Shown: positions 1 through 64,000 of the stretch, piece after piece
How the letters are laid out: every line of letters starts with the position of its first letter
Numbering within the stretch: the first letter of the stretch is position 1
Assembly (NCBI GenBank): GCA_023382935.1
Contig: JAHDXL010000002.1
Location: forward strand, 248,001-312,000
Direction of reading: 5' to 3'
DNA length: 64,000 bases
Source of the DNA: Phycisphaerales bacterium
GTDB lineage: Bacteria > Planctomycetota > Phycisphaerae > Phycisphaerales > UBA1924
The notes under the pieces: model-generated
Told to the model about the DNA's origin: nothing
Databases searched by the model: none
What the model saw: the letters and a program-made list of their open reading frames with translations, nothing else
Translations under genes and position numbers: made by a program

Positions 1-688
1 GGACAGGAAGTTTTCGCTCCTGGCACATGGCCAGTGCGGTCATGTCCATGACGGCCAGGCGTTTGGCCAGGGCCTCGGAGAAGGTGAGGTGGACATAGCG
101 GGTAGCGGTGGGATCCTTCCTGGGGTCGGCGGTGTAGACGCCATCCACCTTGGTGGCCTTGAGCAGAACGTCGCAGTCCAGTTCGATGGCGCGCAGCGCA
201 GCGCAGGTGTCGGTGGTGAAGAAGGGATTGCCGGTGCCGGCGGCGAGGATGACCACGCGGCCCTTTTCGAGGTGGCGGATGGAGCGCCCCCGGATGAAAG
301 GTTCGGCCAGGGCGCGGATCTCCAGGGCGGACTGGACGCGGCAGTCGACGCCGAGGTGGAGGAGTTTTTCCTTGAGTGCGGCGGCGTTCATGACGGTGCC
401 GAGCATGCCCATGTAGTCAGCGGTGGCTTGGTGGATGTCGCCTCGAGAGGCCAGTTCGGCGCCTCGAATGATGTTGCCCCCTCCGACGACGACGGCGACC
501 TGAGCCCCGACGGCCCGGGCGTCGCGGATTTCGCCGGCGATGAGGCAGAGTTCCTCGGCGTCGATGCCAAACTGTCCGGGCTTGGAGAAGGCCTCGCCGC
601 TGATCTTGAGCAGCACTCTGGAGGGAACCCGCCCGAGCACGGAAGCCAGGGTCGGTTGGGCGCTCGAAGACGCGGCGGAGGTGGGCAT
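1..688 (-). CDS. pyrH: UMP kinase (PyrH), C-terminus cut by window edge
   Basis: Phosphorylates UMP to UDP in pyrimidine nucleotide synthesis, in the cytoplasm. Translating the minus strand from the ATG at 688 gives 229 residues before the window ends. The amino-acid-kinase fold motifs are visible: RVLLKISGEAF near residue 24, a VVVGGGNIIRG loop, GTGNPFFTTDT and LLKATKVDGVYTADP. The family is usually about 240 residues, so only a short C-terminal piece is missing. About 12 residues rich in Ser/Ala/Thr precede the fold, so a later start is possible. The gene is divergent from the vWA operon, with about 220 bp between them. Confidence 0.95.
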   Translation of the reverse strand, partial: MPTSAASSSAQPTLASVLGRVPSRVLLKISGEAFSKPGQFGIDAEELCLIAGEIRDARAVGAQVAVVVGGGNIIRGAELASRGDIHQATADYMGMLGTVMNAAALKEKLLHLGVDCRVQSALEIRALAEPFIRGRSIRHLEKGRVVILAAGTGNPFFTTDTCAALRAIELDCDVLLKATKVDGVYTADPRKDPTATRYVHLTFSEALAKRLAVMDMTALAMCQERKLPV

Positions 689-909
689 GGGTTTCTCTCG
701 CGGGTGGCGCTTGGTGAGGCGAATCGGGCGATTGAACCGATCGGGCGGGGAAACGTCAAGTAGGATGCCACCAGAAGAGGGAAGATCGGTAGAACCGCAG
801 GGGGCCTGCGAGCGGACGGTTCGGAGGGCGTGAGCAGGCCCGGTTGCGGTGGTGTGGCGGACAAGCGACAATGACCCGGACAGGGCGGGACGTCCGCTCG
901 GATGGATGC

Positions 910-1881
910 ATGGAAGAGCAAGCAGTGGTTGAAGTCGTCGAGGATCGGGGCGCCAGGCTGTGGCTGTGGGCCCGGCGGGCGACGGTCGCCGGTCTGGCTG
1001 CCAGCGTCTTGGTGCACCTGTTTGCCGGGGTGCTGGCTGCATTGTGGACGGTGCGGTACTCCTCGGGCGACTCGGGCGGGTCCGGTTCGCAGGTGGTCGA
1101 CTTTGCGGTGATGACCGAGGCCGAACTGGCCGAACTGTCGAACAGCCAGGTGCAGGTGTCGGCCTCGCACGCTCCGGACGTTTCGGCCCCAAACCTGAGC
1201 GACCTGGAACTGGAGAGCGAGTCGAGCGGCGAGATCGATGCGCTGACGCGTGAACTGGTCGAGGTCGACCTGTCGGCTGGCGGCGGGGACGTGATGTCAG
1301 GCGGTTCTTCGGATGCCTCGCCGGGCGGCGGTGGGCTGAGCGGCGACGGCGCGAGTTTCTTCGGGCTCGAGGCCCAAGGCAGCCGGTTTGCCTACATCGT
1401 GGACGTGTCGAGTTCGATGCGGGCCGAAGGACGGATGGATCGAACGAAGCAGGAACTGGTCCGATCCATCACGGCACTGGCCGAGACTTCGGAAGTGGTG
1501 ATCGTGCTGTACAGCAACGGGCCCATTCCGCTGACCGGGCAGGTGAACTGGGACAAGATGGAACAGCGGAATAAGTTGCGACTTCGGCGGCTGATTACGG
1601 AGATCGAGCCGTCGGGTTCGACCTACCCGCTCGGCGCGTTCGAGCAAGTGCTGAAGATCACCCCGTCGCCGGATGCGATCTACTTCATGACCGATGGCGA
1701 GTTTGACGCCGGCGTTCCAGCGGCCGTGCGATCGCTGAACGGGAGACCTCGCGTGCCGATCCATTGCATCATGTTCGGAGATATCGGCAATGCGCAGGCG
1801 CGGGCCGAGGTTGAGGACATGCTGCGGCGGATCTCGCGCGAGTCGGGCGGGAGATTCAAGCACGTCGGAGAACGTCCGTGA
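910..1881 (+). CDS. TonB-like anchor fused to periplasmic von Willebrand A domain
   Basis: First gene of an ExbB/ExbD operon. From the ATG at 910 it has 323 residues. A short cytoplasmic tail with an Arg pair leads into one membrane helix (residues ~25-48). That helix contains SVLVH, an S-x3-H arrangement (S32, H36) like the one in the TonB membrane helix that contacts ExbB/ExbD. A Ser/Gly-rich linker follows, then a vWA domain with the MIDAS motif DVSSSM (165-170) and a downstream TDGEFD. There is no TonB C-terminal domain. The inferred role is an energised, metal-dependent adhesion or assembly protein reaching the periplasm. An ATG at 871 and a TTG at 844 are alternative starts. Confidence 0.8.
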   Translation: MEEQAVVEVVEDRGARLWLWARRATVAGLAASVLVHLFAGVLAALWTVRYSSGDSGGSGSQVVDFAVMTEAELAELSNSQVQVSASHAPDVSAPNLSDLELESESSGEIDALTRELVEVDLSAGGGDVMSGGSSDASPGGGGLSGDGASFFGLEAQGSRFAYIVDVSSSMRAEGRMDRTKQELVRSITALAETSEVVIVLYSNGPIPLTGQVNWDKMEQRNKLRLRRLITEIEPSGSTYPLGAFEQVLKITPSPDAIYFMTDGEFDAGVPAAVRSLNGRPRVPIHCIMFGDIGNAQARAEVEDMLRRISRESGGRFKHVGERP

Positions 1882-3035
1882 GAATCTGGGTGTGGGCGGT
1901 GCTGGCGGCTTGTGCGGCCTCTGGTATGGCACGGGCCGAGGTGGTGCTGTGGGGCGGGCGTGCGCTGCCCGAAGGCCAGTTGCTGATGTGCACGCCGAAC
2001 GGGATGGTCTTTGAAGACGCCTTCGGCGTGCAGCGGACGGTGAGGTGGGATCTGGTCAAGAGCGTCAGCGGCGCCGAGGCCGAAGCGGCCGCAGGCTTCA
2101 TGGACACGGCTCGAACCGCGTGGCGGGCGCGCACGCGGCTGGAGCGAGGCGACGCGGTCTCGGCCGAGCCGTTGTTTGAAGAGTTGTACCCGCAGTACGA
2201 AGGGCGCGAAGGGGAAATGGCGGCGCTGGTGAGCGAGGGGCTGCTGCGCTGTCGGCTGCGGCGCAGCGCGCAGACCTCGGCGGTGCGGCCCTGGCTGGCG
2301 TATCTCGTGGCCAGGCCGAATGGACCCTATCGCTCCATGGTGACGGGCGCCCTGCGAGCGGCCTGTGACGAACAGACTGGACTGGTGCCATCGCTGGCTC
2401 CGGTCTGGGAATCGACTCCGGCCGTGGAGGCCTTTGCGCGATCGGGCGAACTGGTGGGCTGGTCGGCCGAGGGGGGCAAACTGCCGCGGCGGGCGGAGGT
2501 GCTTTCCGGGTTGTACCTGCACTCGGCGCGCTTCGAGTGCGGGCTGGAGAGCGGGCCGCCGACGATCGAGTTGACCAGTGCGGATCTGCGTGACCCGGGC
2601 ATCGCGCTGGTGCATGCGATGGTGCTGTCACGGACGGGCGGGGCAGATGATCGCACGGGCGCGAGGGCAAGACTGTCGGAGATCGTGAAGTCTGTGCCTG
2701 CCGATCGTTCCTGGATCGAGGCGTGGTGCCGGCTGGCGATCGGGCGATCGCTGTTGATGGAAACAGACCTGGAGCAGCGGCGGCTGGGAGTGGTCGAGTT
2801 GCTGCACCTGCCGGCGCGATTCGCCGACAGTCTTCCCTATCTTGCCGGGCAGGCGCTGGCCGAAGCGGTGGTGGCGCTGGATGAGATGGGCGAAGCGGGC
2901 GGCGCGTCGTCGCTGCTTTCCGAACTGAGCGAACGCTACGGATCGCACGCGGTGCTGTCGTGGCAGCCGATGCGTGAACGATTGGAAGGAACGAGAACAA
3001 GCGGCACGCCGAGCGGGCCGGTGGAGAAGCGTTGA
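1878..3035 (+). CDS. Exported helical-repeat protein, unknown function
   Basis: 385 residues starting with GTG, sharing GTGA with the end of the vWA gene, so translation is probably coupled. The N-terminus is a secretion signal: a hydrophobic stretch with a possible lipobox LAAC (residues 9-12) and a possible signal peptidase I site after MARA. The rest is Ala/Leu/Glu-rich and looks like tetratricopeptide-type helical pairs (for example SAEPLFEELYPQYEGREGEM), though no canonical TPR is clear. I do not recognise a family. Its position between the vWA protein and ExbB suggests a periplasmic partner of the energised complex. Confidence 0.75.
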   Translation: MRIWVWAVLAACAASGMARAEVVLWGGRALPEGQLLMCTPNGMVFEDAFGVQRTVRWDLVKSVSGAEAEAAAGFMDTARTAWRARTRLERGDAVSAEPLFEELYPQYEGREGEMAALVSEGLLRCRLRRSAQTSAVRPWLAYLVARPNGPYRSMVTGALRAACDEQTGLVPSLAPVWESTPAVEAFARSGELVGWSAEGGKLPRRAEVLSGLYLHSARFECGLESGPPTIELTSADLRDPGIALVHAMVLSRTGGADDRTGARARLSEIVKSVPADRSWIEAWCRLAIGRSLLMETDLEQRRLGVVELLHLPARFADSLPYLAGQALAEAVVALDEMGEAGGASSLLSELSERYGSHAVLSWQPMRERLEGTRTSGTPSGPVEKR

Positions 3036-3036
3036 A

Positions 3037-3759
3037 ATGGGAATGTCTTTGCTGACGCTGGCATCGCCCGCGGCCAATGGCACCAGCCGGAGCCTGCTGG
3101 AGTACATCTCGCAGGGTGGATGGATCGGGTACGTGATCGTGATGCTGTCGTTCATCGCGGTGGTGATGATCGTGGCCCAGTCGGTGCGGGTGCGCCGGCA
3201 GGCGTTGGCGCCGCCGGACGCGATCGAGGCGCTCGACCGGCATCTGCGGCAGGGTGACGTGGACGGCGCCATCGCCTTCTGCGACAACTCGGACAACGAC
3301 TCGTTCCTCACGCGCGTCGTGGGTCCGGCATTGATCCGGTGCAGCCGCAGTCCGTTCGGATTCCTCGAACTCAGGGCGGCGTTGGAGGAAGTGGGGCAGT
3401 TGCAGGTGGCCAGGTTGTACCGCCTGACGGACGGGATCAACCTGATCGCGTCGATCGCCCCGATGCTGGGACTGCTGGGCACGGTGGTCGGCATGGTCGG
3501 CGCGTTCGACGCGATTCAGGCGGCCGAGGGCCCGGTGCGGCCGGATGCACTGGCTGGCAACATCTCCGTCGCGCTCATCACCACGGTGCTGGGCCTGCTG
3601 GTGGCCATCCCGTGCACGGCCGCGTACACGTATCTGCGCAACAAGATCGATACACTGGCCGACGAGGTGGGCGACGTGATCGAGGAACTGGCGGCGCACC
3701 TCGAGTCGGCGGCACAGCCGGGAGCGCCGGCGGGGCAGGCGCCGGCGGGGAGGGCGTGA
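3037..3759 (+). CDS. exbB: MotA/TolQ/ExbB proton channel family protein
   Basis: Inner-membrane channel subunit that, with ExbD, uses the proton gradient to drive a TonB/TolA-like partner. It has 240 residues from the ATG at 3037, one base after the preceding stop. Three membrane helices fit the ExbB/TolQ topology: residues ~27-48 (GWIGYVIVMLSFIAVVMIVA), then a cytoplasmic domain, then SIAPMLGLLGTVVGMVGAF and SVALITTVLGLLVAIP. The second of these is the conserved family core. An upstream in-frame ATG at 2974 lies inside the previous gene and is unlikely to be used. Two ExbD genes follow directly. Confidence 0.92.
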   Translation: MGMSLLTLASPAANGTSRSLLEYISQGGWIGYVIVMLSFIAVVMIVAQSVRVRRQALAPPDAIEALDRHLRQGDVDGAIAFCDNSDNDSFLTRVVGPALIRCSRSPFGFLELRAALEEVGQLQVARLYRLTDGINLIASIAPMLGLLGTVVGMVGAFDAIQAAEGPVRPDALAGNISVALITTVLGLLVAIPCTAAYTYLRNKIDTLADEVGDVIEELAAHLESAAQPGAPAGQAPAGRA

Positions 3760-3760
3760 G

Positions 3761-4189
3761 TTGAAACTCGCGACCAGCCAGCGCGAGCGGGTGGCCCGGT
3801 TTGACCTGACGCCCATGATCGACGTCACGTTGCAGTTGATCATTTTCTTCATGTTCAGTTCGCAGTTGGGGCAGATCACCGCGGCGGAGGTGGACCTGCC
3901 GCTCGAGCCGGGCGAGAAGGCCGTGGACCGGGGTCCACCCTCGTTTGTGCTGGACATTTCGCATGAGGGTGGGCTGATGATCGAAGGACGCCCGATCAGC
4001 CAGGCCCGTTTTCTGCGCCTGGTGGATGCGGAAATTGCGCGAGCGGGCGGGCCGGACAACGTGAGCATTCTCGTGAGACCTGATCGCGCGGCGCAGGCGG
4101 GTGTGCTGAACCAGATGGCGCTCGAACTGCGCAGCCGGGGGGTGCGGCGGTGGAAGATCGGGACGACCGACCCGGCGGGGGTGCGCTAG
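3761..4189 (+). CDS. exbD: ExbD/TolR family biopolymer transport protein (first copy)
   Basis: 142 residues, TTG start one base after the exbB stop. It has a short cytoplasmic N-terminus, then LTPMIDVTLQLIIFFMF, the ExbD/TolR membrane helix with the proton-relay aspartate at D21, and a periplasmic domain ending in a VLNQMALELRSRGVRRWKIG segment typical of the family. It should form the ion channel with the neighbouring ExbB. It is followed by a second, different ExbD, an arrangement expected for a heteromeric complex. Confidence 0.92.
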   Translation: MKLATSQRERVARFDLTPMIDVTLQLIIFFMFSSQLGQITAAEVDLPLEPGEKAVDRGPPSFVLDISHEGGLMIEGRPISQARFLRLVDAEIARAGGPDNVSILVRPDRAAQAGVLNQMALELRSRGVRRWKIGTTDPAGVR

Positions 4190-4611
4190 TGCGACTGGTC
4201 AGGCGATCCAGCGAGGTGGTCAGGGTGATCTCGCTGCCGATGACCAGCATGATCGACGTGGTGTTTTTGCTGCTGATCTTTTTCCTGGTGACGGCCAACT
4301 TCTCGGAGCGCGAGAACCGGCTCGAGTCGACCATCCAGTCGGAACGATCAGGCTCCGGCCCGTCCGATCTTCAGCCGCAGATCGTGTCGGTGCAGATGTC
4401 GGGCGGGCGCGTGGTGTTTCGAGTGGGAGAGCGGGCGGTGCAGACTGGCGCGGCCCTGCGGGCGATGCTTGAACAGTTGCCCAAGGAAGCGGGCGTGGCA
4501 ATCAGGGTGGATGACCGGGTGCCGATCCAGGCGGCAGCGACAGCGCTGCAGGCGGCCCACGACGCGGGGTTCGTCAAGAGGACGTATGTACCGGCGACGG
4601 GCAACCAGTAA
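4189..4611 (+). CDS. exbD: ExbD/TolR family biopolymer transport protein (second copy)
   Basis: 140 residues from the GTG at 4189, which overlaps the last base of the preceding TAG stop. The membrane helix SMIDVVFLLLIFFLV carries the conserved aspartate (D23), and a periplasmic domain of ordinary ExbD length follows. It is clearly diverged from the first copy (MIDVTLQ versus MIDVVFL), so this is not a recent duplication. Its last bases overlap the next gene by 26 nt. An upstream in-frame GTG at 4150 is possible but would overlap the first exbD more. Confidence 0.9.
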   Translation: MRLVRRSSEVVRVISLPMTSMIDVVFLLLIFFLVTANFSERENRLESTIQSERSGSGPSDLQPQIVSVQMSGGRVVFRVGERAVQTGAALRAMLEQLPKEAGVAIRVDDRVPIQAAATALQAAHDAGFVKRTYVPATGNQ

Positions 4612-7282
4612 TCGGTGGGGCATTGTCTGTGCCGTGGTGCTGGCCACGGTCCCCGGGGTCGCTCGCGCTCAGGAGCAGCCGCTCGTCGCTCCCGATTCAC
4701 CCGACGCGACCGTCGAACGCTATCTGCAACTGCACGGGCTGGCCCAGTTGCAGGCGACGATGCTGCGGGAACGCCTCGCGACGGCCACGGGCGACGAACG
4801 TCTGCGACTGGCCGAGCGACTGGGTGATCTCTACGCGGAGATGCTGGGCGAAAGCGTGCCGACGGTGCGGCGCCTGGAACTGGAGCGACTCAGCCGCGAA
4901 CTGCTCGAGGCGGTGCCGGGGGTCGATTCCTTCGCGCTGCGCATCAAACTGACTAAGGCGCAGTACCTGCTGGCCGAGCGGATGGGCGAACGATGGCGGC
5001 TGGGGCTGGCCGAAAAGGTCGAGCAGGACGAAGCCATCCGGATGCTGTCCTCGGTACGCGAGTCGTTCCGGGATCTGGGGCGATCACTCAACGCGCGCGT
5101 GGAGTCGTTGGAGCGGCAGCGGCGGCGCGGCACACAGATCGATGAGGCGGCGCTGGCGGCGCAACTGAACGAAGCACAATCGCAGCGATCTTCGGCATTC
5201 TACTACGCGGGCTGGTCGGGCTACTACCTGGCAATGCTCACGGATCGCAAGGACATCGCCGAGGCCGCGATCCAGGATCTGGGCTGGCTGCTCGGGGCCG
5301 AGGGCGGCCCGGTCAGCCTCGACCGGCTGCGAACGGCGCTGCTGCACTTTGAGCACGTGGCGCGTGCGGCGCTGGCGGTGGGGCTGTGTCGCAGCATCGC
5401 GGGCGACCACGGGGGCGCGTTGACGTGGATGCGGACGCTGCGCGAGTCAACAGATTTGCACGAAAGCGTGCGTCAGCAACTCTTCTCGCGCCAGATGGAT
5501 GTGCTGGCGCGGGCCGGGCGCTGGCGAGAACTGGCCGACCACATCGCGGCCGGCGGCCGGCGCCCGATGGAAGTGGCCGATGCTCGTCTTCTGGCGGTGT
5601 TGGCCATGTCGATGCCCGCGCGGGGCGCGAGCGATGACGGGGAAGGGACGGCCCGGAATCTGGCGGCGATGGCCATCTCCGACCTGGTGACGCGTGGGGA
5701 GGTCGGGCACGTGCTCGACCTGCTGCGACGGTTCGGAACGCTTCCGATCGGCGGCGAGGGTTTCATCGTGCGCTATGTGCGCGGGCTGCTGGCATACGAA
5801 GAGGCGCGAGTCGCTCATCGCGACGCGGGTGAAGATGACGCGGTGCCGACTTCGAGGGCTGAAGTCAGCGCCCGATATGGGGCGGCAGCAGACCTGCTGC
5901 GGGCAGCGTTTGGTTCGGAGGACGCGGCGAGATTCCCGGGCGAGCGTGTGCGTGCAGGTCTTTCACTTGGATTGGCCGAGTTTTATCGGGGTCGGCTGCT
6001 CGAGGCTGCCAATCGCTTCGAGGAGACGGCCGCACAGGCGACCGACCCGCAGCGGCGCGAAGAAGCCCTGTGGCTCGCGATCGTCGCCCTCGATCGGCTG
6101 GCGACGCAGGGCCACGAGGAAGCCCGGCAACGCGGCGAACGCCTCGGCGTCGTGTACATGACCGAGTTTCCCTCCACTGAGCGGGCGGCGATTGTCCTGT
6201 TGCGGCGGGCGGAGTCCGATGACGTGCAGGTCGATCGCGCCATCGAGGTGCTCTTCGCGGTCGAACGATCATCGCCGATTTACGAGTCGGCACGCCGCCA
6301 CCTCGGGCGGCTGTTATATCGGGCCTATCGTGCGGCGCCGCCCGAGCGGCGTGACGCCGAGGGATCACGGTTCCTGGCTGTGGCCGAGGAACTGCTCGAC
6401 ATGGATGAGAAGGCGGTGCGCGGGGGTGATGCCAAACCAGCCATGGCGGCAGCGCAGGCGGTCGTTGTCCGTGTGCGACAGATCCTTGACGTGGTGCTCT
6501 CCAGCGCAGCACCAGAACTGCCGCGGGCCGAAGAGGCGCTGGCCCGGCTGGAACGTGTCGCGAACGAGACGGGCATGAGCCTTGACGACCTTCGCCCCGA
6601 GTTGACCTATCGGCGGCTGCAGATCGCCCACGCGGGCGGGCAGGCCGAGCGGGTTGAAGAACTGCTCAACGAATTGACGCGGCTGGGAGGGCGCTTTGCC
6701 AGGTCGGCTGAGCGATTGCTCTATCGCGACGCCCTACGAGCCTGGCAGCGTCCGGGTGCCGGCGTTGAGGAGGCCCGTCAAGTGGTGCGATTCGGCGGGC
6801 GCATCCTCGGCACGCCCGACGAGCCCGGAGATCGGCTGAGCGACGAGGTGCTGCTCGGCGTGGCCGATCGCGTGTCGGAGGCTGCCGAGTTCCTTTGGGA
6901 ACGCGAAGCGGACGAGGCCATGCGAGCCCTGTCGTTGCGATTGACGCGGCAGTGGTTTGAGCGGGGGCGGTGGACGGAGGGCATGCTGCGCCGGCTTGGA
7001 GAAGCGGCGGAAACGGCGCGCGAACTGCGGCTGGCGTTCGAGGCTTGGAACACACTTTCGGCGGCCTACGAGGCGGGCGAGCCGATGTGGTTTGAGGCTC
7101 GGTATCACGCGATGCGGCTGCTCCTGGATCTTGACCCCCAGCGCGGACGTGATGTCGTTTTGCAGCATGAGTTGCTGTACCCGAGTTTCGGTCCCGAGCC
7201 GTGGGGTGAAAAGATCAGGGCGCTGGTGGCCCATGCACGTCTGCTGCCGGACGTGCCGGCACCCCGGGGGACGCGCCCATGA
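4586..7282 (+). CDS. Large exported helical-repeat protein of the ExbBD cluster
   Basis: 898 residues from the ATG at 4586. The N-terminus MYRRRATSN is basic and is followed by a hydrophobic stretch and a signal peptidase I site after VARA, so the protein should be periplasmic. The remainder is Ala/Arg/Leu/Glu-rich helix throughout, in the style of a long TPR-like solenoid. No catalytic motif is visible. Choosing 4586 rather than the in-frame 4469 start removes a basic segment that reads through the exbD gene. It overlaps the next gene by ATGA. I infer a structural scaffold working with the ExbB/ExbD/vWA complex. Confidence 0.78.
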   Translation: MYRRRATSNRWGIVCAVVLATVPGVARAQEQPLVAPDSPDATVERYLQLHGLAQLQATMLRERLATATGDERLRLAERLGDLYAEMLGESVPTVRRLELERLSRELLEAVPGVDSFALRIKLTKAQYLLAERMGERWRLGLAEKVEQDEAIRMLSSVRESFRDLGRSLNARVESLERQRRRGTQIDEAALAAQLNEAQSQRSSAFYYAGWSGYYLAMLTDRKDIAEAAIQDLGWLLGAEGGPVSLDRLRTALLHFEHVARAALAVGLCRSIAGDHGGALTWMRTLRESTDLHESVRQQLFSRQMDVLARAGRWRELADHIAAGGRRPMEVADARLLAVLAMSMPARGASDDGEGTARNLAAMAISDLVTRGEVGHVLDLLRRFGTLPIGGEGFIVRYVRGLLAYEEARVAHRDAGEDDAVPTSRAEVSARYGAAADLLRAAFGSEDAARFPGERVRAGLSLGLAEFYRGRLLEAANRFEETAAQATDPQRREEALWLAIVALDRLATQGHEEARQRGERLGVVYMTEFPSTERAAIVLLRRAESDDVQVDRAIEVLFAVERSSPIYESARRHLGRLLYRAYRAAPPERRDAEGSRFLAVAEELLDMDEKAVRGGDAKPAMAAAQAVVVRVRQILDVVLSSAAPELPRAEEALARLERVANETGMSLDDLRPELTYRRLQIAHAGGQAERVEELLNELTRLGGRFARSAERLLYRDALRAWQRPGAGVEEARQVVRFGGRILGTPDEPGDRLSDEVLLGVADRVSEAAEFLWEREADEAMRALSLRLTRQWFERGRWTEGMLRRLGEAAETARELRLAFEAWNTLSAAYEAGEPMWFEARYHAMRLLLDLDPQRGRDVVLQHELLYPSFGPEPWGEKIRALVAHARLLPDVPAPRGTRP

Positions 7283-9987
7283 CGCCCTCTTCGCATATGG
7301 ACGGCATCATCGCCCGCTTCCTAGGCCCCGAGGCCGCGACCGGAGGCCCGCACGCGCTGCTCGGCCTTGCCGCGGGCGCATCGACTCACTTCGAGATTCT
7401 CAACGCCCGCGACCGGCAGTTGCGGCGTGTCGACCTGCACGCGGAAGGTGCGACTCCCGCGGCTGACGAGGTGCGGCTGGCGCTGCACGCCGCTGCGGCG
7501 CAGTTGCTCAATCCGTCGGTGCGTGAACACCTGCGTGCGAGCGGCCTGGCCGAGCGGCGTCGTGCGGCGATGCTGGGACTCGAACGCGACGTCGTGATGA
7601 TGCTGGGCATGTACGGCGGATGGACCAGGCGCAGTCTGCCTCGCCTAGTGGCGCTGGCACACGCGCGCGGGCTGCGGGCGAACGACGTGGCCCAAGCCGT
7701 GCGCAGCATCGCTCAGAGACGGGCGAGGCCGAAACCGGTCGTTGCGAGATCAGGTGCTGCGTGCGTCCCGGTCGGGGGTGCGTCACCGCAGGTGGTTGCT
7801 CGGCATCAGCGTGCCGGGCTGATCATCGGAATCGTGGCGATCTGTTCGATCCTGGCGGCCGGTGTGGTGATTCGTGTGGCGCTTGAGCCGGGCTCCAGGC
7901 GTGGGGACGAGGTCGCGGCGATGCCTGTGCCGCGTGATCGGACTCCTTCGACCATCGTGCTGGCGCCGGAGAAGGTCGCTGACGAGCAGGTCCGGCCGTC
8001 GGCACAGGCCCCGCCCGAAGCGGAGCGAACTGAGGTCTTGCCGTTGCTGGAGCGTGCGATCTCGCTGACCTCGGCTGATCCGCGGCAGGCCGAGCAACTG
8101 GGTGTCGAGGCGGTGCGTGGGCTCTCGCGACACTGGCTGGAGTTTGACGCGGCCCAGCGTGCCCGCTCGCAGGACGCTGTGCTCGAGTTGATGTACCGGC
8201 TGGGCGGCTCGTCGATGAGTACGCGCCCCATGCTCGAGGCCGTGGGCGCCGGGGCCGAACTGCTGCGGCCCGAACGGGCGATGACTGGTGGTGACGATGT
8301 GGCCAGGGCCGCGTGGTCGATCGGCATGCTGACGCGGCTGCGCCGCGAGAGCGACATTTCGGCCCAGGCGCAGATGCTGATTGACCGGTGGCTCGGCTCG
8401 GCTCTGGTGGGCGTTCGTCCGGCGCAGGCCAGTTTTGCCGAGGGAGCGATCGCCGCGCTTCAGGCGATGGCTCCGGCGCTGGCGGGGCATGATCCTGGTG
8501 ATCCCGGTGCCTGGCGGGCCTGGGCCCGCGGCGTGGTGGTGCTCACCGAGAGCGACGCGGGCCGCCGGGCGATCCTGCTCGCACAGGGCGGCGAGCGCGT
8601 GCTGGTCTCCAGGCTCGGGCCGCAGCGGTCATCGGGCGTCTTCGAGGCAATCGGCGCCGTGATCGATGCCATGCCGTGGCAGACGGCCGAATCGCGGCAG
8701 TGGTTCGTGCGCCAGTTCGACAATCGCGATGTGAACACGCCGGCGCTCAGCGCCGCCACGCAGGCGCTGGTCGCCCGCGGCGGTGTGGAGAACATCGACC
8801 CGACCATGGTGCTGCCCGCCAACGCCAGCGATCTGGCTCGCCGCGCTCTGCGCGATCGCTACGTCGATGCATGGAACATCAGTGAGCCGGGCTCGGATAC
8901 CGAGGTGCTGGAGCGCCTCGAGCGCGCGCTGGCCGAACTGGACGCCGGCCTGACCCGCACGAGCACCGGAGATCAGATGCTTCGCAGCGCCGTGGGCTAT
9001 GCGCGTCTCAACGCTGCTGCGGCTGCACGCTGGCAGGGAGACGGCGGCGTGGCGATCCAGATGCTCGAACACTATCGCGTGCCCGATTCTGCTCTCTCGC
9101 GAGCGGGGCGCGGGCCCGACTTGTCCGATGGTTCAGACGGCAACTGGGCCGAGCGGTATCTTCAGCAGGGCGCCAACATCGATCGTCGTCTGGAACTGCT
9201 CGGTGAACTGCGGAGCCGAGGCGGCAGCCGGCTGGGGCCGATCGATGCCGAAGTGGTCGTCGCCGAGGCGCTGCGCGGCAGCGGGCGCGGGGTGCGTGAA
9301 CTGGCGCGCGCGGTGGTCGAGCAGTACGGATCATCACCCGCGGTTGTCAATGCGCTGCTCGAAGAGGCTCCTCGCATTCCGCCCATTCCTTCGATGTCCA
9401 ACCTCGTCTCCGGCATCACTCTCTCGCCTCTGCCCGACCGCAACAGTCCGCAGTGGCGTGCGGCCGTGCGCCGTGCGCTGGTCGAACGCATGCTCGAACT
9501 GCTCAGCGCCGAGGGCGACACCGCGGCGATCGACCTGCTCGCGTCACTGCTCGACGATGCATACATGGAGCGGGCCTCGGCGAACCGCGCGGTCTCTCCG
9601 TCCGGCAATGGCCCGTCACAGTCGTGCGAGCGATCAGCGATGCAGATGCGTGCGAGATGGACCCAACTGGCCGAGCGGCTGCCGCCAGCGCGCCTGAACA
9701 TCACGCTGTCGGAGGTCGAACGTCGAAGAACCGGCCGCATGGCGCTCGCACGCGGCTTGGTGCAGCAGTTCATCGTCGAGCAGATTGCCCTGGCCGAGAC
9801 GATGGCTCTTGTGGTCGCCGCTGAAAGGCCCGACCTGTCGGTCTCCGTGCAGGGGGTGCTCGATCAACTCGATGCCGACGTGCAGCGGTCCAACCACGTG
9901 TTCGAGCAGGTGGCCCGGGCGGAGCGCGCGATGGTCGAGTTATGGGAACTGCGGCTCGGGCTGGTCGTGGGCGGGGGAAGTGGATGA
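7279..9987 (+). CDS. Large single-pass membrane protein with J-domain-like N-terminus
   Basis: 902 residues; its ATG overlaps the previous stop (ATGA). Residues ~20-95 have the feel of a degenerate J domain: HALLGLAAGAS at the start, then helices ending LLNPSVREHLRASG, but no HPD motif is present. A single membrane helix lies at ~residues 178-200 (GLIIGIVAICSILAAGVVIRV), giving a cytoplasmic head of about 175 residues and a ~700-residue periplasmic part that is Ala/Leu/Arg-rich and helical. No enzyme motif is seen. It could link cytoplasmic state to the envelope complex. The J-domain likeness is inference. Confidence 0.75.
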   Translation: MTPSSHMDGIIARFLGPEAATGGPHALLGLAAGASTHFEILNARDRQLRRVDLHAEGATPAADEVRLALHAAAAQLLNPSVREHLRASGLAERRRAAMLGLERDVVMMLGMYGGWTRRSLPRLVALAHARGLRANDVAQAVRSIAQRRARPKPVVARSGAACVPVGGASPQVVARHQRAGLIIGIVAICSILAAGVVIRVALEPGSRRGDEVAAMPVPRDRTPSTIVLAPEKVADEQVRPSAQAPPEAERTEVLPLLERAISLTSADPRQAEQLGVEAVRGLSRHWLEFDAAQRARSQDAVLELMYRLGGSSMSTRPMLEAVGAGAELLRPERAMTGGDDVARAAWSIGMLTRLRRESDISAQAQMLIDRWLGSALVGVRPAQASFAEGAIAALQAMAPALAGHDPGDPGAWRAWARGVVVLTESDAGRRAILLAQGGERVLVSRLGPQRSSGVFEAIGAVIDAMPWQTAESRQWFVRQFDNRDVNTPALSAATQALVARGGVENIDPTMVLPANASDLARRALRDRYVDAWNISEPGSDTEVLERLERALAELDAGLTRTSTGDQMLRSAVGYARLNAAAAARWQGDGGVAIQMLEHYRVPDSALSRAGRGPDLSDGSDGNWAERYLQQGANIDRRLELLGELRSRGGSRLGPIDAEVVVAEALRGSGRGVRELARAVVEQYGSSPAVVNALLEEAPRIPPIPSMSNLVSGITLSPLPDRNSPQWRAAVRRALVERMLELLSAEGDTAAIDLLASLLDDAYMERASANRAVSPSGNGPSQSCERSAMQMRARWTQLAERLPPARLNITLSEVERRRTGRMALARGLVQQFIVEQIALAETMALVVAAERPDLSVSVQGVLDQLDADVQRSNHVFEQVARAERAMVELWELRLGLVVGGGSG

Positions 9988-10949
9988 TGTGCAGCCCGGC
10001 CATATGGTGGTGGTTGATATCGCTGGCGGCATGCGGTCTTGTCGGCGCGCGTCCGCAGCAGGCCGCGCCCCCCACCGCGCCGCCCGCGAACTCGAGCCTG
10101 AACGATCGACTCGAATCGCTCCATCCGTCCGATCCCCAGGCGTACTTCCTGCTCGGCGAGGAACTGGCGGCTGAGCCGCAGACGCCGGGGAATCTTGAAC
10201 TCGCCCAGAGGCTCTACGTGCTGGCGATTGTGCTGGCGTCGAAGGACGAGTCCCTGCGCACGATCGCGGCCGGGTCGGCACTGGCGCTGCTCGACATCAC
10301 GCGCTCCGAGGCCGACCGGCGGGCGCTGCGATCCATCTCCAGCGCGCTCGATGCGCGCTTCGGTACGCGCGACTGGAGCCGTTCGACGGAGGCGAGCGTC
10401 AGCGATGATGTGGCCTATGCCGCGGCGACGACGGTGGGGGCCATTCGCGCGGGCATGGGCGCATTGGTGCGCAACGAACTCAAACGCCCGGAGATTCGGT
10501 CGCTCATCGACCGCTTCTCTGCCCTTATCACCGGCTCGCCCGGGCAGAACATTCTGCCGACGCTTGAGCGTGCGGCCGAGGCCTGGCCCTGTCCCGAGTG
10601 CCGCAACGAGCGCATCGTCACCAAGCGACACACCGGGCAGGTCGAGCGCGTGCTGTGCTACACCTGCGGGGGCAATCCCGGTCCCACTCTCACGCGCGAG
10701 CAGTTCATCGGGCAGTTGCGATTCGAGGCCCAGGTTCTGAACAGCACGCCGCGATCTTGGGGAGCCCAGGTTGCTGCCGACCTCGGCGCACCGCTCCGCG
10801 AGGCCGATATCGCCGAACTGCCTATCCGCTTCGGCATTGACGTCACGCTTGCGTGGTATCGCGGCGGCGCCTGGGTGGCCGATCCGGGCCAAGGCGACTT
10901 CGGGGGCGAGGATGCTCTGTCGCCCGATCCCGCAGACCCATCCCCATAG
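9984..10949 (+). CDS. Putative lipoprotein with zinc ribbon
   Basis: 321 residues from the ATG at 9984, overlapping the previous stop (ATGA). A Trp-rich hydrophobic N-terminus ends in LAAC, a good lipobox. The n-region has no positive charge with this start; an upstream ATG at 9942 would add an Arg/Lys-rich segment, so the start is uncertain. Near residues 202 and 225 it has CPEC and CYTC, two Cys pairs spaced as a zinc ribbon. Zinc ribbons are unusual in an exported lipoprotein. It ends the ExbB/ExbD operon; about 70 bp without a clear terminator follow. Confidence 0.7.
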   Translation: MMCSPAIWWWLISLAACGLVGARPQQAAPPTAPPANSSLNDRLESLHPSDPQAYFLLGEELAAEPQTPGNLELAQRLYVLAIVLASKDESLRTIAAGSALALLDITRSEADRRALRSISSALDARFGTRDWSRSTEASVSDDVAYAAATTVGAIRAGMGALVRNELKRPEIRSLIDRFSALITGSPGQNILPTLERAAEAWPCPECRNERIVTKRHTGQVERVLCYTCGGNPGPTLTREQFIGQLRFEAQVLNSTPRSWGAQVAADLGAPLREADIAELPIRFGIDVTLAWYRGGAWVADPGQGDFGGEDALSPDPADPSP

Positions 10950-10989
10950 ACCTGATGGGTGCCAGCGTCACGCCACCGATGAAGGCTCC

Positions 10990-10995
10990 TAGACT
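10990..10995 (+). promoter_or_regulatory. Candidate -10 element TAGACT
   Basis: TAGACT sits 27 bp before the ATG of the tRNA-binding protein gene. Similar TAGA(A/C/G)T hexamers lie upstream of several other genes in this window. The matching -35 is weak. Confidence 0.3.
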
Positions 10996-11022
10996 GCCCC
11001 CGTCCGATCGAGAGGAGCAGGC

Positions 11023-11412
11023 ATGAGCCAAGCCGAGAGTGCGACCCCCGCGTCGAACACCTTCAAGCCCGAGATTTCGTATGACGACTTCGTAAAGGTC
11101 GATCTGCGGGTGGCGCGCATCGTGGCCGCCGAGCCACACCCCAACGCCGACCGCCTGTTCAAACTGCAACTGGATGATGGATCGGGACAACCCCGTCAGA
11201 TCTGCGCGGGTATTCGCGGGCACTACGAGGCCGACCAGATCGTGGGACGACAGATCATCATCGTCGCCAATCTTGCCCCGCGCAAGATTCGTGGCGAGGA
11301 ATCGCGGGGCATGCTGCTGGCCGCCAGCGACGCACCCAAGGAGAGCGGCGATCGCCGGGTGATTCTGCTCACGCCGATGAGCGAGATTGCGCCTGGTTCG
11401 ACGGTTTCCTGA
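11023..11412 (+). CDS. Stand-alone tRNA-binding domain protein (CsaA/Trbp111/MetRS-beta type)
   Basis: 129 residues. The OB-fold tRNA-binding domain is recognisable from YDDFVKVDLRVARIVAAEPH, then ADRLFKLQLDDG, VNA-type strand IIIVANLAPRKIRGEESRGM and the terminal SEIAPGSTVS. These match the domain found at the MetRS C-terminus and in free Trbp111/CsaA proteins, where it binds the outer corner of tRNA. There is no catalytic synthetase domain. A GAGAGGAG ribosome site precedes the ATG. It is separated from the ExbBD operon and faces a convergent minus-strand gene ten bases away. Confidence 0.88.
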   Translation: MSQAESATPASNTFKPEISYDDFVKVDLRVARIVAAEPHPNADRLFKLQLDDGSGQPRQICAGIRGHYEADQIVGRQIIIVANLAPRKIRGEESRGMLLAASDAPKESGDRRVILLTPMSEIAPGSTVS

Positions 11413-11422
11413 TCGATCAGAC

Positions 11423-12373
11423 TCACCAGGGCTTGTCGCCGCTGCGATCGCCCCTCGGACGATCGCGCTCGGCATCACCGTCCTCCGTGCGAGGGCCTCG
11501 GCCCCATCGCCCGCTCAACCGCTCGACCATGCGTTCGGCCATGCGCGACACCCATTGCGAGCGATCGCTTTCGTCCGCGTTCAGTTCCTGCTCGCGAGCC
11601 GCCAACTCGTTTCGCAGGCGCTCGATCTCGTGCCGCGTGATGCGTTGGCGCAGTTCAAAGTGACGCTCGGCCAGTTCGGTGAAGGCAGCCACCGCCTGCT
11701 CGCGCGTCATCTGGCCGGTGCGCAGCGCGATGCGCACCTGCGCCGCGGTCTCGATCCAGTCGGCCCCGAGACGGAACTGCTCCATCTTCAGGCGTGCCAA
11801 CTCCGGGTCTTCACGCCTCACCTGCATGATCTCGACGATCTGCGGCGTCACACGCCGGAGAATCTCCTGCCCCATGCCCTCACGCTCGGCATCGGCCCGA
11901 CGCAGACGCTCGTTGAGCCAGGGAAGTTCGGCTTCGATGAACGCCGCCACCTCCTCTGGCGCGGGCACCGGCGCGGTCTCAACGCGGCCCATGCCGGGGG
12001 GGCCTCCCGGTCCGAGCCCCTGCCCGCCCGGAATGAACTCTCCTCCAGAACCCCCCGGGCCTCCGGGCCCGAAACGCCTCTCGCCGGGCTCACGTTCGCC
12101 CAAGCGATCACGCAGCGGCCTTTCGGGCACGACATCCACCAGTTCGGCGGGGTCGATCTCTTCCCCCGCTTCGACCCGGTTCAGCAACTTCTCCAGGCGA
12201 TCCAGCGACTCGCGCGTGCGATCGATCCGCATCCGCAGGCGGTCGCGCAGCGTTTCGGGCTGGTCGGCCTGCTGCTGCGGGCCCGGCCCGCGCTGGTTCT
12301 GAGCCATCGCCCACGACGCCGGCGTCATCACGCACGCGAAGGCAATCACACGGGTCAGATGCTTGCCGCGCAT
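11423..12373 (-). CDS. Exported helical protein in a sigma/anti-sigma operon
   Basis: 316 residues with a signal peptide (cleavage probably after SWAMA). The mature protein begins Gln/Pro-rich, has a helical segment, a Gly/Pro-rich low-complexity stretch (residues ~100-130), then a long charged coiled region (RLRRADAEREGMGQEILRRV, LAERHFELRQRITRHEIERL) and a basic tail. The size, export and helical content recall Spy/CpxP-type periplasmic stress proteins, but no defining motif is visible, so that is only a suggestion. Its start shares one base with the anti-sigma stop (TGATG). Confidence 0.7.
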   Translation of the reverse strand: MRGKHLTRVIAFACVMTPASWAMAQNQRGPGPQQQADQPETLRDRLRMRIDRTRESLDRLEKLLNRVEAGEEIDPAELVDVVPERPLRDRLGEREPGERRFGPGGPGGSGGEFIPGGQGLGPGGPPGMGRVETAPVPAPEEVAAFIEAELPWLNERLRRADAEREGMGQEILRRVTPQIVEIMQVRREDPELARLKMEQFRLGADWIETAAQVRIALRTGQMTREQAVAAFTELAERHFELRQRITRHEIERLRNELAAREQELNADESDRSQWVSRMAERMVERLSGRWGRGPRTEDGDAERDRPRGDRSGDKPW

Positions 12374-12855
12374 CAGATTGACTCCTCGGTCTCAAGCAGA
12401 GCCTCCTCGGCCTGATCGAACAGCGACTCGTCGAGTCCGCCGATCGAGGCCGCTCGCTCATTCAGGGAGTTCAGGTTCGGCAGATCCTGCTGCAGCCACG
12501 CGACGGTGGCAATGAGTTCGTCGACCTCTTCCGCCGGCGTCAGCGTGTCGCCCCGCGCGATCGGCCCGGGGACCGGACCAATCGACGGCTTGGAAGACCA
12601 CAGCATCAGGGCAATCGAGGCGACGATCAGCATTGAAGCCGCCGAGGCCAGCACCACGCGGTCACGCCACCAGGACCGTTCGCGGGCATGAGCGAACGAG
12701 AGAGGCTGTGGCATGAGCACCTCGCGCTGCACTGCATCCAGGATACGAGCCTCGAAACCGGCGTCGGGCTGGGCGCGATGAGCACGCCCCAGCGCGTCCA
12801 GCGCCTGCTCGACCAACTCGATGCCGGGGTCGTTCTGGAAGGATGTGTCGCTCAT
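12373..12855 (-). CDS. Putative membrane-bound anti-sigma factor
   Basis: 160 residues: a cytoplasmic N-terminal part of ~65 residues, one membrane helix (VVLASAASMLIVASIALMLW, ~68-87) and an acidic periplasmic tail. There is no zinc-binding HxxxCxxC motif. The anti-sigma role is inferred from its place: it starts inside the stop of an ECF sigma gene (ATGA overlap) and has the expected single-pass topology. The periplasmic tail could be the signal-sensing part working with the exported protein encoded next. Confidence 0.7.
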   Translation of the reverse strand: MSDTSFQNDPGIELVEQALDALGRAHRAQPDAGFEARILDAVQREVLMPQPLSFAHARERSWWRDRVVLASAASMLIVASIALMLWSSKPSIGPVPGPIARGDTLTPAEEVDELIATVAWLQQDLPNLNSLNERAASIGGLDESLFDQAEEALLETEESI

Positions 12856-13490
12856 CGCGAAGACTCCATTTCGTTTTCGTCGGCCGGCGCCTCCATCAAA
12901 TCCCTCAGTTTCCGCAGGGCTCGGTGATGTCGCGCCAGCAGCGTACCCATTGGTTCACCGGTCAGTTCCGCAATCTCCCGAAAACTCAATCCCCCGTGAT
13001 GCCGCAACTCGATGATCTCCCGGTCGGCGTCGGACAGCGTCGCCATCGCCGCTCGCAATGCCTGCACGTCTTCGTCGCTGACGCCGGGCCGGTCGATCGG
13101 GCAGGTCAGATCCTGATCGTGCCCGTTTGATTCGACCATCGAGCGCCGACGCCGACGGATCTCGTCCCGAACCCGGTTCATCGCCACCCGAAAGAGCCAA
13201 GCCTCGAATCGCCCGCTCTCCCGGTACTCTCCCCCGGTCACTTTGCGCGCAACCGTGACGAATACCGACTGAGTCACTTCTTCGGCCGCCTCCTGAGAGT
13301 GGAGTCGGCTGCGTGCCAGCGCAAAGACCCGCCTGCCATAGATGCTGACCAGTTCGGACCATGCGCCGCCCTCACCCGTGGCTGCCCGTTCAAGGAGCGC
13401 GGTCAGCCCTTCCGGCGGGAGTGTGTCCTGACCCCGATCCTGGACCAATTCAGCCCCCTTGTTCAGTGGGCACAACGCCCGGATGGGCAT
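12852..13490 (-). CDS. ECF RNA polymerase sigma factor
   Basis: 212 residues. Sigma region 2 is visible in WSELVSIYGRRVFALARSRL and AAEEVTQSVFVTVARKV, with the region 2.4-like FEAWLFRVAMNRVRDEIRRR. Region 4 is LSDADREIIELRHHGGLSFR followed by EIAELTGEPMGTLLARHHRA, the -35-binding helix-turn-helix. There is no region 1 or 3, as usual for ECF factors. It overlaps the anti-sigma gene, so the pair should be coexpressed and the sigma held at the membrane. The ATG at 13490 is accepted; the first ~25 residues look nonessential and a later start is possible. Confidence 0.92.
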   Translation of the reverse strand: MPIRALCPLNKGAELVQDRGQDTLPPEGLTALLERAATGEGGAWSELVSIYGRRVFALARSRLHSQEAAEEVTQSVFVTVARKVTGGEYRESGRFEAWLFRVAMNRVRDEIRRRRRSMVESNGHDQDLTCPIDRPGVSDEDVQALRAAMATLSDADREIIELRHHGGLSFREIAELTGEPMGTLLARHHRALRKLRDLMEAPADENEMESSR

Positions 13491-13522
13491 GGGATTGCCT
13501 TGGTTGGAGTATGCTCTGAGGC

Positions 13523-13861
13523 ATGGAAATGGTGGCCTATACCGTCTGGGCCCGATTTGATGACCCTGCGGTTCGAGTGGAGTTTTGCAGTTGGCTCCGA
13601 CAGGAGCATATCGGACAGGTCATCGACGCGGGGGCGGCTGAAGCGGACCTGCTGGAGCATGGGCCGTTGCCTCAGGCTCCCGGAGGCGCCATCGAGGTGA
13701 GGTATCTATTTGAGAGTCCGGCGTCGCTTGCGGACTACCTGGAACATCGCATGCCCAAACTGAGGGGTGAGACTCTCAAACGCTTCGGTCATATGCCCGG
13801 AATAAGGTATGAAAGGGTCGATGCCCGGGTGGTCGATCGTTTCGCATCCAAACGCCGATAA
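13523..13861 (+). CDS. DUF4286-like protein
   Basis: 112 residues. MVAYTVWARFDDPAVRVEF, the WLRQEHIGQVIDAG segment, a central VRYLFESPASLADYLEHRMP and a final GIRYERVDARVV fit the small ferredoxin-like-fold DUF4286 family, whose members share the W-x-EH-I arrangement. No catalytic function is known. It is divergent from the ECF sigma gene, with 32 bp between the starts. TATGCT at 13511-13516 may be its -10 element, which would leave almost no leader. Confidence 0.75.
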   Translation: MEMVAYTVWARFDDPAVRVEFCSWLRQEHIGQVIDAGAAEADLLEHGPLPQAPGGAIEVRYLFESPASLADYLEHRMPKLRGETLKRFGHMPGIRYERVDARVVDRFASKRR

Positions 13862-13962
13862 CTGAAGGTCGACCCGATAGCATTGGCCAGCGCGTCTCGG
13901 TGGGACGCTGCCCCCCGAACTTGGCTGCCTCATCGGTGCGTATCCACCTGACCGAGAGGAGT

Positions 13963-14568
13963 TTGGAACTGGACGGTTTGAACGGCATCAGCGATGAGAG
14001 ACTGTTCGAACGCTATCGCAGGGGCGACTCCGACGCGCTGCGAACGCTGATCGAGCGCCATGACGAGGATCTGCTGCGTTTCCTCACGCGGCTGGTGGGT
14101 GATCGTTCGGCTGCGGAGGACGTTTTCCAGGAAACCTTCCTCCAGATTCACCTCTCGGCCGAGTCGTTTGATGCTTCTCGGAGATTTCGCCCGTGGTTGT
14201 TCACGATCGCGGCGAACAAGGGACGCGACTACCTGCGTAAGAGGGGCAGACAGCAGTCGATGGAGGTTTCGGCCCCGGTCGGGGGCGATGGCGAGAGACC
14301 TTCCATCGTGGACTTGATGGAGTTGGATGTTCCGTCGCCGGACACGGCGATGGACGAGAGAGAGCGGGACATATTGGTGCAGCGTGCCCTGTCGGGCCTA
14401 TCCCCGACGATGCGGGAGATTCTCCTTCTCGCGTACTTCCAGAGACTCAGTTATGCCCAGATGGCCGAAGATCTTCAGATACCTTTGGGAACCGTCAAGA
14501 GTCGATTGCACGCGGCGGTGGCGGCCTTTGCCAAACGCTGGCACGAAGTCTCCCGCGGCTCAAACTGA
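13963..14568 (+). CDS. ECF RNA polymerase sigma factor (second)
   Basis: About 201 residues. Region 2: DERLFERYRRGDSDALRTLI, FLTRLVGDRSAAEDVFQETF, then FRPWLFTIAANKGRDYLRKR. Region 4: LSPTMREILLLAYFQRLSYA and QMAEDLQIPLGTVKSRLHAA, a standard helix-turn-helix. The start is unclear: a long frame opens at GTG 13900, but GAGAGGAG at 13954-13961 sits just before TTG 13963, while TTG 13978 is farther away. The next gene, a membrane protein with a pilin-like domain, is probably its anti-sigma factor. Confidence 0.9.
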   Translation: MELDGLNGISDERLFERYRRGDSDALRTLIERHDEDLLRFLTRLVGDRSAAEDVFQETFLQIHLSAESFDASRRFRPWLFTIAANKGRDYLRKRGRQQSMEVSAPVGGDGERPSIVDLMELDVPSPDTAMDERERDILVQRALSGLSPTMREILLLAYFQRLSYAQMAEDLQIPLGTVKSRLHAAVAAFAKRWHEVSRGSN

Positions 14569-14593
14569 GGTTTACTGATCCGGAGGCGGCATC

Positions 14594-15787
14594 GTGTTTG
14601 TTGAGGATGGCAACCCTGGACATGGACTGAGTGAAGTGGATGCACAAGCGCTTGACGCGCTGATCGAAGCGGGCTTTGACGCCGAAGCCGTCCAGCCCGG
14701 ACTGCGCGATCGGGCACGCCAAGTGGCGCACGTTCTCGGACTGCTGGATTGCCCGATCGAAGCACGCAACCCTGACTTGGTGGCCAAGACCGTCGAGTTG
14801 CTGCGTCATCGAACGCACGCGGCCCCGGAGCCGGTGCTCTGTTCTTCCGACGCCGACGCGCTCGACTCGTGGATCATGTCTCACGGCGATTTGAGCCGCG
14901 TGCCTTCCGCGATGCGCGAGCGGGCCGGCGTACACGAGGCGCTGCGCGTGCTGGTGACGCAGACGCCCGTGGTCGGCGGTTCGGGGCGCCGCGACCTGAT
15001 CGAACGCACGCTGGCGCGTGTGGACGCGGCCATTGAGGACCAGAGTGAGCGGATGCGTTTGGGGTCGAGGCGCGGGCTACGCCTGGCCGACATCATCTCG
15101 GTGGCCGCGGTGCTGCTGCTGGGCGCGTCTGTCTTGCTGCCGGTGCTCAGTTCGGTGCGTTCAGAAGCGAGGAAGTCGCTGTGCGAGGCCAATCTCGGTC
15201 GCGTGGCCGAGGCGATGGGCATTTACGCGGGGTCGAACAATTCATCCCTGCCGATGGCGACGGCCGGGTTCGGCGGGGGCTCATGGATCGACGTCGGTTC
15301 GCGCCCGGAGCGTTCCAACTCGGCCAACCTGTACATGCTGGTCAGGGGACGCTATGCGCGGCTGGCCGACCTGGCCTGCCCGGGCAACCCGACGGCCCCG
15401 ACGCGCGAAGTGGGCGAAGCCCGCGACTGGCGCCGTCTCGAGGAGGTTTCGTACAGTTACCAGGTGCAGGACGGGAGGCCCGAGCGTGTGTGGGGGCTTG
15501 ACGCAGGGCGCCCGATCGTGGCCGACCGCTCGCCGGTGGTGCTTCAGATCGTGCGGCGCGATCCCATCGTGCCCGGCTCGCGGAGTCCGAACCACAGTTC
15601 ATCGGGCCAGCACGTTGTGCGATCGGACGGGAGCGTGGACTGGCTCAAGTCCCCGGTGCTGGAGACGGGCGACAACATCTGGCTCCCTCGCGCGGTGGAG
15701 GAGGCGGTTGCCAAGATTCGCCAGTACTACGGCATGAACGGGAACGAAGTGCCGGCCGGAGTAGATGATGTGCTGCTCGGGCCCTGA
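14594..15787 (+). CDS. Probable anti-sigma factor fused to a pilin-like (H-X9-DG type) domain
   Basis: 397 residues from GTG 14594, with GGAGG seven bases upstream. Residues ~1-158 are cytoplasmic and helical. A membrane helix (~163-185, DIISVAAVLLLGASVLLPVL) runs into a pseudopilin-like continuation: RSEARKSLCEANLGRVAEAM and IYAGSNNSSLP resemble the helix of planctomycete DUF1559/pilin-like proteins. Near the C-terminus HSSSGQHVVRSDGSVDWL is close to their H-X9-DG motif, but with ten residues between H and DG. Adjacency to an ECF sigma gene suggests an anti-sigma role for the cytoplasmic part; that is inference. Confidence 0.7.
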   Translation: MFVEDGNPGHGLSEVDAQALDALIEAGFDAEAVQPGLRDRARQVAHVLGLLDCPIEARNPDLVAKTVELLRHRTHAAPEPVLCSSDADALDSWIMSHGDLSRVPSAMRERAGVHEALRVLVTQTPVVGGSGRRDLIERTLARVDAAIEDQSERMRLGSRRGLRLADIISVAAVLLLGASVLLPVLSSVRSEARKSLCEANLGRVAEAMGIYAGSNNSSLPMATAGFGGGSWIDVGSRPERSNSANLYMLVRGRYARLADLACPGNPTAPTREVGEARDWRRLEEVSYSYQVQDGRPERVWGLDAGRPIVADRSPVVLQIVRRDPIVPGSRSPNHSSSGQHVVRSDGSVDWLKSPVLETGDNIWLPRAVEEAVAKIRQYYGMNGNEVPAGVDDVLLGP

Positions 15788-15861
15788 TCGGGTAGGCCGA
15801 GCGGGGCTGCGAAGCGGACGACAACAAGCATCCGGCGAGGTGATATTGCTCGGGCGATGCG

Positions 15862-15884
15862 GGGGGCCTACGCTTCGGACCCCC
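15862..15884 (+). promoter_or_regulatory. Hairpin in the rpmI leader
   Basis: Between the previous gene and rpmI, GGGGG (15862-15866) can pair with CCCCC (15880-15884) around a 13-nt loop, with further G/C-rich pairing just after it. L20 represses its own operon through a leader in other bacteria; this could be such a leader, but it is a weak call. Confidence 0.2.
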
Positions 15885-15951
15885 GTTCGCCTGCGGGCGG
15901 GGTGTCGTCTGCGTGCAACGACACGGCGAGCGTTTCGAAGGAGTTGATCAG

Positions 15952-16227
15952 ATGCCCAAACTCAAGACTCACAAGGGCTTGCTCAAGCGTGTGCGGATCT
16001 CCAAGACCGGTCTGGTCCGTCACCGTTCGGCTAACCACAAGCACTTGAGTTCAGGCAAGAGCGGCAAGCGTCTGCGCCAGTTGCGCAAGGATCCGTACGC
16101 GGCCAACCCGGACGCGAAGCGCTTCGAGAAGTTGCTGTGGCGTCGCCTGCGTGGTCGCAACCAGCCTCGGACCGCGTTGAAGCGCAGCCCCTCTCCGGCC
16201 GCCAAGGCGGCTTCCAAGGCCCAGTAA
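15952..16227 (+). CDS. rpmI: Ribosomal protein L35
   Basis: 91 residues from the ATG at 15952, preceded by GAAGGAG. The N-terminal MPKLKTHKGLLKRVRISKTG and later HLSSGKSGKRLRQLRK are the L35 signature in a highly basic small protein. L35 is usually about 65 residues; here a Lys/Arg/Ala-rich C-terminal extension of ~25 residues is present. rplT follows after 75 bp, the usual order. infC, which normally precedes this pair, is not found upstream. Confidence 0.93.
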   Translation: MPKLKTHKGLLKRVRISKTGLVRHRSANHKHLSSGKSGKRLRQLRKDPYAANPDAKRFEKLLWRRLRGRNQPRTALKRSPSPAAKAASKAQ

Positions 16228-16302
16228 GAAGAGTCCAAGTCGAAGTCCGCCGGGATGCAAGTCGGGCCAGGCCCGCCCCGTCGGACGCGAAGGAGTTGAC
16301 CG

Positions 16303-16677
16303 ATGCCACGTGTTCGCAAGGGAGCAGCCCGGACCCAGGCCCGCCGCAAACTGCGTCGTCAGGCTCGCGGGTATTTTGGCGCCAATCGTTCGCAGCCCTA
16401 TCGCGCCATCGACGCGATCATCCGAGCCGGGTGCTATGCCTACCGCGACCGGCGCCAGCGCAAGCGCGACATTCGCGCGCTGTGGATCACGCGCATCACG
16501 GCCGCCTGCCGCATGCGCGGGCTGCGCTACAGCCTGTTCATGAACGGGCTGCGCCTGGCGGGCGTGAAGTTGAATCGCAAGATGCTCAGCCAGATCGCCA
16601 TTGAAGACCCCAAACTGTTTGACCAGTTGGCGGCGCAGGCGAGCAAGGCGGCCACGGCCACGCCTGCGGCGGCCTGA
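16303..16677 (+). CDS. rplT: Ribosomal protein L20
   Basis: 124 residues with an AAGGAG ribosome site. MPRVRKGAARTQARRKLRRQ, GYFGANRSQPYRAI, YAYRDRRQRKRDIRALWITR, and SLFMNGLRLAGVKLNRKMLS cover the L20 fold end to end. It binds 23S rRNA early in large-subunit assembly. The C-terminus has a short Ala/Thr tail. Linked to rpmI. Confidence 0.97.
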   Translation: MPRVRKGAARTQARRKLRRQARGYFGANRSQPYRAIDAIIRAGCYAYRDRRQRKRDIRALWITRITAACRMRGLRYSLFMNGLRLAGVKLNRKMLSQIAIEDPKLFDQLAAQASKAATATPAAA

Positions 16678-16713
16678 GTCGACCCATTCCAGACCCCACG
16701 CGGAGTCCACCGC

Positions 16714-17403
16714 ATGAGCGGATGGTGGATCTCAGAGTACGCGGGCCAGTTCGGGCCCGCGTTTGTTGTCTCGTGGCTCTTCTGGGTCATCTTCTCCATT
16801 GTCCTCCACGAACTGTCGCACGGGTGGGCGGCTCTGGCGCTTGGAGATGACACGCCGCGCGTCAGCGGACACATGACTTGGAATCCCCTCGTTCACATGG
16901 GGACTTTCAGCCTGATCCTGCTGGCGCTGGTCGGGATTGCGTGGGGCGCCATGCCGGTCAACACTGGTCGACTTCGCGGGCGCTTTGGCGACGCGAAGGT
17001 TTCGGCCGCCGGGCCTGCGATGAATCTGTTGCTGGCGGTGGTCAGTCTGGCCTGCTGCGTGGCGTGGGTGATCGTGGCCGACCGCATGAACGTGCGGGAG
17101 CCGCTCTGGAGCAACATGGCGCGGTTTTTCTGGATCGGCGCCTTTCTGAACATCGTGCTGGCCATGTTCAACCTGATTCCCGCGCCTCCGCTGGACGGCA
17201 GCCGCATCCTGGCCAGTCTGGTGCCCGGCTACGGGCGGATCTTCGAGAGTCCGAACGGGCAATGGTTCGGGCTGGGCATTTTCCTGCTGGTATTCTGGCT
17301 GGCGGCCGACCTGCTGTTTGCAGTGGGAATGATCGCATCGTTGACGGGGATCAACCTGGCGTTGACGACTTTCGGGCATCAGACCTTTGACCCGTTTCCA
17401 TGA
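16714..17403 (+). CDS. Site-2-protease family (M50) zinc metallopeptidase
   Basis: 229 residues, all membrane-embedded. The HExxH zinc motif is HELSH in the first helix (SIVLHELSHGWAALALG), NPLVHMGTFSLI follows, then AGPAMNLLLAV, and the third zinc ligand lies in NLIPAPPLDGSRIL (N-x-x-P-x-x-x-x-DG). No PDZ domain is present, as in the short S2P-like rhomboid-sized group. Such proteases cut substrates inside the membrane; its target cannot be told here. It follows rplT by 36 bp and may simply share its transcript. Confidence 0.9.
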   Translation: MSGWWISEYAGQFGPAFVVSWLFWVIFSIVLHELSHGWAALALGDDTPRVSGHMTWNPLVHMGTFSLILLALVGIAWGAMPVNTGRLRGRFGDAKVSAAGPAMNLLLAVVSLACCVAWVIVADRMNVREPLWSNMARFFWIGAFLNIVLAMFNLIPAPPLDGSRILASLVPGYGRIFESPNGQWFGLGIFLLVFWLAADLLFAVGMIASLTGINLALTTFGHQTFDPFP

Positions 17404-17522
17404 TCGAACGCCCCGGCTCCGCACTTTCGTGCAGCACAGACCGAGCGAGATGCTCTGTTGGTGGCCATGAAGTCAGTGTTCAAGTGTCGTCGGGCGGAGG
17501 TGGGGGACTATCATGCCCGCCG

Positions 17523-17606
17523 GCCGGAGTGGCGGAACTGGCAGACGCGGCGGATTCAAAATCCGCTGGGATAAAACCCTTGGGGGTTCGAGTCCCCCCT
17601 CCGGCA
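17523..17606 (+). tRNA. tRNA-Leu (anticodon CAA)
   Basis: 84-nt class II tRNA. The acceptor arms GCCGGAG and CTCCGGC pair exactly, with A as discriminator. The D arm TGGCGGAACTGGCAGACGC is typical of tRNA-Leu. The anticodon arm is GCGGA-TTCAAAA-TCCGC, with CAA in the loop, reading UUG codons. A long variable arm and a GGTTCGAGTCC T loop follow. CCA is not encoded. Confidence 0.96.
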
Positions 17607-17773
17607 TTGTGAGGCGATCGCGTCGGTCGATTCGGGGCCGACGTGGTCGAGTTCCCGAACGGACTCGACCCGGCGCCTTGGCGGGCTCGGCCGTCATCTC
17701 AGATGCCGCCCTGGCCGGTCACCGCGTGGAAGATCGGTACATGACGTTCGGCGCGCGGCTATTCTGCGAAGGC

Positions 17774-17859
17774 GGACCCGTGGCGGAACTGGCAGACGCA
17801 GCGGACTTAAAATCCGCATCCCCCACAAGGGAGTGAGGGTTCGAGTCCCTCCGGGTCCA
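17774..17859 (+). tRNA. tRNA-Leu (anticodon TAA)
   Basis: 86-nt class II tRNA. Acceptor arms GGACCCG and CGGGTCC pair exactly, with A as discriminator. The D arm is identical to that of the neighbouring tRNA-Leu. The anticodon arm is GCGGA-CTTAAAA-TCCGC, anticodon TAA, reading UUA. CCA is not encoded. It lies 167 bp after the other tRNA-Leu; the space between holds no visible gene. Confidence 0.96.
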
Positions 17860-17941
17860 CTCCGGCTCGTTCAGTTCGCCTGGGCTGGCCGCCGCGATTC
17901 CTGACTGGCGCCAGTCTGCTGCAACTGTCCCGGCGAGCCGC

Positions 17942-17947
17942 TAGACT
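17942..17947 (+). promoter_or_regulatory. Candidate -10 element TAGACT
   Basis: TAGACT, 43 bp before the ATG of the double DUF1080 gene. It belongs to the TAGANT set seen upstream of several genes here. The -35 is not clear. Confidence 0.35.
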
Positions 17948-17990
17948 CATCCTCCACGCCCCCGATGCGGGCGGATGGAGGGCCTGGTTC

Positions 17991-19229
17991 ATGCGGCTCA
18001 CTTGGGTTGCTGGCTTGATTGCGGTCGTTTCACCGCTCGCCATGGCCCAGCAGTACGCTGATCAGCCCCCGCGACCGCTGCCGCTGGAATGGCAGCCCCT
18101 ATTTGACGGCCGCTCGCTGGATGGTTGGGTGCAGGGCGGCGAGCCCGACGCCTGGGCTGCGGAAGACGGGCAGATCGTCATCGCCAAGCCGGGGAAGGGC
18201 TGGTGGCTCCGCACGGCTCGCATGTACCGCGACTTCGACCTTGAACTTGAGTTCAACCTCTCGCCGGGCGCCAACTCGGGCATCGGCATTCGCGGCTCGA
18301 GCCAGGGTGACCCGGCTTTCACGGGGATGGAAGTGCAGGTGCTCGACTCGCACGGGCAGAGCCCCGAAGTCTGGTCGTGCGGTGCCGTTTACAACGCGAT
18401 CGCCCCCGCCGAGCAGGCCGTCAACCCCCCCGGAGAATGGAACACCTGCCGCATCCTCCTCGTGGGTGACACGCTCAACGTGTGGCTCAATGGCGTGCAG
18501 GTGCAGAAGGATCAGCAACTCGACCAGCGCGGGTTCTTTCGCCAGCCCGAGCAGAGACTCCCTCTGGCCGACCGTCTGACCACCGGCTTCATTGCGCTGC
18601 AGGACCACGGCGACCCGGTTCGCTACCGCAACATCCGCATGCGCGATCTTTCTCCGGATCCGGAGCCCGGCGAGGGGTACCAGCCGCTGTTCAACGCCCG
18701 CGACTTGACCGGCTGGAGTGCGACCGGGCTGGCGAAGTGGACTGTGGAAGAAGGCACGCTGGTCGGCCGCGGCGGGCCGGGGCACCTGTTCTCCGACGCC
18801 TCGTTCGGCGACTTTGAGTTGCGAGCGTTCGTGAAGGTCAATCGCAGAGGCAACAGCGGCATCTACTTCCGCGCGGCCCCCAACGCCCAGAATCCTGACA
18901 CATGGCCCACGGGTTATGAAGCCCAGGTGGACAATCACGACCCCAGGAACTTCACCGGCGCAATCTACGACCGTGCCCGCCCGGTCGGCGTCGAGAAGCC
19001 GTTCACGCGGGACGATGCGTGGTTTGACTACCGCATCCGCGCCGAGGGCGGGCGCATCCGCACATGGATCAACGGGCGAGCGATGGTGGACACTGAACTG
19101 GCGGCTTTTGGTTCAGGCCGCTTCGCCCTGCAGGGGCACCACCCGGGCAACGTGATCATGTATCGTGACATCCGTGTCCGCGCGTTGGGACGCGACGAAC
19201 CTGCCGCATCGGAAGGGGACCAGGAATGA
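17991..19229 (+). CDS. Exported double DUF1080 protein (3-keto-disaccharide hydrolase-type fold)
   Basis: 412 residues with a signal peptide cut near SPLAMA. Two DUF1080 domains, each a jelly-roll concanavalin-like fold, are visible: LFDGRSLDGWVQGGEP ... ANSGIGIRG ... YRNIRMRDL (to ~225), and LFNARDLTGWSATGLAKW ... GNSGIYFRAAP ... YRDIRVRAL to the end. Single-domain members act on 3-keto-glycosides in sugar-oxidation pathways. It is followed by an MFS permease with ATGA overlap, so it is likely to supply that permease's substrate. The double-domain layout might allow one domain to bind and the other to cut; that is inference. Confidence 0.85.
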   Translation: MRLTWVAGLIAVVSPLAMAQQYADQPPRPLPLEWQPLFDGRSLDGWVQGGEPDAWAAEDGQIVIAKPGKGWWLRTARMYRDFDLELEFNLSPGANSGIGIRGSSQGDPAFTGMEVQVLDSHGQSPEVWSCGAVYNAIAPAEQAVNPPGEWNTCRILLVGDTLNVWLNGVQVQKDQQLDQRGFFRQPEQRLPLADRLTTGFIALQDHGDPVRYRNIRMRDLSPDPEPGEGYQPLFNARDLTGWSATGLAKWTVEEGTLVGRGGPGHLFSDASFGDFELRAFVKVNRRGNSGIYFRAAPNAQNPDTWPTGYEAQVDNHDPRNFTGAIYDRARPVGVEKPFTRDDAWFDYRIRAEGGRIRTWINGRAMVDTELAAFGSGRFALQGHHPGNVIMYRDIRVRALGRDEPAASEGDQE

Positions 19230-20604
19230 GTGAACCGGCGTTGGCGCAGCACACAGCCATCGGGGCGCGGCTGAGCATCATGATGTTTCTGGAGTTCTTC
19301 CTCTGGGGCGCGTGGTACGTGACGATGGGCCCGTACTTGGCCAGCCTGAAGATGGCAGGCTCCTACATCGGCTGGGCATACTCGCTCGGGCCCATCGCCG
19401 CCATCGTCAGCCCCTTCTTCCTCGGCATGGTTGCCGATCGCTTCTTTGCCACCGAGCGCGTGCTGGCCACGATGCACCTGATCGGCGGCGTGGCGCTCCT
19501 CGCGGCTCCGTTCGCCATGCGGCAGCATCCGAGTTTGTTCTTGGCGGCCGTGCTGCTTCACATGTTGTGCTACATGCCCACCCTGGGGCTGACCAACACG
19601 CTCGCGTTTCACAACATGACCAACCAGGAGAAGCAGTTCCCGCTGATCCGCGTGTGGGGCACCATCGGCTGGATCGCCGCCAACTGGGTGATCTCCAAGG
19701 CGCAGTTTGATACCGACGCAAACATGTTCTACGTGGCGGGCGGATCGGCGATCCTCCTCGGCGTTTATTCGTTCACGCTCCCGCACACGCCGCCCCCGGC
19801 CAGGGGCAAGGCGTTCAACATCCGCGACGCGCTCGGGCTGGATGCACTCTCGCTGCTCAAGGAAGGCTCCTTCTTCGTGTTCGTGCTTTGCTCGTTCCTC
19901 ATCTGCATCCCGCTGGCCGCGTACTACTCCTTCGCGGGCCAGTTCGTCGGCGAGGTCGGCTTCAGGGAGATCGCCTCGACCATGTCCTTCGGGCAGATGT
20001 CCGAAATCTTCTTCATGCTGGTCATGCCGCTCTGCTTCGCCCGCCTGGGTGTCAAGTACATGCTGCTGATCGGCATGCTCGCGTGGGTCGTGCGCTACGG
20101 GCTGTTCAGCGCCGCGGCCGACGACTTGGTTCGCTGGATGGTTCTCGGCGGCATCATCCTGCACGGCATCTGCTACGACTTCTTCTTCGTCACCGGCTTC
20201 ATCTACGTGGACAAGAAGGCCAACAAGAACATCCGCGGTGCGGCACAGGGCTTCCTGGTGCTGGTGACGCAGGGCCTGGCATGTTCATCGGCGCCAAGGC
20301 GGCGGGTATGCTGGTCGACCACTATCGCGCCGAGAATTCCGCTGAACTGGCCGCCCAGATCACCGCATTGAAGGATCAGGCGGCCGCCACCGCAGGACCG
20401 GCGGCCGAGGAACTGCTCAAGCAGGCGTCGGTCTTGCAGATGCAGGCGATCAACTGGCAGCAGGTGTGGCTGGCACCCTGCCTGTTTGCCGGCGCGGTCA
20501 TGGCGATCTTCTTCCTGTTCTTCCACGATCGCAGCGTGAAGGCTGGGGAAATCACCGAGGAGCAGGCCGCCGCTGCGGGAGGGGAATTGGACGGGGCGCC
20601 GTGA
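19226..20604 (+). pseudogene. NupG-like MFS permease, broken by a -1 frameshift
   Basis: The N-terminal frame, starting with ATGA overlap of the DUF1080 stop, is a major-facilitator permease: MMFLEFFLWGAWYVTMGPYL resembles the NupG/XapB nucleoside-symporter start, and many helices follow. At ~20277-20281 the frame changes. In frame one, LVLVTQGLA runs into unrelated sequence and stops at 20371; in another frame the proper C-terminus continues (MFIGAKAAGMLVDHYR to FLFFHDRSVKAGEITEEQ, stop 20604). Adding one G to CTGGCATG, giving CTGGGCATG, would restore a ~459-residue protein. This may be a real mutation or an assembly error in a GC-rich run. Confidence 0.8.
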
Positions 20605-20613
20605 AAACTGCCC

Positions 20614-20641
20614 TTGAGCCGGGCGGCACAAGGGCTATTCT
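20614..20641 (+). promoter_or_regulatory. Candidate sigma-70 promoter
   Basis: TTGAGC (20614-20619), 16-bp spacer, TATTCT (20636-20641). It lies 48 bp before the ATG of the exported Gfo/Idh/MocA gene and within the gap after the MFS gene. Confidence 0.45.
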
Positions 20642-20689
20642 GAGAGAACGGGGAGTTTCGGGTCGTTTCACAGCATCGGGGAGTACGCG

Positions 20690-22006
20690 ATGAGCAACAG
20701 TCAGTCACGTCGTTCGTTCATGGCCCAGGCTGCCGCTGCCGGCGCCGCGGCTGCCATTCTCGGCGCCAGCGCCGAAGCCTCCGTGGCCCCGCGCTTCCAG
20801 GCCACGCGCTCGCAGGTGAAGATCAAGCCTCCCAAGGCTGGCGAGCAGATCCGCATGGGCGTGATCGGCCCCGGCGGCATGGGCACCGGGCACTGCTACA
20901 GCACCTGCGAGATGGTCAATCGGGGTGAAGAGGATGTGAAGATCGTCGCGCTGGCCGACGTCAACCAGGTCCGCATGGGCGACGCCGCCCAGGGCATCAA
21001 GGAGCGTGGGGGATACGACGTTGACCAGTACGTCGACTACCGCGAACTGCTCGCCCGCGACGACATCCACTGCGTCCTCATCGCCAGCACCGAGCACTGG
21101 CACAGCCAGCACGCCATCGATTCGATCATGGCCGGCAAGGACGTCTACTGCGAGAAGCCGATGACGCTCAACCTGCAGCAGGCGTTGGAACTGCGTGCCG
21201 TGGTCAAGGCCAACCCTGACCGGATCTTCCAGGTCGGCACGCAGAAGATGATCCTTCCCAAGTACATTGCCGCGCGCGACGTGATCAACGCCGGCACCAT
21301 CGGCAAGCCGGTGTTCAGCCAGACCAGTTACTGCCGCAACACGCCCAGCGGCGAGTGGAACTACTACGGGCTCGACGATCGCTGGCAGCCCGGCGTGAAC
21401 GTCGACTGGAAGGCATGGCTGGGCTACCAGAAGTATCGCGAGTGGGATCCCAAGATTTACGCCCGCTGGCGCCGCTACAAGGACTTCTCCACCGGCATCA
21501 TCGGCGACCTGCTCGTCCACGAAGTCACGCCGCTCCTGATGGCGCTCGAAAAAGAGGTCGGCTGGCCCACCCGTGTGGTCGCCAGCGGCGGACACTACGT
21601 CGACAAGGAAATGGAGAACCACGATCAGGTCAACCTCAACGTCGAGTTTGAGGGCGAGCACACCATGATCGTCGCCGGCTCGACCTGCAACGAAGTCGGG
21701 CTTGAGAACATGATCCGCGGGCACAAGGGCAACATCTACCTCAACTCGCGCCACTGCGTCGTCCGCCCGACTCGTCCGTACGTCGACGAGGTCGATGAGA
21801 AGACCATCGAGTGTCCCGAGATGCCCAATGACCAGGAACTCCTCCGCCTCAACTGGTGGCAGTGCATCCGCTCGCGCCAGCCGGCCATCAGCGCGGTCGA
21901 TCATGCCACCAAGGTCATGGTCATGGTCGACCTTGCGACCCGCTCGATGTGGGAAGGCTCGGCCTTCGAGTATGACCCCAGCAGCATGAAGGTCCGCAAG
22001 ATCTGA
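20690..22006 (+). CDS. Tat-exported Gfo/Idh/MocA oxidoreductase (EKP present)
   Basis: 438 residues. The twin-arginine signal is SRRSFM followed by an Ala-rich stretch, so it is exported folded. Residues ~55-170 are the NAD(P)-binding Rossmann domain starting MGVIGPGGMGTGH. The catalytic lysine motif EKP is in VYCEKPMTL. The C-terminal alpha/beta domain includes GIIGDLLVHEVTPLLMAL, whose His and neighbours line the active site in the family. Members oxidise or reduce sugars at C3 or related positions. With the DUF1080 and permease genes it fits an oxidative sugar-breakdown step in the periplasm. Confidence 0.9.
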   Translation: MSNSQSRRSFMAQAAAAGAAAAILGASAEASVAPRFQATRSQVKIKPPKAGEQIRMGVIGPGGMGTGHCYSTCEMVNRGEEDVKIVALADVNQVRMGDAAQGIKERGGYDVDQYVDYRELLARDDIHCVLIASTEHWHSQHAIDSIMAGKDVYCEKPMTLNLQQALELRAVVKANPDRIFQVGTQKMILPKYIAARDVINAGTIGKPVFSQTSYCRNTPSGEWNYYGLDDRWQPGVNVDWKAWLGYQKYREWDPKIYARWRRYKDFSTGIIGDLLVHEVTPLLMALEKEVGWPTRVVASGGHYVDKEMENHDQVNLNVEFEGEHTMIVAGSTCNEVGLENMIRGHKGNIYLNSRHCVVRPTRPYVDEVDEKTIECPEMPNDQELLRLNWWQCIRSRQPAISAVDHATKVMVMVDLATRSMWEGSAFEYDPSSMKVRKI

Positions 22007-22023
22007 ATGGGTCGGAGCGGGGC

Positions 22024-22920
22024 ATGAACATTCGCCTCGCGACCGAGGCCATGGGCACGCGATTCGAACTCGTCCTCCACGGGGAGGACGAGTTCTTTCT
22101 GCGTGCCGCCGGAGAGGAGGCCATCCAACTCATTCACGAGCAGCACGCCCGCCTGAGTGCATTCTCGGAGTCCAGCCTCGTCTGGCGGTTGAATGCACTC
22201 GCGGCCCAGCGCCCCGTTGAGGTTGACCGCGAAGTGTGGGAACTGCTCTCCCTGTGCGCACAGGTCTGGCAACTCTCGGGCGGCGCCTTCGACCCTGCGA
22301 TCGGTTCGCTGATGAAGCGATGGGGCTTTCGCGGGCAGGCGTCCGCCGGCCACGTCGACGCCCCGCACGCCGGCTTCGCCCATGTCGAACTCGACGCGGC
22401 CCGGAAGAGCGCTCGTTTTCATCACCCCGAGGTTGCCTTGGACTTTGGCGCCGTGGCCAAAGGCTTCGCCCTCGATCTGGCCGCCGCCCGGCTGCGCGAA
22501 CTCGGCGTGTCTTTGGCCCTCCTCCACGGCGGCACCAGCACCAGCGTTGCCATCGGCTCGCCCTTCGGTCAGCCGGGCTGGCGAATCCGGATTCCCGGCC
22601 CCGAGCCGATCGACTTGCCCGTTACAGCGTGCCTGAGCAATCTGGCGCTTTCCGTCTCTTCGCCGTCAGGCCGCACTGTTCAGGTCGGTGCTGAAACCAG
22701 GGGGCACATCATGGACCCTGGCACCGGCGAGCCGGCAGCCTCGGGCAAGATCGCGGCCGTCGCCGGTGGATCCGGGGCCGCAACCGATGCGTGGTCGACC
22801 GCGCTTATTGTCCTTGGGTCACGACCGGCTAGTATGCCGACCGGGCTTGCGTCTGCGTGCTGGCTTTCGGGGCAGTCGTGGATCATCGAGCCGCCGGGGG
22901 CGAGTGTTTTCGTCATCTGA
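22024..22920 (+). CDS. ApbE-like FAD:protein FMN transferase
   Basis: 298 residues. ApbE motifs run in order: EAMGTRFELVLHG, LSAFSESSLVWRLN, SGGAFDPAIGSLMKRWGF, LDFGAVAKGFALDLAA, HGGTSTSVAIG, HIMDPGTGEPA and TDAWSTALIVLG. It transfers FMN from FAD onto Thr of a target flavoprotein using Mg. No signal peptide is seen, unlike most exported ApbE lipoproteins, so this one probably acts in the cytoplasm. It lies between two exported oxidoreductase genes; its flavoprotein target is not obvious in the window. Confidence 0.9.
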   Translation: MNIRLATEAMGTRFELVLHGEDEFFLRAAGEEAIQLIHEQHARLSAFSESSLVWRLNALAAQRPVEVDREVWELLSLCAQVWQLSGGAFDPAIGSLMKRWGFRGQASAGHVDAPHAGFAHVELDAARKSARFHHPEVALDFGAVAKGFALDLAAARLRELGVSLALLHGGTSTSVAIGSPFGQPGWRIRIPGPEPIDLPVTACLSNLALSVSSPSGRTVQVGAETRGHIMDPGTGEPAASGKIAAVAGGSGAATDAWSTALIVLGSRPASMPTGLASACWLSGQSWIIEPPGASVFVI

Positions 22921-22944
22921 CTTTGTGCGACGGAGGGTGTGTGG

Positions 22945-24186
22945 ATGAGCCAGTACGAGACCGACCGCAGGACGTTCCTGACCCGCAGCGCCGGCGCACT
23001 GGCCGGTCTGACCATTCTGCCGTCGACCTTGTTTGCGTTTGACTTCCGCGGCGCGGGTCCGCGCGTGGCGATCATCGGCGCCGGCCGCCAGGGTCGTGCC
23101 ATTCTCGGCGAATTGGAGAAGATTGAGGGCGTTGTGGTCGGTGCCCTGTGCGATGCGGACTCGTCCCGCCTTGAAGCCGGGCTGCGGCGCACACGCGACG
23201 CCAAGGGTTTCACCTCGGTGGACAAGTTGCTCGGGGAGGGTGGCGCCTTTGACGCCGTCTTCATCGCCACGCCCACCCACACCCACCGCCAGGTTGCCGA
23301 GGCCTGCATTGCCGGCGGGCAGAACGTGTATTGCGAGGCTCCGCTCGAGTCGACGCTCGAGGCCGCCGCCGCGCTCGCGCGTGCCGCCCGCTCGGGCGGC
23401 AGGGTGTTCCAGGTCGGGCTCGACGCGCGTTCCAACCCGGTCTATCAACTCGCCCGATCGTTCTTCCTGTCCGACGCGGTGCGTGACCTGGTGAACGTGC
23501 AGGCCCAGTATCACCGGAAGAACTCCTGGCGTGTCCCCGCCAACGATGCCGCCCGCGAGAAACTGCTCAACTGGCGACTCGACCATGAAGTTTCACTCGG
23601 GCTTGCGGGCGAAGAGGGCACCCATCAGTTCGACACAATCGCCTACTTCACAGGGCGCTACCCGCGCAAGGTCCGCGGCGTCGGCTCTATTCGCCTCCAT
23701 CTCGACGGACGAAAGGTGCATGACACCATCGCTTGCCAACTCGAGTACGACAACGGCGTCATCATGTCCTACGATGCCACGCTGGCCAATTCCTACGGCG
23801 GACGCTTCGAGACGCTCTTCGGCACCAATGCGGCCATCAAACTCGCCCAGACCCACGCCTGGATGTTCAAGGAGGCCGACGCGCCCACCCAGGGCTGGGA
23901 GGTCTACGCCAACCGTCAGCAGTTCCACAACGACGAGGGCATCACGCTCATCGCCGGCGCGACCAAACTGGCCGAGCAGGGCAAACTCCGCGAAGGCGTC
24001 GGCCTGCCGCACCCCCCGCTCTACTACGCCATCGGCGACTTCCTCAAGAGTGTGACCGAGGGTGCCGAGGTCCGGTGCACGGCCGAAGAGGGCTATCGCT
24101 CCACCGTCATCGGCATCAAGGCCGCACAGGCGGTTGCCACCGGCGCCGAAGTGACCATCGACGACGCTGACCTGCGCATCGGATGA
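22945..24186 (+). CDS. Tat-exported Gfo/Idh/MocA-family protein, EKP lysine replaced
   Basis: 413 residues from the ATG at 22945. The twin-arginine signal DRRTFLTRSAGALAG is followed by a Rossmann domain beginning VAIIGAGRQGRAIL and, where the family has EKP, NVYCEAPLES: the lysine is replaced by alanine. Other features, such as ATPTHTHRQVAEACIAGGQ and DHEVSLGLAGEEGTHQFDTI, look intact. Without the lysine the usual hydride-transfer chemistry may be changed or lost, so a binding or altered role is possible. A GTG at 22939 is an alternative start, but ATG has a better spacing to CGGAGG. Confidence 0.88.
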   Translation: MSQYETDRRTFLTRSAGALAGLTILPSTLFAFDFRGAGPRVAIIGAGRQGRAILGELEKIEGVVVGALCDADSSRLEAGLRRTRDAKGFTSVDKLLGEGGAFDAVFIATPTHTHRQVAEACIAGGQNVYCEAPLESTLEAAAALARAARSGGRVFQVGLDARSNPVYQLARSFFLSDAVRDLVNVQAQYHRKNSWRVPANDAAREKLLNWRLDHEVSLGLAGEEGTHQFDTIAYFTGRYPRKVRGVGSIRLHLDGRKVHDTIACQLEYDNGVIMSYDATLANSYGGRFETLFGTNAAIKLAQTHAWMFKEADAPTQGWEVYANRQQFHNDEGITLIAGATKLAEQGKLREGVGLPHPPLYYAIGDFLKSVTEGAEVRCTAEEGYRSTVIGIKAAQAVATGAEVTIDDADLRIG

Positions 24187-24193
24187 CTCGCCC

Positions 24194-24961
24194 ATGAAAC
24201 AGCCCGCTCTCCTGCTTCGCGACTTCGGTGTCGGTGTTCGGATCGGTCTGACACTCCTGTGCCTGGTCATCCTGGGTGGATCGGCCGTCTCGGGCATGTA
24301 TCTGCGCGACCACCACAGCGGGCGCGATGAACGGGCCGGATTTTCCGTCGATGACATCCGTGCCCACTACCACGGCATCCGCTCCAAGTCGCCCATGGTC
24401 GTCGCCCTCGACGAGAACAAGCACCCCAAGGATCTCGATCCGAAGTTGCGAGCGGCGTTGCTCGACTGGCTCAACGGCGACCGCCTCACGCAGGACTACG
24501 ACAACTTCGACCTCGGCGACATGGCCCCGGCTGAAATCCTCGCCGACAACTGCATCTCCTGTCACGACGCCAATGCCACCGGGCCTGACGCCTATCCACA
24601 ACTGCCCTTGCGCTACTTCGACCAGGTGAAGGCGGCCTCTGTCTCGCGCGACATTCAGCCCGTCAGCGAGAAGGTGCTCATGGCCTCGCTGCACGCCCAC
24701 GCGCTGGGCATCGGCTCGGTCTGCATCATCGCCGTCCTGCTGCTCGCACTCACGCGCGCTCCCTCGGCGTTCAAGGGCCTGTTCGCGGTGCTCATCGGCG
24801 CAGGGCTGCTGATCGACCTGGCTGCGTGGATTCCCGTCCGCGACAACGTGACGCTGGTCTGGGCGATCATGGGTGGAGGGCTAGCGTTTCAGGCGGGCAC
24901 GGTTCTGGCCCTGTGCACCGTCATCCTTGACCTGTGGCTCCCACGCGGTCCGCGCGAATAA
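24194..24961 (+). CDS. Membrane-bound monohaem cytochrome c
   Basis: 255 residues. One N-terminal membrane helix (~15-38), a periplasmic section with one haem-c site CISCH near residue 120, then three C-terminal helices (~170-190, 195-215, 222-245). The arrangement is a membrane-anchored cytochrome c with a soluble domain between helices. It follows the altered Gfo protein by 7 bp and could accept electrons from periplasmic sugar oxidation. I do not recognise a named family. Confidence 0.75.
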   Translation: MKQPALLLRDFGVGVRIGLTLLCLVILGGSAVSGMYLRDHHSGRDERAGFSVDDIRAHYHGIRSKSPMVVALDENKHPKDLDPKLRAALLDWLNGDRLTQDYDNFDLGDMAPAEILADNCISCHDANATGPDAYPQLPLRYFDQVKAASVSRDIQPVSEKVLMASLHAHALGIGSVCIIAVLLLALTRAPSAFKGLFAVLIGAGLLIDLAAWIPVRDNVTLVWAIMGGGLAFQAGTVLALCTVILDLWLPRGPRE

Positions 24962-25165
24962 GAGATCGCGAAACGCCAGCCCGGGAGCGTTGCACGCCAA
25001 CAACCTTGTCCTCAAGATGGCTGGTCCTTCGCCGCTTCCTGCCGGCAATACCGACTTTGCAGGGTCGCTGTCGGCCCGCGGAGCAAGCCCTCACGCCGCA
25101 ACGTCCCAAGACGGACCCCGCTGGCACGAGTGAGGGGAAACTGGTGGACGGCACGGCCGGAACCT

Positions 25166-26239
25166 TCACAGACCCGGCCCGAAATCCACACCGACCGCAT
25201 CCAACACGCGCTCGATGGCCTCGGCCTGCCCGATCGACCACGACGCGCTCGGGCGAGCCGCCCGCCCGCCGCGCACCGCGGCCGCGAACGCGCCGAACTG
25301 TTGGACAAACTTGTCTCCCCCCCGAGCGATCACGATCGTCTCACGCCCCGCTCCCCGCGGGTGCGTTTCCGAGCGCTCCACCAGCAGTTCCGCCCGTTCG
25401 GCGTCCGGCGACCAGGGCCACTCCGTGCTCACCGTGCCGTGCACTCCGATCAACCGCACCCCGCGACTGCCCGAGCGATCGATCCCGAAAACCAGGCGAA
25501 AGGAAACTCCGCTCGCCAAACCCTCAATCTCGATGCGCTCATCGACACCCAGCCGTTCCCCCTCGATTGGCCTGGCCACCACGCCGCTGATCTTCATGTC
25601 CCCCAACTCGCACCCCAAGACCGTCCGTACGAAACTGATCGGGTAGCACCCAAGATCCAGCGTGGCCCCGCCGGCCAAGTCATGGCTGTAGCGCGTCGCC
25701 TCGCGCCCGACAGCCTTCATGTCGCTCTCGAAACACGCCTCGATGCGACGGATCGGACCGACCGGGCTGACTCCCAGCCCGTCGCCGTCGCGCGCGACGG
25801 TTGTCAAAGCGTCGATCTGCGGGTGATGCAGGTACATGAAACCCTCGACCAGCAGGCGCCCGGCCCGATCGGCTTCCGCGAACAGCCGCTCGGCATCGGC
25901 CCGTCGCCAGCACAACGGCTTCTCGCACAACACATGAAACCCGGCGTCCAGCAGACGCCGCGTCCACTCCGGATGATGACGATTCGGCAACGTGCAATAC
26001 ACGGCGTCCGCGTGCCGGTGCCGTTGGCCCTGGTTCTCCGGGGTCGATGCTCCCGTTCCCACCAACTCCTCATAGGTGCAGGCACGCTCTAGCCCGTGCC
26101 GGTCGGCAAACGCGCGTGCCCTTCCCAGATCTCGCGACGCCACCCCGACCACCCGACACCCCGGCGCCCTCGCCAGCAGCGGCGTCACTTTGTCCGCGAT
26201 CAGCCCCGTCCCCATCACGATCCAGCGCAGTTCAGACAT
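25166..26239 (-). CDS. Gfo/Idh/MocA oxidoreductase, cytoplasmic
   Basis: 357 residues from the ATG at 26239. Rossmann start LRWIVMGTGLIADKVTPLL, then TLPNRHHPEWTRRLLDAG and the catalytic VLCEKPL, here with the lysine intact. The C-terminal domain has GGATLDLGCYPISFVRTVLG. There is no signal peptide, so it stays in the cytoplasm, unlike the two plus-strand members of this family nearby. It resembles dehydrogenases of the NAD-dependent sugar/diol type. The longer frame to 26305 adds a region without features. Confidence 0.88.
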   Translation of the reverse strand: MSELRWIVMGTGLIADKVTPLLARAPGCRVVGVASRDLGRARAFADRHGLERACTYEELVGTGASTPENQGQRHRHADAVYCTLPNRHHPEWTRRLLDAGFHVLCEKPLCWRRADAERLFAEADRAGRLLVEGFMYLHHPQIDALTTVARDGDGLGVSPVGPIRRIEACFESDMKAVGREATRYSHDLAGGATLDLGCYPISFVRTVLGCELGDMKISGVVARPIEGERLGVDERIEIEGLASGVSFRLVFGIDRSGSRGVRLIGVHGTVSTEWPWSPDAERAELLVERSETHPRGAGRETIVIARGGDKFVQQFGAFAAAVRGGRAARPSASWSIGQAEAIERVLDAVGVDFGPGL

Positions 26240-26313
26240 GGGGCATTGTTCGCGCCGGACGAGGCCCATCGCCTGGCCCTTCGGCAGTCCCTTTATCTCC
26301 GACACTTTGTCGT

Positions 26314-26319
26314 TATACT
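26314..26319 (+). promoter_or_regulatory. Candidate -10 element TATACT
   Basis: TATACT 20 bp before the ATG at 26340, with a possible weak -35 TTTATC at 26292-26297 and a 16-bp spacer. It is followed by AAGGAG. Confidence 0.4.
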
Positions 26320-26339
26320 AGTCTCCCAAGGAGACCGCC

Positions 26340-27527
26340 ATGACCTTCACCCGTCGCCAGTTCGTCCTGACCACCGGCGCCAGCGTCCTGACCGGCGCTA
26401 CCGCTCCTGCGTGGGCGCGGCTCATCCGGGCCGGGCAACCGCTGCGGATCCTGTTCCTCGGCGGCACCGGCTTCCTAGGCCCGCACATGGTCCGCGACGC
26501 CGTGGCGCGCGGGCATACCGTCACGCTCTTCAATCGCGGCAAGACCAATCCGCAACTCTTCCCAGGCCTGGAAAAACTCACCGGCGACCGGTACGGCGAT
26601 CTCTCGGCCCTGGAAAACCGCGAATGGGACGTCGTCATCGACACCTTCACCTACGTTCCCGACACCGTCGCACGCACGGCCGAACTGCTCAAGGACCACG
26701 TCGGACAGTACCTCGTCATCTCCACCGTCTCGGTCTATCCCGACTACGCCACGCCGGGGATGGACGAGGACGCGCCGCTGGCCGAGATGCCCGACGACGT
26801 GGCCGCCGGCATCAAGACGCACGGACAGGTTGGGCAGTATTACGGCCCGATGAAAGCCCGCGTCGAGCGCAAGGTGCAGGAGATCATGCCCGGCCGCACC
26901 TGCGTCGTACGCCCCGGCCTGATCGTCGGGCCTGGCGACCCATCCGACCGCTTCACATACTGGCCCGTTCGCGTGTCTCGAGGCGGTGAGGTGCTCTGCC
27001 CCAACAGCCCCGACGACTACACGCAGTCCATCGACGTGCGTGACCTGGCCTCGTTCATCATCACCTGCGCCGAGAAGAAACACATGACGACCTTCAACGC
27101 CGATTCGCCGGCCGCCACGCGCACCATGGGCCTGCTGCTGGAAACCTGCCGAGCGGTGAGTCGGTCGGACGCGACTTTGACCTGGGTGCCCGCCGCCTTC
27201 CTGGCTGAGCACGGCGTTGGCGCCTGGCAGCACATGACCTGCTGGATTGCGCCGGAAGGCCCATATGCCGGTTTCGGGCAGGTCAGCACGAAGCGCGCGA
27301 TGGCGGCCGGGCTGGTTTGTCGTCCGCTGGAGGACACGGTGCGCGACACGCTGGCGTGGGTCGATGAGAAGCCGCGGCCGGAGGACGACGATGCGCCCGA
27401 CCCGGCCAGCGGAACGGTTCCCGTACCACCGGATCGTCGCGATCGCATTGTCAGGGCCGAGCGTGCCGGGCTTCCGCCTCACAAGGAGGCTGAAGTTCTC
27501 AAGGCCTGGCACGAACACAAGGGTTGA
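26340..27527 (+). CDS. Tat-exported NAD-dependent epimerase/dehydratase-like protein
   Basis: 395 residues with AAGGAG upstream. The twin-arginine signal TRRQFVLTTGAS ends near APAWA. The mature protein starts ILFLGGTGFLGPHMVRDAVA, the extended-SDR nucleotide-binding loop, followed by WDVVIDTFTYVPDTVARTAE and a strand with STVSVYPDY. The typical YxxxK pair appears as YYGPMKARVE. The last ~40 residues are charged and do not match the family. Exported SDR proteins are rare but recur in planctomycete-like genomes. Substrate unknown. Confidence 0.85.
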   Translation: MTFTRRQFVLTTGASVLTGATAPAWARLIRAGQPLRILFLGGTGFLGPHMVRDAVARGHTVTLFNRGKTNPQLFPGLEKLTGDRYGDLSALENREWDVVIDTFTYVPDTVARTAELLKDHVGQYLVISTVSVYPDYATPGMDEDAPLAEMPDDVAAGIKTHGQVGQYYGPMKARVERKVQEIMPGRTCVVRPGLIVGPGDPSDRFTYWPVRVSRGGEVLCPNSPDDYTQSIDVRDLASFIITCAEKKHMTTFNADSPAATRTMGLLLETCRAVSRSDATLTWVPAAFLAEHGVGAWQHMTCWIAPEGPYAGFGQVSTKRAMAAGLVCRPLEDTVRDTLAWVDEKPRPEDDDAPDPASGTVPVPPDRRDRIVRAERAGLPPHKEAEVLKAWHEHKG

Positions 27528-27630
27528 TCCGGCAGGGCCGGGTGCCAGACGGTCGCATCGAAGTGTGTTTGGTCGAGCCCTCGCTTCCGCGCGGGACTGC
27601 TTCGCGACGCGTCTCTCCTCGATTCGTGCC

Positions 27631-28773
27631 TCACGCCTCCCGCCGGCGCCGATACACCAATTCGACATCATCCCCCAGTCGCCTGGCTCGCAGCAGGTCG
27701 AAGCGTCTTCCCTCGGTGAGCGAACTGGCCACGCGCCCGCTGGCCACAGTCTTTGCCATCTCATCGCCCAGCAGAAGTGGTGCAACGTACACGACCGCTT
27801 CGTCGATCAGGTCGAGTTCGAACAAGGCCCCCAGCAGCCCCGGGCCCGACTCGACCAGCACCGAGGATACGCCGCACTTTTCCATCAGCGTCGCGAACAG
27901 CAGAGGCAGGTGCAGTCGGCCCAAGTCCTCGGGTACGCCGAGCAGGGTCACGCCTGCCGCCTCGAGGGCCTCGCGCTGCCGGGCCACAATGTCCGCAACG
28001 ATGAGGTCCTTGGAGCAGGCAATCAGCGTCGGTTCGGTGCCGGCCGACATGACCAGTTTGCTGTCAGCCTGGATGTTCAGTTCGCGGTCGATGATGACGC
28101 GCTTGGCCTTGCGCCGCACATGGACGCCGCGCGCCGTGAGCATCGGATCGTCGGCCGCGACGGTGCCGAATCCGGCCAGCACCGCGTCCACCCTGGCTCG
28201 CAACTGGTGCACGCGGCGGCGTGAACGCTCGTTGCTGATCCACTTGCTCTCGCCGGTGCGTGTCGCCGCACGCCCATCGATGGTCTGCGCCCACTTGGCG
28301 ATGATCCACGGCAGCCCGGTCCTGATCCGTTTGATGAAGGGCTCGCTCAGGCGAATCGCGGCCGTGCTGGCCTCGCACTTTCGCACGCTGATGCCCGCGG
28401 CTCGGAGCACGCCGCTCCCGCCGCCGGAAGTCTCGTGCGGGTCATCGACGGCGTATACCACCTGCGCGATGCCGGCCTCGATCAATGCATCGGTGCAGGG
28501 CGGCTGCTTGCCGAAGTGACGGCACGGCTCGAGTGTGACGTAGATCGTCGCCCCGCGCGCGTCGAGCCCGCGCTCCCGGCAGTTCTTCAAGGCATCGCGT
28601 TCGGCGTGCAGGTCGCCGAAGCGACGGTGATGCCCAAGCCCAATCACACGCCCATCGCGAACAATGACTGCGCCAACCATCGGGTTGGGCTCCACGTACC
28701 CCATTCCGCGCAGCGCGACGCGGGCTGCCAGGTCAAGCATCGCCTTGTCGAGTTCCTGCGGCACGCCAGACAT
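27631..28773 (-). CDS. ribD: Bifunctional riboflavin deaminase/reductase RibD
   Basis: 380 residues from the ATG at 28773. The N-terminal deaminase has the zinc ligands HAE (H56) and C84/C93 in EPCRHFGKQPPC. The C-terminal reductase begins near KWAQTIDGRAATRTGESKWI, with VLAGFGTVAADDPMLTAR and VLVESGPGLLGALFE. It performs the second and third steps of riboflavin synthesis. Its start overlaps the last base of the rnhB stop (TAATG), so the two are coupled. No FMN riboswitch is seen; the rnhB gene precedes it. Confidence 0.95.
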   Translation of the reverse strand: MSGVPQELDKAMLDLAARVALRGMGYVEPNPMVGAVIVRDGRVIGLGHHRRFGDLHAERDALKNCRERGLDARGATIYVTLEPCRHFGKQPPCTDALIEAGIAQVVYAVDDPHETSGGGSGVLRAAGISVRKCEASTAAIRLSEPFIKRIRTGLPWIIAKWAQTIDGRAATRTGESKWISNERSRRRVHQLRARVDAVLAGFGTVAADDPMLTARGVHVRRKAKRVIIDRELNIQADSKLVMSAGTEPTLIACSKDLIVADIVARQREALEAAGVTLLGVPEDLGRLHLPLLFATLMEKCGVSSVLVESGPGLLGALFELDLIDEAVVYVAPLLLGDEMAKTVASGRVASSLTEGRRFDLLRARRLGDDVELVYRRRREA

Positions 28774-29729
28774 TACGCAAGGCGAACCAGCGCCGCGCGC
28801 GTCGGCGCGTCGAGAACCGGATGGGCGTCGCGCAGCCAACGACGGGCATCGGTCGTGTATCCCGCGGTCGGCTTCAACTCCGGCAGGCGGCCGCACCAGT
28901 ATCGATTGAATCGGGCCATTGCCAGTTCGCGCACCAGTTTGGCCGTCATCGACGCCAGGGCCACGGGCAGGTGCGCGTCCTCGGCCTCGGGAATCAGCAG
29001 AACCCTTGCTCGTTCCCCGAGTTCATAGCGGCTGGCCCGTTCGGTCTCCTCCAGCGGGCGCGGACTGTGCGAGCAGACGCCCGACAGCGCGCCGGCGTAA
29101 TGCACCCGCCCGCCGTGCCGGTCGGCCACGATGCGGACCTCGGCCTCCGGCCACTCGCGCAAGACGCGGGCAACCAAGATGCGCAGGGCATGCGTCGTCG
29201 TCGCGCCCTTTGAGCCGTGCTCACGCACGAGCGCGTTGAAGGACGACTCGCACAGGGTGACGCCCCACAACCCGACGAGACGGACACCGGCCCTCTCGGC
29301 TGCGCCGGTCAGGATGTTCGCGTCAATGCGAATCGCGTCACGCGTCGAGGCCCGGGGCAGCGGGGCGGGATCGCCCGCATACCAGGCCTGCGATCCGAGA
29401 TTGACGCCCAGTGAGCCGAACAGCGCGTCGTCACTCTCGATGGGTGTCAGGAAGCCCTCGCAGAAACCGAGTACCCCGCGTTCGAGGTGGAGCAGCGGGT
29501 CTCTCTGCTGCCCGTTCGGAAGTTTGAGTTTCTTCGAGTCAGCGACGGCGATGCGTTTTCGGACGTCGCGCGGCGAGCGGCACACCGCACGCTCCAGCAA
29601 CTTCCACAAGTCAGGGGCCGCCTGTCCCTGCTCCCACGAACTGACCTCGAACACCGAGGCGCATACGCACAGCGGCCCGAGCATCGGCCCGTATCCGGCT
29701 TCGTCGATGCCGCAGTAAATCAGAGACAT
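28773..29729 (-). CDS. rnhB: Ribonuclease HII-like protein, divergent
   Basis: 318 residues from the ATG at 29729; an ATG at 29738 is also possible. RNase HII active-site elements are present: CGIDEAGYGPMLGPL for DEAGRGP, VADSKKLK, and LIPEAEDAHLPVALASMTAK followed by LVREL for the AASI-AK-RD region. It is longer than the usual ~200-220 residues because of large central insertions. The expected role is to nick RNA-DNA hybrids at ribonucleotides; the insertions make full activity uncertain. It overlaps ribD downstream. Confidence 0.75.
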   Translation of the reverse strand: MSLIYCGIDEAGYGPMLGPLCVCASVFEVSSWEQGQAAPDLWKLLERAVCRSPRDVRKRIAVADSKKLKLPNGQQRDPLLHLERGVLGFCEGFLTPIESDDALFGSLGVNLGSQAWYAGDPAPLPRASTRDAIRIDANILTGAAERAGVRLVGLWGVTLCESSFNALVREHGSKGATTTHALRILVARVLREWPEAEVRIVADRHGGRVHYAGALSGVCSHSPRPLEETERASRYELGERARVLLIPEAEDAHLPVALASMTAKLVRELAMARFNRYWCGRLPELKPTAGYTTDARRWLRDAHPVLDAPTRAALVRLA

Positions 29730-29983
29730 GGCGGGCATGGTATCGCCGGACGCGGTGCAGGGAGCGGATCAGGCGCCAAGTCCGCGAAGCGAGCCGGGTG
29801 CGATCCCCGCTTTGGTGGACTCGCCGGAACGGACCCTACGGGCGTCATAACCGGACCGGCGTCTTGTCCAATATCTCGGCTTGGAGATACACCGGTCAAA
29901 TCCCCGCCCTGCTCGGCCGATCGGAAGTCAGGCCCGAGTCGGGTCAAGCGGAACAAACCCCCATATGCAAGGAGAGGCCGGCC

Positions 29984-32599
29984 ATGCCAGGTCAGCGCAT
30001 CGCAATCAAGTCGGGTCCGAGCAGTGTGGCTTCCCGGATCGTCATCACCTCGCTGGTCAGTGCGCTGGCCGGGGCGCTCGGTGCGTGCTCGACGACGACG
30101 CACGCCGGGGCGCAAAAGGAGTTCAACAAGACCGCCGAACTGGCTTCTGTGCAGATTGCGCCGGACGCGACCGCCGGGCGCTATGACTCGAGTTTCTATT
30201 TCGGACAGGCGCGACAGGCCAACGCGCCCCGCGAGTGGGTGAATGAGGCGGTGGCACAGAGCGCGGTGCTGAAGTTGCAGCGGGCCCAGGCCGAGGGAGC
30301 CCGCGTCGAGGCGGCTGCCAACCGCACGACCTCGCTGGCCCAGGCCGACGAGATGCTGGCCCAGGCCGCGGCGCTGCACCAGATCGCCGGCTTCGAGGCC
30401 CAGCGTCAACGGACGGCCCAGGACATCCGCTTCAACCAGTTGGAAGAAGAGATCCGTGCCCATCGCACGCTGTCAGAGATCTCGCAGCGCAGCGGTCAGA
30501 TCGAGATCGGAAGCGTGATGTCTGACCTCAAGGGTCAGGTGTCGATGATGACCGCCGAGGCCGACGCCGCTTGGGCGGCCGCCCAGGTCGAGTGCGAGCG
30601 TCTGCGCACTGAGCACGAGCGCGTCTCCACTCAGGGCCAGGCGATCGTCCGCCAGATGAACGAGCAGGTGACGCTGGTTGGGCAACGTGCCGACCAGCAG
30701 ATCACTTCGCTGGAAGGCCAGTCGCAGGCGACGCTCCGCCGCGCCAACGCCGAGGCCCAGTTGCTGGCCCAGCAGGCCCGCTCGCACCTGTCGGAAGGCA
30801 AGGACCGTCAGAGCGAACTTTCGCAGCAGGCTGAGTACGTGCTCAGTCAGGCGACGGTGGAGTCCAACCGGCTGAACGCCGAGGCTACCCGAATCGAGTC
30901 TTCGAACATTGAGGGTACGTATCGCTCGTCCATCGCGCAGGCTGAGCAGAACTTCGCGTGGGCCAAGACCCGCGGCAACGAACTGCGTGAAACGGCCATG
31001 CAGAAGTTGACCGCGTACACCTCGCAGTTTACCAGCGCACGCCAGCAGGCCGACTACCAGTTCAACAGCGACTCGGCGGCCCACCAGCGAGCGCTCGACG
31101 CGCTGGCGGCTGAGGACCGGCAGGTGAAGGCCACCTTCTCAATCGCGCTCTCGCGGGCCCAGGAGTTCGAGTTCGACGCTCGCGAGACCTTCGTGCAAAC
31201 GGAGATTTCCAGGGACCGGACCGGGCGTCCGGCCAGCGAGGTGCGGTTCAACGCCGAGCAGAAGGCCGATGCGCTGGCGGCAGCGTTCCGTGCTGTCACG
31301 AGCAACGACCCGGCGGCCATCGACATCCTGAGCGAGACCGAGCACGGAGATGCGTTCGTCGCCGCGGTGGCCCAGTCTGACCGCATGCGTACGACGGCCC
31401 GGGCCACGTTTGATCGCGATCTGGCCGATGTGGCCTCGCGCCGGACGCAGGCCGAGATCGCCTTTGAAGATGCGCACACGGTGTACCGCAATACCAAGAG
31501 CCAGATCGCCTCGGCCGAGACCAACGCGACCACCGAGGTGGAGCAGATGTTCGCCCAGGCCGACGCATTGCTCAAGCAGTCCGAGCGTGACTACGAGCAG
31601 GCCTGCATCAACGCCGCGTCGACGCGGGATCAGGCGATCGCGCAGGCCCAGCAGTTGCGCACGGCCGCGGTGGCGACGGTGGCCAGTGCGCAAGCCAAGG
31701 CGGCCCAATTGAGGTCAGACAGCGAGGCGGCCCTCGCCACGGCGCAGGCCCTGGCGACCGAGTTCGAGCAGAAGAAGCAGGCCGTTCTGGCGGCCGCACA
31801 GGCGCAGAGCAACCAGTTCCTGGCGCAGGCAGACCTGGTTCGCTCGGAGAAGACACGGTGCATCAGCGACCTGAATGACCGGATCGCCGCTTCGCAGGGG
31901 CTGCTCGACGCTGAACTGGCCCGGCTCGAGACCCTGGCCCGCCAGACCTATGAGGTGGCGCGACTGGAGCACGAGGAGGCCATGCTGATCGCCAGCACGT
32001 TCGAGCGCATCGGCACGGCGCGCGTTGAAGCGCTGGCCGCCCAGAACGTGCTCTCGGCCCAGAACCGCTCCAATGCGCTGGCCCGCAGCCAGACCGATCT
32101 CAATACCGAGCGTCAGTTGGTCCACGCCCGAATCGACTCGGCTCTGGCCCAGGCCGACACGACGCTGGATGCCTTTGAAACCGAGGACTCGCTGCGCCGG
32201 GCCCGCGCCCACGCGCTCGAGCAGATCATGCTGGCGTACGTGGAGCACCAGCACGCCACCGCCGAGGCCGAGGAATCGACCATCGTCGCTCGCTTCAACT
32301 CGCGTCTGGCGCAGTTGCAGGCCGATCGCGACCGCGCCTATGCCCAGGCATATGTAGATCGTCAGCGCACGCAGACCGACCTTGTGACGGCCGGCGCTCC
32401 GGTGCCGCCCGCTCTGAGCGATGCGACGTTGGCGCGACTGGAAACGGCGGCCATGAACATCCGTCAGGCCGCCGCCGAGGCCAGGAGTATTCTCGAAGCG
32501 TCGCAGGCGCAATCGATGGCGCAGTCGGGCGGCGACGCGCTGCAGATGACGCAGCCCGGCACGAGCGAGGTCGCCAACGTGCCCGCCGACGTCGATTGA
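29984..32599 (+). CDS. Very long Ala/Gln-rich coiled-coil lipoprotein
   Basis: 871 residues from the ATG at 29984, with AAGGAG upstream. A signal of ~35 residues ends in LGAC, a lipobox, so the protein is likely a lipid-anchored envelope protein. Nearly all of the rest is one unbroken helical coiled coil rich in Ala, Gln, Glu and Arg, including repeated phrases such as AEAQLLAQQARSHLSEGKD, LAQADEMLAQAAALHQ and ARFNSRLAQLQADRDRAYAQ. There are almost no prolines, so a long fibre is expected. No enzyme motif is seen. A long rod bridging inner and outer layers is plausible. The in-frame start at 29798 lacks features. Confidence 0.8.
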   Translation: MPGQRIAIKSGPSSVASRIVITSLVSALAGALGACSTTTHAGAQKEFNKTAELASVQIAPDATAGRYDSSFYFGQARQANAPREWVNEAVAQSAVLKLQRAQAEGARVEAAANRTTSLAQADEMLAQAAALHQIAGFEAQRQRTAQDIRFNQLEEEIRAHRTLSEISQRSGQIEIGSVMSDLKGQVSMMTAEADAAWAAAQVECERLRTEHERVSTQGQAIVRQMNEQVTLVGQRADQQITSLEGQSQATLRRANAEAQLLAQQARSHLSEGKDRQSELSQQAEYVLSQATVESNRLNAEATRIESSNIEGTYRSSIAQAEQNFAWAKTRGNELRETAMQKLTAYTSQFTSARQQADYQFNSDSAAHQRALDALAAEDRQVKATFSIALSRAQEFEFDARETFVQTEISRDRTGRPASEVRFNAEQKADALAAAFRAVTSNDPAAIDILSETEHGDAFVAAVAQSDRMRTTARATFDRDLADVASRRTQAEIAFEDAHTVYRNTKSQIASAETNATTEVEQMFAQADALLKQSERDYEQACINAASTRDQAIAQAQQLRTAAVATVASAQAKAAQLRSDSEAALATAQALATEFEQKKQAVLAAAQAQSNQFLAQADLVRSEKTRCISDLNDRIAASQGLLDAELARLETLARQTYEVARLEHEEAMLIASTFERIGTARVEALAAQNVLSAQNRSNALARSQTDLNTERQLVHARIDSALAQADTTLDAFETEDSLRRARAHALEQIMLAYVEHQHATAEAEESTIVARFNSRLAQLQADRDRAYAQAYVDRQRTQTDLVTAGAPVPPALSDATLARLETAAMNIRQAAAEARSILEASQAQSMAQSGGDALQMTQPGTSEVANVPADVD

Positions 32600-32626
32600 C
32601 GCCGCTGCCGATCCTGGGGGTGATGG

Positions 32627-32660
32627 CACGCCGGGCCTCGTGTCCGGCGTGTCTTCTTTT
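32627..32660 (+). terminator. Rho-independent terminator
   Basis: CACGCCGG (32627-32634) pairs exactly with CCGGCGTG (32644-32651), loop of nine, followed by TCTTCTTTT. It stands 27 bp after the coiled-coil lipoprotein gene and before a convergent gene. Confidence 0.7.
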
Positions 32661-32732
32661 CCACAGCGAAGTTGATGCACGCGCCGTCCGGGACACCGGC
32701 TCTGACCGGACCGAGTCAGTCTGCAGCGTCTG

Positions 32733-34196
32733 TCAGCCGGCCCTTCGCTCTTCGCGATCGTCAATGCCCAGTTGCTTCATCTTCTTGTAGAGCGTGGTGC
32801 GGTTGATGGCCAGATCGTCGGCTGTCTTCTGGCGGTTCCACTGGTTGGCTTCCAGCGCCTTGAGAATGATGCGCTTCTCCGGCTCGAGCAGCGCATCGAC
32901 GAGCGGCGTCGGAATCCACGGCGATTCGGCTGAATCGAGTGAGGCCCGGTCGCGTCCGGTGAATGCACGCAGCAGCCCGTGGTCAACCCCCTCGATGACG
33001 TTGCCCGGCAAATCGCTCAGTTCGACGCGAGATGAGCGCGTCAGCACGGCCGCCCGCTCGACAATGTTCTGCAACTCGCGCACGTTGCCGGGGAACGAGT
33101 AGCGCCGCAGCGCGTCCATGGCCTCGGGCGCAAAGCCGACCAAAGTCTTGTGCAACTGTTCGGCGTGGACGTGCAGGAAGTGCTCGGCCAGGATGGGGAT
33201 GTCGCTGACGCGCTCGCGCAGCGGAGGCAGTTCGATCTTGACCACGTTGATGCGGTAGTACAGATCCTGGCGAAACTGCCCGGCGGCCACCAGTTGCTCC
33301 AGCGGCTGGTTGCTTGCCAGTATCACACGAACGTCCACCTCGACCGTCTTGCTGGCGCCCACCGGCTCGAAGCGACGTTCCTGCAGCACGCGCAGGAGTT
33401 TCAACTGCATTGCCGGACTGGCGCTGTTGATCTCGTCAAGAAAGATCGTGCCTCCGTCGGCAGCCAGGAATCGTCCCGCCTTGTCCGCGTGCGCGCCGGT
33501 AAAGGCGCCCTTGACGTGTCCGAACAGTTCACTCTCCAGCAGCGTCTCGGGAATGGACCCGCAACTGATCTCGACAAACGGCTTCTCGCGGCGAGGACTC
33601 TGCTGATGAATCGCCCCCGCGATGAGGCTCTTGCCTGTTCCGCTCTCCCCGGTCATCAGGACCGTCGTCTTGCTGGGTGCCACGGCCTCGACAAGTTCAT
33701 AGATTCGCTGCATCCGGTGGTCGTGCCCGATGATGCCGCCCAGTCCGAAGCGCCCGTCCAGACGGCGTTTGAGCGTGCGATTCTCCTCAACCAGCGCCTG
33801 TTGCCGGATCGCCCGCTCGAGCGAAAGGCGCAGTTCCTCGTCGATCACGGGCTTGGTCAGGTAATCGACCGCTCCCAGGCGCAACGCCTCCACCGCAGAC
33901 TCGATGGTGCCGTAGCCGGTGAGCATGACCACGGCCGTCGCGGGAAACCGCCGCCCGATTTCCCGCAGTAGATCCATCCCGCTTGTTCCGGGCATCGAGA
34001 CGTCGGAAATGACCACGCGAAATGGCTGCGGTGGACGTGCCGCATCGGCTGGCTCGCGCTCTGCCTGCTCCAGGGCCGCCAGCGCTTCCTCGGCGTTGTA
34101 GGCGCTGGATGCTGAGTAGCCCTCGAGCGATAGGTGCTCTCGCAGTGAGTCGGCCACGATCGGGTCGTCGTCAACAATGAGCACGCGAACGCTCAT
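32733..34196 (-). CDS. NtrC-family sigma-54-dependent response regulator
   Basis: 487 residues from the ATG at 34196, overlapping the kinase stop (ATGA). The receiver domain has the phosphoacceptor D65 in VVISDVSMPG, with a ~15-residue insertion ahead of it. The AAA+ domain has Walker A GESGTGKS, the GAFTGA loop that contacts sigma-54, and DEINSASPAMQLKLLRVLQE. The C-terminal Fis-like helix-turn-helix includes QKTADDLAINRTTLYKKMKQ. It should turn on sigma-54 promoters when phosphorylated by the kinase encoded just upstream. The longer frame to 34340 has no receiver fold and is not used. Confidence 0.95.
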   Translation of the reverse strand: MSVRVLIVDDDPIVADSLREHLSLEGYSASSAYNAEEALAALEQAEREPADAARPPQPFRVVISDVSMPGTSGMDLLREIGRRFPATAVVMLTGYGTIESAVEALRLGAVDYLTKPVIDEELRLSLERAIRQQALVEENRTLKRRLDGRFGLGGIIGHDHRMQRIYELVEAVAPSKTTVLMTGESGTGKSLIAGAIHQQSPRREKPFVEISCGSIPETLLESELFGHVKGAFTGAHADKAGRFLAADGGTIFLDEINSASPAMQLKLLRVLQERRFEPVGASKTVEVDVRVILASNQPLEQLVAAGQFRQDLYYRINVVKIELPPLRERVSDIPILAEHFLHVHAEQLHKTLVGFAPEAMDALRRYSFPGNVRELQNIVERAAVLTRSSRVELSDLPGNVIEGVDHGLLRAFTGRDRASLDSAESPWIPTPLVDALLEPEKRIILKALEANQWNRQKTADDLAINRTTLYKKMKQLGIDDREERRAG

Positions 34197-35029
34197 GCCG
34201 AGCCTCCGACCCTGGTCTCTCCGCGCTTCGGTTCCGGAAAGGCGATGCGCAGCACCGCGCCCGGGCGCTGCATCCCGTGGCGCTCGGGCCGCGGCGTCAG
34301 CGCGATTGTGCCGCCCAGTTCGCCGACGATGCTGGCGCACACCGCCAGCCCGATGCCGCGGGGCCCGGGCTTGGTGGTGTAACTGGGCTCGAAAAGGCGC
34401 ACCGGCGGAACCTGCGAGGGCAGCCCCACACCGTCGTCGCTGATCTCGATGGCAACGCGACGGCGTCCGTCGCTGGCCTTGTCGCTCACACGCGCGGTGA
34501 TGCGGATCTCGCCCCCGCTCACCTTGTCCTGCGCCGCTTCGATCGAATCAAGCGCGTTGGAAAGCCCGTTGAGAACCACGCTGTAGATCGGTCCGCTCGG
34601 CATCGAACCCGCGTCGGGGTCCACGTCAATGACCACGCGAATTCCCATCTCTTCCGCACGCGGACGCACCACCCTGGCCGCGTGCTCGATCACGTCTCGC
34701 ACGCTGGTGGCGTCAGCACCTCCCAGCATCGGCGAGCCCAGAGAGAGGTGGCGGCTTCGCAACGCCGCGTTGATCAGGTCGGCCATGCGCATCAGCGCGC
34801 CACGCACAGTTTCCAACTGCTCACGAGCGCGATCGATCGGGTCCGGCTCACTGTGCGACAACGTGCGGTCGGCGAGCGCCAGCCACCGAATCGAGCCGTC
34901 CAGCAGGTTGCTCAGTTCATGGGCCAGTCGCGTCAGTTCGTCGGCCGCCTCGGGCGAGCGCCGCGCCGTCGGGTTGGGTCGCAGCGAATCACCGTTTTCG
35001 GCGGGGTCCCTGTCGTGTTCGGGCATCAT
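34193..35029 (-). CDS. Soluble sensor histidine kinase
   Basis: 278 residues from the ATG at 35029. The phosphoacceptor is H37 in LAHELSN. ATP-binding motifs follow: N box SNALDSIEAA, G1 DDGVGLP and G2 GPRGIGLAVC. There is no membrane helix and no separate sensor domain, so the signal must be intracellular or come from a partner protein. The adjacent NtrC-type regulator is its likely partner. It starts a few bases after a candidate sigma-54 promoter. Confidence 0.92.
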   Translation of the reverse strand: MMPEHDRDPAENGDSLRPNPTARRSPEAADELTRLAHELSNLLDGSIRWLALADRTLSHSEPDPIDRAREQLETVRGALMRMADLINAALRSRHLSLGSPMLGGADATSVRDVIEHAARVVRPRAEEMGIRVVIDVDPDAGSMPSGPIYSVVLNGLSNALDSIEAAQDKVSGGEIRITARVSDKASDGRRRVAIEISDDGVGLPSQVPPVRLFEPSYTTKPGPRGIGLAVCASIVGELGGTIALTPRPERHGMQRPGAVLRIAFPEPKRGETRVGGSA

Positions 35030-35046
35030 CGTGCCCTGACATCGAC

Positions 35047-35060
35047 GCAAACGCCCTGCC
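35047..35060 (-). promoter_or_regulatory. Candidate sigma-54 promoter (-24/-12)
   Basis: Read on the minus strand the sequence is GGCAGGGCGTTTGC: GG, ten bases, GC. It fits the TGGCACG-N4-TTGC pattern in spacing and in the GGCA and TTGC blocks. The predicted start of transcription is ~10 bases farther on, only 6-8 bases before the kinase ATG at 35029. The regulator it would need is encoded by the second gene. Confidence 0.6.
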
Positions 35061-35106
35061 GATCCACAACCGGCGTTGACGCGGGGCCTCCTTTCCCGAA
35101 TCAGGC

Positions 35107-35126
35107 ATGTTGTGCGCGGACAACAT
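35107..35126 (-). promoter_or_regulatory. Palindrome, candidate activator-binding site
   Basis: ATGTTGT (7 bp), six-base spacer, ACAACAT: an exact inverted repeat. It lies about 70-90 bp upstream of the predicted start of the sigma-54 promoter, the distance of an upstream activator site. It also sits 24 bp after the ileS stop, so an attenuator/terminator is the alternative, but no U run follows. Confidence 0.5.
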
Positions 35127-35149
35127 CGCGCCGCATCGACCGCAGACGC

Positions 35150-38116
35150 CTATCGCACGCCGACGGCTTCCGCGTCACGGTCCGATAGTACGCCACCGTC
35201 CGAACGCGGCCGCACTGTCCCGTCACGCTTCCACGAGCGCTCGCACCGAGGCTGATCGCGAAGGTCGAGCACCTCGACACCGGCCGGGGAGGCGCGGATG
35301 AACACGCGACTGACTCCGTAGAGATCTGCCAGATCCTCCGGCGCAAAGCGGGCATACAGCCCGTCGGGATCCCCCAGCGACACTCCCGCGTCGAGCGGAT
35401 TCTCGATGCCGCGATGCTTCTTGGCCTGCTCCAGCGCCACCATCACCTCGTCCCGCCGCTGCATCACCCCGGTCCAGCCCTCGTCTGCCCTGACGCCAAG
35501 GCCCGCGATGAACTCGGTCGTATGCACGCAGCACGAGAGATCGCCCGCGTCGGCGTGCCACAGCGCGCGATACGCCTCGTCGGCAGTGTGGCACAGCACC
35601 GGCGCCAGCAGGCGGCACAGCCCGTCCGTCAGGTGCCACATCGTCGTCTGCGTGCGACGACGGCGCAGAGAGTCGGCGCGGTCGCAATACAGACGATCCT
35701 TCACGGCCGCCAGATACACCGCGCTGAGCGTGTCGTTGCAGAACCGGTACAACTCACTATGCGCCGTGCGATAGTCATATCGCTCATAGGCATCGATCAC
35801 CCGCGTGGCCATCCGGTCATACTCGGCCAGCACCCACGCATCCAGCGTGCTCGGCCCGATGTCGGCCAGCGCCACCGCATCGCCCCGGCTCGCCTGCGAA
35901 GCAGGGAGGAAATCGTCGAGGTTCATCAGCATGTAGCGCAGCGTGTTGCGCACCTTTCGATAACTCTCGCCGGCCAGTTGGAAGAACTCGTCGTCCACCT
36001 TCACGTCGTTCTCGTAACTGAGGCTGCACACCCACCAGCGCAGCACGTCAGCGCCGTAGTGCTCAAACAGGTTCTCGATCGTGTGCCCGGCCGACTTGCT
36101 CAGTTTCCGGCCCTCCTTGTCCACCATGAACCCGTGCGTCAGCAGCGTCTTGAACGGCGGCCGCCCGGTCACGCCCAGCGCGGGCAGCAGTGACAACTGG
36201 AACCACCCGCGGTGCTGGTCCGAACCCTCCAGGTACAGTTCCACCGGGTAGTCGGACCCGCCCGACCGCTCACGCATCACCGCGTTCCAACTCGAACCCG
36301 ACTCAAACCACACGTCGAGAATGTCCTGCCCCTTCCGAAGTGACGACAGCGCGACGCGCCCGCTTCGGATCGACTCGGGCGCATCAGCATCGCTCGCGGC
36401 TTTGTAGTGCGCCAGCACATCCTGCGGCTCCAATTGGAACCACGCGTCCGAACCCTTCTCGCGGAACAACGCTGCGACCGCCCGCACCGAGGACGGCGTC
36501 AGGAGCACTTCGCCCTCGGGGGTCTCGAACGACGGGATCGGAAGTCCCCACGAGCGCTGACGCGAGATGCACCAGTCCGGGCGGCTCTCAAGCATGCCAC
36601 GCATGCGGTTGCGACCCCACTCGGGGACGAAGCCGACCTGCCCGCCGCTGACCGCGTCGAGTGCCATCTGGCGCAGCGTGCGGCCGCCGTTCTTCAGTCG
36701 CGCATCCACGCCGATGAACCACTGCTCGGTGCAGCGAAAAATCACCGGTGTCTTGCTGCGCCAGTCGTGCGGATAACTGTGCACGAACCGATGCGAGTAA
36801 AACAGGTGCCCGCTGTCGCGTAAGCGCCTGGTCACCTCTTCATTCGCCTTCCAGATGCTCATGCCGCGCAGCCACTCGGGCACGCTGGCGTCATAGGTGC
36901 CGTCCTTCCGCACCGGGCAATACGTTGGCAGGCCCTGGGCTAGGCCAGTCTGATAGTCCTCGGCTCCGTGTCCCGGCGCCGTATGCACCAGCCCCGTGCC
37001 GTCTTCCAGCGTCACGTACTCGGCCGGTACCAGCGTGTAGCACCGCGAGGTGTCGGCTTGCGGCTGATCGACCGGTCTCGGCGCCTGCTCGATGAACGGG
37101 TGCCGATAGCGCAGCCCCACCAGGTTCTCGCCGCGCGTGGTCGCGAGCACTTCGACCTCTTCCGCTTTGGCCGCCTCGGTAACCTGGTTCATGAGCATCG
37201 TCGCCATCACCGTGTAGTTGCCGTCGACCCGCACCAGCGCATACTCAAACTTGGGATGCACCGCGATGGCCAGGTTGGCCGGCAACGTCCACGGCGTGGT
37301 GGTCCAGATCATGAAACTCGGTGTCTGCTGGGGCACGGGCGCCTGGCCCGAATCCCCGAACCCGAACGCCGCGTACACCGCCGTTGCGTCCTCGGCCTCA
37401 AAGTCCACGTACACCGAGATGTCCTCGCGGTCCTCATATTCCAGTTCTGCCTCGGCCAGCGCGGTCTCATTCTCGATCGACCAGTGCACCGGTTTGAGCG
37501 CGCGGAACACCAGCCCCTGCTCGACCAGCCCCGCCAGCACCTCCAGCGTCGCCCCTTCATAGGCCGGTTGCATCGTCAGGTACGGGTGTTCGTAGTCGGC
37601 CAGCGTGAGCAGGCGCTCCATCTGCGAAGCCTGTAGTTTCTGGAACTTTTCGGCGTGCTTGAAGCACTCGCGGCGCACCGCCATGCGGCGCTGCCCTTCC
37701 GTCAGCGCGTCGAGTTTGCCCGACTTGCCCGACTGCACCAGTTCGGTCATTACCTTGTGCTCGATCGGCAGGCCGTGACAGTCCCAGCCGGGTACGTACG
37801 GGCAGTCGAAGCCCATCATGGTACGTGTGCGCACCACGAAGTCCTTCAGGCACTTGTTCATCAGGTGTCCGAGGTGAATCGAGCCGTTGGCGTAGGGCGG
37901 GCCGTCGTGGAACACGAAGCGCCCCCTCGGCTTGGCCGCTCCAGCCTCTCGAATGCGCTGGTACAGGCCCATCTTCGCCCAGCGCGACATGCTGGCCGGC
38001 TCGTTCTGCACGAGGTTGGCCTTCATCGGGAACGAGGTGTTCCGCGGGTTGAGTGTGCTCTTGTAATTCGGTTTGCTGGAGGCGGCGGCGCCGCCTTCCG
38101 GACGGGCGTGATTCAT
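35150..38116 (-). CDS. ileS: Isoleucyl-tRNA synthetase
   Basis: 988 residues from the ATG at 38116. The class I HIGH motif is HLGH (81-84, in PPYANGSIHLGH) and the KMSKS motif is KLSKS (~residue 670, GRKLSKSAGHTIENL). The CP1 editing domain and anticodon-binding region are present. The C-terminal zinc-finger region is degenerate: family members have a CxxC...CxxC; here only CERSWK and VLSDRDAEAV remain, so three of the four cysteines are lost. The enzyme is otherwise complete and should charge tRNA-Ile. The kinase gene follows after 120 bp. Confidence 0.95.
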   Translation of the reverse strand: MNHARPEGGAAASSKPNYKSTLNPRNTSFPMKANLVQNEPASMSRWAKMGLYQRIREAGAAKPRGRFVFHDGPPYANGSIHLGHLMNKCLKDFVVRTRTMMGFDCPYVPGWDCHGLPIEHKVMTELVQSGKSGKLDALTEGQRRMAVRRECFKHAEKFQKLQASQMERLLTLADYEHPYLTMQPAYEGATLEVLAGLVEQGLVFRALKPVHWSIENETALAEAELEYEDREDISVYVDFEAEDATAVYAAFGFGDSGQAPVPQQTPSFMIWTTTPWTLPANLAIAVHPKFEYALVRVDGNYTVMATMLMNQVTEAAKAEEVEVLATTRGENLVGLRYRHPFIEQAPRPVDQPQADTSRCYTLVPAEYVTLEDGTGLVHTAPGHGAEDYQTGLAQGLPTYCPVRKDGTYDASVPEWLRGMSIWKANEEVTRRLRDSGHLFYSHRFVHSYPHDWRSKTPVIFRCTEQWFIGVDARLKNGGRTLRQMALDAVSGGQVGFVPEWGRNRMRGMLESRPDWCISRQRSWGLPIPSFETPEGEVLLTPSSVRAVAALFREKGSDAWFQLEPQDVLAHYKAASDADAPESIRSGRVALSSLRKGQDILDVWFESGSSWNAVMRERSGGSDYPVELYLEGSDQHRGWFQLSLLPALGVTGRPPFKTLLTHGFMVDKEGRKLSKSAGHTIENLFEHYGADVLRWWVCSLSYENDVKVDDEFFQLAGESYRKVRNTLRYMLMNLDDFLPASQASRGDAVALADIGPSTLDAWVLAEYDRMATRVIDAYERYDYRTAHSELYRFCNDTLSAVYLAAVKDRLYCDRADSLRRRRTQTTMWHLTDGLCRLLAPVLCHTADEAYRALWHADAGDLSCCVHTTEFIAGLGVRADEGWTGVMQRRDEVMVALEQAKKHRGIENPLDAGVSLGDPDGLYARFAPEDLADLYGVSRVFIRASPAGVEVLDLRDQPRCERSWKRDGTVRPRSDGGVLSDRDAEAVGVR

Positions 38117-38477
38117 GGGTGCGTGTCCTTGCCGCGCCGGACCAAGGGGGCGACGGCGCGGATGATGGTATTCGTTGGTCAGGGGAAAGCACGACGCGCA
38201 GTGGCCCCGCCAAGCGATTCCGGGCGCGGGCGTCCCGCCCGCCATCGCTCAGAGGGGCACACTAATTCGAATGACCAGTCGCAGGACGAGTTGTTCGTGC
38301 ATCGCCCCAAGCATAGGCGACTGACACGCAGCGTTCGCGCCGGCACGCCACCGGCCCTGCACCAGCCCGGGTGCCATGCTTGGCCGTCGTCGGCTGCGTG
38401 GGAACCCGTGCATTCATGCCCGCCGGCGTCTCGCCATGCCCCGCGTCAGCGAGGACGCGGGGCATTCTGGCCCGCGC
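38117..38477 (-). other. Gap upstream of ileS
   Basis: 361 bp with no convincing coding frame. It holds a perfect hairpin at 38436-38465, just after the next gene's stop, and an A/T-richer patch near 38257-38275 (minus: CATTCGAATTAGTG) that could be a promoter for ileS. No T-box leader motif was seen. Confidence 0.4.
38436..38465 (-). terminator. Perfect 12-bp hairpin after the 38478 gene
   Basis: ATGCCCCGCGTC pairs exactly with GACGCGGGGCAT around AGCGAG. It begins 13 bases after the stop of the minus-strand gene. There is no U run, so an intrinsic terminator is not certain; it may be a 3' stabilising hairpin. Confidence 0.45.
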
Positions 38478-39029
38478 TCAACCGTGACGTTCAAAAATGG
38501 TCTGCGTCCGAAGGACGATCCGCCCATTGGCGATCAGGTGGTAACTCTGGACATGGACCTCGCGCGAATAGCGTTGCAGGTCGAGGATCGACATGCACGC
38601 CCCGACTTCATCCTCCCACCGGTGCACCATTGCTTCGGCTTCGGCGGCGAAATCGGCCAACTCCTCCCAAGTTGCCTGGAAAATGGCGTCGTTCAACTGC
38701 TCGGTCTGCACCGTCGTCATGTAGTTGACGCCCATCCGCTCGAAGTCGCGGTCGAAATCACGCTCCCCGGCGCAGAAAAAACCCGCGACGACGCCCGCTT
38801 CGGGCACGCCACGTTCCACGTCGGCCACCAGTTCACACAGACACTCCGTCCCACGACCGAAACGCAGCAGGTGGGCGCCCGGCATCAGCCATGCTTCTAG
38901 TTCGTGCCCGGCACAACTGATGACGCGCCGATCCCGGAGTTGGAACAGTTCGGGGTGCAGCGCCCGGTTGTAAAGGATCAGTTGATAACTCTGCAGGACG
39001 TTGGTTCGCGTGGCCGGGTTCATCGACAT
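38478..39029 (-). CDS. Conserved small protein, unknown function
   Basis: 183 residues from the ATG at 39029, with GGAGCGG before it. No signal peptide or membrane helix. Distinct segments are YQLILYNRALHPELFQLRDR, SCAGHELEAWLMPGAHLLRF and a C-terminal IANGRIVLRTQTIFERHG. HPELF and the GHxLE...WLMPGAH pattern are reminiscent of DUF2617-like proteins, but I am not sure of the match. The longer frame to 39296 runs through a noncoding region. Divergent from the HEAT-like gene. Confidence 0.65.
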   Translation of the reverse strand: MSMNPATRTNVLQSYQLILYNRALHPELFQLRDRRVISCAGHELEAWLMPGAHLLRFGRGTECLCELVADVERGVPEAGVVAGFFCAGERDFDRDFERMGVNYMTTVQTEQLNDAIFQATWEELADFAAEAEAMVHRWEDEVGACMSILDLQRYSREVHVQSYHLIANGRIVLRTQTIFERHG

Positions 39030-39347
39030 AACCGCTCCGTCGTTGCACGCTGCAAGACTGAGCGCCCTTGCGCGGCTCTCTCCCCAGGGCGCGAATCTCA
39101 CGGCCGACCGAACGCTGGGCCGACCTTTGGCTCCGATGCGCGACCTCCAAATCGAGCAGCGGCCAAATGTATCAAGTTGTCGTCTCGGGGCACAATATAT
39201 CCGGTGCTGCCGGGGCATGTCCACAACCTGTTGCACAAAGTTTTTTCGCTGAAACGCAGCCGGCGCGCGAGATTGTAAGTGCCTACAAAACAACAACGTA
39301 CAAACCGAGTTGACACCTCATCCCGGAGGTACCCACCAACTTTGGAC
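39030..39347. other. Divergent intergenic region
   Basis: 318 bp between two divergent genes, locally AT-richer than the surroundings (for example 39163-39250, with a TTTTTT run near 39239-39246). It contains the inverted repeat TTGTA-N6-TACAA around 39274-39289 and TTGACA at 39310-39315. No coding frame in it looks real. It may hold promoters and an operator for the flanking genes. Confidence 0.4.
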
Positions 39348-41456
39348 ATGAGGAAAGTGCCTCAAATTGTTCGACTCGCGCTCTTTCCTCAGGTTTTGGC
39401 CAGTATTGGCCGAGCCGAACGCGAGGAGTTCATCGCCGAGGCCTTGGCAACCCTCGTCGCGTGCGATACACCCGTTTCTAGGTGGGAGCGACTGAAAAAC
39501 CACCTGCGCTTCTGGCCTCATCGGTTGAACGTCCAGCAACACCAGACTCAGTTGATCGCCACCATCTTTCCACACTGGGCAGGACTCACCGGCGAACAGC
39601 GGGCGGTGGTACTTGGGCGACCGGCGTGGCAGTTGAAGGCGGCCTTGGAATCAGAACTGAAAACCGAACCCTTGGCGGTCGCCCGCTGGTTGGAAGCCCA
39701 CCCGATCGAGCGGTTGGCCGACGTGGCCGGGCAATTGCTGATCCTGCCGGACCGCGATGCCTCGCGTCTAGCAGCCCGGGCATTGCTTCATATGGTTGTC
39801 CGCGCACTTGGCATTCAGCCCAGCCCGGTGTTCGGCGAGGTGATCCCGGATCGTGAGGAACCTGGCGAGGAGGCGCTGTCCGCCGTGACGCAGGGCGAAG
39901 TGATCGCGAACATTCGCGATGGACTGGCCCAGTTTGGCCAACACCAGCAGCGAGACGTGATCCTCGCGGCTTTCATATTGGCGGATAGTTTGGAGTCGCC
40001 GGGCTCGGCGGCGCTTGGACTGCCGGAATTGCTGGCCGAGGAGGGCCACCCGGTGCAGGCCGGGATGCGCGCGGCGCTGCGACGGAGCCATGCGCCGTTC
40101 ATGCGGTCGCGGGCCTGGCGATGGATGAAGTGCGAACATGTGGGTTCTGCGGCGTTGGAACGGGTTGGGCGCGGGCATGGGGCGCTGGAGCACGAACTGG
40201 TGCTCTCGGCCGGGCATCTGCTGCTGCACCCGGCGCGGAGGGCCGCTCTGCTTGGATTGAAAGTCGGGTCGAAGTCAGGCCCGGCCGGGCCGGTGCCGTC
40301 CGAGGGCGGCGCGCTGCCGTCGCCGGCGGAACTGGACTCGCTCTCGCAGGTGTCGCGGCGGTGGGTGGGCGAGATGGCTGATGCGATGCAGGTCGATCGC
40401 GGCGTGCGCGGCGTGTTGCGTGCGAGCATGTTGAGCGATCGGGCGTCCTGGGTGAGACACGCATACGCGCGGTCGGCCGATCCGGTCGAACAGGCTGACT
40501 TCGTGTTTGATGCCGATGCGCGGGTGGCGCGAACGGCCTGCCTGGGAAGGTCGGCGGCCGGGGCACGGATCTGGTCGCGCTGGCCGATGCGGTCGAGCGA
40601 TTGGCAGCGGGCACGCCTGGCGGGGAAGTTGACGCGATCTGCGCATGCGGCGGTGCGGTCGATTGCGCGGCAGGACGCGGCGAGGATGAACCCGTGGATG
40701 GTGGATCTGCCGGAGAGCCGCCTAGCGGCCCGAGAGTGGCTGGCCAGCGATCGGGCCGGGTTCCTTGGCGCCTTGCGTGAACGCTTGCATGGAGAAGTGG
40801 GCAGAGATCGGGTGGACGCGATTCGACTGGCGCGAATCCTGCGGCTGACCGTGGGCATTGAACCGGAGTTGCTGGAACTGGCCGTGGGCGAGGATGCGCG
40901 CGTGGCAGCAACGGCGGTGGCGGCCTTGGGCGATTTGGGCAGCGACAGCGCGAGGGCGGGCATTGATCGTTCGCTCCGGGCCGAGGACGATCGCGTGCGC
41001 GCCAACGCGGTGGAGGCGGGCGTGCGTAGTGCGCCCCGGGCCGAGCACGCGGGGGCTTTGCTCGACGTGCGCATGTATGGCGTGATGATCGAATTGAAGG
41101 GCGACCCGCATCACCGGGTGCGGGCGAACGCGCTGCGAGGGCTGATCGAGCACACTGGCGTCGATCGGGCCGGCGCGGTGATCGATTCGGCCGGCGTCGA
41201 TGGACTGCGCGAGATGCTCGAGGACGATCGCTCGATGCATCGGTTGGCGGGCCTCTGGCTGGCCGAACGCACGTTGAGCGGGCCCGGGCGTGCCCGCGCG
41301 GGTGCCTGTTACGACTGGATGTGCCGTCGCGTGGCGGGCATTGCGACGCGCGATGGAGACGAGATGGTGCGGACGCGGGCGGTGCGCTGCGCCCGGCGGC
41401 TGCTGGCGGGGATGCGGGGAGAATCGGGCGCGGGGAGGGCGCGGGCGGCCGCGTGA
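39348..41456 (+). CDS. Large HEAT-repeat-like helical protein
   Basis: About 702 residues from ATG 39348; TTG at 39342 is also possible, and GGAGG is at 39325-39329. No signal peptide or membrane helix. The second half contains repeated alpha-helical units such as VAATAVAALGDLGSDSARAG and VRANAVEAGVRSAPRAEHAG and VRANALRGLIEHTGV, in the manner of HEAT repeats. The first half is less regular and has a Trp/Arg-rich part. HEAT solenoids bind proteins; no target is obvious. A small membrane protein follows, probably in the same transcript. Confidence 0.75.
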   Translation: MRKVPQIVRLALFPQVLASIGRAEREEFIAEALATLVACDTPVSRWERLKNHLRFWPHRLNVQQHQTQLIATIFPHWAGLTGEQRAVVLGRPAWQLKAALESELKTEPLAVARWLEAHPIERLADVAGQLLILPDRDASRLAARALLHMVVRALGIQPSPVFGEVIPDREEPGEEALSAVTQGEVIANIRDGLAQFGQHQQRDVILAAFILADSLESPGSAALGLPELLAEEGHPVQAGMRAALRRSHAPFMRSRAWRWMKCEHVGSAALERVGRGHGALEHELVLSAGHLLLHPARRAALLGLKVGSKSGPAGPVPSEGGALPSPAELDSLSQVSRRWVGEMADAMQVDRGVRGVLRASMLSDRASWVRHAYARSADPVEQADFVFDADARVARTACLGRSAAGARIWSRWPMRSSDWQRARLAGKLTRSAHAAVRSIARQDAARMNPWMVDLPESRLAAREWLASDRAGFLGALRERLHGEVGRDRVDAIRLARILRLTVGIEPELLELAVGEDARVAATAVAALGDLGSDSARAGIDRSLRAEDDRVRANAVEAGVRSAPRAEHAGALLDVRMYGVMIELKGDPHHRVRANALRGLIEHTGVDRAGAVIDSAGVDGLREMLEDDRSMHRLAGLWLAERTLSGPGRARAGACYDWMCRRVAGIATRDGDEMVRTRAVRCARRLLAGMRGESGAGRARAAA

Positions 41457-41464
41457 GAGCAGGC

Positions 41465-41878
41465 ATGGTTCAAAAGCCGATCACAATTGTCGAGCCGGGA
41501 ATGTCGGAGGCTCCGGGCTTCACATTCGAGGTGAACTGGTGGGTGCTGGCGCCACTGGCGGCGGCGACGCTGGCGTGCGCATTGGTCGTGTATCTGGCGA
41601 TTCGCGCGCGGCTTCGGGTAAGCGAGGATGAACTGGCCACGCGGGCGTTGGTGAAGCGCACGAGGCTTGACCGGAAGACGCGGCGGGCACTGTGGCGAGT
41701 GGCCGATCAGTTGGGGATGCGCGATCGGGCGGGCGTGCTGCTGATGAGTCAATCAGCACTGCTGGCGGCGGTTGGGCAGTTGAAGGTCCGGCAAGGGGAC
41801 CGGAAGACCGCCGCGGCCGCGACGACGCTGGTGGAACGGCTGATCGGGCCGGTGAAGACGTCGGGGGGAGCGGGCTAA
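41465..41878 (+). CDS. Small membrane-anchored protein, unknown function
   Basis: 137 residues from the ATG at 41465; a GTG at 41453 overlaps the previous stop (GTGA) and is an alternative. A membrane helix at ~25-47 (WWVLAPLAAATLACALVVYL) is followed by a basic cytoplasmic-type helical part: RLRVSEDELATRALVKRTRL and LWRVADQLGMRDRAGVLLMS. I recognise no family. It converges on the ABC permease gene, 15 bp away. Confidence 0.7.
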   Translation: MVQKPITIVEPGMSEAPGFTFEVNWWVLAPLAAATLACALVVYLAIRARLRVSEDELATRALVKRTRLDRKTRRALWRVADQLGMRDRAGVLLMSQSALLAAVGQLKVRQGDRKTAAAATTLVERLIGPVKTSGGAG

Positions 41879-41893
41879 CCGAGCGGTCATGCC

Positions 41894-43249
41894 TCAGCCG
41901 ACGTCGCGGGTCTGGAACAGGAACACGGCCAGGGAGAGGAATCCGACCACGAGGCAGGCGGCGTAAGCCAGCACCAGCCCGACGTGGCGGAACGGGATCG
42001 AGCGGGCCTGCGAAACGGCGTCCACCAGCCAGAAGAAGTGCATGTTGGGGGTGATTGACCAGATGGCGGCCGCAGCCGGGCGGACCCTGGTCGGCTGGGC
42101 GAAGACAAAGTCGCCCTCGCGGGGGGGACGCGAGACGCGGGCAGGGGGCGACCCAATGTTGCGAATGGTGTAGGTAAGGTCGTTGACCTCTGTGATGACC
42201 ACAGCGGCCGGCACGTCGGGCCGGAACAGGTCGTCCCCAAGCACCTCTTCGGGGGGCAGTTCGGGAGACCAGCGATTGGCAGCACCAAGTCCGTTTGGGG
42301 TGGGGCCGAAGTGGAACTGCATGCCTCGCTTGAGTTCGACCTCGGGCGGAGTCACGAGGCGGACGATGTAGCGTTCGCCGGAGCGGCTGAGGGAGTCATC
42401 GAGGGGATTGGGGGGATATGCCTCGGCGATGGTGGCGATGGGTTTGTTGACGAAGGCAAAGCGCCCGAAGAAGTAGTTGGTGAGCAGCCCGAGGGCGAAC
42501 ACGCCGGCGCAGACGACGATGGTCATCACCTGGCTGAGGCGCGTCGAGGCGGCGACGGCGACGGCGGTCATGACGAGAATAGCGGCGGCCATGCTCACGC
42601 AAGCGAGCATCACCTGCCCTTTGAAGTCGGTGCCCAAGGGCTGGAACTCCCACTTCTTGCTCAGGGCCAGCACCGCGACATAGGCCACAATGGACAGGGG
42701 GGTGAGGACCGCCATGACGGTCTGGGGGAATGACCACCCGTAGAGGAAGTTGCCGGCGCCGGCCACGAGTAGGGAGATTCCCACCGCTCCCATGCCGAGC
42801 ACCCAGACGGGCTGATCGGGATCGTCGGCCGCGGTAGACAGAACCCCGTGCCGCAGGGCGAGCATGAGGAAGGTGAGCATGACCACCGAGGCGATGATCG
42901 TGGCTCCGGCGACGCCAAGGAACTTGCCGATGACCACCGCAGCCCGGGGAAGGGGCTTGGAAACCATGGTGAGGATGGTCTTGTTCTCGATTTCGCGGCT
43001 GATGACGGCCGTGGAGATGAAAGCGGCCAGGAGCATGCCGCAGACGAAGATGGTCGAAAGCCCGATGTCAAACAGGAGTTTCTCGTCAGCGGCGACTTCG
43101 CCGGGGTCGGAGCGGTACCCCATGGAGTAGGCCGACCACCAGACGGAGAGGATCTGGAGCAGCCCGGACAGGACGACGACCAGAAAGACGACCGGCTGGC
43201 GGAGCGCCTCGACAAGGGTGTTTCGTGCGATCGTGAGAGTCGGCAGCAT
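41894..43249 (-). CDS. ABC transporter permease (ABC-2 like)
   Basis: 451 residues from the ATG at 43249. The N-terminus MLPTLTIARNTLVEALRQPV and the following FISTAVISREIENKTILTMV, SKPLPRAAVVIGKFLGVAGA stretches are the ABC-2-type permease pattern, with about six helices. Between helices 5 and 6 there is a ~150-residue periplasmic domain. No ATP-binding domain is encoded next to it; the ATPase gene at 48274 is the nearest one. The start is set by the hydrophobic region; the longer frame to 43873 is unsupported. Confidence 0.85.
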   Translation of the reverse strand: MLPTLTIARNTLVEALRQPVVFLVVVLSGLLQILSVWWSAYSMGYRSDPGEVAADEKLLFDIGLSTIFVCGMLLAAFISTAVISREIENKTILTMVSKPLPRAAVVIGKFLGVAGATIIASVVMLTFLMLALRHGVLSTAADDPDQPVWVLGMGAVGISLLVAGAGNFLYGWSFPQTVMAVLTPLSIVAYVAVLALSKKWEFQPLGTDFKGQVMLACVSMAAAILVMTAVAVAASTRLSQVMTIVVCAGVFALGLLTNYFFGRFAFVNKPIATIAEAYPPNPLDDSLSRSGERYIVRLVTPPEVELKRGMQFHFGPTPNGLGAANRWSPELPPEEVLGDDLFRPDVPAAVVITEVNDLTYTIRNIGSPPARVSRPPREGDFVFAQPTRVRPAAAAIWSITPNMHFFWLVDAVSQARSIPFRHVGLVLAYAACLVVGFLSLAVFLFQTRDVG

Positions 43250-43678
43250 GCTTGAACCGGGGTGCCGGACCGTGGCGGAAGGAAATGCGAACCCCGGAGA
43301 GGGGACCGATGGTATACGTCGGAGCGGGCGAAGGCGCGCGAACCCCGGGTGGGCGGAGGCGTAAGAGCGGTATGGCCCGGGCAGGGGGAGCCTCTGGCGG
43401 ATATATGTATGGGCGGAGTTGCCGTTCGGTTCGCGCGGTTTGGGTGGGGAGTCGAAGATGACCCGGAGTTTGAACGGTCGTGCGACAAGGGACGGTCCGA
43501 CAGCGGATTGGTGGAAACCGCCCGAGGACGGGGCGAGAATAGACCCCCGCCGAAAGGGGGCAGTGTCGTCATGGTCGCGCGCTGTTCTGCGCGTGGGCAC
43601 GCCGGTTGATTCGGGTAATAAGCCGGGCTGGGCGCGAGGTTTCCGCTCGCGTCGGCCGAAGCGGGGTAAGCAGTCGCG
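43250..43678. other. Intergenic region before the SPFH operon
   Basis: 429 bp, mostly G/C-rich and without a convincing gene. It holds short hairpins, including CCCCC-gccgaaa-GGGGG at 43544-43560, and short open frames with no recognisable features. It should contain the promoters of the divergent ABC permease and the SPFH operon; a TATTCT-like sequence reads on the minus strand at 43537-43542. Confidence 0.4.
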
Positions 43679-45766
43679 ATGAAAGCCGACTATCTGACCT
43701 TCCAACGTGGAACGTCCGTCTCCATCCTCGGATTTGCGATCCAACTCGTTCTGGCGCTTGCGTTTTTGATCTACGCCCAATACTCGAAGGACCACGCCGC
43801 CTTCACAGCGGCGCTGTACCTGGGACTTGGGCTCCTCGTCTGGTTCACGCTGGGGGTCATGTTCGACCTGCACCGTCGCGAGCGGCTTGAGGCGCTGGAG
43901 ATCGAGTCATTCGGGGCCACAGAGACGGGCAGCGCGTTCAAGAGCGGCGAAGAGGAGATCCGCGAGGGTGCTCGCCGACTTGCGGCCATGCAGACCTATT
44001 TCGTGCCGGCGATGAGCCTCGTGATTGCGGGCGGGCTGATCGGCATTGGCTGGTGGCGGCTGGCCGGCGCTCGGGCCATCGTGCATCAGGAAGCAACGGT
44101 CAACGCGTCCCTGCCTGGCTGGGGTATCGCCATCGGCATCGGGGCCGCGTTTGTGGGATTCGTCTTCGCGCGTTTCGTGGCGGGCATGGCCAAGCAAAAG
44201 GTCTGGGCCAGTTTGCGAGCCGGCGCTGCGTATTCAGTGGGGGCGGCGCTGCTGGGGCTGGCGCTGGCTGTAGCGCACTTCATCAACTACGCGGGCAAAG
44301 AGGACGTGGCGCTGCGATACGTTCCGGCGGCCTTTGCCGTCGCGATCATCGTGCTCGGGTGCGAGGTCATTGTGAACTTCGCACTGGACATCTATCGCCC
44401 GCGCCGGCCCGGTGAAGACCCCAGGGCGGCGTTTGATTCGCGCGTGCTGGGCTTCCTGGCGGCGCCGGACAAGATCGCCGAATCGCTGGGCGAGGCCATC
44501 AACTATCAGTTCGGCATCGACGTCACGGGCTCGTGGTTTTACAAGTTGCTGAGCCGTTCGCTGGCGACGCTGGCGATGCTGGCGGCGACGACGGCGTGGC
44601 TGCTGACCGGGCTGGTAGTGATCGAGCCGCATCAGCGGGCGATGATCCTGACGTGGGGAACGGTGAGCCGGGCAGACGTCGGGCCGGGGCTGCACTTCAA
44701 GTGGCCTTGGCCGATCAGCACTGTCGAGATTCCGGAACACGTGGAAACCAAGGTGGTCGATGGTCGTCCGGTGCAATCTCGAATCCGGACGGTCGAGGGC
44801 GTGCGTGTGCTGCACATCGGGACGAATCCTCCCGACGAGGACAAGGGCCCGATTCTGTGGACCAAGCAGCACGCTCTGAACGAGCAGTTCCTGATTGTGC
44901 AGCCGTCGAAAGATACGGCGCCCGGGGGCGCGGCCGCTGCTTCGGGCGGGGACTCGAAGGACGTGGCGCTGGTGGCCATTGAGGTTCCGGTGCACTACGT
45001 CGTGAAGGACGTGCAATTGTTTGATCAGGTGGCCTCGCCGGAAGTGCGCGACCAGTTGTTCACGTCCCTGGGCCGGCGCGTGGTCATGCACTTTGCCAGC
45101 ACGCTGACGGTGGACCAGGTGCTGACGACGGACCGGTCGAGGCTGGCCGAGCAGTTACGTGAGGAGTTGAAGCGGGAGTTCGGGCGCCTGAACGAAGGTC
45201 GTGGCGCCGGGATTGAAATTCTGTTCGTGGGGATCGAGGGCGTGCACCCGCCGATGAAGGTGGCGCCCCAGTTCGAGCAGGTCATTGGCGACCGGCAGAA
45301 GCGCGACATGGCGATCGAGGACGCGCAGCGCTACAAGATCGAGCGATTGACTACAGCCGCTGGCACGGTGGAACGGGCCGAGACCATCGCCGGGAAACTG
45401 GATCAACTCGACGCGATGATGCGTGCTGGCGCCGATGAGACGGAGATTGCGGCGTTTCGACTGGAGATCCAGCATGACCTGGAGGCGGCCGGCGGGGAGA
45501 TGGGGGCCCTGCTGATCGAGGCCAGTGCGCAGCGCTGGACGCGGCACATGGGCGAACGCGGGCGTTCGTCGCTGCACCAGGGTCAGGTGGCCTCGTATCG
45601 AGCCGCGCCGGAGTTGTACCGGGCCAAGAAGTACTTTGAAGCGCTGGCCGACGTGATGGCCGGCGCCCGCGTGTTCATCGTTCCCGAGAACACCTCGATG
45701 GTGCGACTGGAACTGCAGGATCAGCGGAGCACGGAAGTATTCAATCCCGAGGCTGGCGGCCCGTAA
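43679..45766 (+). CDS. SPFH/band-7 protein with multi-span N-terminus (HflK-like)
   Basis: 695 residues. The N-terminal ~300 residues contain about seven membrane helices (for example SVSILGFAIQLVLALAFLIY and AIAIGIGAAFVGFVFARFVA), an unusual addition. The SPFH domain begins near residue 310: LTGLVVIEPHQRAMILTWGT and VGPGLHFKWPWPISTVEIPE. A coiled region and a final strand-rich part follow. HflK/stomatin-like proteins form large rings around membrane complexes. First of three SPFH genes. Confidence 0.85.
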   Translation: MKADYLTFQRGTSVSILGFAIQLVLALAFLIYAQYSKDHAAFTAALYLGLGLLVWFTLGVMFDLHRRERLEALEIESFGATETGSAFKSGEEEIREGARRLAAMQTYFVPAMSLVIAGGLIGIGWWRLAGARAIVHQEATVNASLPGWGIAIGIGAAFVGFVFARFVAGMAKQKVWASLRAGAAYSVGAALLGLALAVAHFINYAGKEDVALRYVPAAFAVAIIVLGCEVIVNFALDIYRPRRPGEDPRAAFDSRVLGFLAAPDKIAESLGEAINYQFGIDVTGSWFYKLLSRSLATLAMLAATTAWLLTGLVVIEPHQRAMILTWGTVSRADVGPGLHFKWPWPISTVEIPEHVETKVVDGRPVQSRIRTVEGVRVLHIGTNPPDEDKGPILWTKQHALNEQFLIVQPSKDTAPGGAAAASGGDSKDVALVAIEVPVHYVVKDVQLFDQVASPEVRDQLFTSLGRRVVMHFASTLTVDQVLTTDRSRLAEQLREELKREFGRLNEGRGAGIEILFVGIEGVHPPMKVAPQFEQVIGDRQKRDMAIEDAQRYKIERLTTAAGTVERAETIAGKLDQLDAMMRAGADETEIAAFRLEIQHDLEAAGGEMGALLIEASAQRWTRHMGERGRSSLHQGQVASYRAAPELYRAKKYFEALADVMAGARVFIVPENTSMVRLELQDQRSTEVFNPEAGGP

Positions 45767-45825
45767 GGGAAGTTGAGTGTGGGTAGCGCCGGGGCGAGGC
45801 GCCCGCGGCAGGAGTCGATAGCGAG

Positions 45826-46848
45826 ATGAGCGCCAAGAAACTGGTATTGTGGGCGATTGCCGCTTTGTTCATCGCGGCGGTGCTGTCGTTTGCCGTGACG
45901 TACAGCGTGCGGTTCACCGAGGCGGCGGTGGTGACGACGTTCGGCAAGGCGAGCGAGACCTCCGACCGCTCGGACCCCGGCCTGCACTTCAAACTGCCCT
46001 ACCCGATTCAATCGGTGACCAAGTACGACACCCGAGAGCGGTACATCCAGGCGCGCAGCGAGACGCAGCAGACGGCCGACAACTTTCAGATCGTGGTCGA
46101 GGGGTTTGCAACGTATCGGGTGTCGGACCCGCTGGCGTTCTACCGACGATTCAGTTCGGCCGCTGGCGGCAACCGTCCGATCGATCACTTCCGCGAGGCG
46201 GAGGAGTTGCTGCGTTCGCGTCTGCGTGCGGCCCTGGGCGAGACGAGCAAGTTCCGGATGAGCGACCTGTTCGTGGAGCGCGTGGGGGGCTCGAAGTTGC
46301 CCGAGTTGGAGAGATTGATTCTCGCGCAGATGAGCGGGCAGAGCGAGTCGGGTGAGAGTCTGAGCGCGTACGGGTTGAGCGTCACGACGGTGGGCGTCGA
46401 CCGCATCGTCCTGCCCGAGGCGACGACTCAGGCGGTGATGGACAAGATGGCGGCCAACCGGGTGCGTCTGGCCGGGCAGTACACGGCCGAGGGCACGGCG
46501 AGGGCCACGACGATCAAGGCGGCGGCCGACGCGGACGCGCAGCGCATCCGCGCCTTTGCGCAGAGCCGGGCCAAGGAGATCATCGCGCGAGGCGAGCAGG
46601 AGGCGGCCAAGTTCCTGGCCGAGCAGGACGAGTTTCCGGAACTGGCGGTGTTCATTCAGAACATCGAACTGATGCGCAGCGTGCTGGCCAAGAAGTTGAC
46701 GCTGGTGCTCAGTTCGCGTGATTTCGGCATGAAGTTGTTCTCGCCCGACGCATTGCGTGATCTGGAGCAGGGCAAGTTGCCGGTCGACCTGGAGCAGATG
46801 CCAGGCGGTGGCCTCAACGCCGGTTCGAGTTTGGAGGACGGGCGATGA
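45826..46848 (+). CDS. SPFH/band-7 protein, HflC-like
   Basis: 340 residues. N-terminal membrane helix (~6-28), then VRFTEAAVVTTFGKASETSD, PGLHFKLPYPIQSVTKYDTR and VDRIVLPEATTQAVMDKMAA, all in the HflC order, followed by an Ala/Arg helical region (IKAAADADAQRIRAFAQSRA) and a short tail. It has the size of HflC. It lies between two larger SPFH proteins, and its stop overlaps the next start (ATGA). It probably forms a mixed ring with them. No ftsH is visible in the window. Confidence 0.88.
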   Translation: MSAKKLVLWAIAALFIAAVLSFAVTYSVRFTEAAVVTTFGKASETSDRSDPGLHFKLPYPIQSVTKYDTRERYIQARSETQQTADNFQIVVEGFATYRVSDPLAFYRRFSSAAGGNRPIDHFREAEELLRSRLRAALGETSKFRMSDLFVERVGGSKLPELERLILAQMSGQSESGESLSAYGLSVTTVGVDRIVLPEATTQAVMDKMAANRVRLAGQYTAEGTARATTIKAAADADAQRIRAFAQSRAKEIIARGEQEAAKFLAEQDEFPELAVFIQNIELMRSVLAKKLTLVLSSRDFGMKLFSPDALRDLEQGKLPVDLEQMPGGGLNAGSSLEDGR

Positions 46849-48251
46849 GCGACATGGATGTCAACGGGCAGGATTCGATCGAGCCGCCGCCGGGGGACAG
46901 TTCGCGCGTCGCCTCGATGCGTTTGCGCGACCCGGGGGAGCGTTCGGAGCAGTTGATGGACCCGGCCAACCAGTCGCTGGCCGAGGCCCTGCGTATCACG
47001 TATCGCATCGTGCAATTGGCGATGATCGCGCTGGCGTTCCTTTTCCTGTTCAGCGGCGTGCAGCGTGTGGCCGAAGGGGAGCGCGGGATTCCGCTGTTCT
47101 TCGGCGAACCGACGGCCGAGCAACTGGAGCCCGGCCTGCACTTCAGTGCGCCGTTCCCGATCGGGGAGATCGTGAAGGTCGATGCGACCACGTCGAAACT
47201 GGAGATCATGTTCGAGTATTGGCCGCGGGTGGCCCAGGGCCGGCAGGAGGATCCGGTGGACCGCCTGCCCGCGTCGCCTCAACTGATTCCCGGTGCGGAC
47301 GGGTCGCTCATCACGAGTGATCTGAGCATTGCGCACGCGCAATGGAAGGTGGAGTATCGCCGGGTGAGCCATCGGACGTTTGCCGAGAACATCCACCCCG
47401 ATGCGGAGAAGAGCATCGTGCAGGCGGCGGTGCAGCGCGGTATCGTACGGGTGGTGGCTGAGACCACGGTGGACGGGCTGCTGGGTCTGGCCGACAGTGG
47501 GGAGGGTTCGATCACCGACCGTATCCGGGCGATCGCGCAGGAGATGCTGACGGACGACCTGAACTCGGGCATCGTGATCGACAAGGTGACGCTGTATCGC
47601 AAGACGGCCCCCGTGCGCCTGATCGATCAGTTTGCCAGCGTGCAGACAGCAGCCGCGGCCGCGGGCAAGGGGCGTGAAGAGGCCGAGGATGCTCGTGACA
47701 CGACGCTCAACGGGGTGGCGGGGAACGCGCACCGCGAGTTGATCAAACTGATCCAGTATTACGAGAGCGCGATCGAGTTGGAGCAGGCCGAGCGGGCCGA
47801 GGAGATCCTGACGGCGATCAACAACGTGATCGAGGGCCGTGCGGCCGAGTTTGAGGATGTGATCGTGTACGCCGGGCAGGCGTCGGGCGAGGTGACGGAG
47901 ATCATCAGTCAGGCGAGGTCGCAGGCGACGGCGCTGCGTGAGTCGGCTGAGGCCGATCTGCGGATCTATCGGGCCAAACTGGCGCAGTTCCGTGCCAACC
48001 CGCGGCTGATGATGCAGGTGGACTGGGTGTCGGCGTACCGCGACCTGACGAGTCGGCAGTTTGTGCAGACCATGCTGCTTCCCGAGGGTGTGCCGCCGCA
48101 GTTGCTGATCAACGCCGACCCGGACATCATGGAAGAGATTTACAGTTGGAACAAGCAGCGTCAGATGGAAAAGCGGGTCGAGCAGCGCACGCGCGAGATC
48201 CAGCAGAAGCGGTTTGAGACCAACAGGACTCCGATTGACAGGGGCGAGTGA
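46845..48251 (+). CDS. SPFH/band-7 protein, HflK-like
   Basis: 468 residues; ATGA overlap with the gene before. A ~50-residue cytoplasmic N-terminus precedes one helix (~56-76, IVQLAMIALAFLFLFSGVQR), then VAEGERGIPLFFGEPTAEQL and PGLHFSAPFPIGEIVKVD. The domain is followed by helical stretches (ELIKLIQYYESAIELEQAER) and a C-terminal basic region. It is clearly different from the first SPFH protein, lacking its multi-span N-terminus. Third SPFH in a row, before an ABC ATPase. Confidence 0.86.
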   Translation: MSDMDVNGQDSIEPPPGDSSRVASMRLRDPGERSEQLMDPANQSLAEALRITYRIVQLAMIALAFLFLFSGVQRVAEGERGIPLFFGEPTAEQLEPGLHFSAPFPIGEIVKVDATTSKLEIMFEYWPRVAQGRQEDPVDRLPASPQLIPGADGSLITSDLSIAHAQWKVEYRRVSHRTFAENIHPDAEKSIVQAAVQRGIVRVVAETTVDGLLGLADSGEGSITDRIRAIAQEMLTDDLNSGIVIDKVTLYRKTAPVRLIDQFASVQTAAAAAGKGREEAEDARDTTLNGVAGNAHRELIKLIQYYESAIELEQAERAEEILTAINNVIEGRAAEFEDVIVYAGQASGEVTEIISQARSQATALRESAEADLRIYRAKLAQFRANPRLMMQVDWVSAYRDLTSRQFVQTMLLPEGVPPQLLINADPDIMEEIYSWNKQRQMEKRVEQRTREIQQKRFETNRTPIDRGE

Positions 48252-48273
48252 GTCCGGGCAGGAGCGCGGTCGG

Positions 48274-49503
48274 ATGGCAGATCAGGGGTTCAGCACCAGT
48301 GATTCGATTCCGGTGGTCGAGTGTCGGCGTCTGACCAAGGTCTTCAAGGACTTCTGGATGCGCGATCGCGCCCGCGCGGTCGATGATCTGTCTTTCGACG
48401 TGAACCCCAGAGAGATCTTCGGACTGCTGGGCCCCAACGGCTCGGGCAAGAGCACGACGATCAAGATCATGCTGGGTCTGCTGCGTCCGACCAGCGGCCG
48501 CGTGGGGATCTTCGGGCGTCCCCCGGCCGATGTGGGCGTCAAGAAGCGCATCGGCTACCTGCCGGAAGAGTCGTATCTCTACCAGTTCCTCAACGCGCGG
48601 GAGACGCTCGAGTATTACGGCAAGTTGTTTCACCTCGACCGCCGCGTGCGGGAGCGGCGCATCGATGAACTGCTGGACATGGTCGGCCTCACGCACGCGC
48701 AGTTTCGTCCTGTGCGCGAGTATTCGAAGGGCATGCAGCGGCGCATCGGGCTGGCGCAAGCCCTGATCAATGACCCCGACCTGCTCATTCTCGACGAGCC
48801 GACGACGGGGCTTGATCCGATCGGCACGCGGCAGGTCAAGGATCTGATCCTCGAACTCGGTCGCCGCGGAAAGACCGTCATTCTCTCCAGCCACCTGCTG
48901 GCTGACGTGGAAGACGTGGTTGACCGCATGATCATCCTCTACGGCGGCAAGAAGCGTGACGAGGGAAGTTGCGACGGGCTGCTGACGCGCAAGAACCTCA
49001 CCACGATCGAGAGCGATGAACTGGATGACGAAACGGTCTCGCGGATCGACGAACTGATCCGGGCCCGGTCAGGAGGGCAGAAATCGATCCGCAAGGTGAC
49101 CAAGCCGCGACAGAAACTCGAAGAGTTGTTCCTCGGCATCGTCGAGCGGGCACAGGCCGAGCGGGCGAGCACCAGCGGCGCGATGCATGGCGGGGCGACG
49201 GCGGCATTCCTGCGCGGCGAGGAAGAGAGCAAGGAAGGGCAGGAACTGATCGAGAGCCTGGTGCGTGACGAGGCGCCGGCCCGGTCGGTCGAGAGCCTGC
49301 TGGCCGAAGCATCTTCGCCCGTGCCCTCTCAGGCTTCGGCCGAACAGAAGCGTGTGATCGAATCGCTCATGCAGGACGACCAGGCAGAGATGCCCGCAAC
49401 GGCCAAGCGGCCTGCGAGTCCGCCGTCAAAGGTGCCCGAAGACGTCGACCGCAGCGTCATCGACGCGCTGCTGGATGATGGTGGCGAGGAGAAGCGTCCG
49501 TGA
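48274..49503 (+). CDS. ABC transporter ATPase with long C-terminal tail
   Basis: 409 residues from the ATG at 48274. Walker A GPNGSGKST, signature YSKGMQRR, Walker B LLILDEPTTG and the SSHLLAD switch are present within residues ~1-230. The tail of ~180 residues contains repeated short motifs: LIESLVRDEAPA, VESLLAEASSPV, VIESLMQDDQAE, VIDALLDDGGEE. Such a tail is not usual in this family. It pairs with the permease encoded next (GTGA overlap). It follows the third SPFH gene by 22 bp. Confidence 0.93.
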   Translation: MADQGFSTSDSIPVVECRRLTKVFKDFWMRDRARAVDDLSFDVNPREIFGLLGPNGSGKSTTIKIMLGLLRPTSGRVGIFGRPPADVGVKKRIGYLPEESYLYQFLNARETLEYYGKLFHLDRRVRERRIDELLDMVGLTHAQFRPVREYSKGMQRRIGLAQALINDPDLLILDEPTTGLDPIGTRQVKDLILELGRRGKTVILSSHLLADVEDVVDRMIILYGGKKRDEGSCDGLLTRKNLTTIESDELDDETVSRIDELIRARSGGQKSIRKVTKPRQKLEELFLGIVERAQAERASTSGAMHGGATAAFLRGEEESKEGQELIESLVRDEAPARSVESLLAEASSPVPSQASAEQKRVIESLMQDDQAEMPATAKRPASPPSKVPEDVDRSVIDALLDDGGEEKRP

Positions 49504-51410
49504 GCCTGTCGTCTCGACTTGCCGCGGTCAATCGCTTTCAGAGGTCGCGCGGATTCAAGATCGGCGCGTCGATCGTGCTCGGTGTGGCGGCCGTGGCTCT
49601 GGCGGGCACGCTGTTCGTGGGTGTAACGTCCGGGGGTTTCCAGTTGCCGGCGCTGCAGAACGTCGATCCGAACTCCGAAGCCGCCCGCGTGCTCGGCAAG
49701 GCCATCTCAGGCGGAAACCCGGTTCCCGTGCTCATCGGCGGGGGCGTGATCGTGCTGTCGGCGCTGCTGGCGATCGTGTGGCTGGGCCTGGGTTTGACGT
49801 ATGTGGCGTTCTCGCTGGTGACTCTGCTGGTGGCCTGGCCGCTGCTGGTCTTCTCTTCGACCAGCGCGCTGGGTCTGGTGACGCTGGGCGCATCGCAGTT
49901 GGGCTGGGTGTTCTTGCTGCTCATGCGTGTGATGGAGGTGATCTTCAGCGGCTCGGGCGTGGTGGTGGGGGTGGTGCGCAACGTGCTCCACGAGGCCGTG
50001 CGCATGAAGGTGTCGATGGTGTTCATCGTGCTGTTGATCCTGGGGCTGGCAACGCTGCCGGGAGTGCTGGACGCGGCGCAACCGCTGCGGTATCGCGTGC
50101 AATCGTTCATGCAGTATGCGACGGGCGGTACCTTCTGGATGCTGGCGGTGCTGACGCTGGTGTTCGGTGTGACGACGCTGACCAGCGAGCAGCGCACGCG
50201 AGTGATCTGGCAGACGGTGACCAAGCCCGTACCGGCCTGGAAGTACCTGCTGGGCAAGTGGATCGGCATCGTCGCGCTTCAGTTTGTGTTGCTGGCGGTG
50301 TGTGCGACGGCCATTTTCGGGTTTGTGGAATACCTGCGGGCGCAGCCGGCCATCGGCGAGCGAACCGCCTATGCGGCTACCGAGGGGGCCGTTTCCGAAG
50401 ATCGCCTGATTCTCGAGACACAGGTGCTCACGGCTCGAAAGGCCGTCGAGCCGCTGATACCCCTGAAGAAGACCGATCCGGGCTTCGTCAGGGCGGTCGA
50501 GCAGTACATCGAGAACGAGCGGCGCACCAACGCACAGTTCGCCACCCAGGCGCCTGATCGCCGAAAAGTGGAAGACGATCTCTACAAGGACTACGTGCAG
50601 GCCTATCGGTCGATCGATCCGCAGACTGAGCAGTTGGGCGAGACGTATCAGTTCACCGGGCTGGCCGAAGCGAAGAAGCGCGACCTGCCGATCACGCTGC
50701 GCTACCGCATCGACTCGGGGGGCAATCGCCCGGACGAGTTCTTCATGCTCACCATCCTGCTGCCCGACGGATCGCCGATCATCCGTAACACGGGGCTGGG
50801 CATGAACCACTCGGTGTCGATTTCACCGAGTTACATTGACAACGAGGGAAACCTCTTTATCCGCGTGTACAACGGGCAGTTGGGAATCGCGCCCGACGGG
50901 CAGATGGCCGTGGCTCTCAACCCGCGCACCATCACCTTCCCCCCCGGCGGATTGCAGGTGACCTACCAGGCAGGCAGTTTCCGCACCAACTTCGTGCGCG
51001 TGGTGGCGGTGCTGTGGCTGAAGCTGGCGTTCCTGGCGATGCTGGCGATCTGGGCTTCAACGTTCCTGAGTTTCTCCGTTGCTTCGCTGGTGGCGATCTC
51101 GGTGTTTCTCATGGCCGAGATGGCAGGATTCATCACCAAGTCTGTCGAGACCTACAGCACGGCCGATCACCAGGGGCACACGCAACTGGTCAAGGTGATC
51201 GCGGCGTGGGTATCCACCCGCGTCGCCAGTATCTTCAGCGTCTATGCCAACCTCGAACCGGTCGGGCGACTGGTGGATGGGCGCCTGATGTCGTGGAGCG
51301 GGGTGATCGGCGGAGCCCTGGTGCTGTCCGTGGCGACCGGGCTGCTGTACCTGCTCGGCGTGGTGACGTTCCGTCGCCGTGAACTGGCGATCTATTCGGG
51401 GCACGGGTGA
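49500..51410 (+). CDS. ABC transporter permease (ABC-2 like)
   Basis: 636 residues, GTG start. About ten membrane helices (for example IGASIVLGVAAVALAGTLFV and VPVLIGGGVIVLSALLAIVW), with TSEQRTRVIWQTVTKPVPAW in the position of the ABC-2 coupling segment. A long periplasmic domain (~residues 285-500) of mixed strands follows, then four helices near the end. It is the probable partner of the ATPase. The second ABC-2 permease, at 41894-43249 on the other strand, has a similar plan. Confidence 0.86.
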   Translation: MSLSSRLAAVNRFQRSRGFKIGASIVLGVAAVALAGTLFVGVTSGGFQLPALQNVDPNSEAARVLGKAISGGNPVPVLIGGGVIVLSALLAIVWLGLGLTYVAFSLVTLLVAWPLLVFSSTSALGLVTLGASQLGWVFLLLMRVMEVIFSGSGVVVGVVRNVLHEAVRMKVSMVFIVLLILGLATLPGVLDAAQPLRYRVQSFMQYATGGTFWMLAVLTLVFGVTTLTSEQRTRVIWQTVTKPVPAWKYLLGKWIGIVALQFVLLAVCATAIFGFVEYLRAQPAIGERTAYAATEGAVSEDRLILETQVLTARKAVEPLIPLKKTDPGFVRAVEQYIENERRTNAQFATQAPDRRKVEDDLYKDYVQAYRSIDPQTEQLGETYQFTGLAEAKKRDLPITLRYRIDSGGNRPDEFFMLTILLPDGSPIIRNTGLGMNHSVSISPSYIDNEGNLFIRVYNGQLGIAPDGQMAVALNPRTITFPPGGLQVTYQAGSFRTNFVRVVAVLWLKLAFLAMLAIWASTFLSFSVASLVAISVFLMAEMAGFITKSVETYSTADHQGHTQLVKVIAAWVSTRVASIFSVYANLEPVGRLVDGRLMSWSGVIGGALVLSVATGLLYLLGVVTFRRRELAIYSGHG

Positions 51411-51424
51411 GGCAGGGAGGAATC

Positions 51425-53395
51425 ATGTCCGGCTTCACAGTCAAACTGATCGCCCTCATCATCGCCCTGGCCTCATTCGGCTCGTCGGCGGTGCTGTCGT
51501 TCCGGCTGGCCGGGTCGGTCGGCGCCAACAAGTTGGCCTACACGGACCGGGCCGAGGAGAACGATCCGCCGCAGGTGGCCGCAGGCATCGCGATGGGCGC
51601 CTTCCGCGGGTTGTTTGTCAACATCCTCTGGATTCGCGCCAACGATCTGAAAGAGCAGGGCAAGTACTTCGAGGCGATCGAACTGGCCAAGGCCATCACG
51701 CGGCTGCAGCCTCGCTTCCCGCGCGTGTGGGCATTTCACGCCTGGAACATGGCGTACAACATCTCGGTGGTTACCCAGACGCCGGAGGAGCGCTGGCAGT
51801 GGGTGCAGGCAGGCGTGCGGCTGCTGCGCGACGAGGGGATTCCCGCCAACCCGAACGAGATGCTGCTCTACAAGGAACTGGCCTGGATCTATATCCACAA
51901 GATCGGCGGGTACACCGATGATTCAAACCAGTATTACAAGCGCCGCGTGGCCGAAGAATGGCAGACCATTCTCGGTGAGCCCCCGTCCGCGGCGATGGCC
52001 GAATCGCGCACGCGCCAGGGGATGATCAACCTGTACGCCGGGTGGATGGACCGGATCGCTCTGGCCGCCGACACCAGGGCCGGGCTGATCGCTCGCGTGC
52101 CGCAGGCCGAGCGGCTGCTTGCCGAACTCCAGTCGCGTGTGGGAGTGGCACCCGGGCAGGAACTGCTTCGGCGCTACGCATTTCACATGGCGCTGGCCAA
52201 GTCGGGCCGCCGCGCCGAGTTGCAGCAATCCTGGGGCCCGAAGAACCAGGCACTGGCCGAGTTGATCGCTGATCCTTCATATGCGAGGGCGTGGGAGGAA
52301 CTGATCGCGCATACGCGCAAGCGCGTGATCATCGACGATTACCACATGTCGCCCAACACGATGGCGCGGTTCACGCGCCGCTGGGGCCCGCTCGACTGGC
52401 GCCATCCGGCCGCCCATTCGCTCTACTGGTCGCAAGTGGGGGTGGAGCGCGGCGAAAACCGCGTGAGCGAGGAGAACCAGAAAGCCTTCGACTTCGTGAA
52501 CACCAACCGCATCATCATGCAGTCGCTGCAGGAACTGTGGCGGGGCGGCGCGATCTACTTCAACTATCTCGACTTCACGCAGGACGGCGACGGATTTTAC
52601 ATGACCACGCCGAACATGTACTTCGTCGAGGCCTACGGCGAGTTGTATGAGCAGGTCGTGCGCCTCGGCGGAGTGTTCGAGAGCCGCGAGCAGCGCGCCA
52701 TGACGCCCTACGCCGCCGGCTACGAGAACTTCCTGAAGGATGTGGTGGCGCTGTACTTCCGTCGGGGAGAAATTGCCGAGGCCGAGAAGTGGTATGAAAA
52801 GTTGCGCAACTTCGAGGGGTTGAACATCAACGATCAAATGGTTGTGCTCGAGTATGCGCGGCCGCTGGCCGAGTTCGTCCAGCGCAACCTGTGGGACCGG
52901 TTTGACTCACCCACGCTGGCCCGGCAGGAGGTCTTTGGAGCCTTGCAGGGCGCGTACGCGGCGCTGCTGGTCGGCGATCTCGAGCGCTTCCAGGGCAGTT
53001 GGAAGTATGCAACCGACGTGCACCAGTACTACTTCGAAAAGCAATATCGCCCGATGGTCGCCAGCGGGCAGTCGGCTCGCATGGAATACATGCCGCGCGA
53101 TTTCCGGCTCTACGCCGGGCTGGTGTTCGCCGACATGTTCCGCCTCGTGCCGCTCGATGAGGCCGAGTTGCTTTACTTCAATGCTCCCAACGACCTCAAG
53201 CAGTTTGCCTATGACCCGATCGTCGAGATCTATCGTGAGCCCATGCGTGCTCAGGTCGCGGCCGGACTCCAGCAGCGCACCTTCGAACAGGTCTTCCCTG
53301 AACCGGATCGCATGGAGCAGTTTCGCAGCGACTTTGCGCGCCGGCGTGCGGCCGAGCAGACCTTCCGCGAATCGCTCAACATCGACGTCAAGTGA
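51425..53395 (+). CDS. Membrane-anchored helical-repeat protein
   Basis: 656 residues from the ATG at 51425, with GGGAGGAATC upstream; a GTG at 51407 is less likely. N-terminal helix ~5-27, then a large periplasmic-type part: AAGIAMGAFRGLFVNILWIR, ANDLKEQGKYFEAIELAKAI and TRLQPRFPRVWAFHAWNMAY, in a TPR-like manner. Many Trp and Tyr residues. No catalytic motif. It lies 14 bp after the permease and is the last gene of the operon. Confidence 0.75.
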   Translation: MSGFTVKLIALIIALASFGSSAVLSFRLAGSVGANKLAYTDRAEENDPPQVAAGIAMGAFRGLFVNILWIRANDLKEQGKYFEAIELAKAITRLQPRFPRVWAFHAWNMAYNISVVTQTPEERWQWVQAGVRLLRDEGIPANPNEMLLYKELAWIYIHKIGGYTDDSNQYYKRRVAEEWQTILGEPPSAAMAESRTRQGMINLYAGWMDRIALAADTRAGLIARVPQAERLLAELQSRVGVAPGQELLRRYAFHMALAKSGRRAELQQSWGPKNQALAELIADPSYARAWEELIAHTRKRVIIDDYHMSPNTMARFTRRWGPLDWRHPAAHSLYWSQVGVERGENRVSEENQKAFDFVNTNRIIMQSLQELWRGGAIYFNYLDFTQDGDGFYMTTPNMYFVEAYGELYEQVVRLGGVFESREQRAMTPYAAGYENFLKDVVALYFRRGEIAEAEKWYEKLRNFEGLNINDQMVVLEYARPLAEFVQRNLWDRFDSPTLARQEVFGALQGAYAALLVGDLERFQGSWKYATDVHQYYFEKQYRPMVASGQSARMEYMPRDFRLYAGLVFADMFRLVPLDEAELLYFNAPNDLKQFAYDPIVEIYREPMRAQVAAGLQQRTFEQVFPEPDRMEQFRSDFARRRAAEQTFRESLNIDVK

Positions 53396-53401
53396 CGCTG
53401 G

Positions 53402-54355
53402 TCAGCGCGTGAGCCGGTCGCAGGCCTCGCGGTAGCGATCCAGCGTGCCCTGCACGACCTCGTCGGGCAAATCCGGCCCCGGCGCGGTCTTGTTCCACAT
53501 CCCCGACGCAACCAGCCCCTCAAGATACTCCCGTACAAACTGCTTGTCGAAACTGCGCTGCGAGCGTCCGGGCTGGTAGGCGTCGGCCGGCCAGAAGCGT
53601 GAACTGTCCGGCGTGAGGGCTTCGTCAATCAGGATCGGGTCTGTCCCGCCGTGGAGGGGGATGCCGAACTCGAACTTGGTGTCGGCGATGATGATCCCGC
53701 GCTGCTCGGCGTGCCTGGCGGCCATGCGATAGATGAGCAGGGAATAGTCGCGCAGTTTCTCCATCACCGCCCGACCGGCCGCGTCACACGCCGCCTGAAA
53801 ACTGATGTTCTCGTCGTGCAAACCGTGTTCGGCCTTGGTAGCGGGGGTGAAAATCGGCTCAGGCAGGCGGTCGCACTGTTTCATACCGGGCGGCAGAGCA
53901 ACCCCGCACACCGATCCGGTCCGCTGATAGTCCTTCCACCCCGAGCCCTCGAGGTATCCGCGCACCACGCACTCGATGGGCACGACCTTGCACAGGCGCC
54001 CGATCATGCATCGACCTTCCAGATCATCCCGGGTGGTCGAAACGCCCTCAAACGCCTTGGCGGGCACCCTGCAGGCGTCGGTCGAGATCAAGTGCGTGTG
54101 GCAGATCCCCTCCGCCTCGATCTTCCGCAGCCAGAAGGCGGCAATCTGAGTCAGTATCTTTCCCTTGCCGGGAATGGCCGTCGGCAACACCACGTCGAAG
54201 GCACTGAGCCGGTCGCTGGCGATCAAAAGCATCGCCGGTCGCCCCGAATCGACGTCGGGCACGCGGTACAGGTCGCGAACTTTGCCTTCGCGGCGATCCG
54301 GGAGATTCAGATCGGTTCGACGGACGACGCGCTCGGGGCGGGTTGCGGGGGACAT
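53402..54355 (-). CDS. purC: SAICAR synthetase
   Basis: 317 residues. REGKVRDLYRV at the start, SDRLSAFDVVLPTAIPGKGK, IECVVRGYLEGSGWKDYQ and IIADTKFEFGI are the purC motifs in order. It joins CAIR and aspartate in purine synthesis, using ATP. Size fits the longer bacterial/fungal group. It stands alone between two plus-strand genes; the convergent gene before it ends six bases away. Confidence 0.96.
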   Translation of the reverse strand: MSPATRPERVVRRTDLNLPDRREGKVRDLYRVPDVDSGRPAMLLIASDRLSAFDVVLPTAIPGKGKILTQIAAFWLRKIEAEGICHTHLISTDACRVPAKAFEGVSTTRDDLEGRCMIGRLCKVVPIECVVRGYLEGSGWKDYQRTGSVCGVALPPGMKQCDRLPEPIFTPATKAEHGLHDENISFQAACDAAGRAVMEKLRDYSLLIYRMAARHAEQRGIIIADTKFEFGIPLHGGTDPILIDEALTPDSSRFWPADAYQPGRSQRSFDKQFVREYLEGLVASGMWNKTAPGPDLPDEVVQGTLDRYREACDRLTR

Positions 54356-54469
54356 CGTAGCAGATGGTATTCTCCCATGAACCGGCTTGACGCGATCGAC
54401 TCGCCCAACACGCGTCAGGCTGGTAGAGTTGCCCTCCGCTCACGGGGCGCTGGTGAGGACAAAGTTCGG

Positions 54470-56320
54470 ATGCTCAGTTTCCTGGTCTTTGACGGCGATC
54501 TCCCAGCGGGCACGCTTCAGGTGCGTCACGCCCATCTCGTCGGGCCTGACAATGTGCCCGTGGCGGGGGAGATCCGCTTCGAGGCCGGAAAAATCTGCTG
54601 CACCAAGTCGAGCCCCGAGGCCGCAGGGCTGGCTCTCCAGATCGCGCTGGACAAGGAGGCTCTGCAAAAACTGGTGCCCGCGCGCAGCGGCGACGAGGCG
54701 TTGGACGAAAAGGCGTTCCGCGAGAAGATCCGGGCCGAGCGGGCTCGCCGTGCCCAGGCCCGCTCGTCCGCTCAGACGGCCGTCGCCGAGCCAGAGGCCT
54801 CGCCTTCGAGCCTGACTCCGCTGGGCGTGTTGACGCTCCAGACCTGCCTGCTGCCCGAGCGGCCCGAGCCATATTTGCTCTCGCTCGAACTGGCCCGACA
54901 TCGCCTGATGCTCTTTCTCTACAAACTCGAGGACTGGCAACTGTTCGACCTGCCGCGCGATCACCCGGTTATGGCGCTTTTCGAGCAGGCGCGGCTGACG
55001 TTTACCGACGCGCTGGTCGCGCAGCGGCACGGTTTGGGCGAAGGGTCTGAGGCCGGGGCCGCCACCGCTGGCTATTCGCCTGACGCCAACCGCCTGGCGC
55101 TGCGGGCCCTGTGGCTGGGCATTGAAGCCGGCGAGCGTCTGGCGCTTCTGAACGCGGCGCGCGAGTTCGGGCCTCGCATGTCGGGCGAGATTCATCGCAA
55201 GGCGATCGAAGATCAGCCGGGCGGCTCGGCCGAGCGCACCGTGCGCGGTAACGCCGCCGCCGTGCTCAGCCCTAACCGCGTCGGCGTCGTCCTGCCGGTC
55301 AGGCCGGTGCTGGGGTGTGCAATTTCGTCATCGGCGTTCTTTGAGCGCGCGCAAGACGTGGCGTTGCGATGCTGCGAGTTTGTGTCGATGCCGATGCGCT
55401 GGTCGGAAATGGAGCCCACCGAGGGCAAGTATCTCTTCCAGAACACCGACCAGTGGATCGAGTGGGCCGTGCGCAAGGCCAAGTTACCGGTGGTCGCCGG
55501 CCCGGTGATCGATCTGCGTCCATCGGCCGTGCCTGATTGGCTGTACATCTGGGAGAACGACTATGAGACGCTGCGTGAACTGATCTACGAGCACGTCAAG
55601 AACATCGTGACGCGCTATCGCCGCACCATTGCCCGCTGGACGATCGTTTCCGGGCTGCACGCCAACTCCAATTTCCAGTTGTCCTTCGACCAGATGATGG
55701 ACCTGACCCGCATCTGCGTGATGGTGGTGCGCAAACTGCACCCGACCGCCAAGGTGCAGGTCGAGATCACGCAGCCTTGGGGCGAATATTACACGCAGAA
55801 TCGGCGCTCGCTCCCGCCGCTGCTCTACGCCGAGATGCTCACGCAGGCCGGCATCATGATCGACTCGTTCGCCGTGCGCCTGCAGATGGGCCAGCCCGAG
55901 CAGGGACAGTCGTCACGCGACCTCATGGAACTGTCAGCCATGCTCGATCGCTGCGCCATGCTCGACAAGCCCATCGCCATCACGGCCGTCGGCGTTCCCA
56001 GCGGCACGCCCGAGTCGGTCGGACACCCGGAACTGGCCGACCTGAATCCGGGCTTCTGGCGCAAGCCCTGGAGCGAGCAGCAGCAGGCGGACTGGGCCTC
56101 GGCCGTGCTCTCGATCGCCCTCTCCAAGCCGTTCGTCCAGAGCGTGTGCTGGCAGGAGTTGTATGACCTGCCGCAGCCGGCCGAGATGCCGCGCGGCGGT
56201 CTGATCGGCGTCAGCGGGCATGAGAAAGCGATTGTGGATCGACTCTGCAAAATGCGCGACGCGATCAACTCCGCCCAGCCCCCGGCCGGAGTCGCGGACT
56301 TTTCGGTGCTGGGCTCGTGA
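54470..56320 (+). CDS. GH10-like protein without catalytic glutamates
   Basis: 616 residues from the ATG at 54470. The first ~300 residues are novel and have a charged helical segment. From ~303 the sequence follows the (beta/alpha)8 barrel of GH10 xylanases: FVSMPMRWSEMEPTEGKYLF, then VAGPVIDLRPSAVPDWLYIW and IYEHVKNIVTRYRRTIARWT. The acid/base Glu in WDVVNE is replaced: here WTIVSGLHAN. The nucleophile Glu in ITELD is replaced: here AITAVGVPSG. So it is unlikely to hydrolyse glycans and may bind them. No signal peptide. Confidence 0.82.
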   Translation: MLSFLVFDGDLPAGTLQVRHAHLVGPDNVPVAGEIRFEAGKICCTKSSPEAAGLALQIALDKEALQKLVPARSGDEALDEKAFREKIRAERARRAQARSSAQTAVAEPEASPSSLTPLGVLTLQTCLLPERPEPYLLSLELARHRLMLFLYKLEDWQLFDLPRDHPVMALFEQARLTFTDALVAQRHGLGEGSEAGAATAGYSPDANRLALRALWLGIEAGERLALLNAAREFGPRMSGEIHRKAIEDQPGGSAERTVRGNAAAVLSPNRVGVVLPVRPVLGCAISSSAFFERAQDVALRCCEFVSMPMRWSEMEPTEGKYLFQNTDQWIEWAVRKAKLPVVAGPVIDLRPSAVPDWLYIWENDYETLRELIYEHVKNIVTRYRRTIARWTIVSGLHANSNFQLSFDQMMDLTRICVMVVRKLHPTAKVQVEITQPWGEYYTQNRRSLPPLLYAEMLTQAGIMIDSFAVRLQMGQPEQGQSSRDLMELSAMLDRCAMLDKPIAITAVGVPSGTPESVGHPELADLNPGFWRKPWSEQQQADWASAVLSIALSKPFVQSVCWQELYDLPQPAEMPRGGLIGVSGHEKAIVDRLCKMRDAINSAQPPAGVADFSVLGS

Positions 56321-56418
56321 CTGGGCACCCGTGTGGGCCCGCAGACCTGTGTTCGGTTCGATACTCCCGAGCCGGTGGCTGCCAGCCCTGATTTTGGCGC
56401 GGCATCGGTGTTAGAATC

Positions 56419-57003
56419 ATGGCCGGTATGCCGACTCCACACTCCACACCGTCGCCGTGGCTCGGCCCCATTCGGTGGTGCCTGGGCGGATTCATTGCCG
56501 GGGCCGCATCGGTCGGGCTGGCCTGGGGTGTGCTCGGATCGCGGGTTCAACGGCCCACCAATGCGCCACGGGTGGAAACCATCCTGCCGCACAGGTCGGC
56601 TCCTGAAGGTCTGCCCCGACTTCCCGAAGCAGAAGCCTTGCTGGCGCCCGCGTATTCCGCGCAGAACTCGCGTGGCCAGATCGCACACGCCGAGTCGCCG
56701 ACAACGCAGCCCGAGGTCGCCACGGTTCAGAACCCGGCGCAGGATTTTGTCGAACCACAGCCCGCGCCGCCCGATCCGGCCCCGCAGCCCGCTCCCGAAG
56801 GTCGGGCGCTGCGCATCAACGTGAACAAGGCCCCTCTGGCCGAACTGGATCTCTTGCCCGGCATCGGGCCGGCGCTGGCACAGCGCATCATTGACGAGCG
56901 GACGCGGAACGGGCGTTTCGTGTCGCTGCGAGATCTTGAACGTGTGCCGGGTATCGGGCCGAAAACAGTGGAGAAACTGCAGGGCCTGGTGGTTTTCGAA
57001 TGA
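56419..57003 (+). CDS. ComEA-like membrane-anchored helix-hairpin-helix protein
   Basis: 194 residues; the ATG at 56419 or the one at 56428 could be used. One membrane helix (~17-40), a Pro/Ala-rich linker (~90-125), and two helix-hairpin-helix motifs: LAELDLLPGIGPALAQRIID and LRDLERVPGIGPKTVEKLQG. That is the ComEA plan, where the C-terminus binds DNA outside the membrane during uptake. TAGAAT (56412-56417) sits just before it. It overlaps mfd by ATGA, an unusual partnership. Confidence 0.85.
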   Translation: MAGMPTPHSTPSPWLGPIRWCLGGFIAGAASVGLAWGVLGSRVQRPTNAPRVETILPHRSAPEGLPRLPEAEALLAPAYSAQNSRGQIAHAESPTTQPEVATVQNPAQDFVEPQPAPPDPAPQPAPEGRALRINVNKAPLAELDLLPGIGPALAQRIIDERTRNGRFVSLRDLERVPGIGPKTVEKLQGLVVFE

Positions 57004-60000
57004 ACCCCGCGATGGCGCGACTCGATCCTTCAGACCCAATGGCAGTGGTCGCCCGGCTCGACGCGGTCGTCCGGCTGGGCGAAAGTCTGTCTCAGGGCCG
57101 ACGGTGTGTCGCGACGGGCGTGGCCGGGAGTTCGAGCGGATTCGTCGCCGCGGGGCTGGCGCTGCACCTCTCGCGTCCGGTGCTGCTTGTGGCGGCGCAT
57201 CTCGACGATGCGGATGAAGTGCTCGACGAACTTTCGCAGTCCGAGCACGGGCCTCGGGTGCTGAGGGTGCCGGCGCTCGAGGCGGCTGTCGGCGATGAGA
57301 GTATCTCGTCCGAATTGCTGGCCGAGCGCCTGGTGGTGATCGAGCAGGCGAGGGCGATCAACCCCGCCGAGCCGGCTGTCGTGGTGGCCCCGATTCACGC
57401 GCTGATGCAGCAGGCACCGCCACCGGCGATGCTCGCATCGCTGGTGCGTGTGCTGCGGCGAGGCGATCGCATCGAGCGGGGTGAACTGGCCCGCTGGCTG
57501 GTGGCCGCCGGGTATCGGCGCGTCGAGGCAATCGAAGAGCCCGGCGAGTTTGCCGTGCGAGGCGGCATCGTCGACATCTTCGCCCCCGGCGCCGGAGCCC
57601 TGCCGGTGCGGTTGGACTTCTTCGGCGACGAAATCGAAAGGCTCAACGAAGTCGATCTCGACACGATGGGCTCGGATCGCACCGTCGACTCGGTGCAACT
57701 GGTGACGGCCGATCCGTCGCGCGTTATCGCCGACGAAGGCGTCAGTTTTGTCGATCTGCTGCCACAGGGCTTCGTCGGGGTGCTGGCCGAGACGCTGGAA
57801 ATCGTCGAGCAGGCGCGAGGGTACTTCGAGCGGGCGACGGATGGACGCGGGCTGATGGGCCCCCCGGCCGTGCTGGGGGCGATCGAGAAGAAGAGTCGAG
57901 GATTGGTCGAGATCAACCAGTTCTCCGCCGGCGCCTCGACGGCGGACGTCCGCATCGAACTGCCCATCGAGTCGCTCCCCCAACTGCCCGAGGACATCAC
58001 CGAAGGCGTTCGTGAACTGGCCCAACTGAGCGCTGATACCGACGTGGTGGTCTGCTGCCAGAACCAGGGCGAACAGGATCGGCTCGGCGAACTGCTGGCT
58101 GAGCACGCCCCCTCCATCTCGCGCATCGGGAGCATGGTGCGCTACGTGCACCGCGGCTTCGTGATCGGGGGCAAGCCGCGCATGGCCTTCGTGCCCTATC
58201 ACGAACTGCTGCACCGATTCGACGCGCGCCGACGCTCGACGCGCATGCGACAGGGCAAGGCGATTGACACGTTCCTTGACTTCGGCGTCGGGGAGTACGT
58301 CGTGCATGCCGATCACGGCATCGCCAGGTTCGTCGGGCTGGCGCTGCTCGCCCCGCGCCAGTTGCCCGGGCTGCCGCCCCCGCCCAGGAGCGAACGCGAG
58401 GAGTTTCTCACGCTCGAGTTCGCTGGCGGCTCGCGCCTGCAGGTTCCGTGCACGCAGATCGACCAGGTGCAGAAATACGTCGGTGGATTCGCAGGCAAGC
58501 CACCTCTTTCCACCATCGGGGGCGCGAAGTGGAAGAACCAGAAGCAGCGCGTCGCCGACTCGGTGCGCGATCTTGCGGCCGAACTGCTGAGGGTGCGTGC
58601 CGCCCGCGAGCACATGCCCGGCATTCGCTACGCGAGCGATACCAACTGGCAGCGCGAGTTCGAGGCCGAGTTCCCCTATCAGGAGACGGACGACCAGTTG
58701 GCCGCGATGGCCGAGATCAAGCGCGACATGCAGTCCGAACGCCCGATGGACCGCCTGCTGTGCGGCGACGTGGGCTTCGGCAAGACTGAACTGGCCATCC
58801 GCGCCGCCTTCAAGGCGTGCGAGTTCGGCAAGCAGGTCGCTGTGCTCGTGCCCACCACCGTGCTGGCCGAGCAGCACGAACGCACCTTCGGCAGCCGCTT
58901 CCGTGACTACCCCTTCCGCGTCGAGTCCCTCAGCCGGTTCAAGACGCAGAAGGAGATGAATGACACGCTGCGCGACCTGCGCAAGGGACAGGTCGACGTC
59001 ATCATTGGCACCCATCGCCTGCTGTCGAAAGACGTCAAGTTCGCCGATCTGGGCTTGGTCATCATCGATGAAGAGCAGCGATTCGGCGTCGAGCACAAGG
59101 AACGCCTTCTGCAACTGCGCATGGTCGTTGACGTGCTCACACTCTCGGCCACCCCGATCCCGCGCACGCTCCACATGGCGATGCTCGGACTGCGTGACAT
59201 TTCGAGCCTCACCACGCCCCCGCTCGACCGGCGTGCCATCGTGACCGAGGTCATCCCATACAACGAGCAGCGCATCGCCCGCGCCATTGCCCGCGAACTG
59301 GCTCGCGAGGGACAGGTCTACTTCGTCCACAACCGCGTGCACAACATCCAAAGCATGGCCGACGAGGTGCAGAAACTCGCGCCCTCCGCCCGCATCGTGG
59401 TCGGACACGGACAGATGCCCGCCCGCGAACTGGAAGACGTGATGCTCACCTTCATGCGCCGTCAGGCCGACGTGCTCGTTTCCACGACCATCATCGAGTC
59501 CGGCATCGACAATCCGACCGCCAACACCATGATCATCAACGATGCCGACCGTTTCGGACTGGCCGACCTGCACCAGTTGCGCGGGCGCGTCGGCCGCTAC
59601 AAACACCGCGCCTACTGCTACATGCTGCTCCCCAAAGATCGCAACGTGACCGAGGTGGCGCAGCGCCGGCTCAAGGCCATCGAGGAGTATTCGATGCTGG
59701 GCGCGGGATTCAAGATCGCGATGCGCGACCTGGAGATCCGCGGCGCCGGCAATCTCCTCGGGCCCGAGCAGTCCGGTCATATCGCGGCCGTAGGGTACGA
59801 GATGTACTGCCGACTGCTCGATCGCAGCGTGCAGGAACTCAAGTTCGGCAAGGCCGAGGAACCCACCAGTGCAACCTCGGTGGAACTGGGCATCTCGGGC
59901 CTGATTCCGCGGGCGTACATCCCCTCCGACGTGCGGCGACTCGAAGCGTACCGGCGCATCGCCGTTGCTCCCTCGCTCGATGCGCTCGCCGGCGTCGAGA

Positions 60001-60395
60001 AGGATCTGTGCGACGCCTACGGCCCGCCGCCGGCGTCGGTGCTGCGACTGGTCGAACTGGCCCAGGTCCGAATCGGTGCGGCGGCGCTGGGAGTACGCAC
60101 CGTCACCCGACGTGGACCGGACATCGTCTTCCTGGCCTCTGATCCCGCCCCGGTCGCCGAGGCCTTGCGACGCGGTCCCGGACAGGTCCGGGTCATCGAG
60201 GCGGCTCTGGCCCAGACGAACGCGCGCGACTCTTCCGGCGTGCCTCTGGCCGAGGTCTATTTGCGCTTGGACGCAAGATCACTTGAACAGGGGACACTGC
60301 TCGCGGTTTTGCGCGCCCGACTCAACCCCACCAGCCTTCAAGATTGGGCCTCGCCCCGTCCTCCTACCGATTCCAACAAGAGGGCGCTTGCCTAG
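57000..60395 (+). CDS. mfd: Transcription-repair coupling factor Mfd
   Basis: 1131 residues. The N-terminal UvrB-like module has VRGGIVDIFAPGAGALPVRL and FFGDEIERL. The RNA polymerase-interacting domain has YVVHADHGIARFVGLA. The translocase has Walker A GDVGFGKTELAIRAAF (~589), VIIDEEQRFGVEHKERL (~690), LSATPIPRTLHMAML and the QLRGRVGRYKH motif (~858). It removes stalled RNA polymerase and brings UvrA to damage. It begins inside the stop of the ComEA-like gene (ATGA). Full length for the family. Confidence 0.97.
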   Translation: MNPAMARLDPSDPMAVVARLDAVVRLGESLSQGRRCVATGVAGSSSGFVAAGLALHLSRPVLLVAAHLDDADEVLDELSQSEHGPRVLRVPALEAAVGDESISSELLAERLVVIEQARAINPAEPAVVVAPIHALMQQAPPPAMLASLVRVLRRGDRIERGELARWLVAAGYRRVEAIEEPGEFAVRGGIVDIFAPGAGALPVRLDFFGDEIERLNEVDLDTMGSDRTVDSVQLVTADPSRVIADEGVSFVDLLPQGFVGVLAETLEIVEQARGYFERATDGRGLMGPPAVLGAIEKKSRGLVEINQFSAGASTADVRIELPIESLPQLPEDITEGVRELAQLSADTDVVVCCQNQGEQDRLGELLAEHAPSISRIGSMVRYVHRGFVIGGKPRMAFVPYHELLHRFDARRRSTRMRQGKAIDTFLDFGVGEYVVHADHGIARFVGLALLAPRQLPGLPPPPRSEREEFLTLEFAGGSRLQVPCTQIDQVQKYVGGFAGKPPLSTIGGAKWKNQKQRVADSVRDLAAELLRVRAAREHMPGIRYASDTNWQREFEAEFPYQETDDQLAAMAEIKRDMQSERPMDRLLCGDVGFGKTELAIRAAFKACEFGKQVAVLVPTTVLAEQHERTFGSRFRDYPFRVESLSRFKTQKEMNDTLRDLRKGQVDVIIGTHRLLSKDVKFADLGLVIIDEEQRFGVEHKERLLQLRMVVDVLTLSATPIPRTLHMAMLGLRDISSLTTPPLDRRAIVTEVIPYNEQRIARAIARELAREGQVYFVHNRVHNIQSMADEVQKLAPSARIVVGHGQMPARELEDVMLTFMRRQADVLVSTTIIESGIDNPTANTMIINDADRFGLADLHQLRGRVGRYKHRAYCYMLLPKDRNVTEVAQRRLKAIEEYSMLGAGFKIAMRDLEIRGAGNLLGPEQSGHIAAVGYEMYCRLLDRSVQELKFGKAEEPTSATSVELGISGLIPRAYIPSDVRRLEAYRRIAVAPSLDALAGVEKDLCDAYGPPPASVLRLVELAQVRIGAAALGVRTVTRRGPDIVFLASDPAPVAEALRRGPGQVRVIEAALAQTNARDSSGVPLAEVYLRLDARSLEQGTLLAVLRARLNPTSLQDWASPRPPTDSNKRALA

Positions 60396-60398
60396 AAT
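60393..60398 (+). promoter_or_regulatory. Candidate -10 element TAGAAT over the mfd stop
   Basis: TAGAAT covers the mfd stop codon and lies 57 bp before phoU. A possible -35 TTCCAA is at 60371-60376 with a 16-bp spacer. It is one of the TAGANT hexamers in the window. Confidence 0.35.
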
Positions 60399-60454
60399 CC
60401 CCTTCAACCAGAGATCCCCAGGAATGGGGGAACTTCCGGAGTTGATCTGAACCA

Positions 60455-61189
60455 ATGATCGGACCCCCCGGCGAATCTGAGAGTTTCACCCCTGAACCCG
60501 GGGCCACGCTCGAGCACGAGTTGGTTCGGTTGCGCCGTCGCCTGATCACCGAGGCGTCATACGCGATCCACATGCTCGAGTCCTCGCTGCTGGCGCTCTG
60601 GGAAGCCGACGCCGAGCGGGCGGCCGATGTGCGGGCACGCGAAGAGCGGGTGGATGAAGAAGAGGTTGCCATCGAGCAGGAGTGCCTGCGGCTGATGACG
60701 CTTCAGCAGCCTTTCGCTCACGATTTCCGACTGCTGACTTTCTGCCTGAAGGTGAACTTGGACGTGGAGCGTGTGGCCGACCACGCCTCGTCGATCGCCA
60801 AGATTGCGCGTTCGCTGGACCGAACCGACCACACGCCGTGGCCGACGGCGTTGCGGGACATGGGTGACCGGGTTCCTGCGATGTGCCATGACCTGTTGCG
60901 GGCGGTACTGCGCGAAGATGCAGATCAGGCTCGCGAGGTTATCGGCGCTGACAAGGTGATCGACCAGTTGGACAAGCGTCTGTTCGACGAGGTGAAGTCG
61001 TGGATTGCCCGGGAGCCCGAGGACTCCGACCGGGCGTTGCTCGCTTATCGGGTTGGGCGTGAACTCGAGCGGGTGGGGGATCTGATGGCCAACATCGCCG
61101 AAGACGTGGTGTACCTGGTGACCGGCACCATTGTTCGCCACACGAAGAAGCGGCACGGGGGCGCCTCCCGGTCGGCCGAGAGCGCCTGA
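60455..61189 (+). CDS. phoU: PhoU-family phosphate signalling protein
   Basis: 244 residues, two PhoU three-helix bundles. FCLKVNLDVERVADHASSIA and VGRELERVGDLMANIAEDVV are the two E-R-x-x-D metal motifs. A C-terminal basic tail follows. PhoU represses phosphate uptake through the Pst/PhoR system; no pst genes are in the window. It lies after mfd and before a phosphorelay pair, so a signalling link is possible. Confidence 0.93.
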   Translation: MIGPPGESESFTPEPGATLEHELVRLRRRLITEASYAIHMLESSLLALWEADAERAADVRAREERVDEEEVAIEQECLRLMTLQQPFAHDFRLLTFCLKVNLDVERVADHASSIAKIARSLDRTDHTPWPTALRDMGDRVPAMCHDLLRAVLREDADQAREVIGADKVIDQLDKRLFDEVKSWIAREPEDSDRALLAYRVGRELERVGDLMANIAEDVVYLVTGTIVRHTKKRHGGASRSAESA

Positions 61190-61271
61190 GCGATTCACTT
61201 TCCTTGGCAATGACTGTGTTGGGGATCAACCCCACTTTCCGCCCGGCCGATGAACGGGGCGGAGGTTCTTC

Positions 61272-61625
61272 ATGGGCGTCGATCGCGAACCAGGGCGAGA
61301 AGACCGGATAGTCAGTTCCTTCGCCGGCGACCCCGAGATGCGCGAGTTGATCGGGTATTTCGTCGAGGAACTGCCAAAACGCACGCGCGCCCTCGAGGAG
61401 GCCTGGAAATCAGCCGATCTTGGCTCTCTCCGGCGCATCGCTCACCAACTCAAGGGGGCCGCCGGAGGATACGGGTTCGACACCATCGGCCAGGCTGCGG
61501 GAGAACTTGAAGTCTGTGCCCGCGATGCCCCTGTCGGGGAGGATCGCGTGCGTTTCCTAGAGAGCCAGGTTCGCCGACTCGTTGACCTGTGTTCACGTGC
61601 GGCCGCGGACTCGCACGCGGAGTAA
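61272..61625 (+). CDS. Histidine phosphotransfer (Hpt) domain protein
   Basis: 117 residues, GGAGG upstream. The phosphohistidine is H58 in RIAHQLKGAAGGYGF, the Hpt signature, in a four-helix bundle. It moves phosphate between receivers. The next gene has a receiver domain, so it is the probable partner. No hybrid kinase is encoded nearby. Confidence 0.92.
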   Translation: MGVDREPGREDRIVSSFAGDPEMRELIGYFVEELPKRTRALEEAWKSADLGSLRRIAHQLKGAAGGYGFDTIGQAAGELEVCARDAPVGEDRVRFLESQVRRLVDLCSRAAADSHAE

Positions 61626-61651
61626 CACCCGAGGAAGCCTGCGAACGCCGG

Positions 61652-62608
61652 ATGAGCACACTTCCAGTCCAACTCAACGAGACGAAGCCGCTCGTCCTGC
61701 TGATCGACGACTGCGTGGTGCTTCATCGCCTGCTGACGCTGCGCCTGAGCGCCGAATCGCTGGAAGTGATGGCAACGGACTCGGGAGAAAAGGGGCTTGC
61801 CTTGGCGAAGCAATATCGCCCGGCATTGATCCTGCTCGACCTCGAGATGCCGGGAATGGACGGGTTCGAAGTGCTGCGTGCCATCAAGGACGACGCAGAC
61901 CTGCATGAAACCCCGGTCATCGTCGTCAGCGGACTGGACGGTGCCGAAGACAAGGTGATGGCCTTTGACCTCGGCGCACACGACTTCGTGACCAAGCCGT
62001 TCAACCTGGCCGAACTGCGGGCGAGGGTGCGGGCGGCCTTGCGGATGTACTCGCTGCTCCAGATGCTCTCACAGCGGGCGCAGTTGGACGGGCTGACCGG
62101 GCTCTGGAACCGTGCATACTTTGACTCGCAGTGGGAGGCCGAGGTTGCGCGGTCTGCGAGGCACGGGTACCCGCTGTCACTGGGGCTGATCGACATTGAT
62201 CATTTCAAGTCGATCAATGACACCTACGGGCATCCCGCGGGCGATGCGGTGATCCAGGTGCTCGCCAAACTGCTGGCAGCCGAGATCCGTCAGTCCGATG
62301 TGGCGTGTCGGTATGGCGGTGAGGAATTCGCGCTCATCATGCCATCGACGCCTCCGGACGAGGCGGGGAAGATGTGCGAACGGATTCGGGGGCACTTTGA
62401 ATCGTTGCGCTGGGCCCGTCATCCCGAGCGGTCAGTGACGATCTCGATCGGCGTGGCGGGAGCCTGCAAGGGTGCGGCGCTGTCCGCGCACGCATGGGTC
62501 GAGGCCGCCGACAAAAGACTCTACGCCGCCAAGCAGACGGGACGGAACCGCGTCGTGGTGGCCGACATCGGAGGACCGTTGCTGCCGCGGCTGGCCAACG
62601 CCGGGTGA
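61652..62608 (+). CDS. Response regulator with GGDEF diguanylate cyclase domain
   Basis: 318 residues from the ATG at 61652. Receiver domain with D63 (LLDLEMPGMDG) and the K in FVTKPFN. The GGDEF domain starts at LDGLTGLWNRAYF, with YGGEEFALIM at ~222-226 as the active site. RQSD five residues before it is the inhibitory I-site. It should make cyclic di-GMP when phosphorylated, perhaps by the Hpt protein. The longer frame from 61589 overlaps the Hpt gene and adds no domain. Confidence 0.95.
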   Translation: MSTLPVQLNETKPLVLLIDDCVVLHRLLTLRLSAESLEVMATDSGEKGLALAKQYRPALILLDLEMPGMDGFEVLRAIKDDADLHETPVIVVSGLDGAEDKVMAFDLGAHDFVTKPFNLAELRARVRAALRMYSLLQMLSQRAQLDGLTGLWNRAYFDSQWEAEVARSARHGYPLSLGLIDIDHFKSINDTYGHPAGDAVIQVLAKLLAAEIRQSDVACRYGGEEFALIMPSTPPDEAGKMCERIRGHFESLRWARHPERSVTISIGVAGACKGAALSAHAWVEAADKRLYAAKQTGRNRVVVADIGGPLLPRLANAG

Positions 62609-62611
62609 CGG

Positions 62612-63220
62612 TCAGAACGGGAAACTGTAGCCGGCGTAGATCATGACCCCGTCTCGATCCGGATTATCGGAATCGCCGGTGATGCGCGCGTTGGAAATGT
62701 GGTGCCATCGGACGCCCAGTTCGGCGCGTTGTCCGCGGACGCCGACCTTGTGGGTGATACCGACGCCCGCGCGAGGGGTGAAGTTGGCGCTGGTGCCGCC
62801 GGGAGGCACGTCATCGGTGGAGAACATCAGGCCGATGCCCGCGTCGGCGTAGAAACTCCACAGTTCCTTGTTGATGAGGTGCCACCGAAGCACAAAGTTC
62901 GGGTTGATGCCCCAGGCGCTATCCGGTTCCTGATCGAAGTACCACGTGCCCAGTTCCAGGCGCATCTCAACGTCGTCGACCAGGAAACGGCTCCAGGCGA
63001 CGTTGATGTTGAAGTCCGTCGAGTCATCGTCTTCTTCCAGCCCAAACGCGACGCCGGTGCCGAGGGTCAGCCGGGTTTGTCCCTTCACCCCAAACAACTC
63101 GGCGGCCGGCTGCTCCGGAGACAGTGTCAGATCGTCCGTCGTGAGGCGCGGAGCATCCAAGGCCCAGGTCGCCGAGGCCGTCAGTGCCGCCAGTCCGATG
63201 CAGGCATGAATCCGATTCAT
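62612..63220 (-). CDS. PagL-like lipid A deacylase / acyloxyacyl hydrolase family
   Basis: 202 residues from the ATG at 63220, with a signal peptide cut near TWA. The mature protein is beta-barrel-like, ending in GYSFPF (C-terminal Phe). The PagL pattern is WHHISNARITGDSDNP with the catalytic His-Ser pair. It would remove a 3-O acyl chain from lipid A in the outer membrane. This implies LPS in the organism. Confidence 0.85.
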   Translation of the reverse strand: MNRIHACIGLAALTASATWALDAPRLTTDDLTLSPEQPAAELFGVKGQTRLTLGTGVAFGLEEDDDSTDFNINVAWSRFLVDDVEMRLELGTWYFDQEPDSAWGINPNFVLRWHLINKELWSFYADAGIGLMFSTDDVPPGGTSANFTPRAGVGITHKVGVRGQRAELGVRWHHISNARITGDSDNPDRDGVMIYAGYSFPF

Positions 63221-63252
63221 GGACACAGCGTATCCATTTCGCGGGCGGCGCG

Positions 63253-64000
63253 TCACTCGATGGGAAGCAGCAGACTGCGCCCAGTCATGGCTTCCGGTTG
63301 AGCAAGCCCCATCATCTCCAGCGCGGTGGGAAGAATGTCAGCCAGACGGCCCCGCTTGCCTCGGAGACGCTCATCGAACCACCCGGCCGCGTCGGTGTCG
63401 CCGACCAGCCGCCGCCCGCGGAAGGCCTCTCCCACGACGATGAGCGGTACGTCGTAGATGGTGTGCGCGGTGTGGGGAGAGTTGGCCGATGGTTCCCACA
63501 TCTGCTCGGCATTGCCGTGGTCGGCGGTGACGATGAGCGAGCCGCCGCGACCGAGCGTCTTGTCGACGATCTGCCCGACGCAGCGGTCGACGAAGCCGCA
63601 GGCTTTCACGGCCGCGTCCAGATTGCCGGTGTGCCCAACCATGTCGCCGTTGGCGAAGTTGACCACGATGACGTCTTCGCAATCCGGGGAATCTAGGCGG
63701 CGGAGCACGGCATCACACACGCCGCGGGCGGACATCTCGGGCTGCAGGTCGTAGGTGGCGACCTTGGGGCTTTGGATGATCTCGCGGTGCTCGCCAGGGA
63801 AGGGGTCGTCGCGGTAGTCATTGAAGAAGAACGTGACGTGCGGGTATTTCTCGGTTTCCGCGCAACGGAACTGCGTCAGCCCCAGTCGGCTGAAGTATTC
63901 GCCGGAGATGTCCGTCATCTTCGGAGGCTTCTCGAAGGCCACTTTGGCCAGGGTTGACAGACGCTGGGAGTAGGGGGTCAGGATGACGAAGTTGAGGTCA
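63253..64000 (-). CDS. gpmI: 2,3-bisphosphoglycerate-independent phosphoglycerate mutase, N-terminus beyond window
   Basis: The last 249 codons are in the window. YPHVTFFFNDYRDDPFPGEH, VIVVNFANGDMVGHTGNLDA and LIVTADHGNAEQMWEPSANS are the C-terminal metal-binding motifs of the enzyme, and SLLLPIE ends it. It converts 3- to 2-phosphoglycerate in glycolysis using two Mn ions. The missing N-terminal half carries the phosphoserine. The PagL-like gene starts 32 bp downstream. Confidence 0.95.
   Translation of the reverse strand, partial: DLNFVILTPYSQRLSTLAKVAFEKPPKMTDISGEYFSRLGLTQFRCAETEKYPHVTFFFNDYRDDPFPGEHREIIQSPKVATYDLQPEMSARGVCDAVLRRLDSPDCEDVIVVNFANGDMVGHTGNLDAAVKACGFVDRCVGQIVDKTLGRGGSLIVTADHGNAEQMWEPSANSPHTAHTIYDVPLIVVGEAFRGRRLVGDTDAAGWFDERLRGKRGRLADILPTALEMMGLAQPEAMTGRSLLLPIE

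Follow-up and report, generated by a model that had tools for sequence, protein, structure and literature searches.

A conserved eight-gene operon of planctomycetes probably encodes a proton-driven force machine of the cell envelope with a vWA arm

On what does an ExbB/ExbD proton motor act when four of the genes packed around it match no known family? The question is raised by a locus in contig JAHDXL010000002.1 of a Phycisphaerales bacterium with a 3.7-Mb genome, whose nearest named relatives are MAGs of the Phycisphaerae (planctomycetes). Within the window, by which we mean the whole 64,000-nucleotide stretch of DNA that was analyzed, eight genes (g1 to g8) lie on the plus strand between positions 910 and 10949, in the order vWA protein, exported protein, ExbB, ExbD, ExbD, 898-aa exported protein, 902-aa membrane protein and zinc-ribbon protein. 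The open-reading-frame list and a check of start codons and junctions gave overlaps of 4, 1, 26, 4 and 4 nt and two gaps of 1 nt each, which bears out the tight packing (1–4 nt, once 26 nt) reported in a preliminary description of this DNA. Pfam names four of the eight proteins (vWA, as VWA_3; MotA_ExbB; and ExbD twice), and no Pfam or NCBIfam family above cut-off was found for g2, g6, g7 and g8. The gene g9 (11023..11412, plus strand) encodes a tRNA-binding-domain protein (PF01588, 2e-29) and comes after g8 in many relatives; its profile has no match at two distant f71 loci, and it is probably a housekeeping gene outside the machine proposed here. Beyond the operon, two ORFs that by eye resemble ECF-type sigma factors occupy 12852–14568 (12852–13490, minus strand, and 13900–14568, plus strand), and the span 17523–17860 holds two tRNA-Leu genes, with anticodons caa and taa and 167 nt between them.

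The motor is encoded by three genes in the middle of the operon. g3 (3037..3759; 240 aa; PF01618, 6e-27) is an ExbB/TolQ-like proton-channel subunit, and g4 (3761..4189; 142 aa, TTG start; PF02472, 4e-13) and g5 (4189..4611; 140 aa, GTG start; PF02472, 2e-16) are two distinct ExbD/TolR-like subunits that form separate ortholog groups. Among aligned relatives, the ExbB channel residues are kept (T149 and T183 in 79/79, T182 in 76/79) and the proton-carrying aspartate of each ExbD is invariant (Asp21 of g4 and Asp23 of g5, 78/78 each), as expected of working proton motors. The MotA_ExbB and ExbD domains, the channel threonines and the shaft aspartates that mark an ExbB/TolQ-ExbD/TolR motor are all present.

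TonB and TolA contact their motors through an SHLS motif. The vWA protein g1 (910..1881; 323 aa; VWA_3, 3e-8) is an inner-membrane protein made up of one TM helix (aa 26–44), a linker rich in Gly, Ser and acidic residues, and a periplasmic vWA domain. In an alignment of 90 g1 sequences, Ser32 (88/89) and His36 (89/89), which form an S-x3-H motor-contact signature (1003..1017), are the sole near-invariant positions of this helix, with column entropies of 0.09 and 0.00 bits against 1.0–3.4 bits for the other TM columns, every neighboring column being variable. Compared with the full SHLS motif, the S and H are kept, whereas the L and the second S (columns 43 and 47) are not conserved. Pfam finds no TonB/TolA C-terminal domain in g1 but a vWA domain in its place, in which the five MIDAS residues (D165, S167, S169, T238 and D262; 1402..1695) are invariant in 90/90 relatives. 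The operon had been described as having no TonB or TolA, which is true of domains and not of function, because g1 has the architecture of a vWA force transducer. Judged from its sequence, g1 is itself the obvious TonB/TolA-like transducer, with a TonB/TolA-type motor-contact motif in its helix, and the earlier statement was wrong in substance. Elsewhere in the same genome (contig C4, L048, 12688–13677, minus strand), a protein with a single TM segment, whose N-terminal helix contains SVLLH and which matches no Pfam family, is possibly a second TonB-like transducer.

A new class of vWA force transducers was described in 2025 from several phyla, including Planctomycetes (PMC12204202, Mol Biol Evol). 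Their genes in PVC bacteria adjoin one tolQ-like, two different tolR-like and one TPR gene, and AlphaFold 3 docks the transducers on the edge of the motor through a conserved His; the function of the class is not known, with gliding suggested (PMC12204202). The operon shares with this family an inner-membrane vWA protein with a motor-contact His, one TolQ-like and two TolR-like subunits and a TPR protein, and it has the family's features of a TM Ser and His (88/89 and 89/89), a vWA domain after a linker, and adjacent tolQ/tolR/tolR/TPR genes. It differs in that its vWA gene comes first, upstream of the motor, whereas the PVC gene is often downstream (a tendency, not a strict rule; PMC12204202), and in that the conserved g2, g6, g7 and g8, possibly including the TPR gene of that paper, are joined to the core. 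Since the vWA-TolQ-TolR-TolR-TPR core was published in 2025 (PMC12204202), the operon is a larger variant of a predicted kind, and the earlier picture of four unrecognized partners around an unknown motor understates prior knowledge.

Of the joined proteins, g6 (4586..7282; 898 aa) is an exported TPR-like alpha-solenoid, predicted by AlphaFold2 to be all-helical with a mean pLDDT of 91.2, and its relatives match TPR models. Its structural matches by Foldseek and VIA-align were generic TPR superhelices only, mostly eukaryotic and with a whole-chain TM of about 0.2, and a functional reading of g6 from fold matches was dropped. The predicted fold of g7 (7279..9987; 902 aa; AlphaFold2, pLDDT 82.5) consists of a cytoplasmic helical domain (aa 1–149), a single TM helix (aa 178–202, present by hydropathy in 35/35 relatives), a disordered linker and a periplasmic helical array (aa 250–899). 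A comparison of g7 with the PDB gave no match at E<=0.001, and a by-eye reading of the N-terminus as J-domain-like was rejected, Pfam giving no DnaJ match. g8 (9984..10949; 321 aa), conserved in position, is an exported protein with a C-terminal zinc ribbon and a lipobox, LAAC. It had been called a zinc-ribbon lipoprotein, and of this name the ribbon stands, its cysteines being largely conserved in 70 aligned g8 sequences (C206 in 67, C225 in 69), whereas the lipoprotein is not a family trait, because the lipobox Cys, C17, occurs in 4/70, namely the window and a few relatives. g2 (1878..3035; 385 aa) belongs to no known family, has a signal-peptide-like N-terminus consistent with export, and is held at the same place in relatives.

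A search of planctomycete genomes for the gene order, suggested in the preliminary description, was carried out by scanning named public genomes with the vWA alignment and taking the best 80 vWA relatives. Up to the ends of their contigs, all 80 loci show the gene order of the operon, six of them without the ExbB/ExbD block: g1-g2 is always kept, g6-g7-g8 follow in order where the contig continues, and ExbB with both ExbD is present in 70/76 testable loci. This recurrence is far beyond chance. The large proteins are therefore conserved with the motor, and the ExbB/ExbD genes of relatives were not found beside ordinary TonB/TolA instead, the two points on which the earlier reading could have failed. 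Nearly all of the 80 loci carry a planctomycete label, mostly Phycisphaerae. One contig labeled Cyanobacteria (RHKP01000002.1, L056) carries the operon with a vWA protein of 87% identity to that of the window; the label of this MAG is probably wrong, or the bin mixed. The locus adjoins, divergently, a gene cluster common to 64 loci, whose genes look by eye like those for UMP kinase and ribosome recycling factor; such a shared setting suggests vertical inheritance.

When g6 and g7 were used as protein queries, both had relatives in the window's family and order, g6 also in the distant family f71, and the DNA around these matches has the full gene order, f71 included. In f71, g7 and g8 are strongly diverged, the g7 slot holding a protein of 1195 or 1233 aa with little sequence similarity to g7, and the vWA protein carries a CxxC-CxxC segment at its start, ahead of the TM helix. 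A profile search of 294 planctomycete genomes recovered full-length g6 in 35, comprising 15/15 sampled from the window's family, 10 from f4, 2 from f93 and 8 from f71, with none in f2, f3, f6 or f7; we took weak partial matches (E 1e-4 to 1e-14) outside f1, f4, f93 and f71 to be paralogs or TPR noise. In 32 of the 35 genomes g1 lies closely upstream of g6, with ExbB between them in 29 of these 32, and the other three are contig ends or breaks, verified for G306, which is thereby ruled out as a split locus, and judged from coordinates for G337 and G420. That the further partners are inherited together across three families of Phycisphaerales and in one distant family of planctomycetes is a new observation.

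The motor block can leave the locus. In the 90-sequence set, seven loci are without ExbB-ExbD-ExbD (G270/L034, L098, L099, L104, L124, L125 and L129) and retain g1, g2, g6, g7 and g8, except for L098, whose contig ends within g6; S-x3-H is kept at 7/7. On the g6 tree, motor absence takes 5 changes to explain, and well-supported branches force 4 of these. That the motor genes have left the locus repeatedly, with branch support for at least four such events, is also new. The survey of the 294 planctomycete genomes added two motor-less loci, G314 and G302. In G425, G426, G427, G429 and G302, a cognate-type triad is encoded elsewhere in the genome, which rules out plain motor loss and makes "relocated" the right word for these five; here the motor was retained with the arm after unlinking. 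In G270 (about 98% complete) and G314, no cognate-type ExbB was found at the thresholds used, indicating that the motor is not strictly obligatory or is substitutable, and its absence from G428 and G430 is less certain since the completeness of these genomes is not given. G270 has two other ExbB-ExbD-ExbD triads, with weak scores, one of which (L047) resembles by eye the triad beside tsaE in the window's genome and in G095. In the window's genome this is an orphan ExbB-ExbD-ExbD triad beside tsaE/yacG (contig C4, L044, 7414–8968), a candidate substitute motor, and by eye a similar triad lies beside a tsaE-like gene in G095 (L054). We infer that motor and arm work together yet need not be encoded together, and that a non-cognate motor may be used in some lineages.

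Related sets occur outside the eight-gene form. Families f5 and f7 have the order vWA, ExbB, ExbD, ExbD and a protein of about 790 aa with weak g6 similarity, with no g2 between vWA and ExbB. G121 carries, as well as the eight-gene operon, a six-gene paralogous set (L049, 3818–10137: vWA, g2-like, ExbB, ExbD, ExbD and an 827-aa exported protein) with the same core order as the operon but without g7 and g8 and with low scores to the operon profiles, and G024 has a vWA/g2-like/ExbB/ExbD set. These sets indicate that the core is widespread and that the eight-gene form is a restricted variant. A Tol-like set was also observed at L140 (2639–10466), where genes for a TPR protein (1078 aa), ExbB, ExbD and a PD40 beta-propeller protein of 1095 aa stand in a row.

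Given these results, we consider it likely that the operon encodes a force machine of the cell envelope that is self-contained, driven by protons and composed of a motor, a vWA arm and a scaffold. ExbB would be the inner-membrane channel with the g4 and g5 ExbD proteins as a central shaft within it, so that proton flow would move the shaft. g1 would take the role of TonB/TolA, its single helix docking on the motor via S-x3-H and its flexible linker spanning the periplasm. Where TonB/TolA have their C-terminal domain, g1 would grip a partner with its vWA domain, whose metal site is intact. A periplasmic scaffold or relay would be formed by the solenoid g6 together with the exported g2 and g8, and g7 would link it to the inner membrane and cytoplasm; g2, g6, g7 and g8 are predicted to contact g1. 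Most likely, then, the vWA arm would be driven by proton flow through ExbB/ExbD and would work against a TPR scaffold in the periplasm. The preliminary proposal, in which a dedicated motor is scaffolded by the large helical proteins, gains support, since the large proteins are co-conserved and g6 is predicted to be a helical solenoid (pLDDT 91). What speaks against the machine is the variable L and second S of SHLS in g1, the strong divergence of g7 and g8 in f71, and the two motor-less genomes, G270 and G314, in which no cognate-type ExbB reached the threshold. Like ExbB-ExbD-TonB and TolQ-TolR-TolA, the operon combines this motor family with the S and H of SHLS in the transducer helix, but it differs from them in having a vWA for the TonB/TolA C-terminal domain, two ExbD, no conserved L or second S of SHLS, and no receptor, TolB or Pal.

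Several other readings have to be weighed against this machine. The ExbB/ExbD triad and the vWA/helical proteins might be two independent units merely sharing an operon, as the ability of the triad to leave the locus and the at least two genomes that keep the remainder without a cognate-type motor would allow; we regard this as very improbable given that cognate-type triads persist elsewhere in five genomes, that S-x3-H is kept throughout, and that a vWA-ExbB-ExbD-ExbD-TPR-like adjacency recurs in f5 and f7. It is unlikely, though less so, that the machine stands in for Tol-Pal in bacteria without it, so that the outer membrane stays attached and follows the constricting cell. TonB_C (PF03544) finds no match in the window's genome, and TolB_N (PF04052) none in seven genomes including it, controls such as E. 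coli matching in both cases, so that a Tol-Pal-like duty is possible, and the constant chromosomal neighborhood of the locus and its presence in 15/15 sampled family genomes fit a housekeeping role. However, most of the phylum lacks full-length g6, as do f2 and f3, two families within the same order, and in the f71 genomes G121 and G205 the operon coexists with a TonB_C protein; this patchy distribution and co-occurrence weaken such a duty.

The best analogy by parts list is the Agl-Glt machinery of Myxococcus (AglR, AglQ, AglS, GltG and GltD/E/C), which likewise has one TolQ-like and two TolR-like subunits (PMC3169522), together with several TPR proteins that are exported and a transducer bearing a TonB feature. 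A machine of this type for gliding or surface adhesion, in which the vWA domain is the force-bearing contact, is also in line with the gliding suggested by the 2025 paper (PMC12204202). The likeness is one in kind of parts; GltG has FHA and TonB domains and not vWA, and Glt has outer-membrane parts, whereas the operon has no outer-membrane barrel or surface adhesin and its vWA is periplasmic, being tethered to the inner membrane. We know of no gliding planctomycete of this class and hold this reading to be quite doubtful. TonB-like transducers usually drive import, and energized uptake of large molecules through planctomycete envelope structures would fit this. Planctomycetes take up macromolecules, and their crateriform pits join the inner and outer membranes (PMC5394234), making the pits a possible site of action. 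Against uptake, which we judge decidedly improbable, the operon has no outer-membrane receptor, and no direct link between operon and pits was found. The main text of planctomycete essential-gene and cell-biology papers (PMC10632474, PMC5394234) does not mention ExbB/ExbD.

For the proton-driven envelope machine that we favor, a first guess at the end task is that it mechanically maintains or tethers the outer membrane or a surface structure. More tentatively, it may be a trans-envelope machine specific to planctomycetes, with a vWA "hand" in the place of that of TonB/TolA, working against a helical scaffold of four proteins on a task absent from model bacteria; once its motor genes have left, it would be driven by a motor whose genes lie elsewhere, perhaps a borrowed motor in some lineages. 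To our knowledge, proton-driven force machines with known tasks are few: Tol-Pal, TonB, flagella and gliding. All sampled genomes of the window's family carry the present machine, whose chromosomal neighbors are common to most sampled relatives, and it is well enough defined to test, with a motor, an arm, a scaffold and residues to mutate. The motor-less lineages that keep the motor-contact residues of the arm offer a natural experiment on transducers switching motors.

Follow-up and report, generated by a model that had tools for sequence, protein, structure and literature searches.

The question raised by this locus is what shape a lipoprotein takes when nearly all of its long chain is predicted to be helix, and what such a protein could do in the envelope of a Phycisphaerales bacterium. 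In the window, that is, the whole stretch of 64,000 nucleotides analysed, the coding sequence occupies positions 29984-32599 of the forward strand (871 codons plus TGA). It is preceded by a Shine-Dalgarno-like AGGAG at 29970-29974 (+), nine bases upstream of the ATG, and followed by a hairpin resembling an intrinsic terminator at 32625-32653 (+), with a stem of 12 pairs, nine of them G-C, and a T-rich tail. A signal peptide and lipobox (LGA-C) span 29984-30088 (+) and end at Cys35, after which the chain contains 20.3% Ala and 10.3% Gln. The exact extent of the frame, its Ala/Gln-rich composition, the lipobox and the gene's own terminator had been pointed out in an earlier sequence-only reading of the locus, and our analysis bears each of them out. 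A signal peptide followed by a lipobox Cys, the feature of bacterial lipoproteins of the lipobox class, is present in the family: all 65 aligned relatives have the Cys at column 35, and the strict pattern [LVIM][ASTVIG][GAS]C is found in 50 of them and a relaxed form in 60. The frame is a real gene, as evidenced by its full-length relatives across the class and by the excess of third-position differences from an 85%-identical relative in L065 (98, 44 and 300 differences at codon positions 1, 2 and 3), a distribution that also indicates selection at the protein level.

The gene is present in single copy in its own genome, where no paralogue of the protein was found. The 16S rRNA was not found in that assembly (G000), which is thus incomplete in that respect. 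It contains 10 matches to SBP_bac_10 (PF07596), a family associated with Planctomycetota, against none in 14 control genomes, which agrees with an origin in that phylum. The survey of orthologues advised by the sequence-only reading returned full-length relatives across the class. In genome samples that overlap, and with partial or weak rows counted (e.g. G237, G228 and G532), the genomes matched by a profile from 16 family members (A1) number 46 out of 301 in the order, 42 out of 163 in the family, 27 out of 298 in the class and 13 out of 392 in the phylum; a profile from 15 members (A2) matched 23 of 161 genomes in the order of G370 and 18 of the 118 sampled in the order of G488. Eight of the 13 matches in the phylum sample lie inside the class. 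The other five (L111-L115), which are the only sequences beyond the class reached by the family profile, are coiled-coil proteins of another class that match A1 partially, over about 130 profile positions (E 1.5e-7 to 2.6e-6). Their proteins, read in four of the five genomes as frames of 718-726 residues, look flotillin-like, but a Pfam search at E 0.001 assigned the two that were tested to no family. Two relatives stand apart by their gene structure. In L086, on a single contig, the gene is in two pieces on the same strand (G302:C1:1037962-1038891 and 1048384-1050129), about 9.5 kb apart and with the C-terminal piece first, which may reflect a rearrangement, an assembly fault or a true split; L118, from a distant genome, contains the full-length gene twice, close together and on one strand direction (G362:C34:5913-8567 and 10486-13029).

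Database searches gave the family no name. At E 1, Pfam assigned the window protein to no family, and it found none common to the 16 members; NCBIfam contained no relative, and the A2 profile found none among PDB sequences at E 10; with A1, the lone PDB sequence match was YfgL (E 0.34), restricted to profile positions 20-58. The single match in PHROGs, of unknown function (E 0.0093), was taken as a chance coiled-coil match, and a phage origin of the gene was discarded. Nor did the literature searched yield, within our library and the terms used, any title describing these proteins; within those limits, the family appears to be undescribed, with no assigned name or function.

A functional clue from the neighbouring genes was likewise dropped, since no conserved neighbourhood emerged from 40 loci of the window's order and 12 distant ones. 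No conserved operon was found among the 40, where a divergent RNase HII cluster occurs in 14 and a RibD cluster in 15, with other neighbours in the remaining genomes, and the 12 distant loci show no recurrent neighbour cluster beyond one pair. In the window, the product of the divergent neighbour at 28773-29738 (-) looks like a divergent RNase HII, with a PF01351 match of 5.1e-11 as a whole and no single stretch that passes alone. On the other side, genes for a sigma-54 response regulator and a histidine kinase at 32733-35050 (-) converge on the terminator; clusters of this kind adjoin the gene in four of the 40 loci, the window included.

To describe the protein, we relied on an alignment of 65 relatives, obtained from 138 ORF hits of at least 600 aa covering both profile ends by deduplication (66 sequences) and a 97% identity cut; L139, L148, L017 and L086, also of at least 600 aa, were excluded for missing an end, and shorter fragments were left aside. 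Median pairwise identity is 27% and the minimum 16%. After Cys35 comes a tether of variable length (residues 36-82; 30089-30229, +), recognised by gapped alignment columns and low AlphaFold2 confidence, which ends in a Pro that 92% of sequences share, directly before arm 1. Arm 1 (residues 83-410; 30230-31213, +) and arm 2 (residues 456-805; 31349-32398, +) are straight helices built of 18-residue repeats, as judged from alignment and periodicity and, for arm 1, also from the AlphaFold2 helices. Between them lies a tip (residues 411-455; 31214-31348, +) with Pro416, Pro443 and two short helices, placed by the covariation centre and AlphaFold2, and the alignment sets off a C-terminal tail at residues 806-871 (32399-32596, +). 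A V-P type end is found in 33 of the 65 relatives, and D or E within the last four residues in 59; a V-P-x-D C-terminus serving as a universal docking motif is, at 33 of 65, weaker than it first seemed. The arms are strikingly uniform in length, with not one insertion or deletion in any of the 65 sequences over residues 83-398 (316 columns) or 464-785 (322 columns). The stretch between 398 and 464 holds 0 to 143 residues (median 108) and is the sole inter-arm region with large variation in length.

A helix of some 800 residues devoid of proline, as formerly claimed for this chain, does not exist: beyond the signal peptide, Pro occurs at residues 60, 82, 416, 443, 806, 808, 809, 858 and 867, and the longest Pro-free runs, both predicted to be mostly helical, measure 362 (444-805) and 333 residues (83-415). 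In the arms of the family Pro takes only 26 of 41,470 positions, and three relatives reach 636-698 residues without it. Residues 399-463 are wholly or largely missing from three relatives, in which 0, 0 and 17 residues are left.

Whether the arms fold back on one another was read from covariation, taken as APC-corrected mutual information over the 65 sequences (Neff 39) and summed along antidiagonals i+j. In a first pass the top antidiagonal was i+j=863 (z 6.8). With linker columns taken out and nine adjacent sums pooled, it was 861 (z 9.39), the 966 other centres having a standard deviation of 1.13 and a maximum of 3.11. The same centre is given by the inner half of the arms (z 5.43) and by the outer half (z 7.35), by 62 sequences after removal of the three tip-less members (z 8.76) and by the 47 sequences outside the distant clade (z 8.55), and 20 of 20 random half alignments peak at 860-862. 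The distant clade of 18 sequences alone shows the hairpin weakly, with 858 at the top of its scan (z 3.0). Centres offset from 861 by multiples of 9 or 18 residues do not exceed 2.93, so 861 is not an artefact of repeat phase. Mean-field DCA restricted to the face-I sector (see below) also returned 861 (z 9.22); since permuting the arm-2 rows gave face-I maxima of up to 5.18, these z values should not be read as plain normal deviates. Independently, the junction of the tip deletions (398+464=862) falls on the same centre, its placement depending on where the aligner sets the gap.

Structure prediction agrees at the centre of the molecule. AlphaFold2 on the full chain with two sequences had low confidence (pLDDT 55.5, pTM 0.32), the best regions flanking the tip. 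Residues 290-572 alone gave a pLDDT of 91.5 and a pTM of 0.62, with helices at 291-410 (120 residues) and 456-571 (116 residues) about the tip, which contains helices 417-438 and 443-450 and no globular domain in the window protein. The two top VIA-align 2 rows are themselves hairpins, the Smc fragment 5xg2 (Z 12.3, rmsd 8.3, 230 aligned) and the chemoreceptor 3g67 (Z 11.9, rmsd 7.1, 213 aligned); as both fall below the Z of about 13 that the tool holds distinctive for long helices, they support a common arrangement and not kinship, nor are families outside the list thereby excluded. Altogether, the centre at 861, the near-equal arms without insertions or deletions and the resemblance of the AlphaFold2 centre to hairpin coiled coils make it well supported that the window protein is an antiparallel helical hairpin of about 50 nm with its tip near residue 431. 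What persists of the formerly proposed lipid-anchored helical rod of about 120 nm is a long, helical, lipid-anchored element; its continuity is contradicted by these same three lines of evidence, and the fold is an antiparallel hairpin instead of a continuous coiled coil, which is the outcome that the sequence-only reading had itself named as its refutation. In two of the tip-less relatives, where the linker is absent and the junction contains neither Pro nor Gly, a hairpin would need a very tight turn, and for these two a continuous helix is conceivable, if improbable.

Analysis of the repeat period, also advised beforehand, found 18 residues and not 7. Across the family, Ala has a spectral peak at a period of about 2.25, with a power of 55.5 in arm 2 and 24.3 in arm 1, charge follows the same period, and large hydrophobic residues peak at 3.60 (powers 24.2 and 17.2). 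For the window protein taken by itself, the Ala power of arm 2 is 22.1 at 2.25 and 0.7 at 3.5, and the Ala periodicity of each arm exceeds that of all 2,000 shuffles. Held-out Ala positions are predicted by an 18-residue profile (r 0.66/0.73) and not by a 7-residue one (-0.02/-0.15). The repeat keeps one unbroken phase over 464-785 in arm 2; the arm-2 profile reads arm 1 in one phase from residue 65 to about 301 and one residue later from there to about 421, which indicates a single one-residue skip near residues 305-315 (30896-30928, +; best phase offset changing from 9 to 10). Periodicity and held-out tests thus rule out a heptad or an 11-residue repeat for the arms, which are not a canonical heptad coiled coil and follow an exact repeat of 18 residues in five turns. 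The period of 2.25 is the signature of two opposite faces on such an 18/5 helix, with 3.6 residues per turn. PMC4786415 gives 3.5 residues per turn for heptad coiled coils, about 3.63 for a straight helix and 3.67 for hendecads, and treats 18/5 as a delocalised stutter.

The two faces lie about 180 degrees apart on each helix. Face I (0-60 degrees on the helical wheel) combines L, V, I, F and Y with Ala or other small residues, whereas face II (200-240 degrees) is made of Ala (0.44/0.72/0.45) with Gly and Ser, has the highest information of the wheel at 220 degrees (3.2 bits) and, running along the outside of the arms, is the most conserved surface. Along the 861 band, pairs at equal wheel angle covary in the sectors from 320 to 160 degrees and hardly in those from 160 to 320; face I is therefore the interface between the two arms of one molecule, and the Ala face points outward. 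When the other side was scanned by mutual information, the strongest antidiagonal was 896-897 (z 5.6), two repeats away from 861, and covarying pairs of the 897 band fall mainly in the sectors from 160 to 320 degrees. Mean-field DCA on the face-II side also gave 896 (z 5.62), and -0.5 at the same place when the sector was centred at 40 degrees; in 25 trials that permuted the arm-2 rows, the highest value was 2.63. The register came out at 895-901 in 22 of 25 half samples (858, 883 and 889 in the rest) and was positive in all six segments into which arm 1 was split (0.8 to 2.6). Among 12 mean-field DCA scans over arm pairs, faces and directions, the 861 and 896 registers were the only ones above 3.7, so that none of these scans indicated parallel or same-arm contacts at that level; arm1-arm1 mutual-information peaks on face II (4.5 at sum 533, 4.0 at separation 190) were set aside as noise, mean-field DCA giving 2.8 at 532 and 3.0 at 190. 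As two arms cannot touch through opposite faces at once, we read the 896 register as intermolecular, and it is moderately supported that it marks a contact between neighbouring hairpins leading to an open staggered array.

The 896 signal could instead arise from a sliding register of the same hairpin or from phylogenetic noise, which would leave a hairpin with no evidence for polymerisation. We hold this to be unlikely, though a serious competitor. In its favour, the z is moderate (5.6) and the signal is seen alone only in the larger clade, the 18 sequences of the distant clade giving 1.57 at 897. The 65 sequences from which the second contact was derived are, moreover, all related. On the other hand, sliding would have to account for the use of the opposite helix face and of sectors complementary to those of 861, which one pair of arms cannot make simultaneously, and noise for a signal that neither the sector control nor the row permutation reproduces.

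An intermolecular reading of 896 leads to a model that, as a whole, we consider to be just on the probable side: a lipid-anchored hairpin that would polymerise through its Ala faces into a sheet of straight helices on an envelope membrane. The protein would be a secreted lipoprotein held in that membrane by Cys35, its chain folding as a straight antiparallel hairpin of about 50 nm in which residues 83-398 pair with 464-785 and face I joins both arms within one molecule. Face II would pack arm 1 against arm 2 of the next hairpin, the two being displaced by about 36 residues (5.3 nm). As a non-zero displacement accumulates with each further neighbour, a two-hairpin bundle or dimer could not close, which points to an open lateral polymer, and the staggered hairpins could form a sheet one helix thick with helices running alternately up and down. 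Helix spacing amounts to about 1.8 nm per hairpin, a value assumed in our tilt estimates; if all anchors sit in one membrane, the hairpins would stand at roughly 15-20 degrees to it or lie flat on it, and the sheet might be a structural coat or scaffold, on the membrane or tilted low over it. Of these elements, the lipobox, the repeat, the hairpin and its two faces are demonstrated by computation, and the staggered contact between molecules has indirect support; the polymer with its sheet geometry, its structural role and the membrane concerned are what we infer from this model. For a two-dimensional coat on the cell, of the S-layer or another kind, the evidence is the covariation signal of that lateral contact, which is indirect. 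The crateriform structures, described on all Planctomycetes in PMC6554331, were considered as a site of action and dropped, as the patchy distribution of the gene (46 of 301 genomes in the order) speaks against it.

The hairpin might also work, singly or as a dimer, as a stalk holding out its variable tip at a distance from the membrane, with the Ala face packing within the dimer or on another protein, in the manner of the enterococcal PrgA, a function reportedly treated by Schmitt et al. (2020). PrgA has the shape of a hairpin and, with 6z9l, is the top Foldseek row of the full-chain, low-confidence model at an E of 0.013 (not below 0.001), a possible likeness in a long antiparallel helical hairpin on the cell envelope; a tip region ranging from 0 to 143 residues would also be expected of a presented module. 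Against these points, the tip of the window protein is two short helices with no globular domain, the tip is missing altogether in two relatives and is thus dispensable, conservation is highest on the outward Ala face that lines the arms, and a two-fold dimer would not be expected to show the staggered second register; a PrgA-like stalk thus seems doubtful to us. Less likely again, and distinctly improbable, is a closure of the hairpins on themselves in a wide barrel or ring of helices, as the wall of a conduit or cage with tilted helices. Such a wall also needs two faces about 180 degrees apart, and a tilt common to all helices could presumably take up a uniform stagger, much as a beta-barrel accommodates shear, but no channel or membrane-insertion element was identified and the tilt implied would be steep, about 70 degrees at the assumed hairpin width. 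A single rod of about 120 nm, whether one continuous helix or a parallel coiled coil, is hardly credible: despite the nearly all-helical prediction outside the ends and the 636-698 Pro-free residues of three relatives, it is opposed by Pro416 and Pro443 in the window protein, by the antidiagonal centre at 861, by the absence of a heptad signal and by the break that AlphaFold2 places between 411 and 455.

Hairpin coiled coils as such are known, and comparison with them shows what is particular to the staggered hairpin favoured here. No sequence relation to PrgA was found, and the window member has an N-terminal lipid anchor, straight 18-residue repeats and no clear domain at its tip. The arms of SMC, Rad50 and MukB are antiparallel hairpins too, the Smc arm fragment 5xg2 being the best VIA-align 2 row; the present protein is in contrast an exported lipoprotein, and Pfam found neither ATPase heads nor hinge in it or in the 16 members. 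The antiparallel hairpins of chemoreceptors (3g67, 1qu7) are cytoplasmic and carry a signalling tip, whereas here neither Pfam nor NCBIfam matched an MCP signalling domain, and Pfam matched no SPFH domain (SPFH/flotillin) in the protein or the members. By the features tested, all read from sequence, the protein would then belong to none of the PrgA, SMC, chemoreceptor and SPFH families. The honeybee silk heterotetramer likewise uses two faces of Ala-rich antiparallel helices, but it is, according to PMC12284834, a 243 A rod of four chains with 24 heptads, as opposed to an 18-residue repeat in a lipid-anchored hairpin of about 50 nm. An exact 18-residue, two-faced, lipid-anchored hairpin of such length was matched by nothing in our comparisons.

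The envelopes of the host bacteria are poorly understood at the protein level. With less than even confidence, we propose that a class-wide lipoprotein may build there a one-helix-thick, staggered alpha-helical coat, advancing in 5.3-nm steps on an 18-residue repeat, a construction unlike that of folded-domain S-layers and of heptad fibres. From the methodological side, weak covariation summed over antidiagonals can settle between hairpin and rod with only 65 sequences. If the model is true, an uncharacterised family matched in 27 of 298 sampled genomes of the class would embody a natural rule for the design of straight helices with two faces, underlain by an exact 18-residue repeat and zero insertions or deletions over 316 and 322 columns, and it would provide predictions for envelope structure in these bacteria, namely a hairpin of about 50 nm and inter-chain contacts at i+j of about 896.
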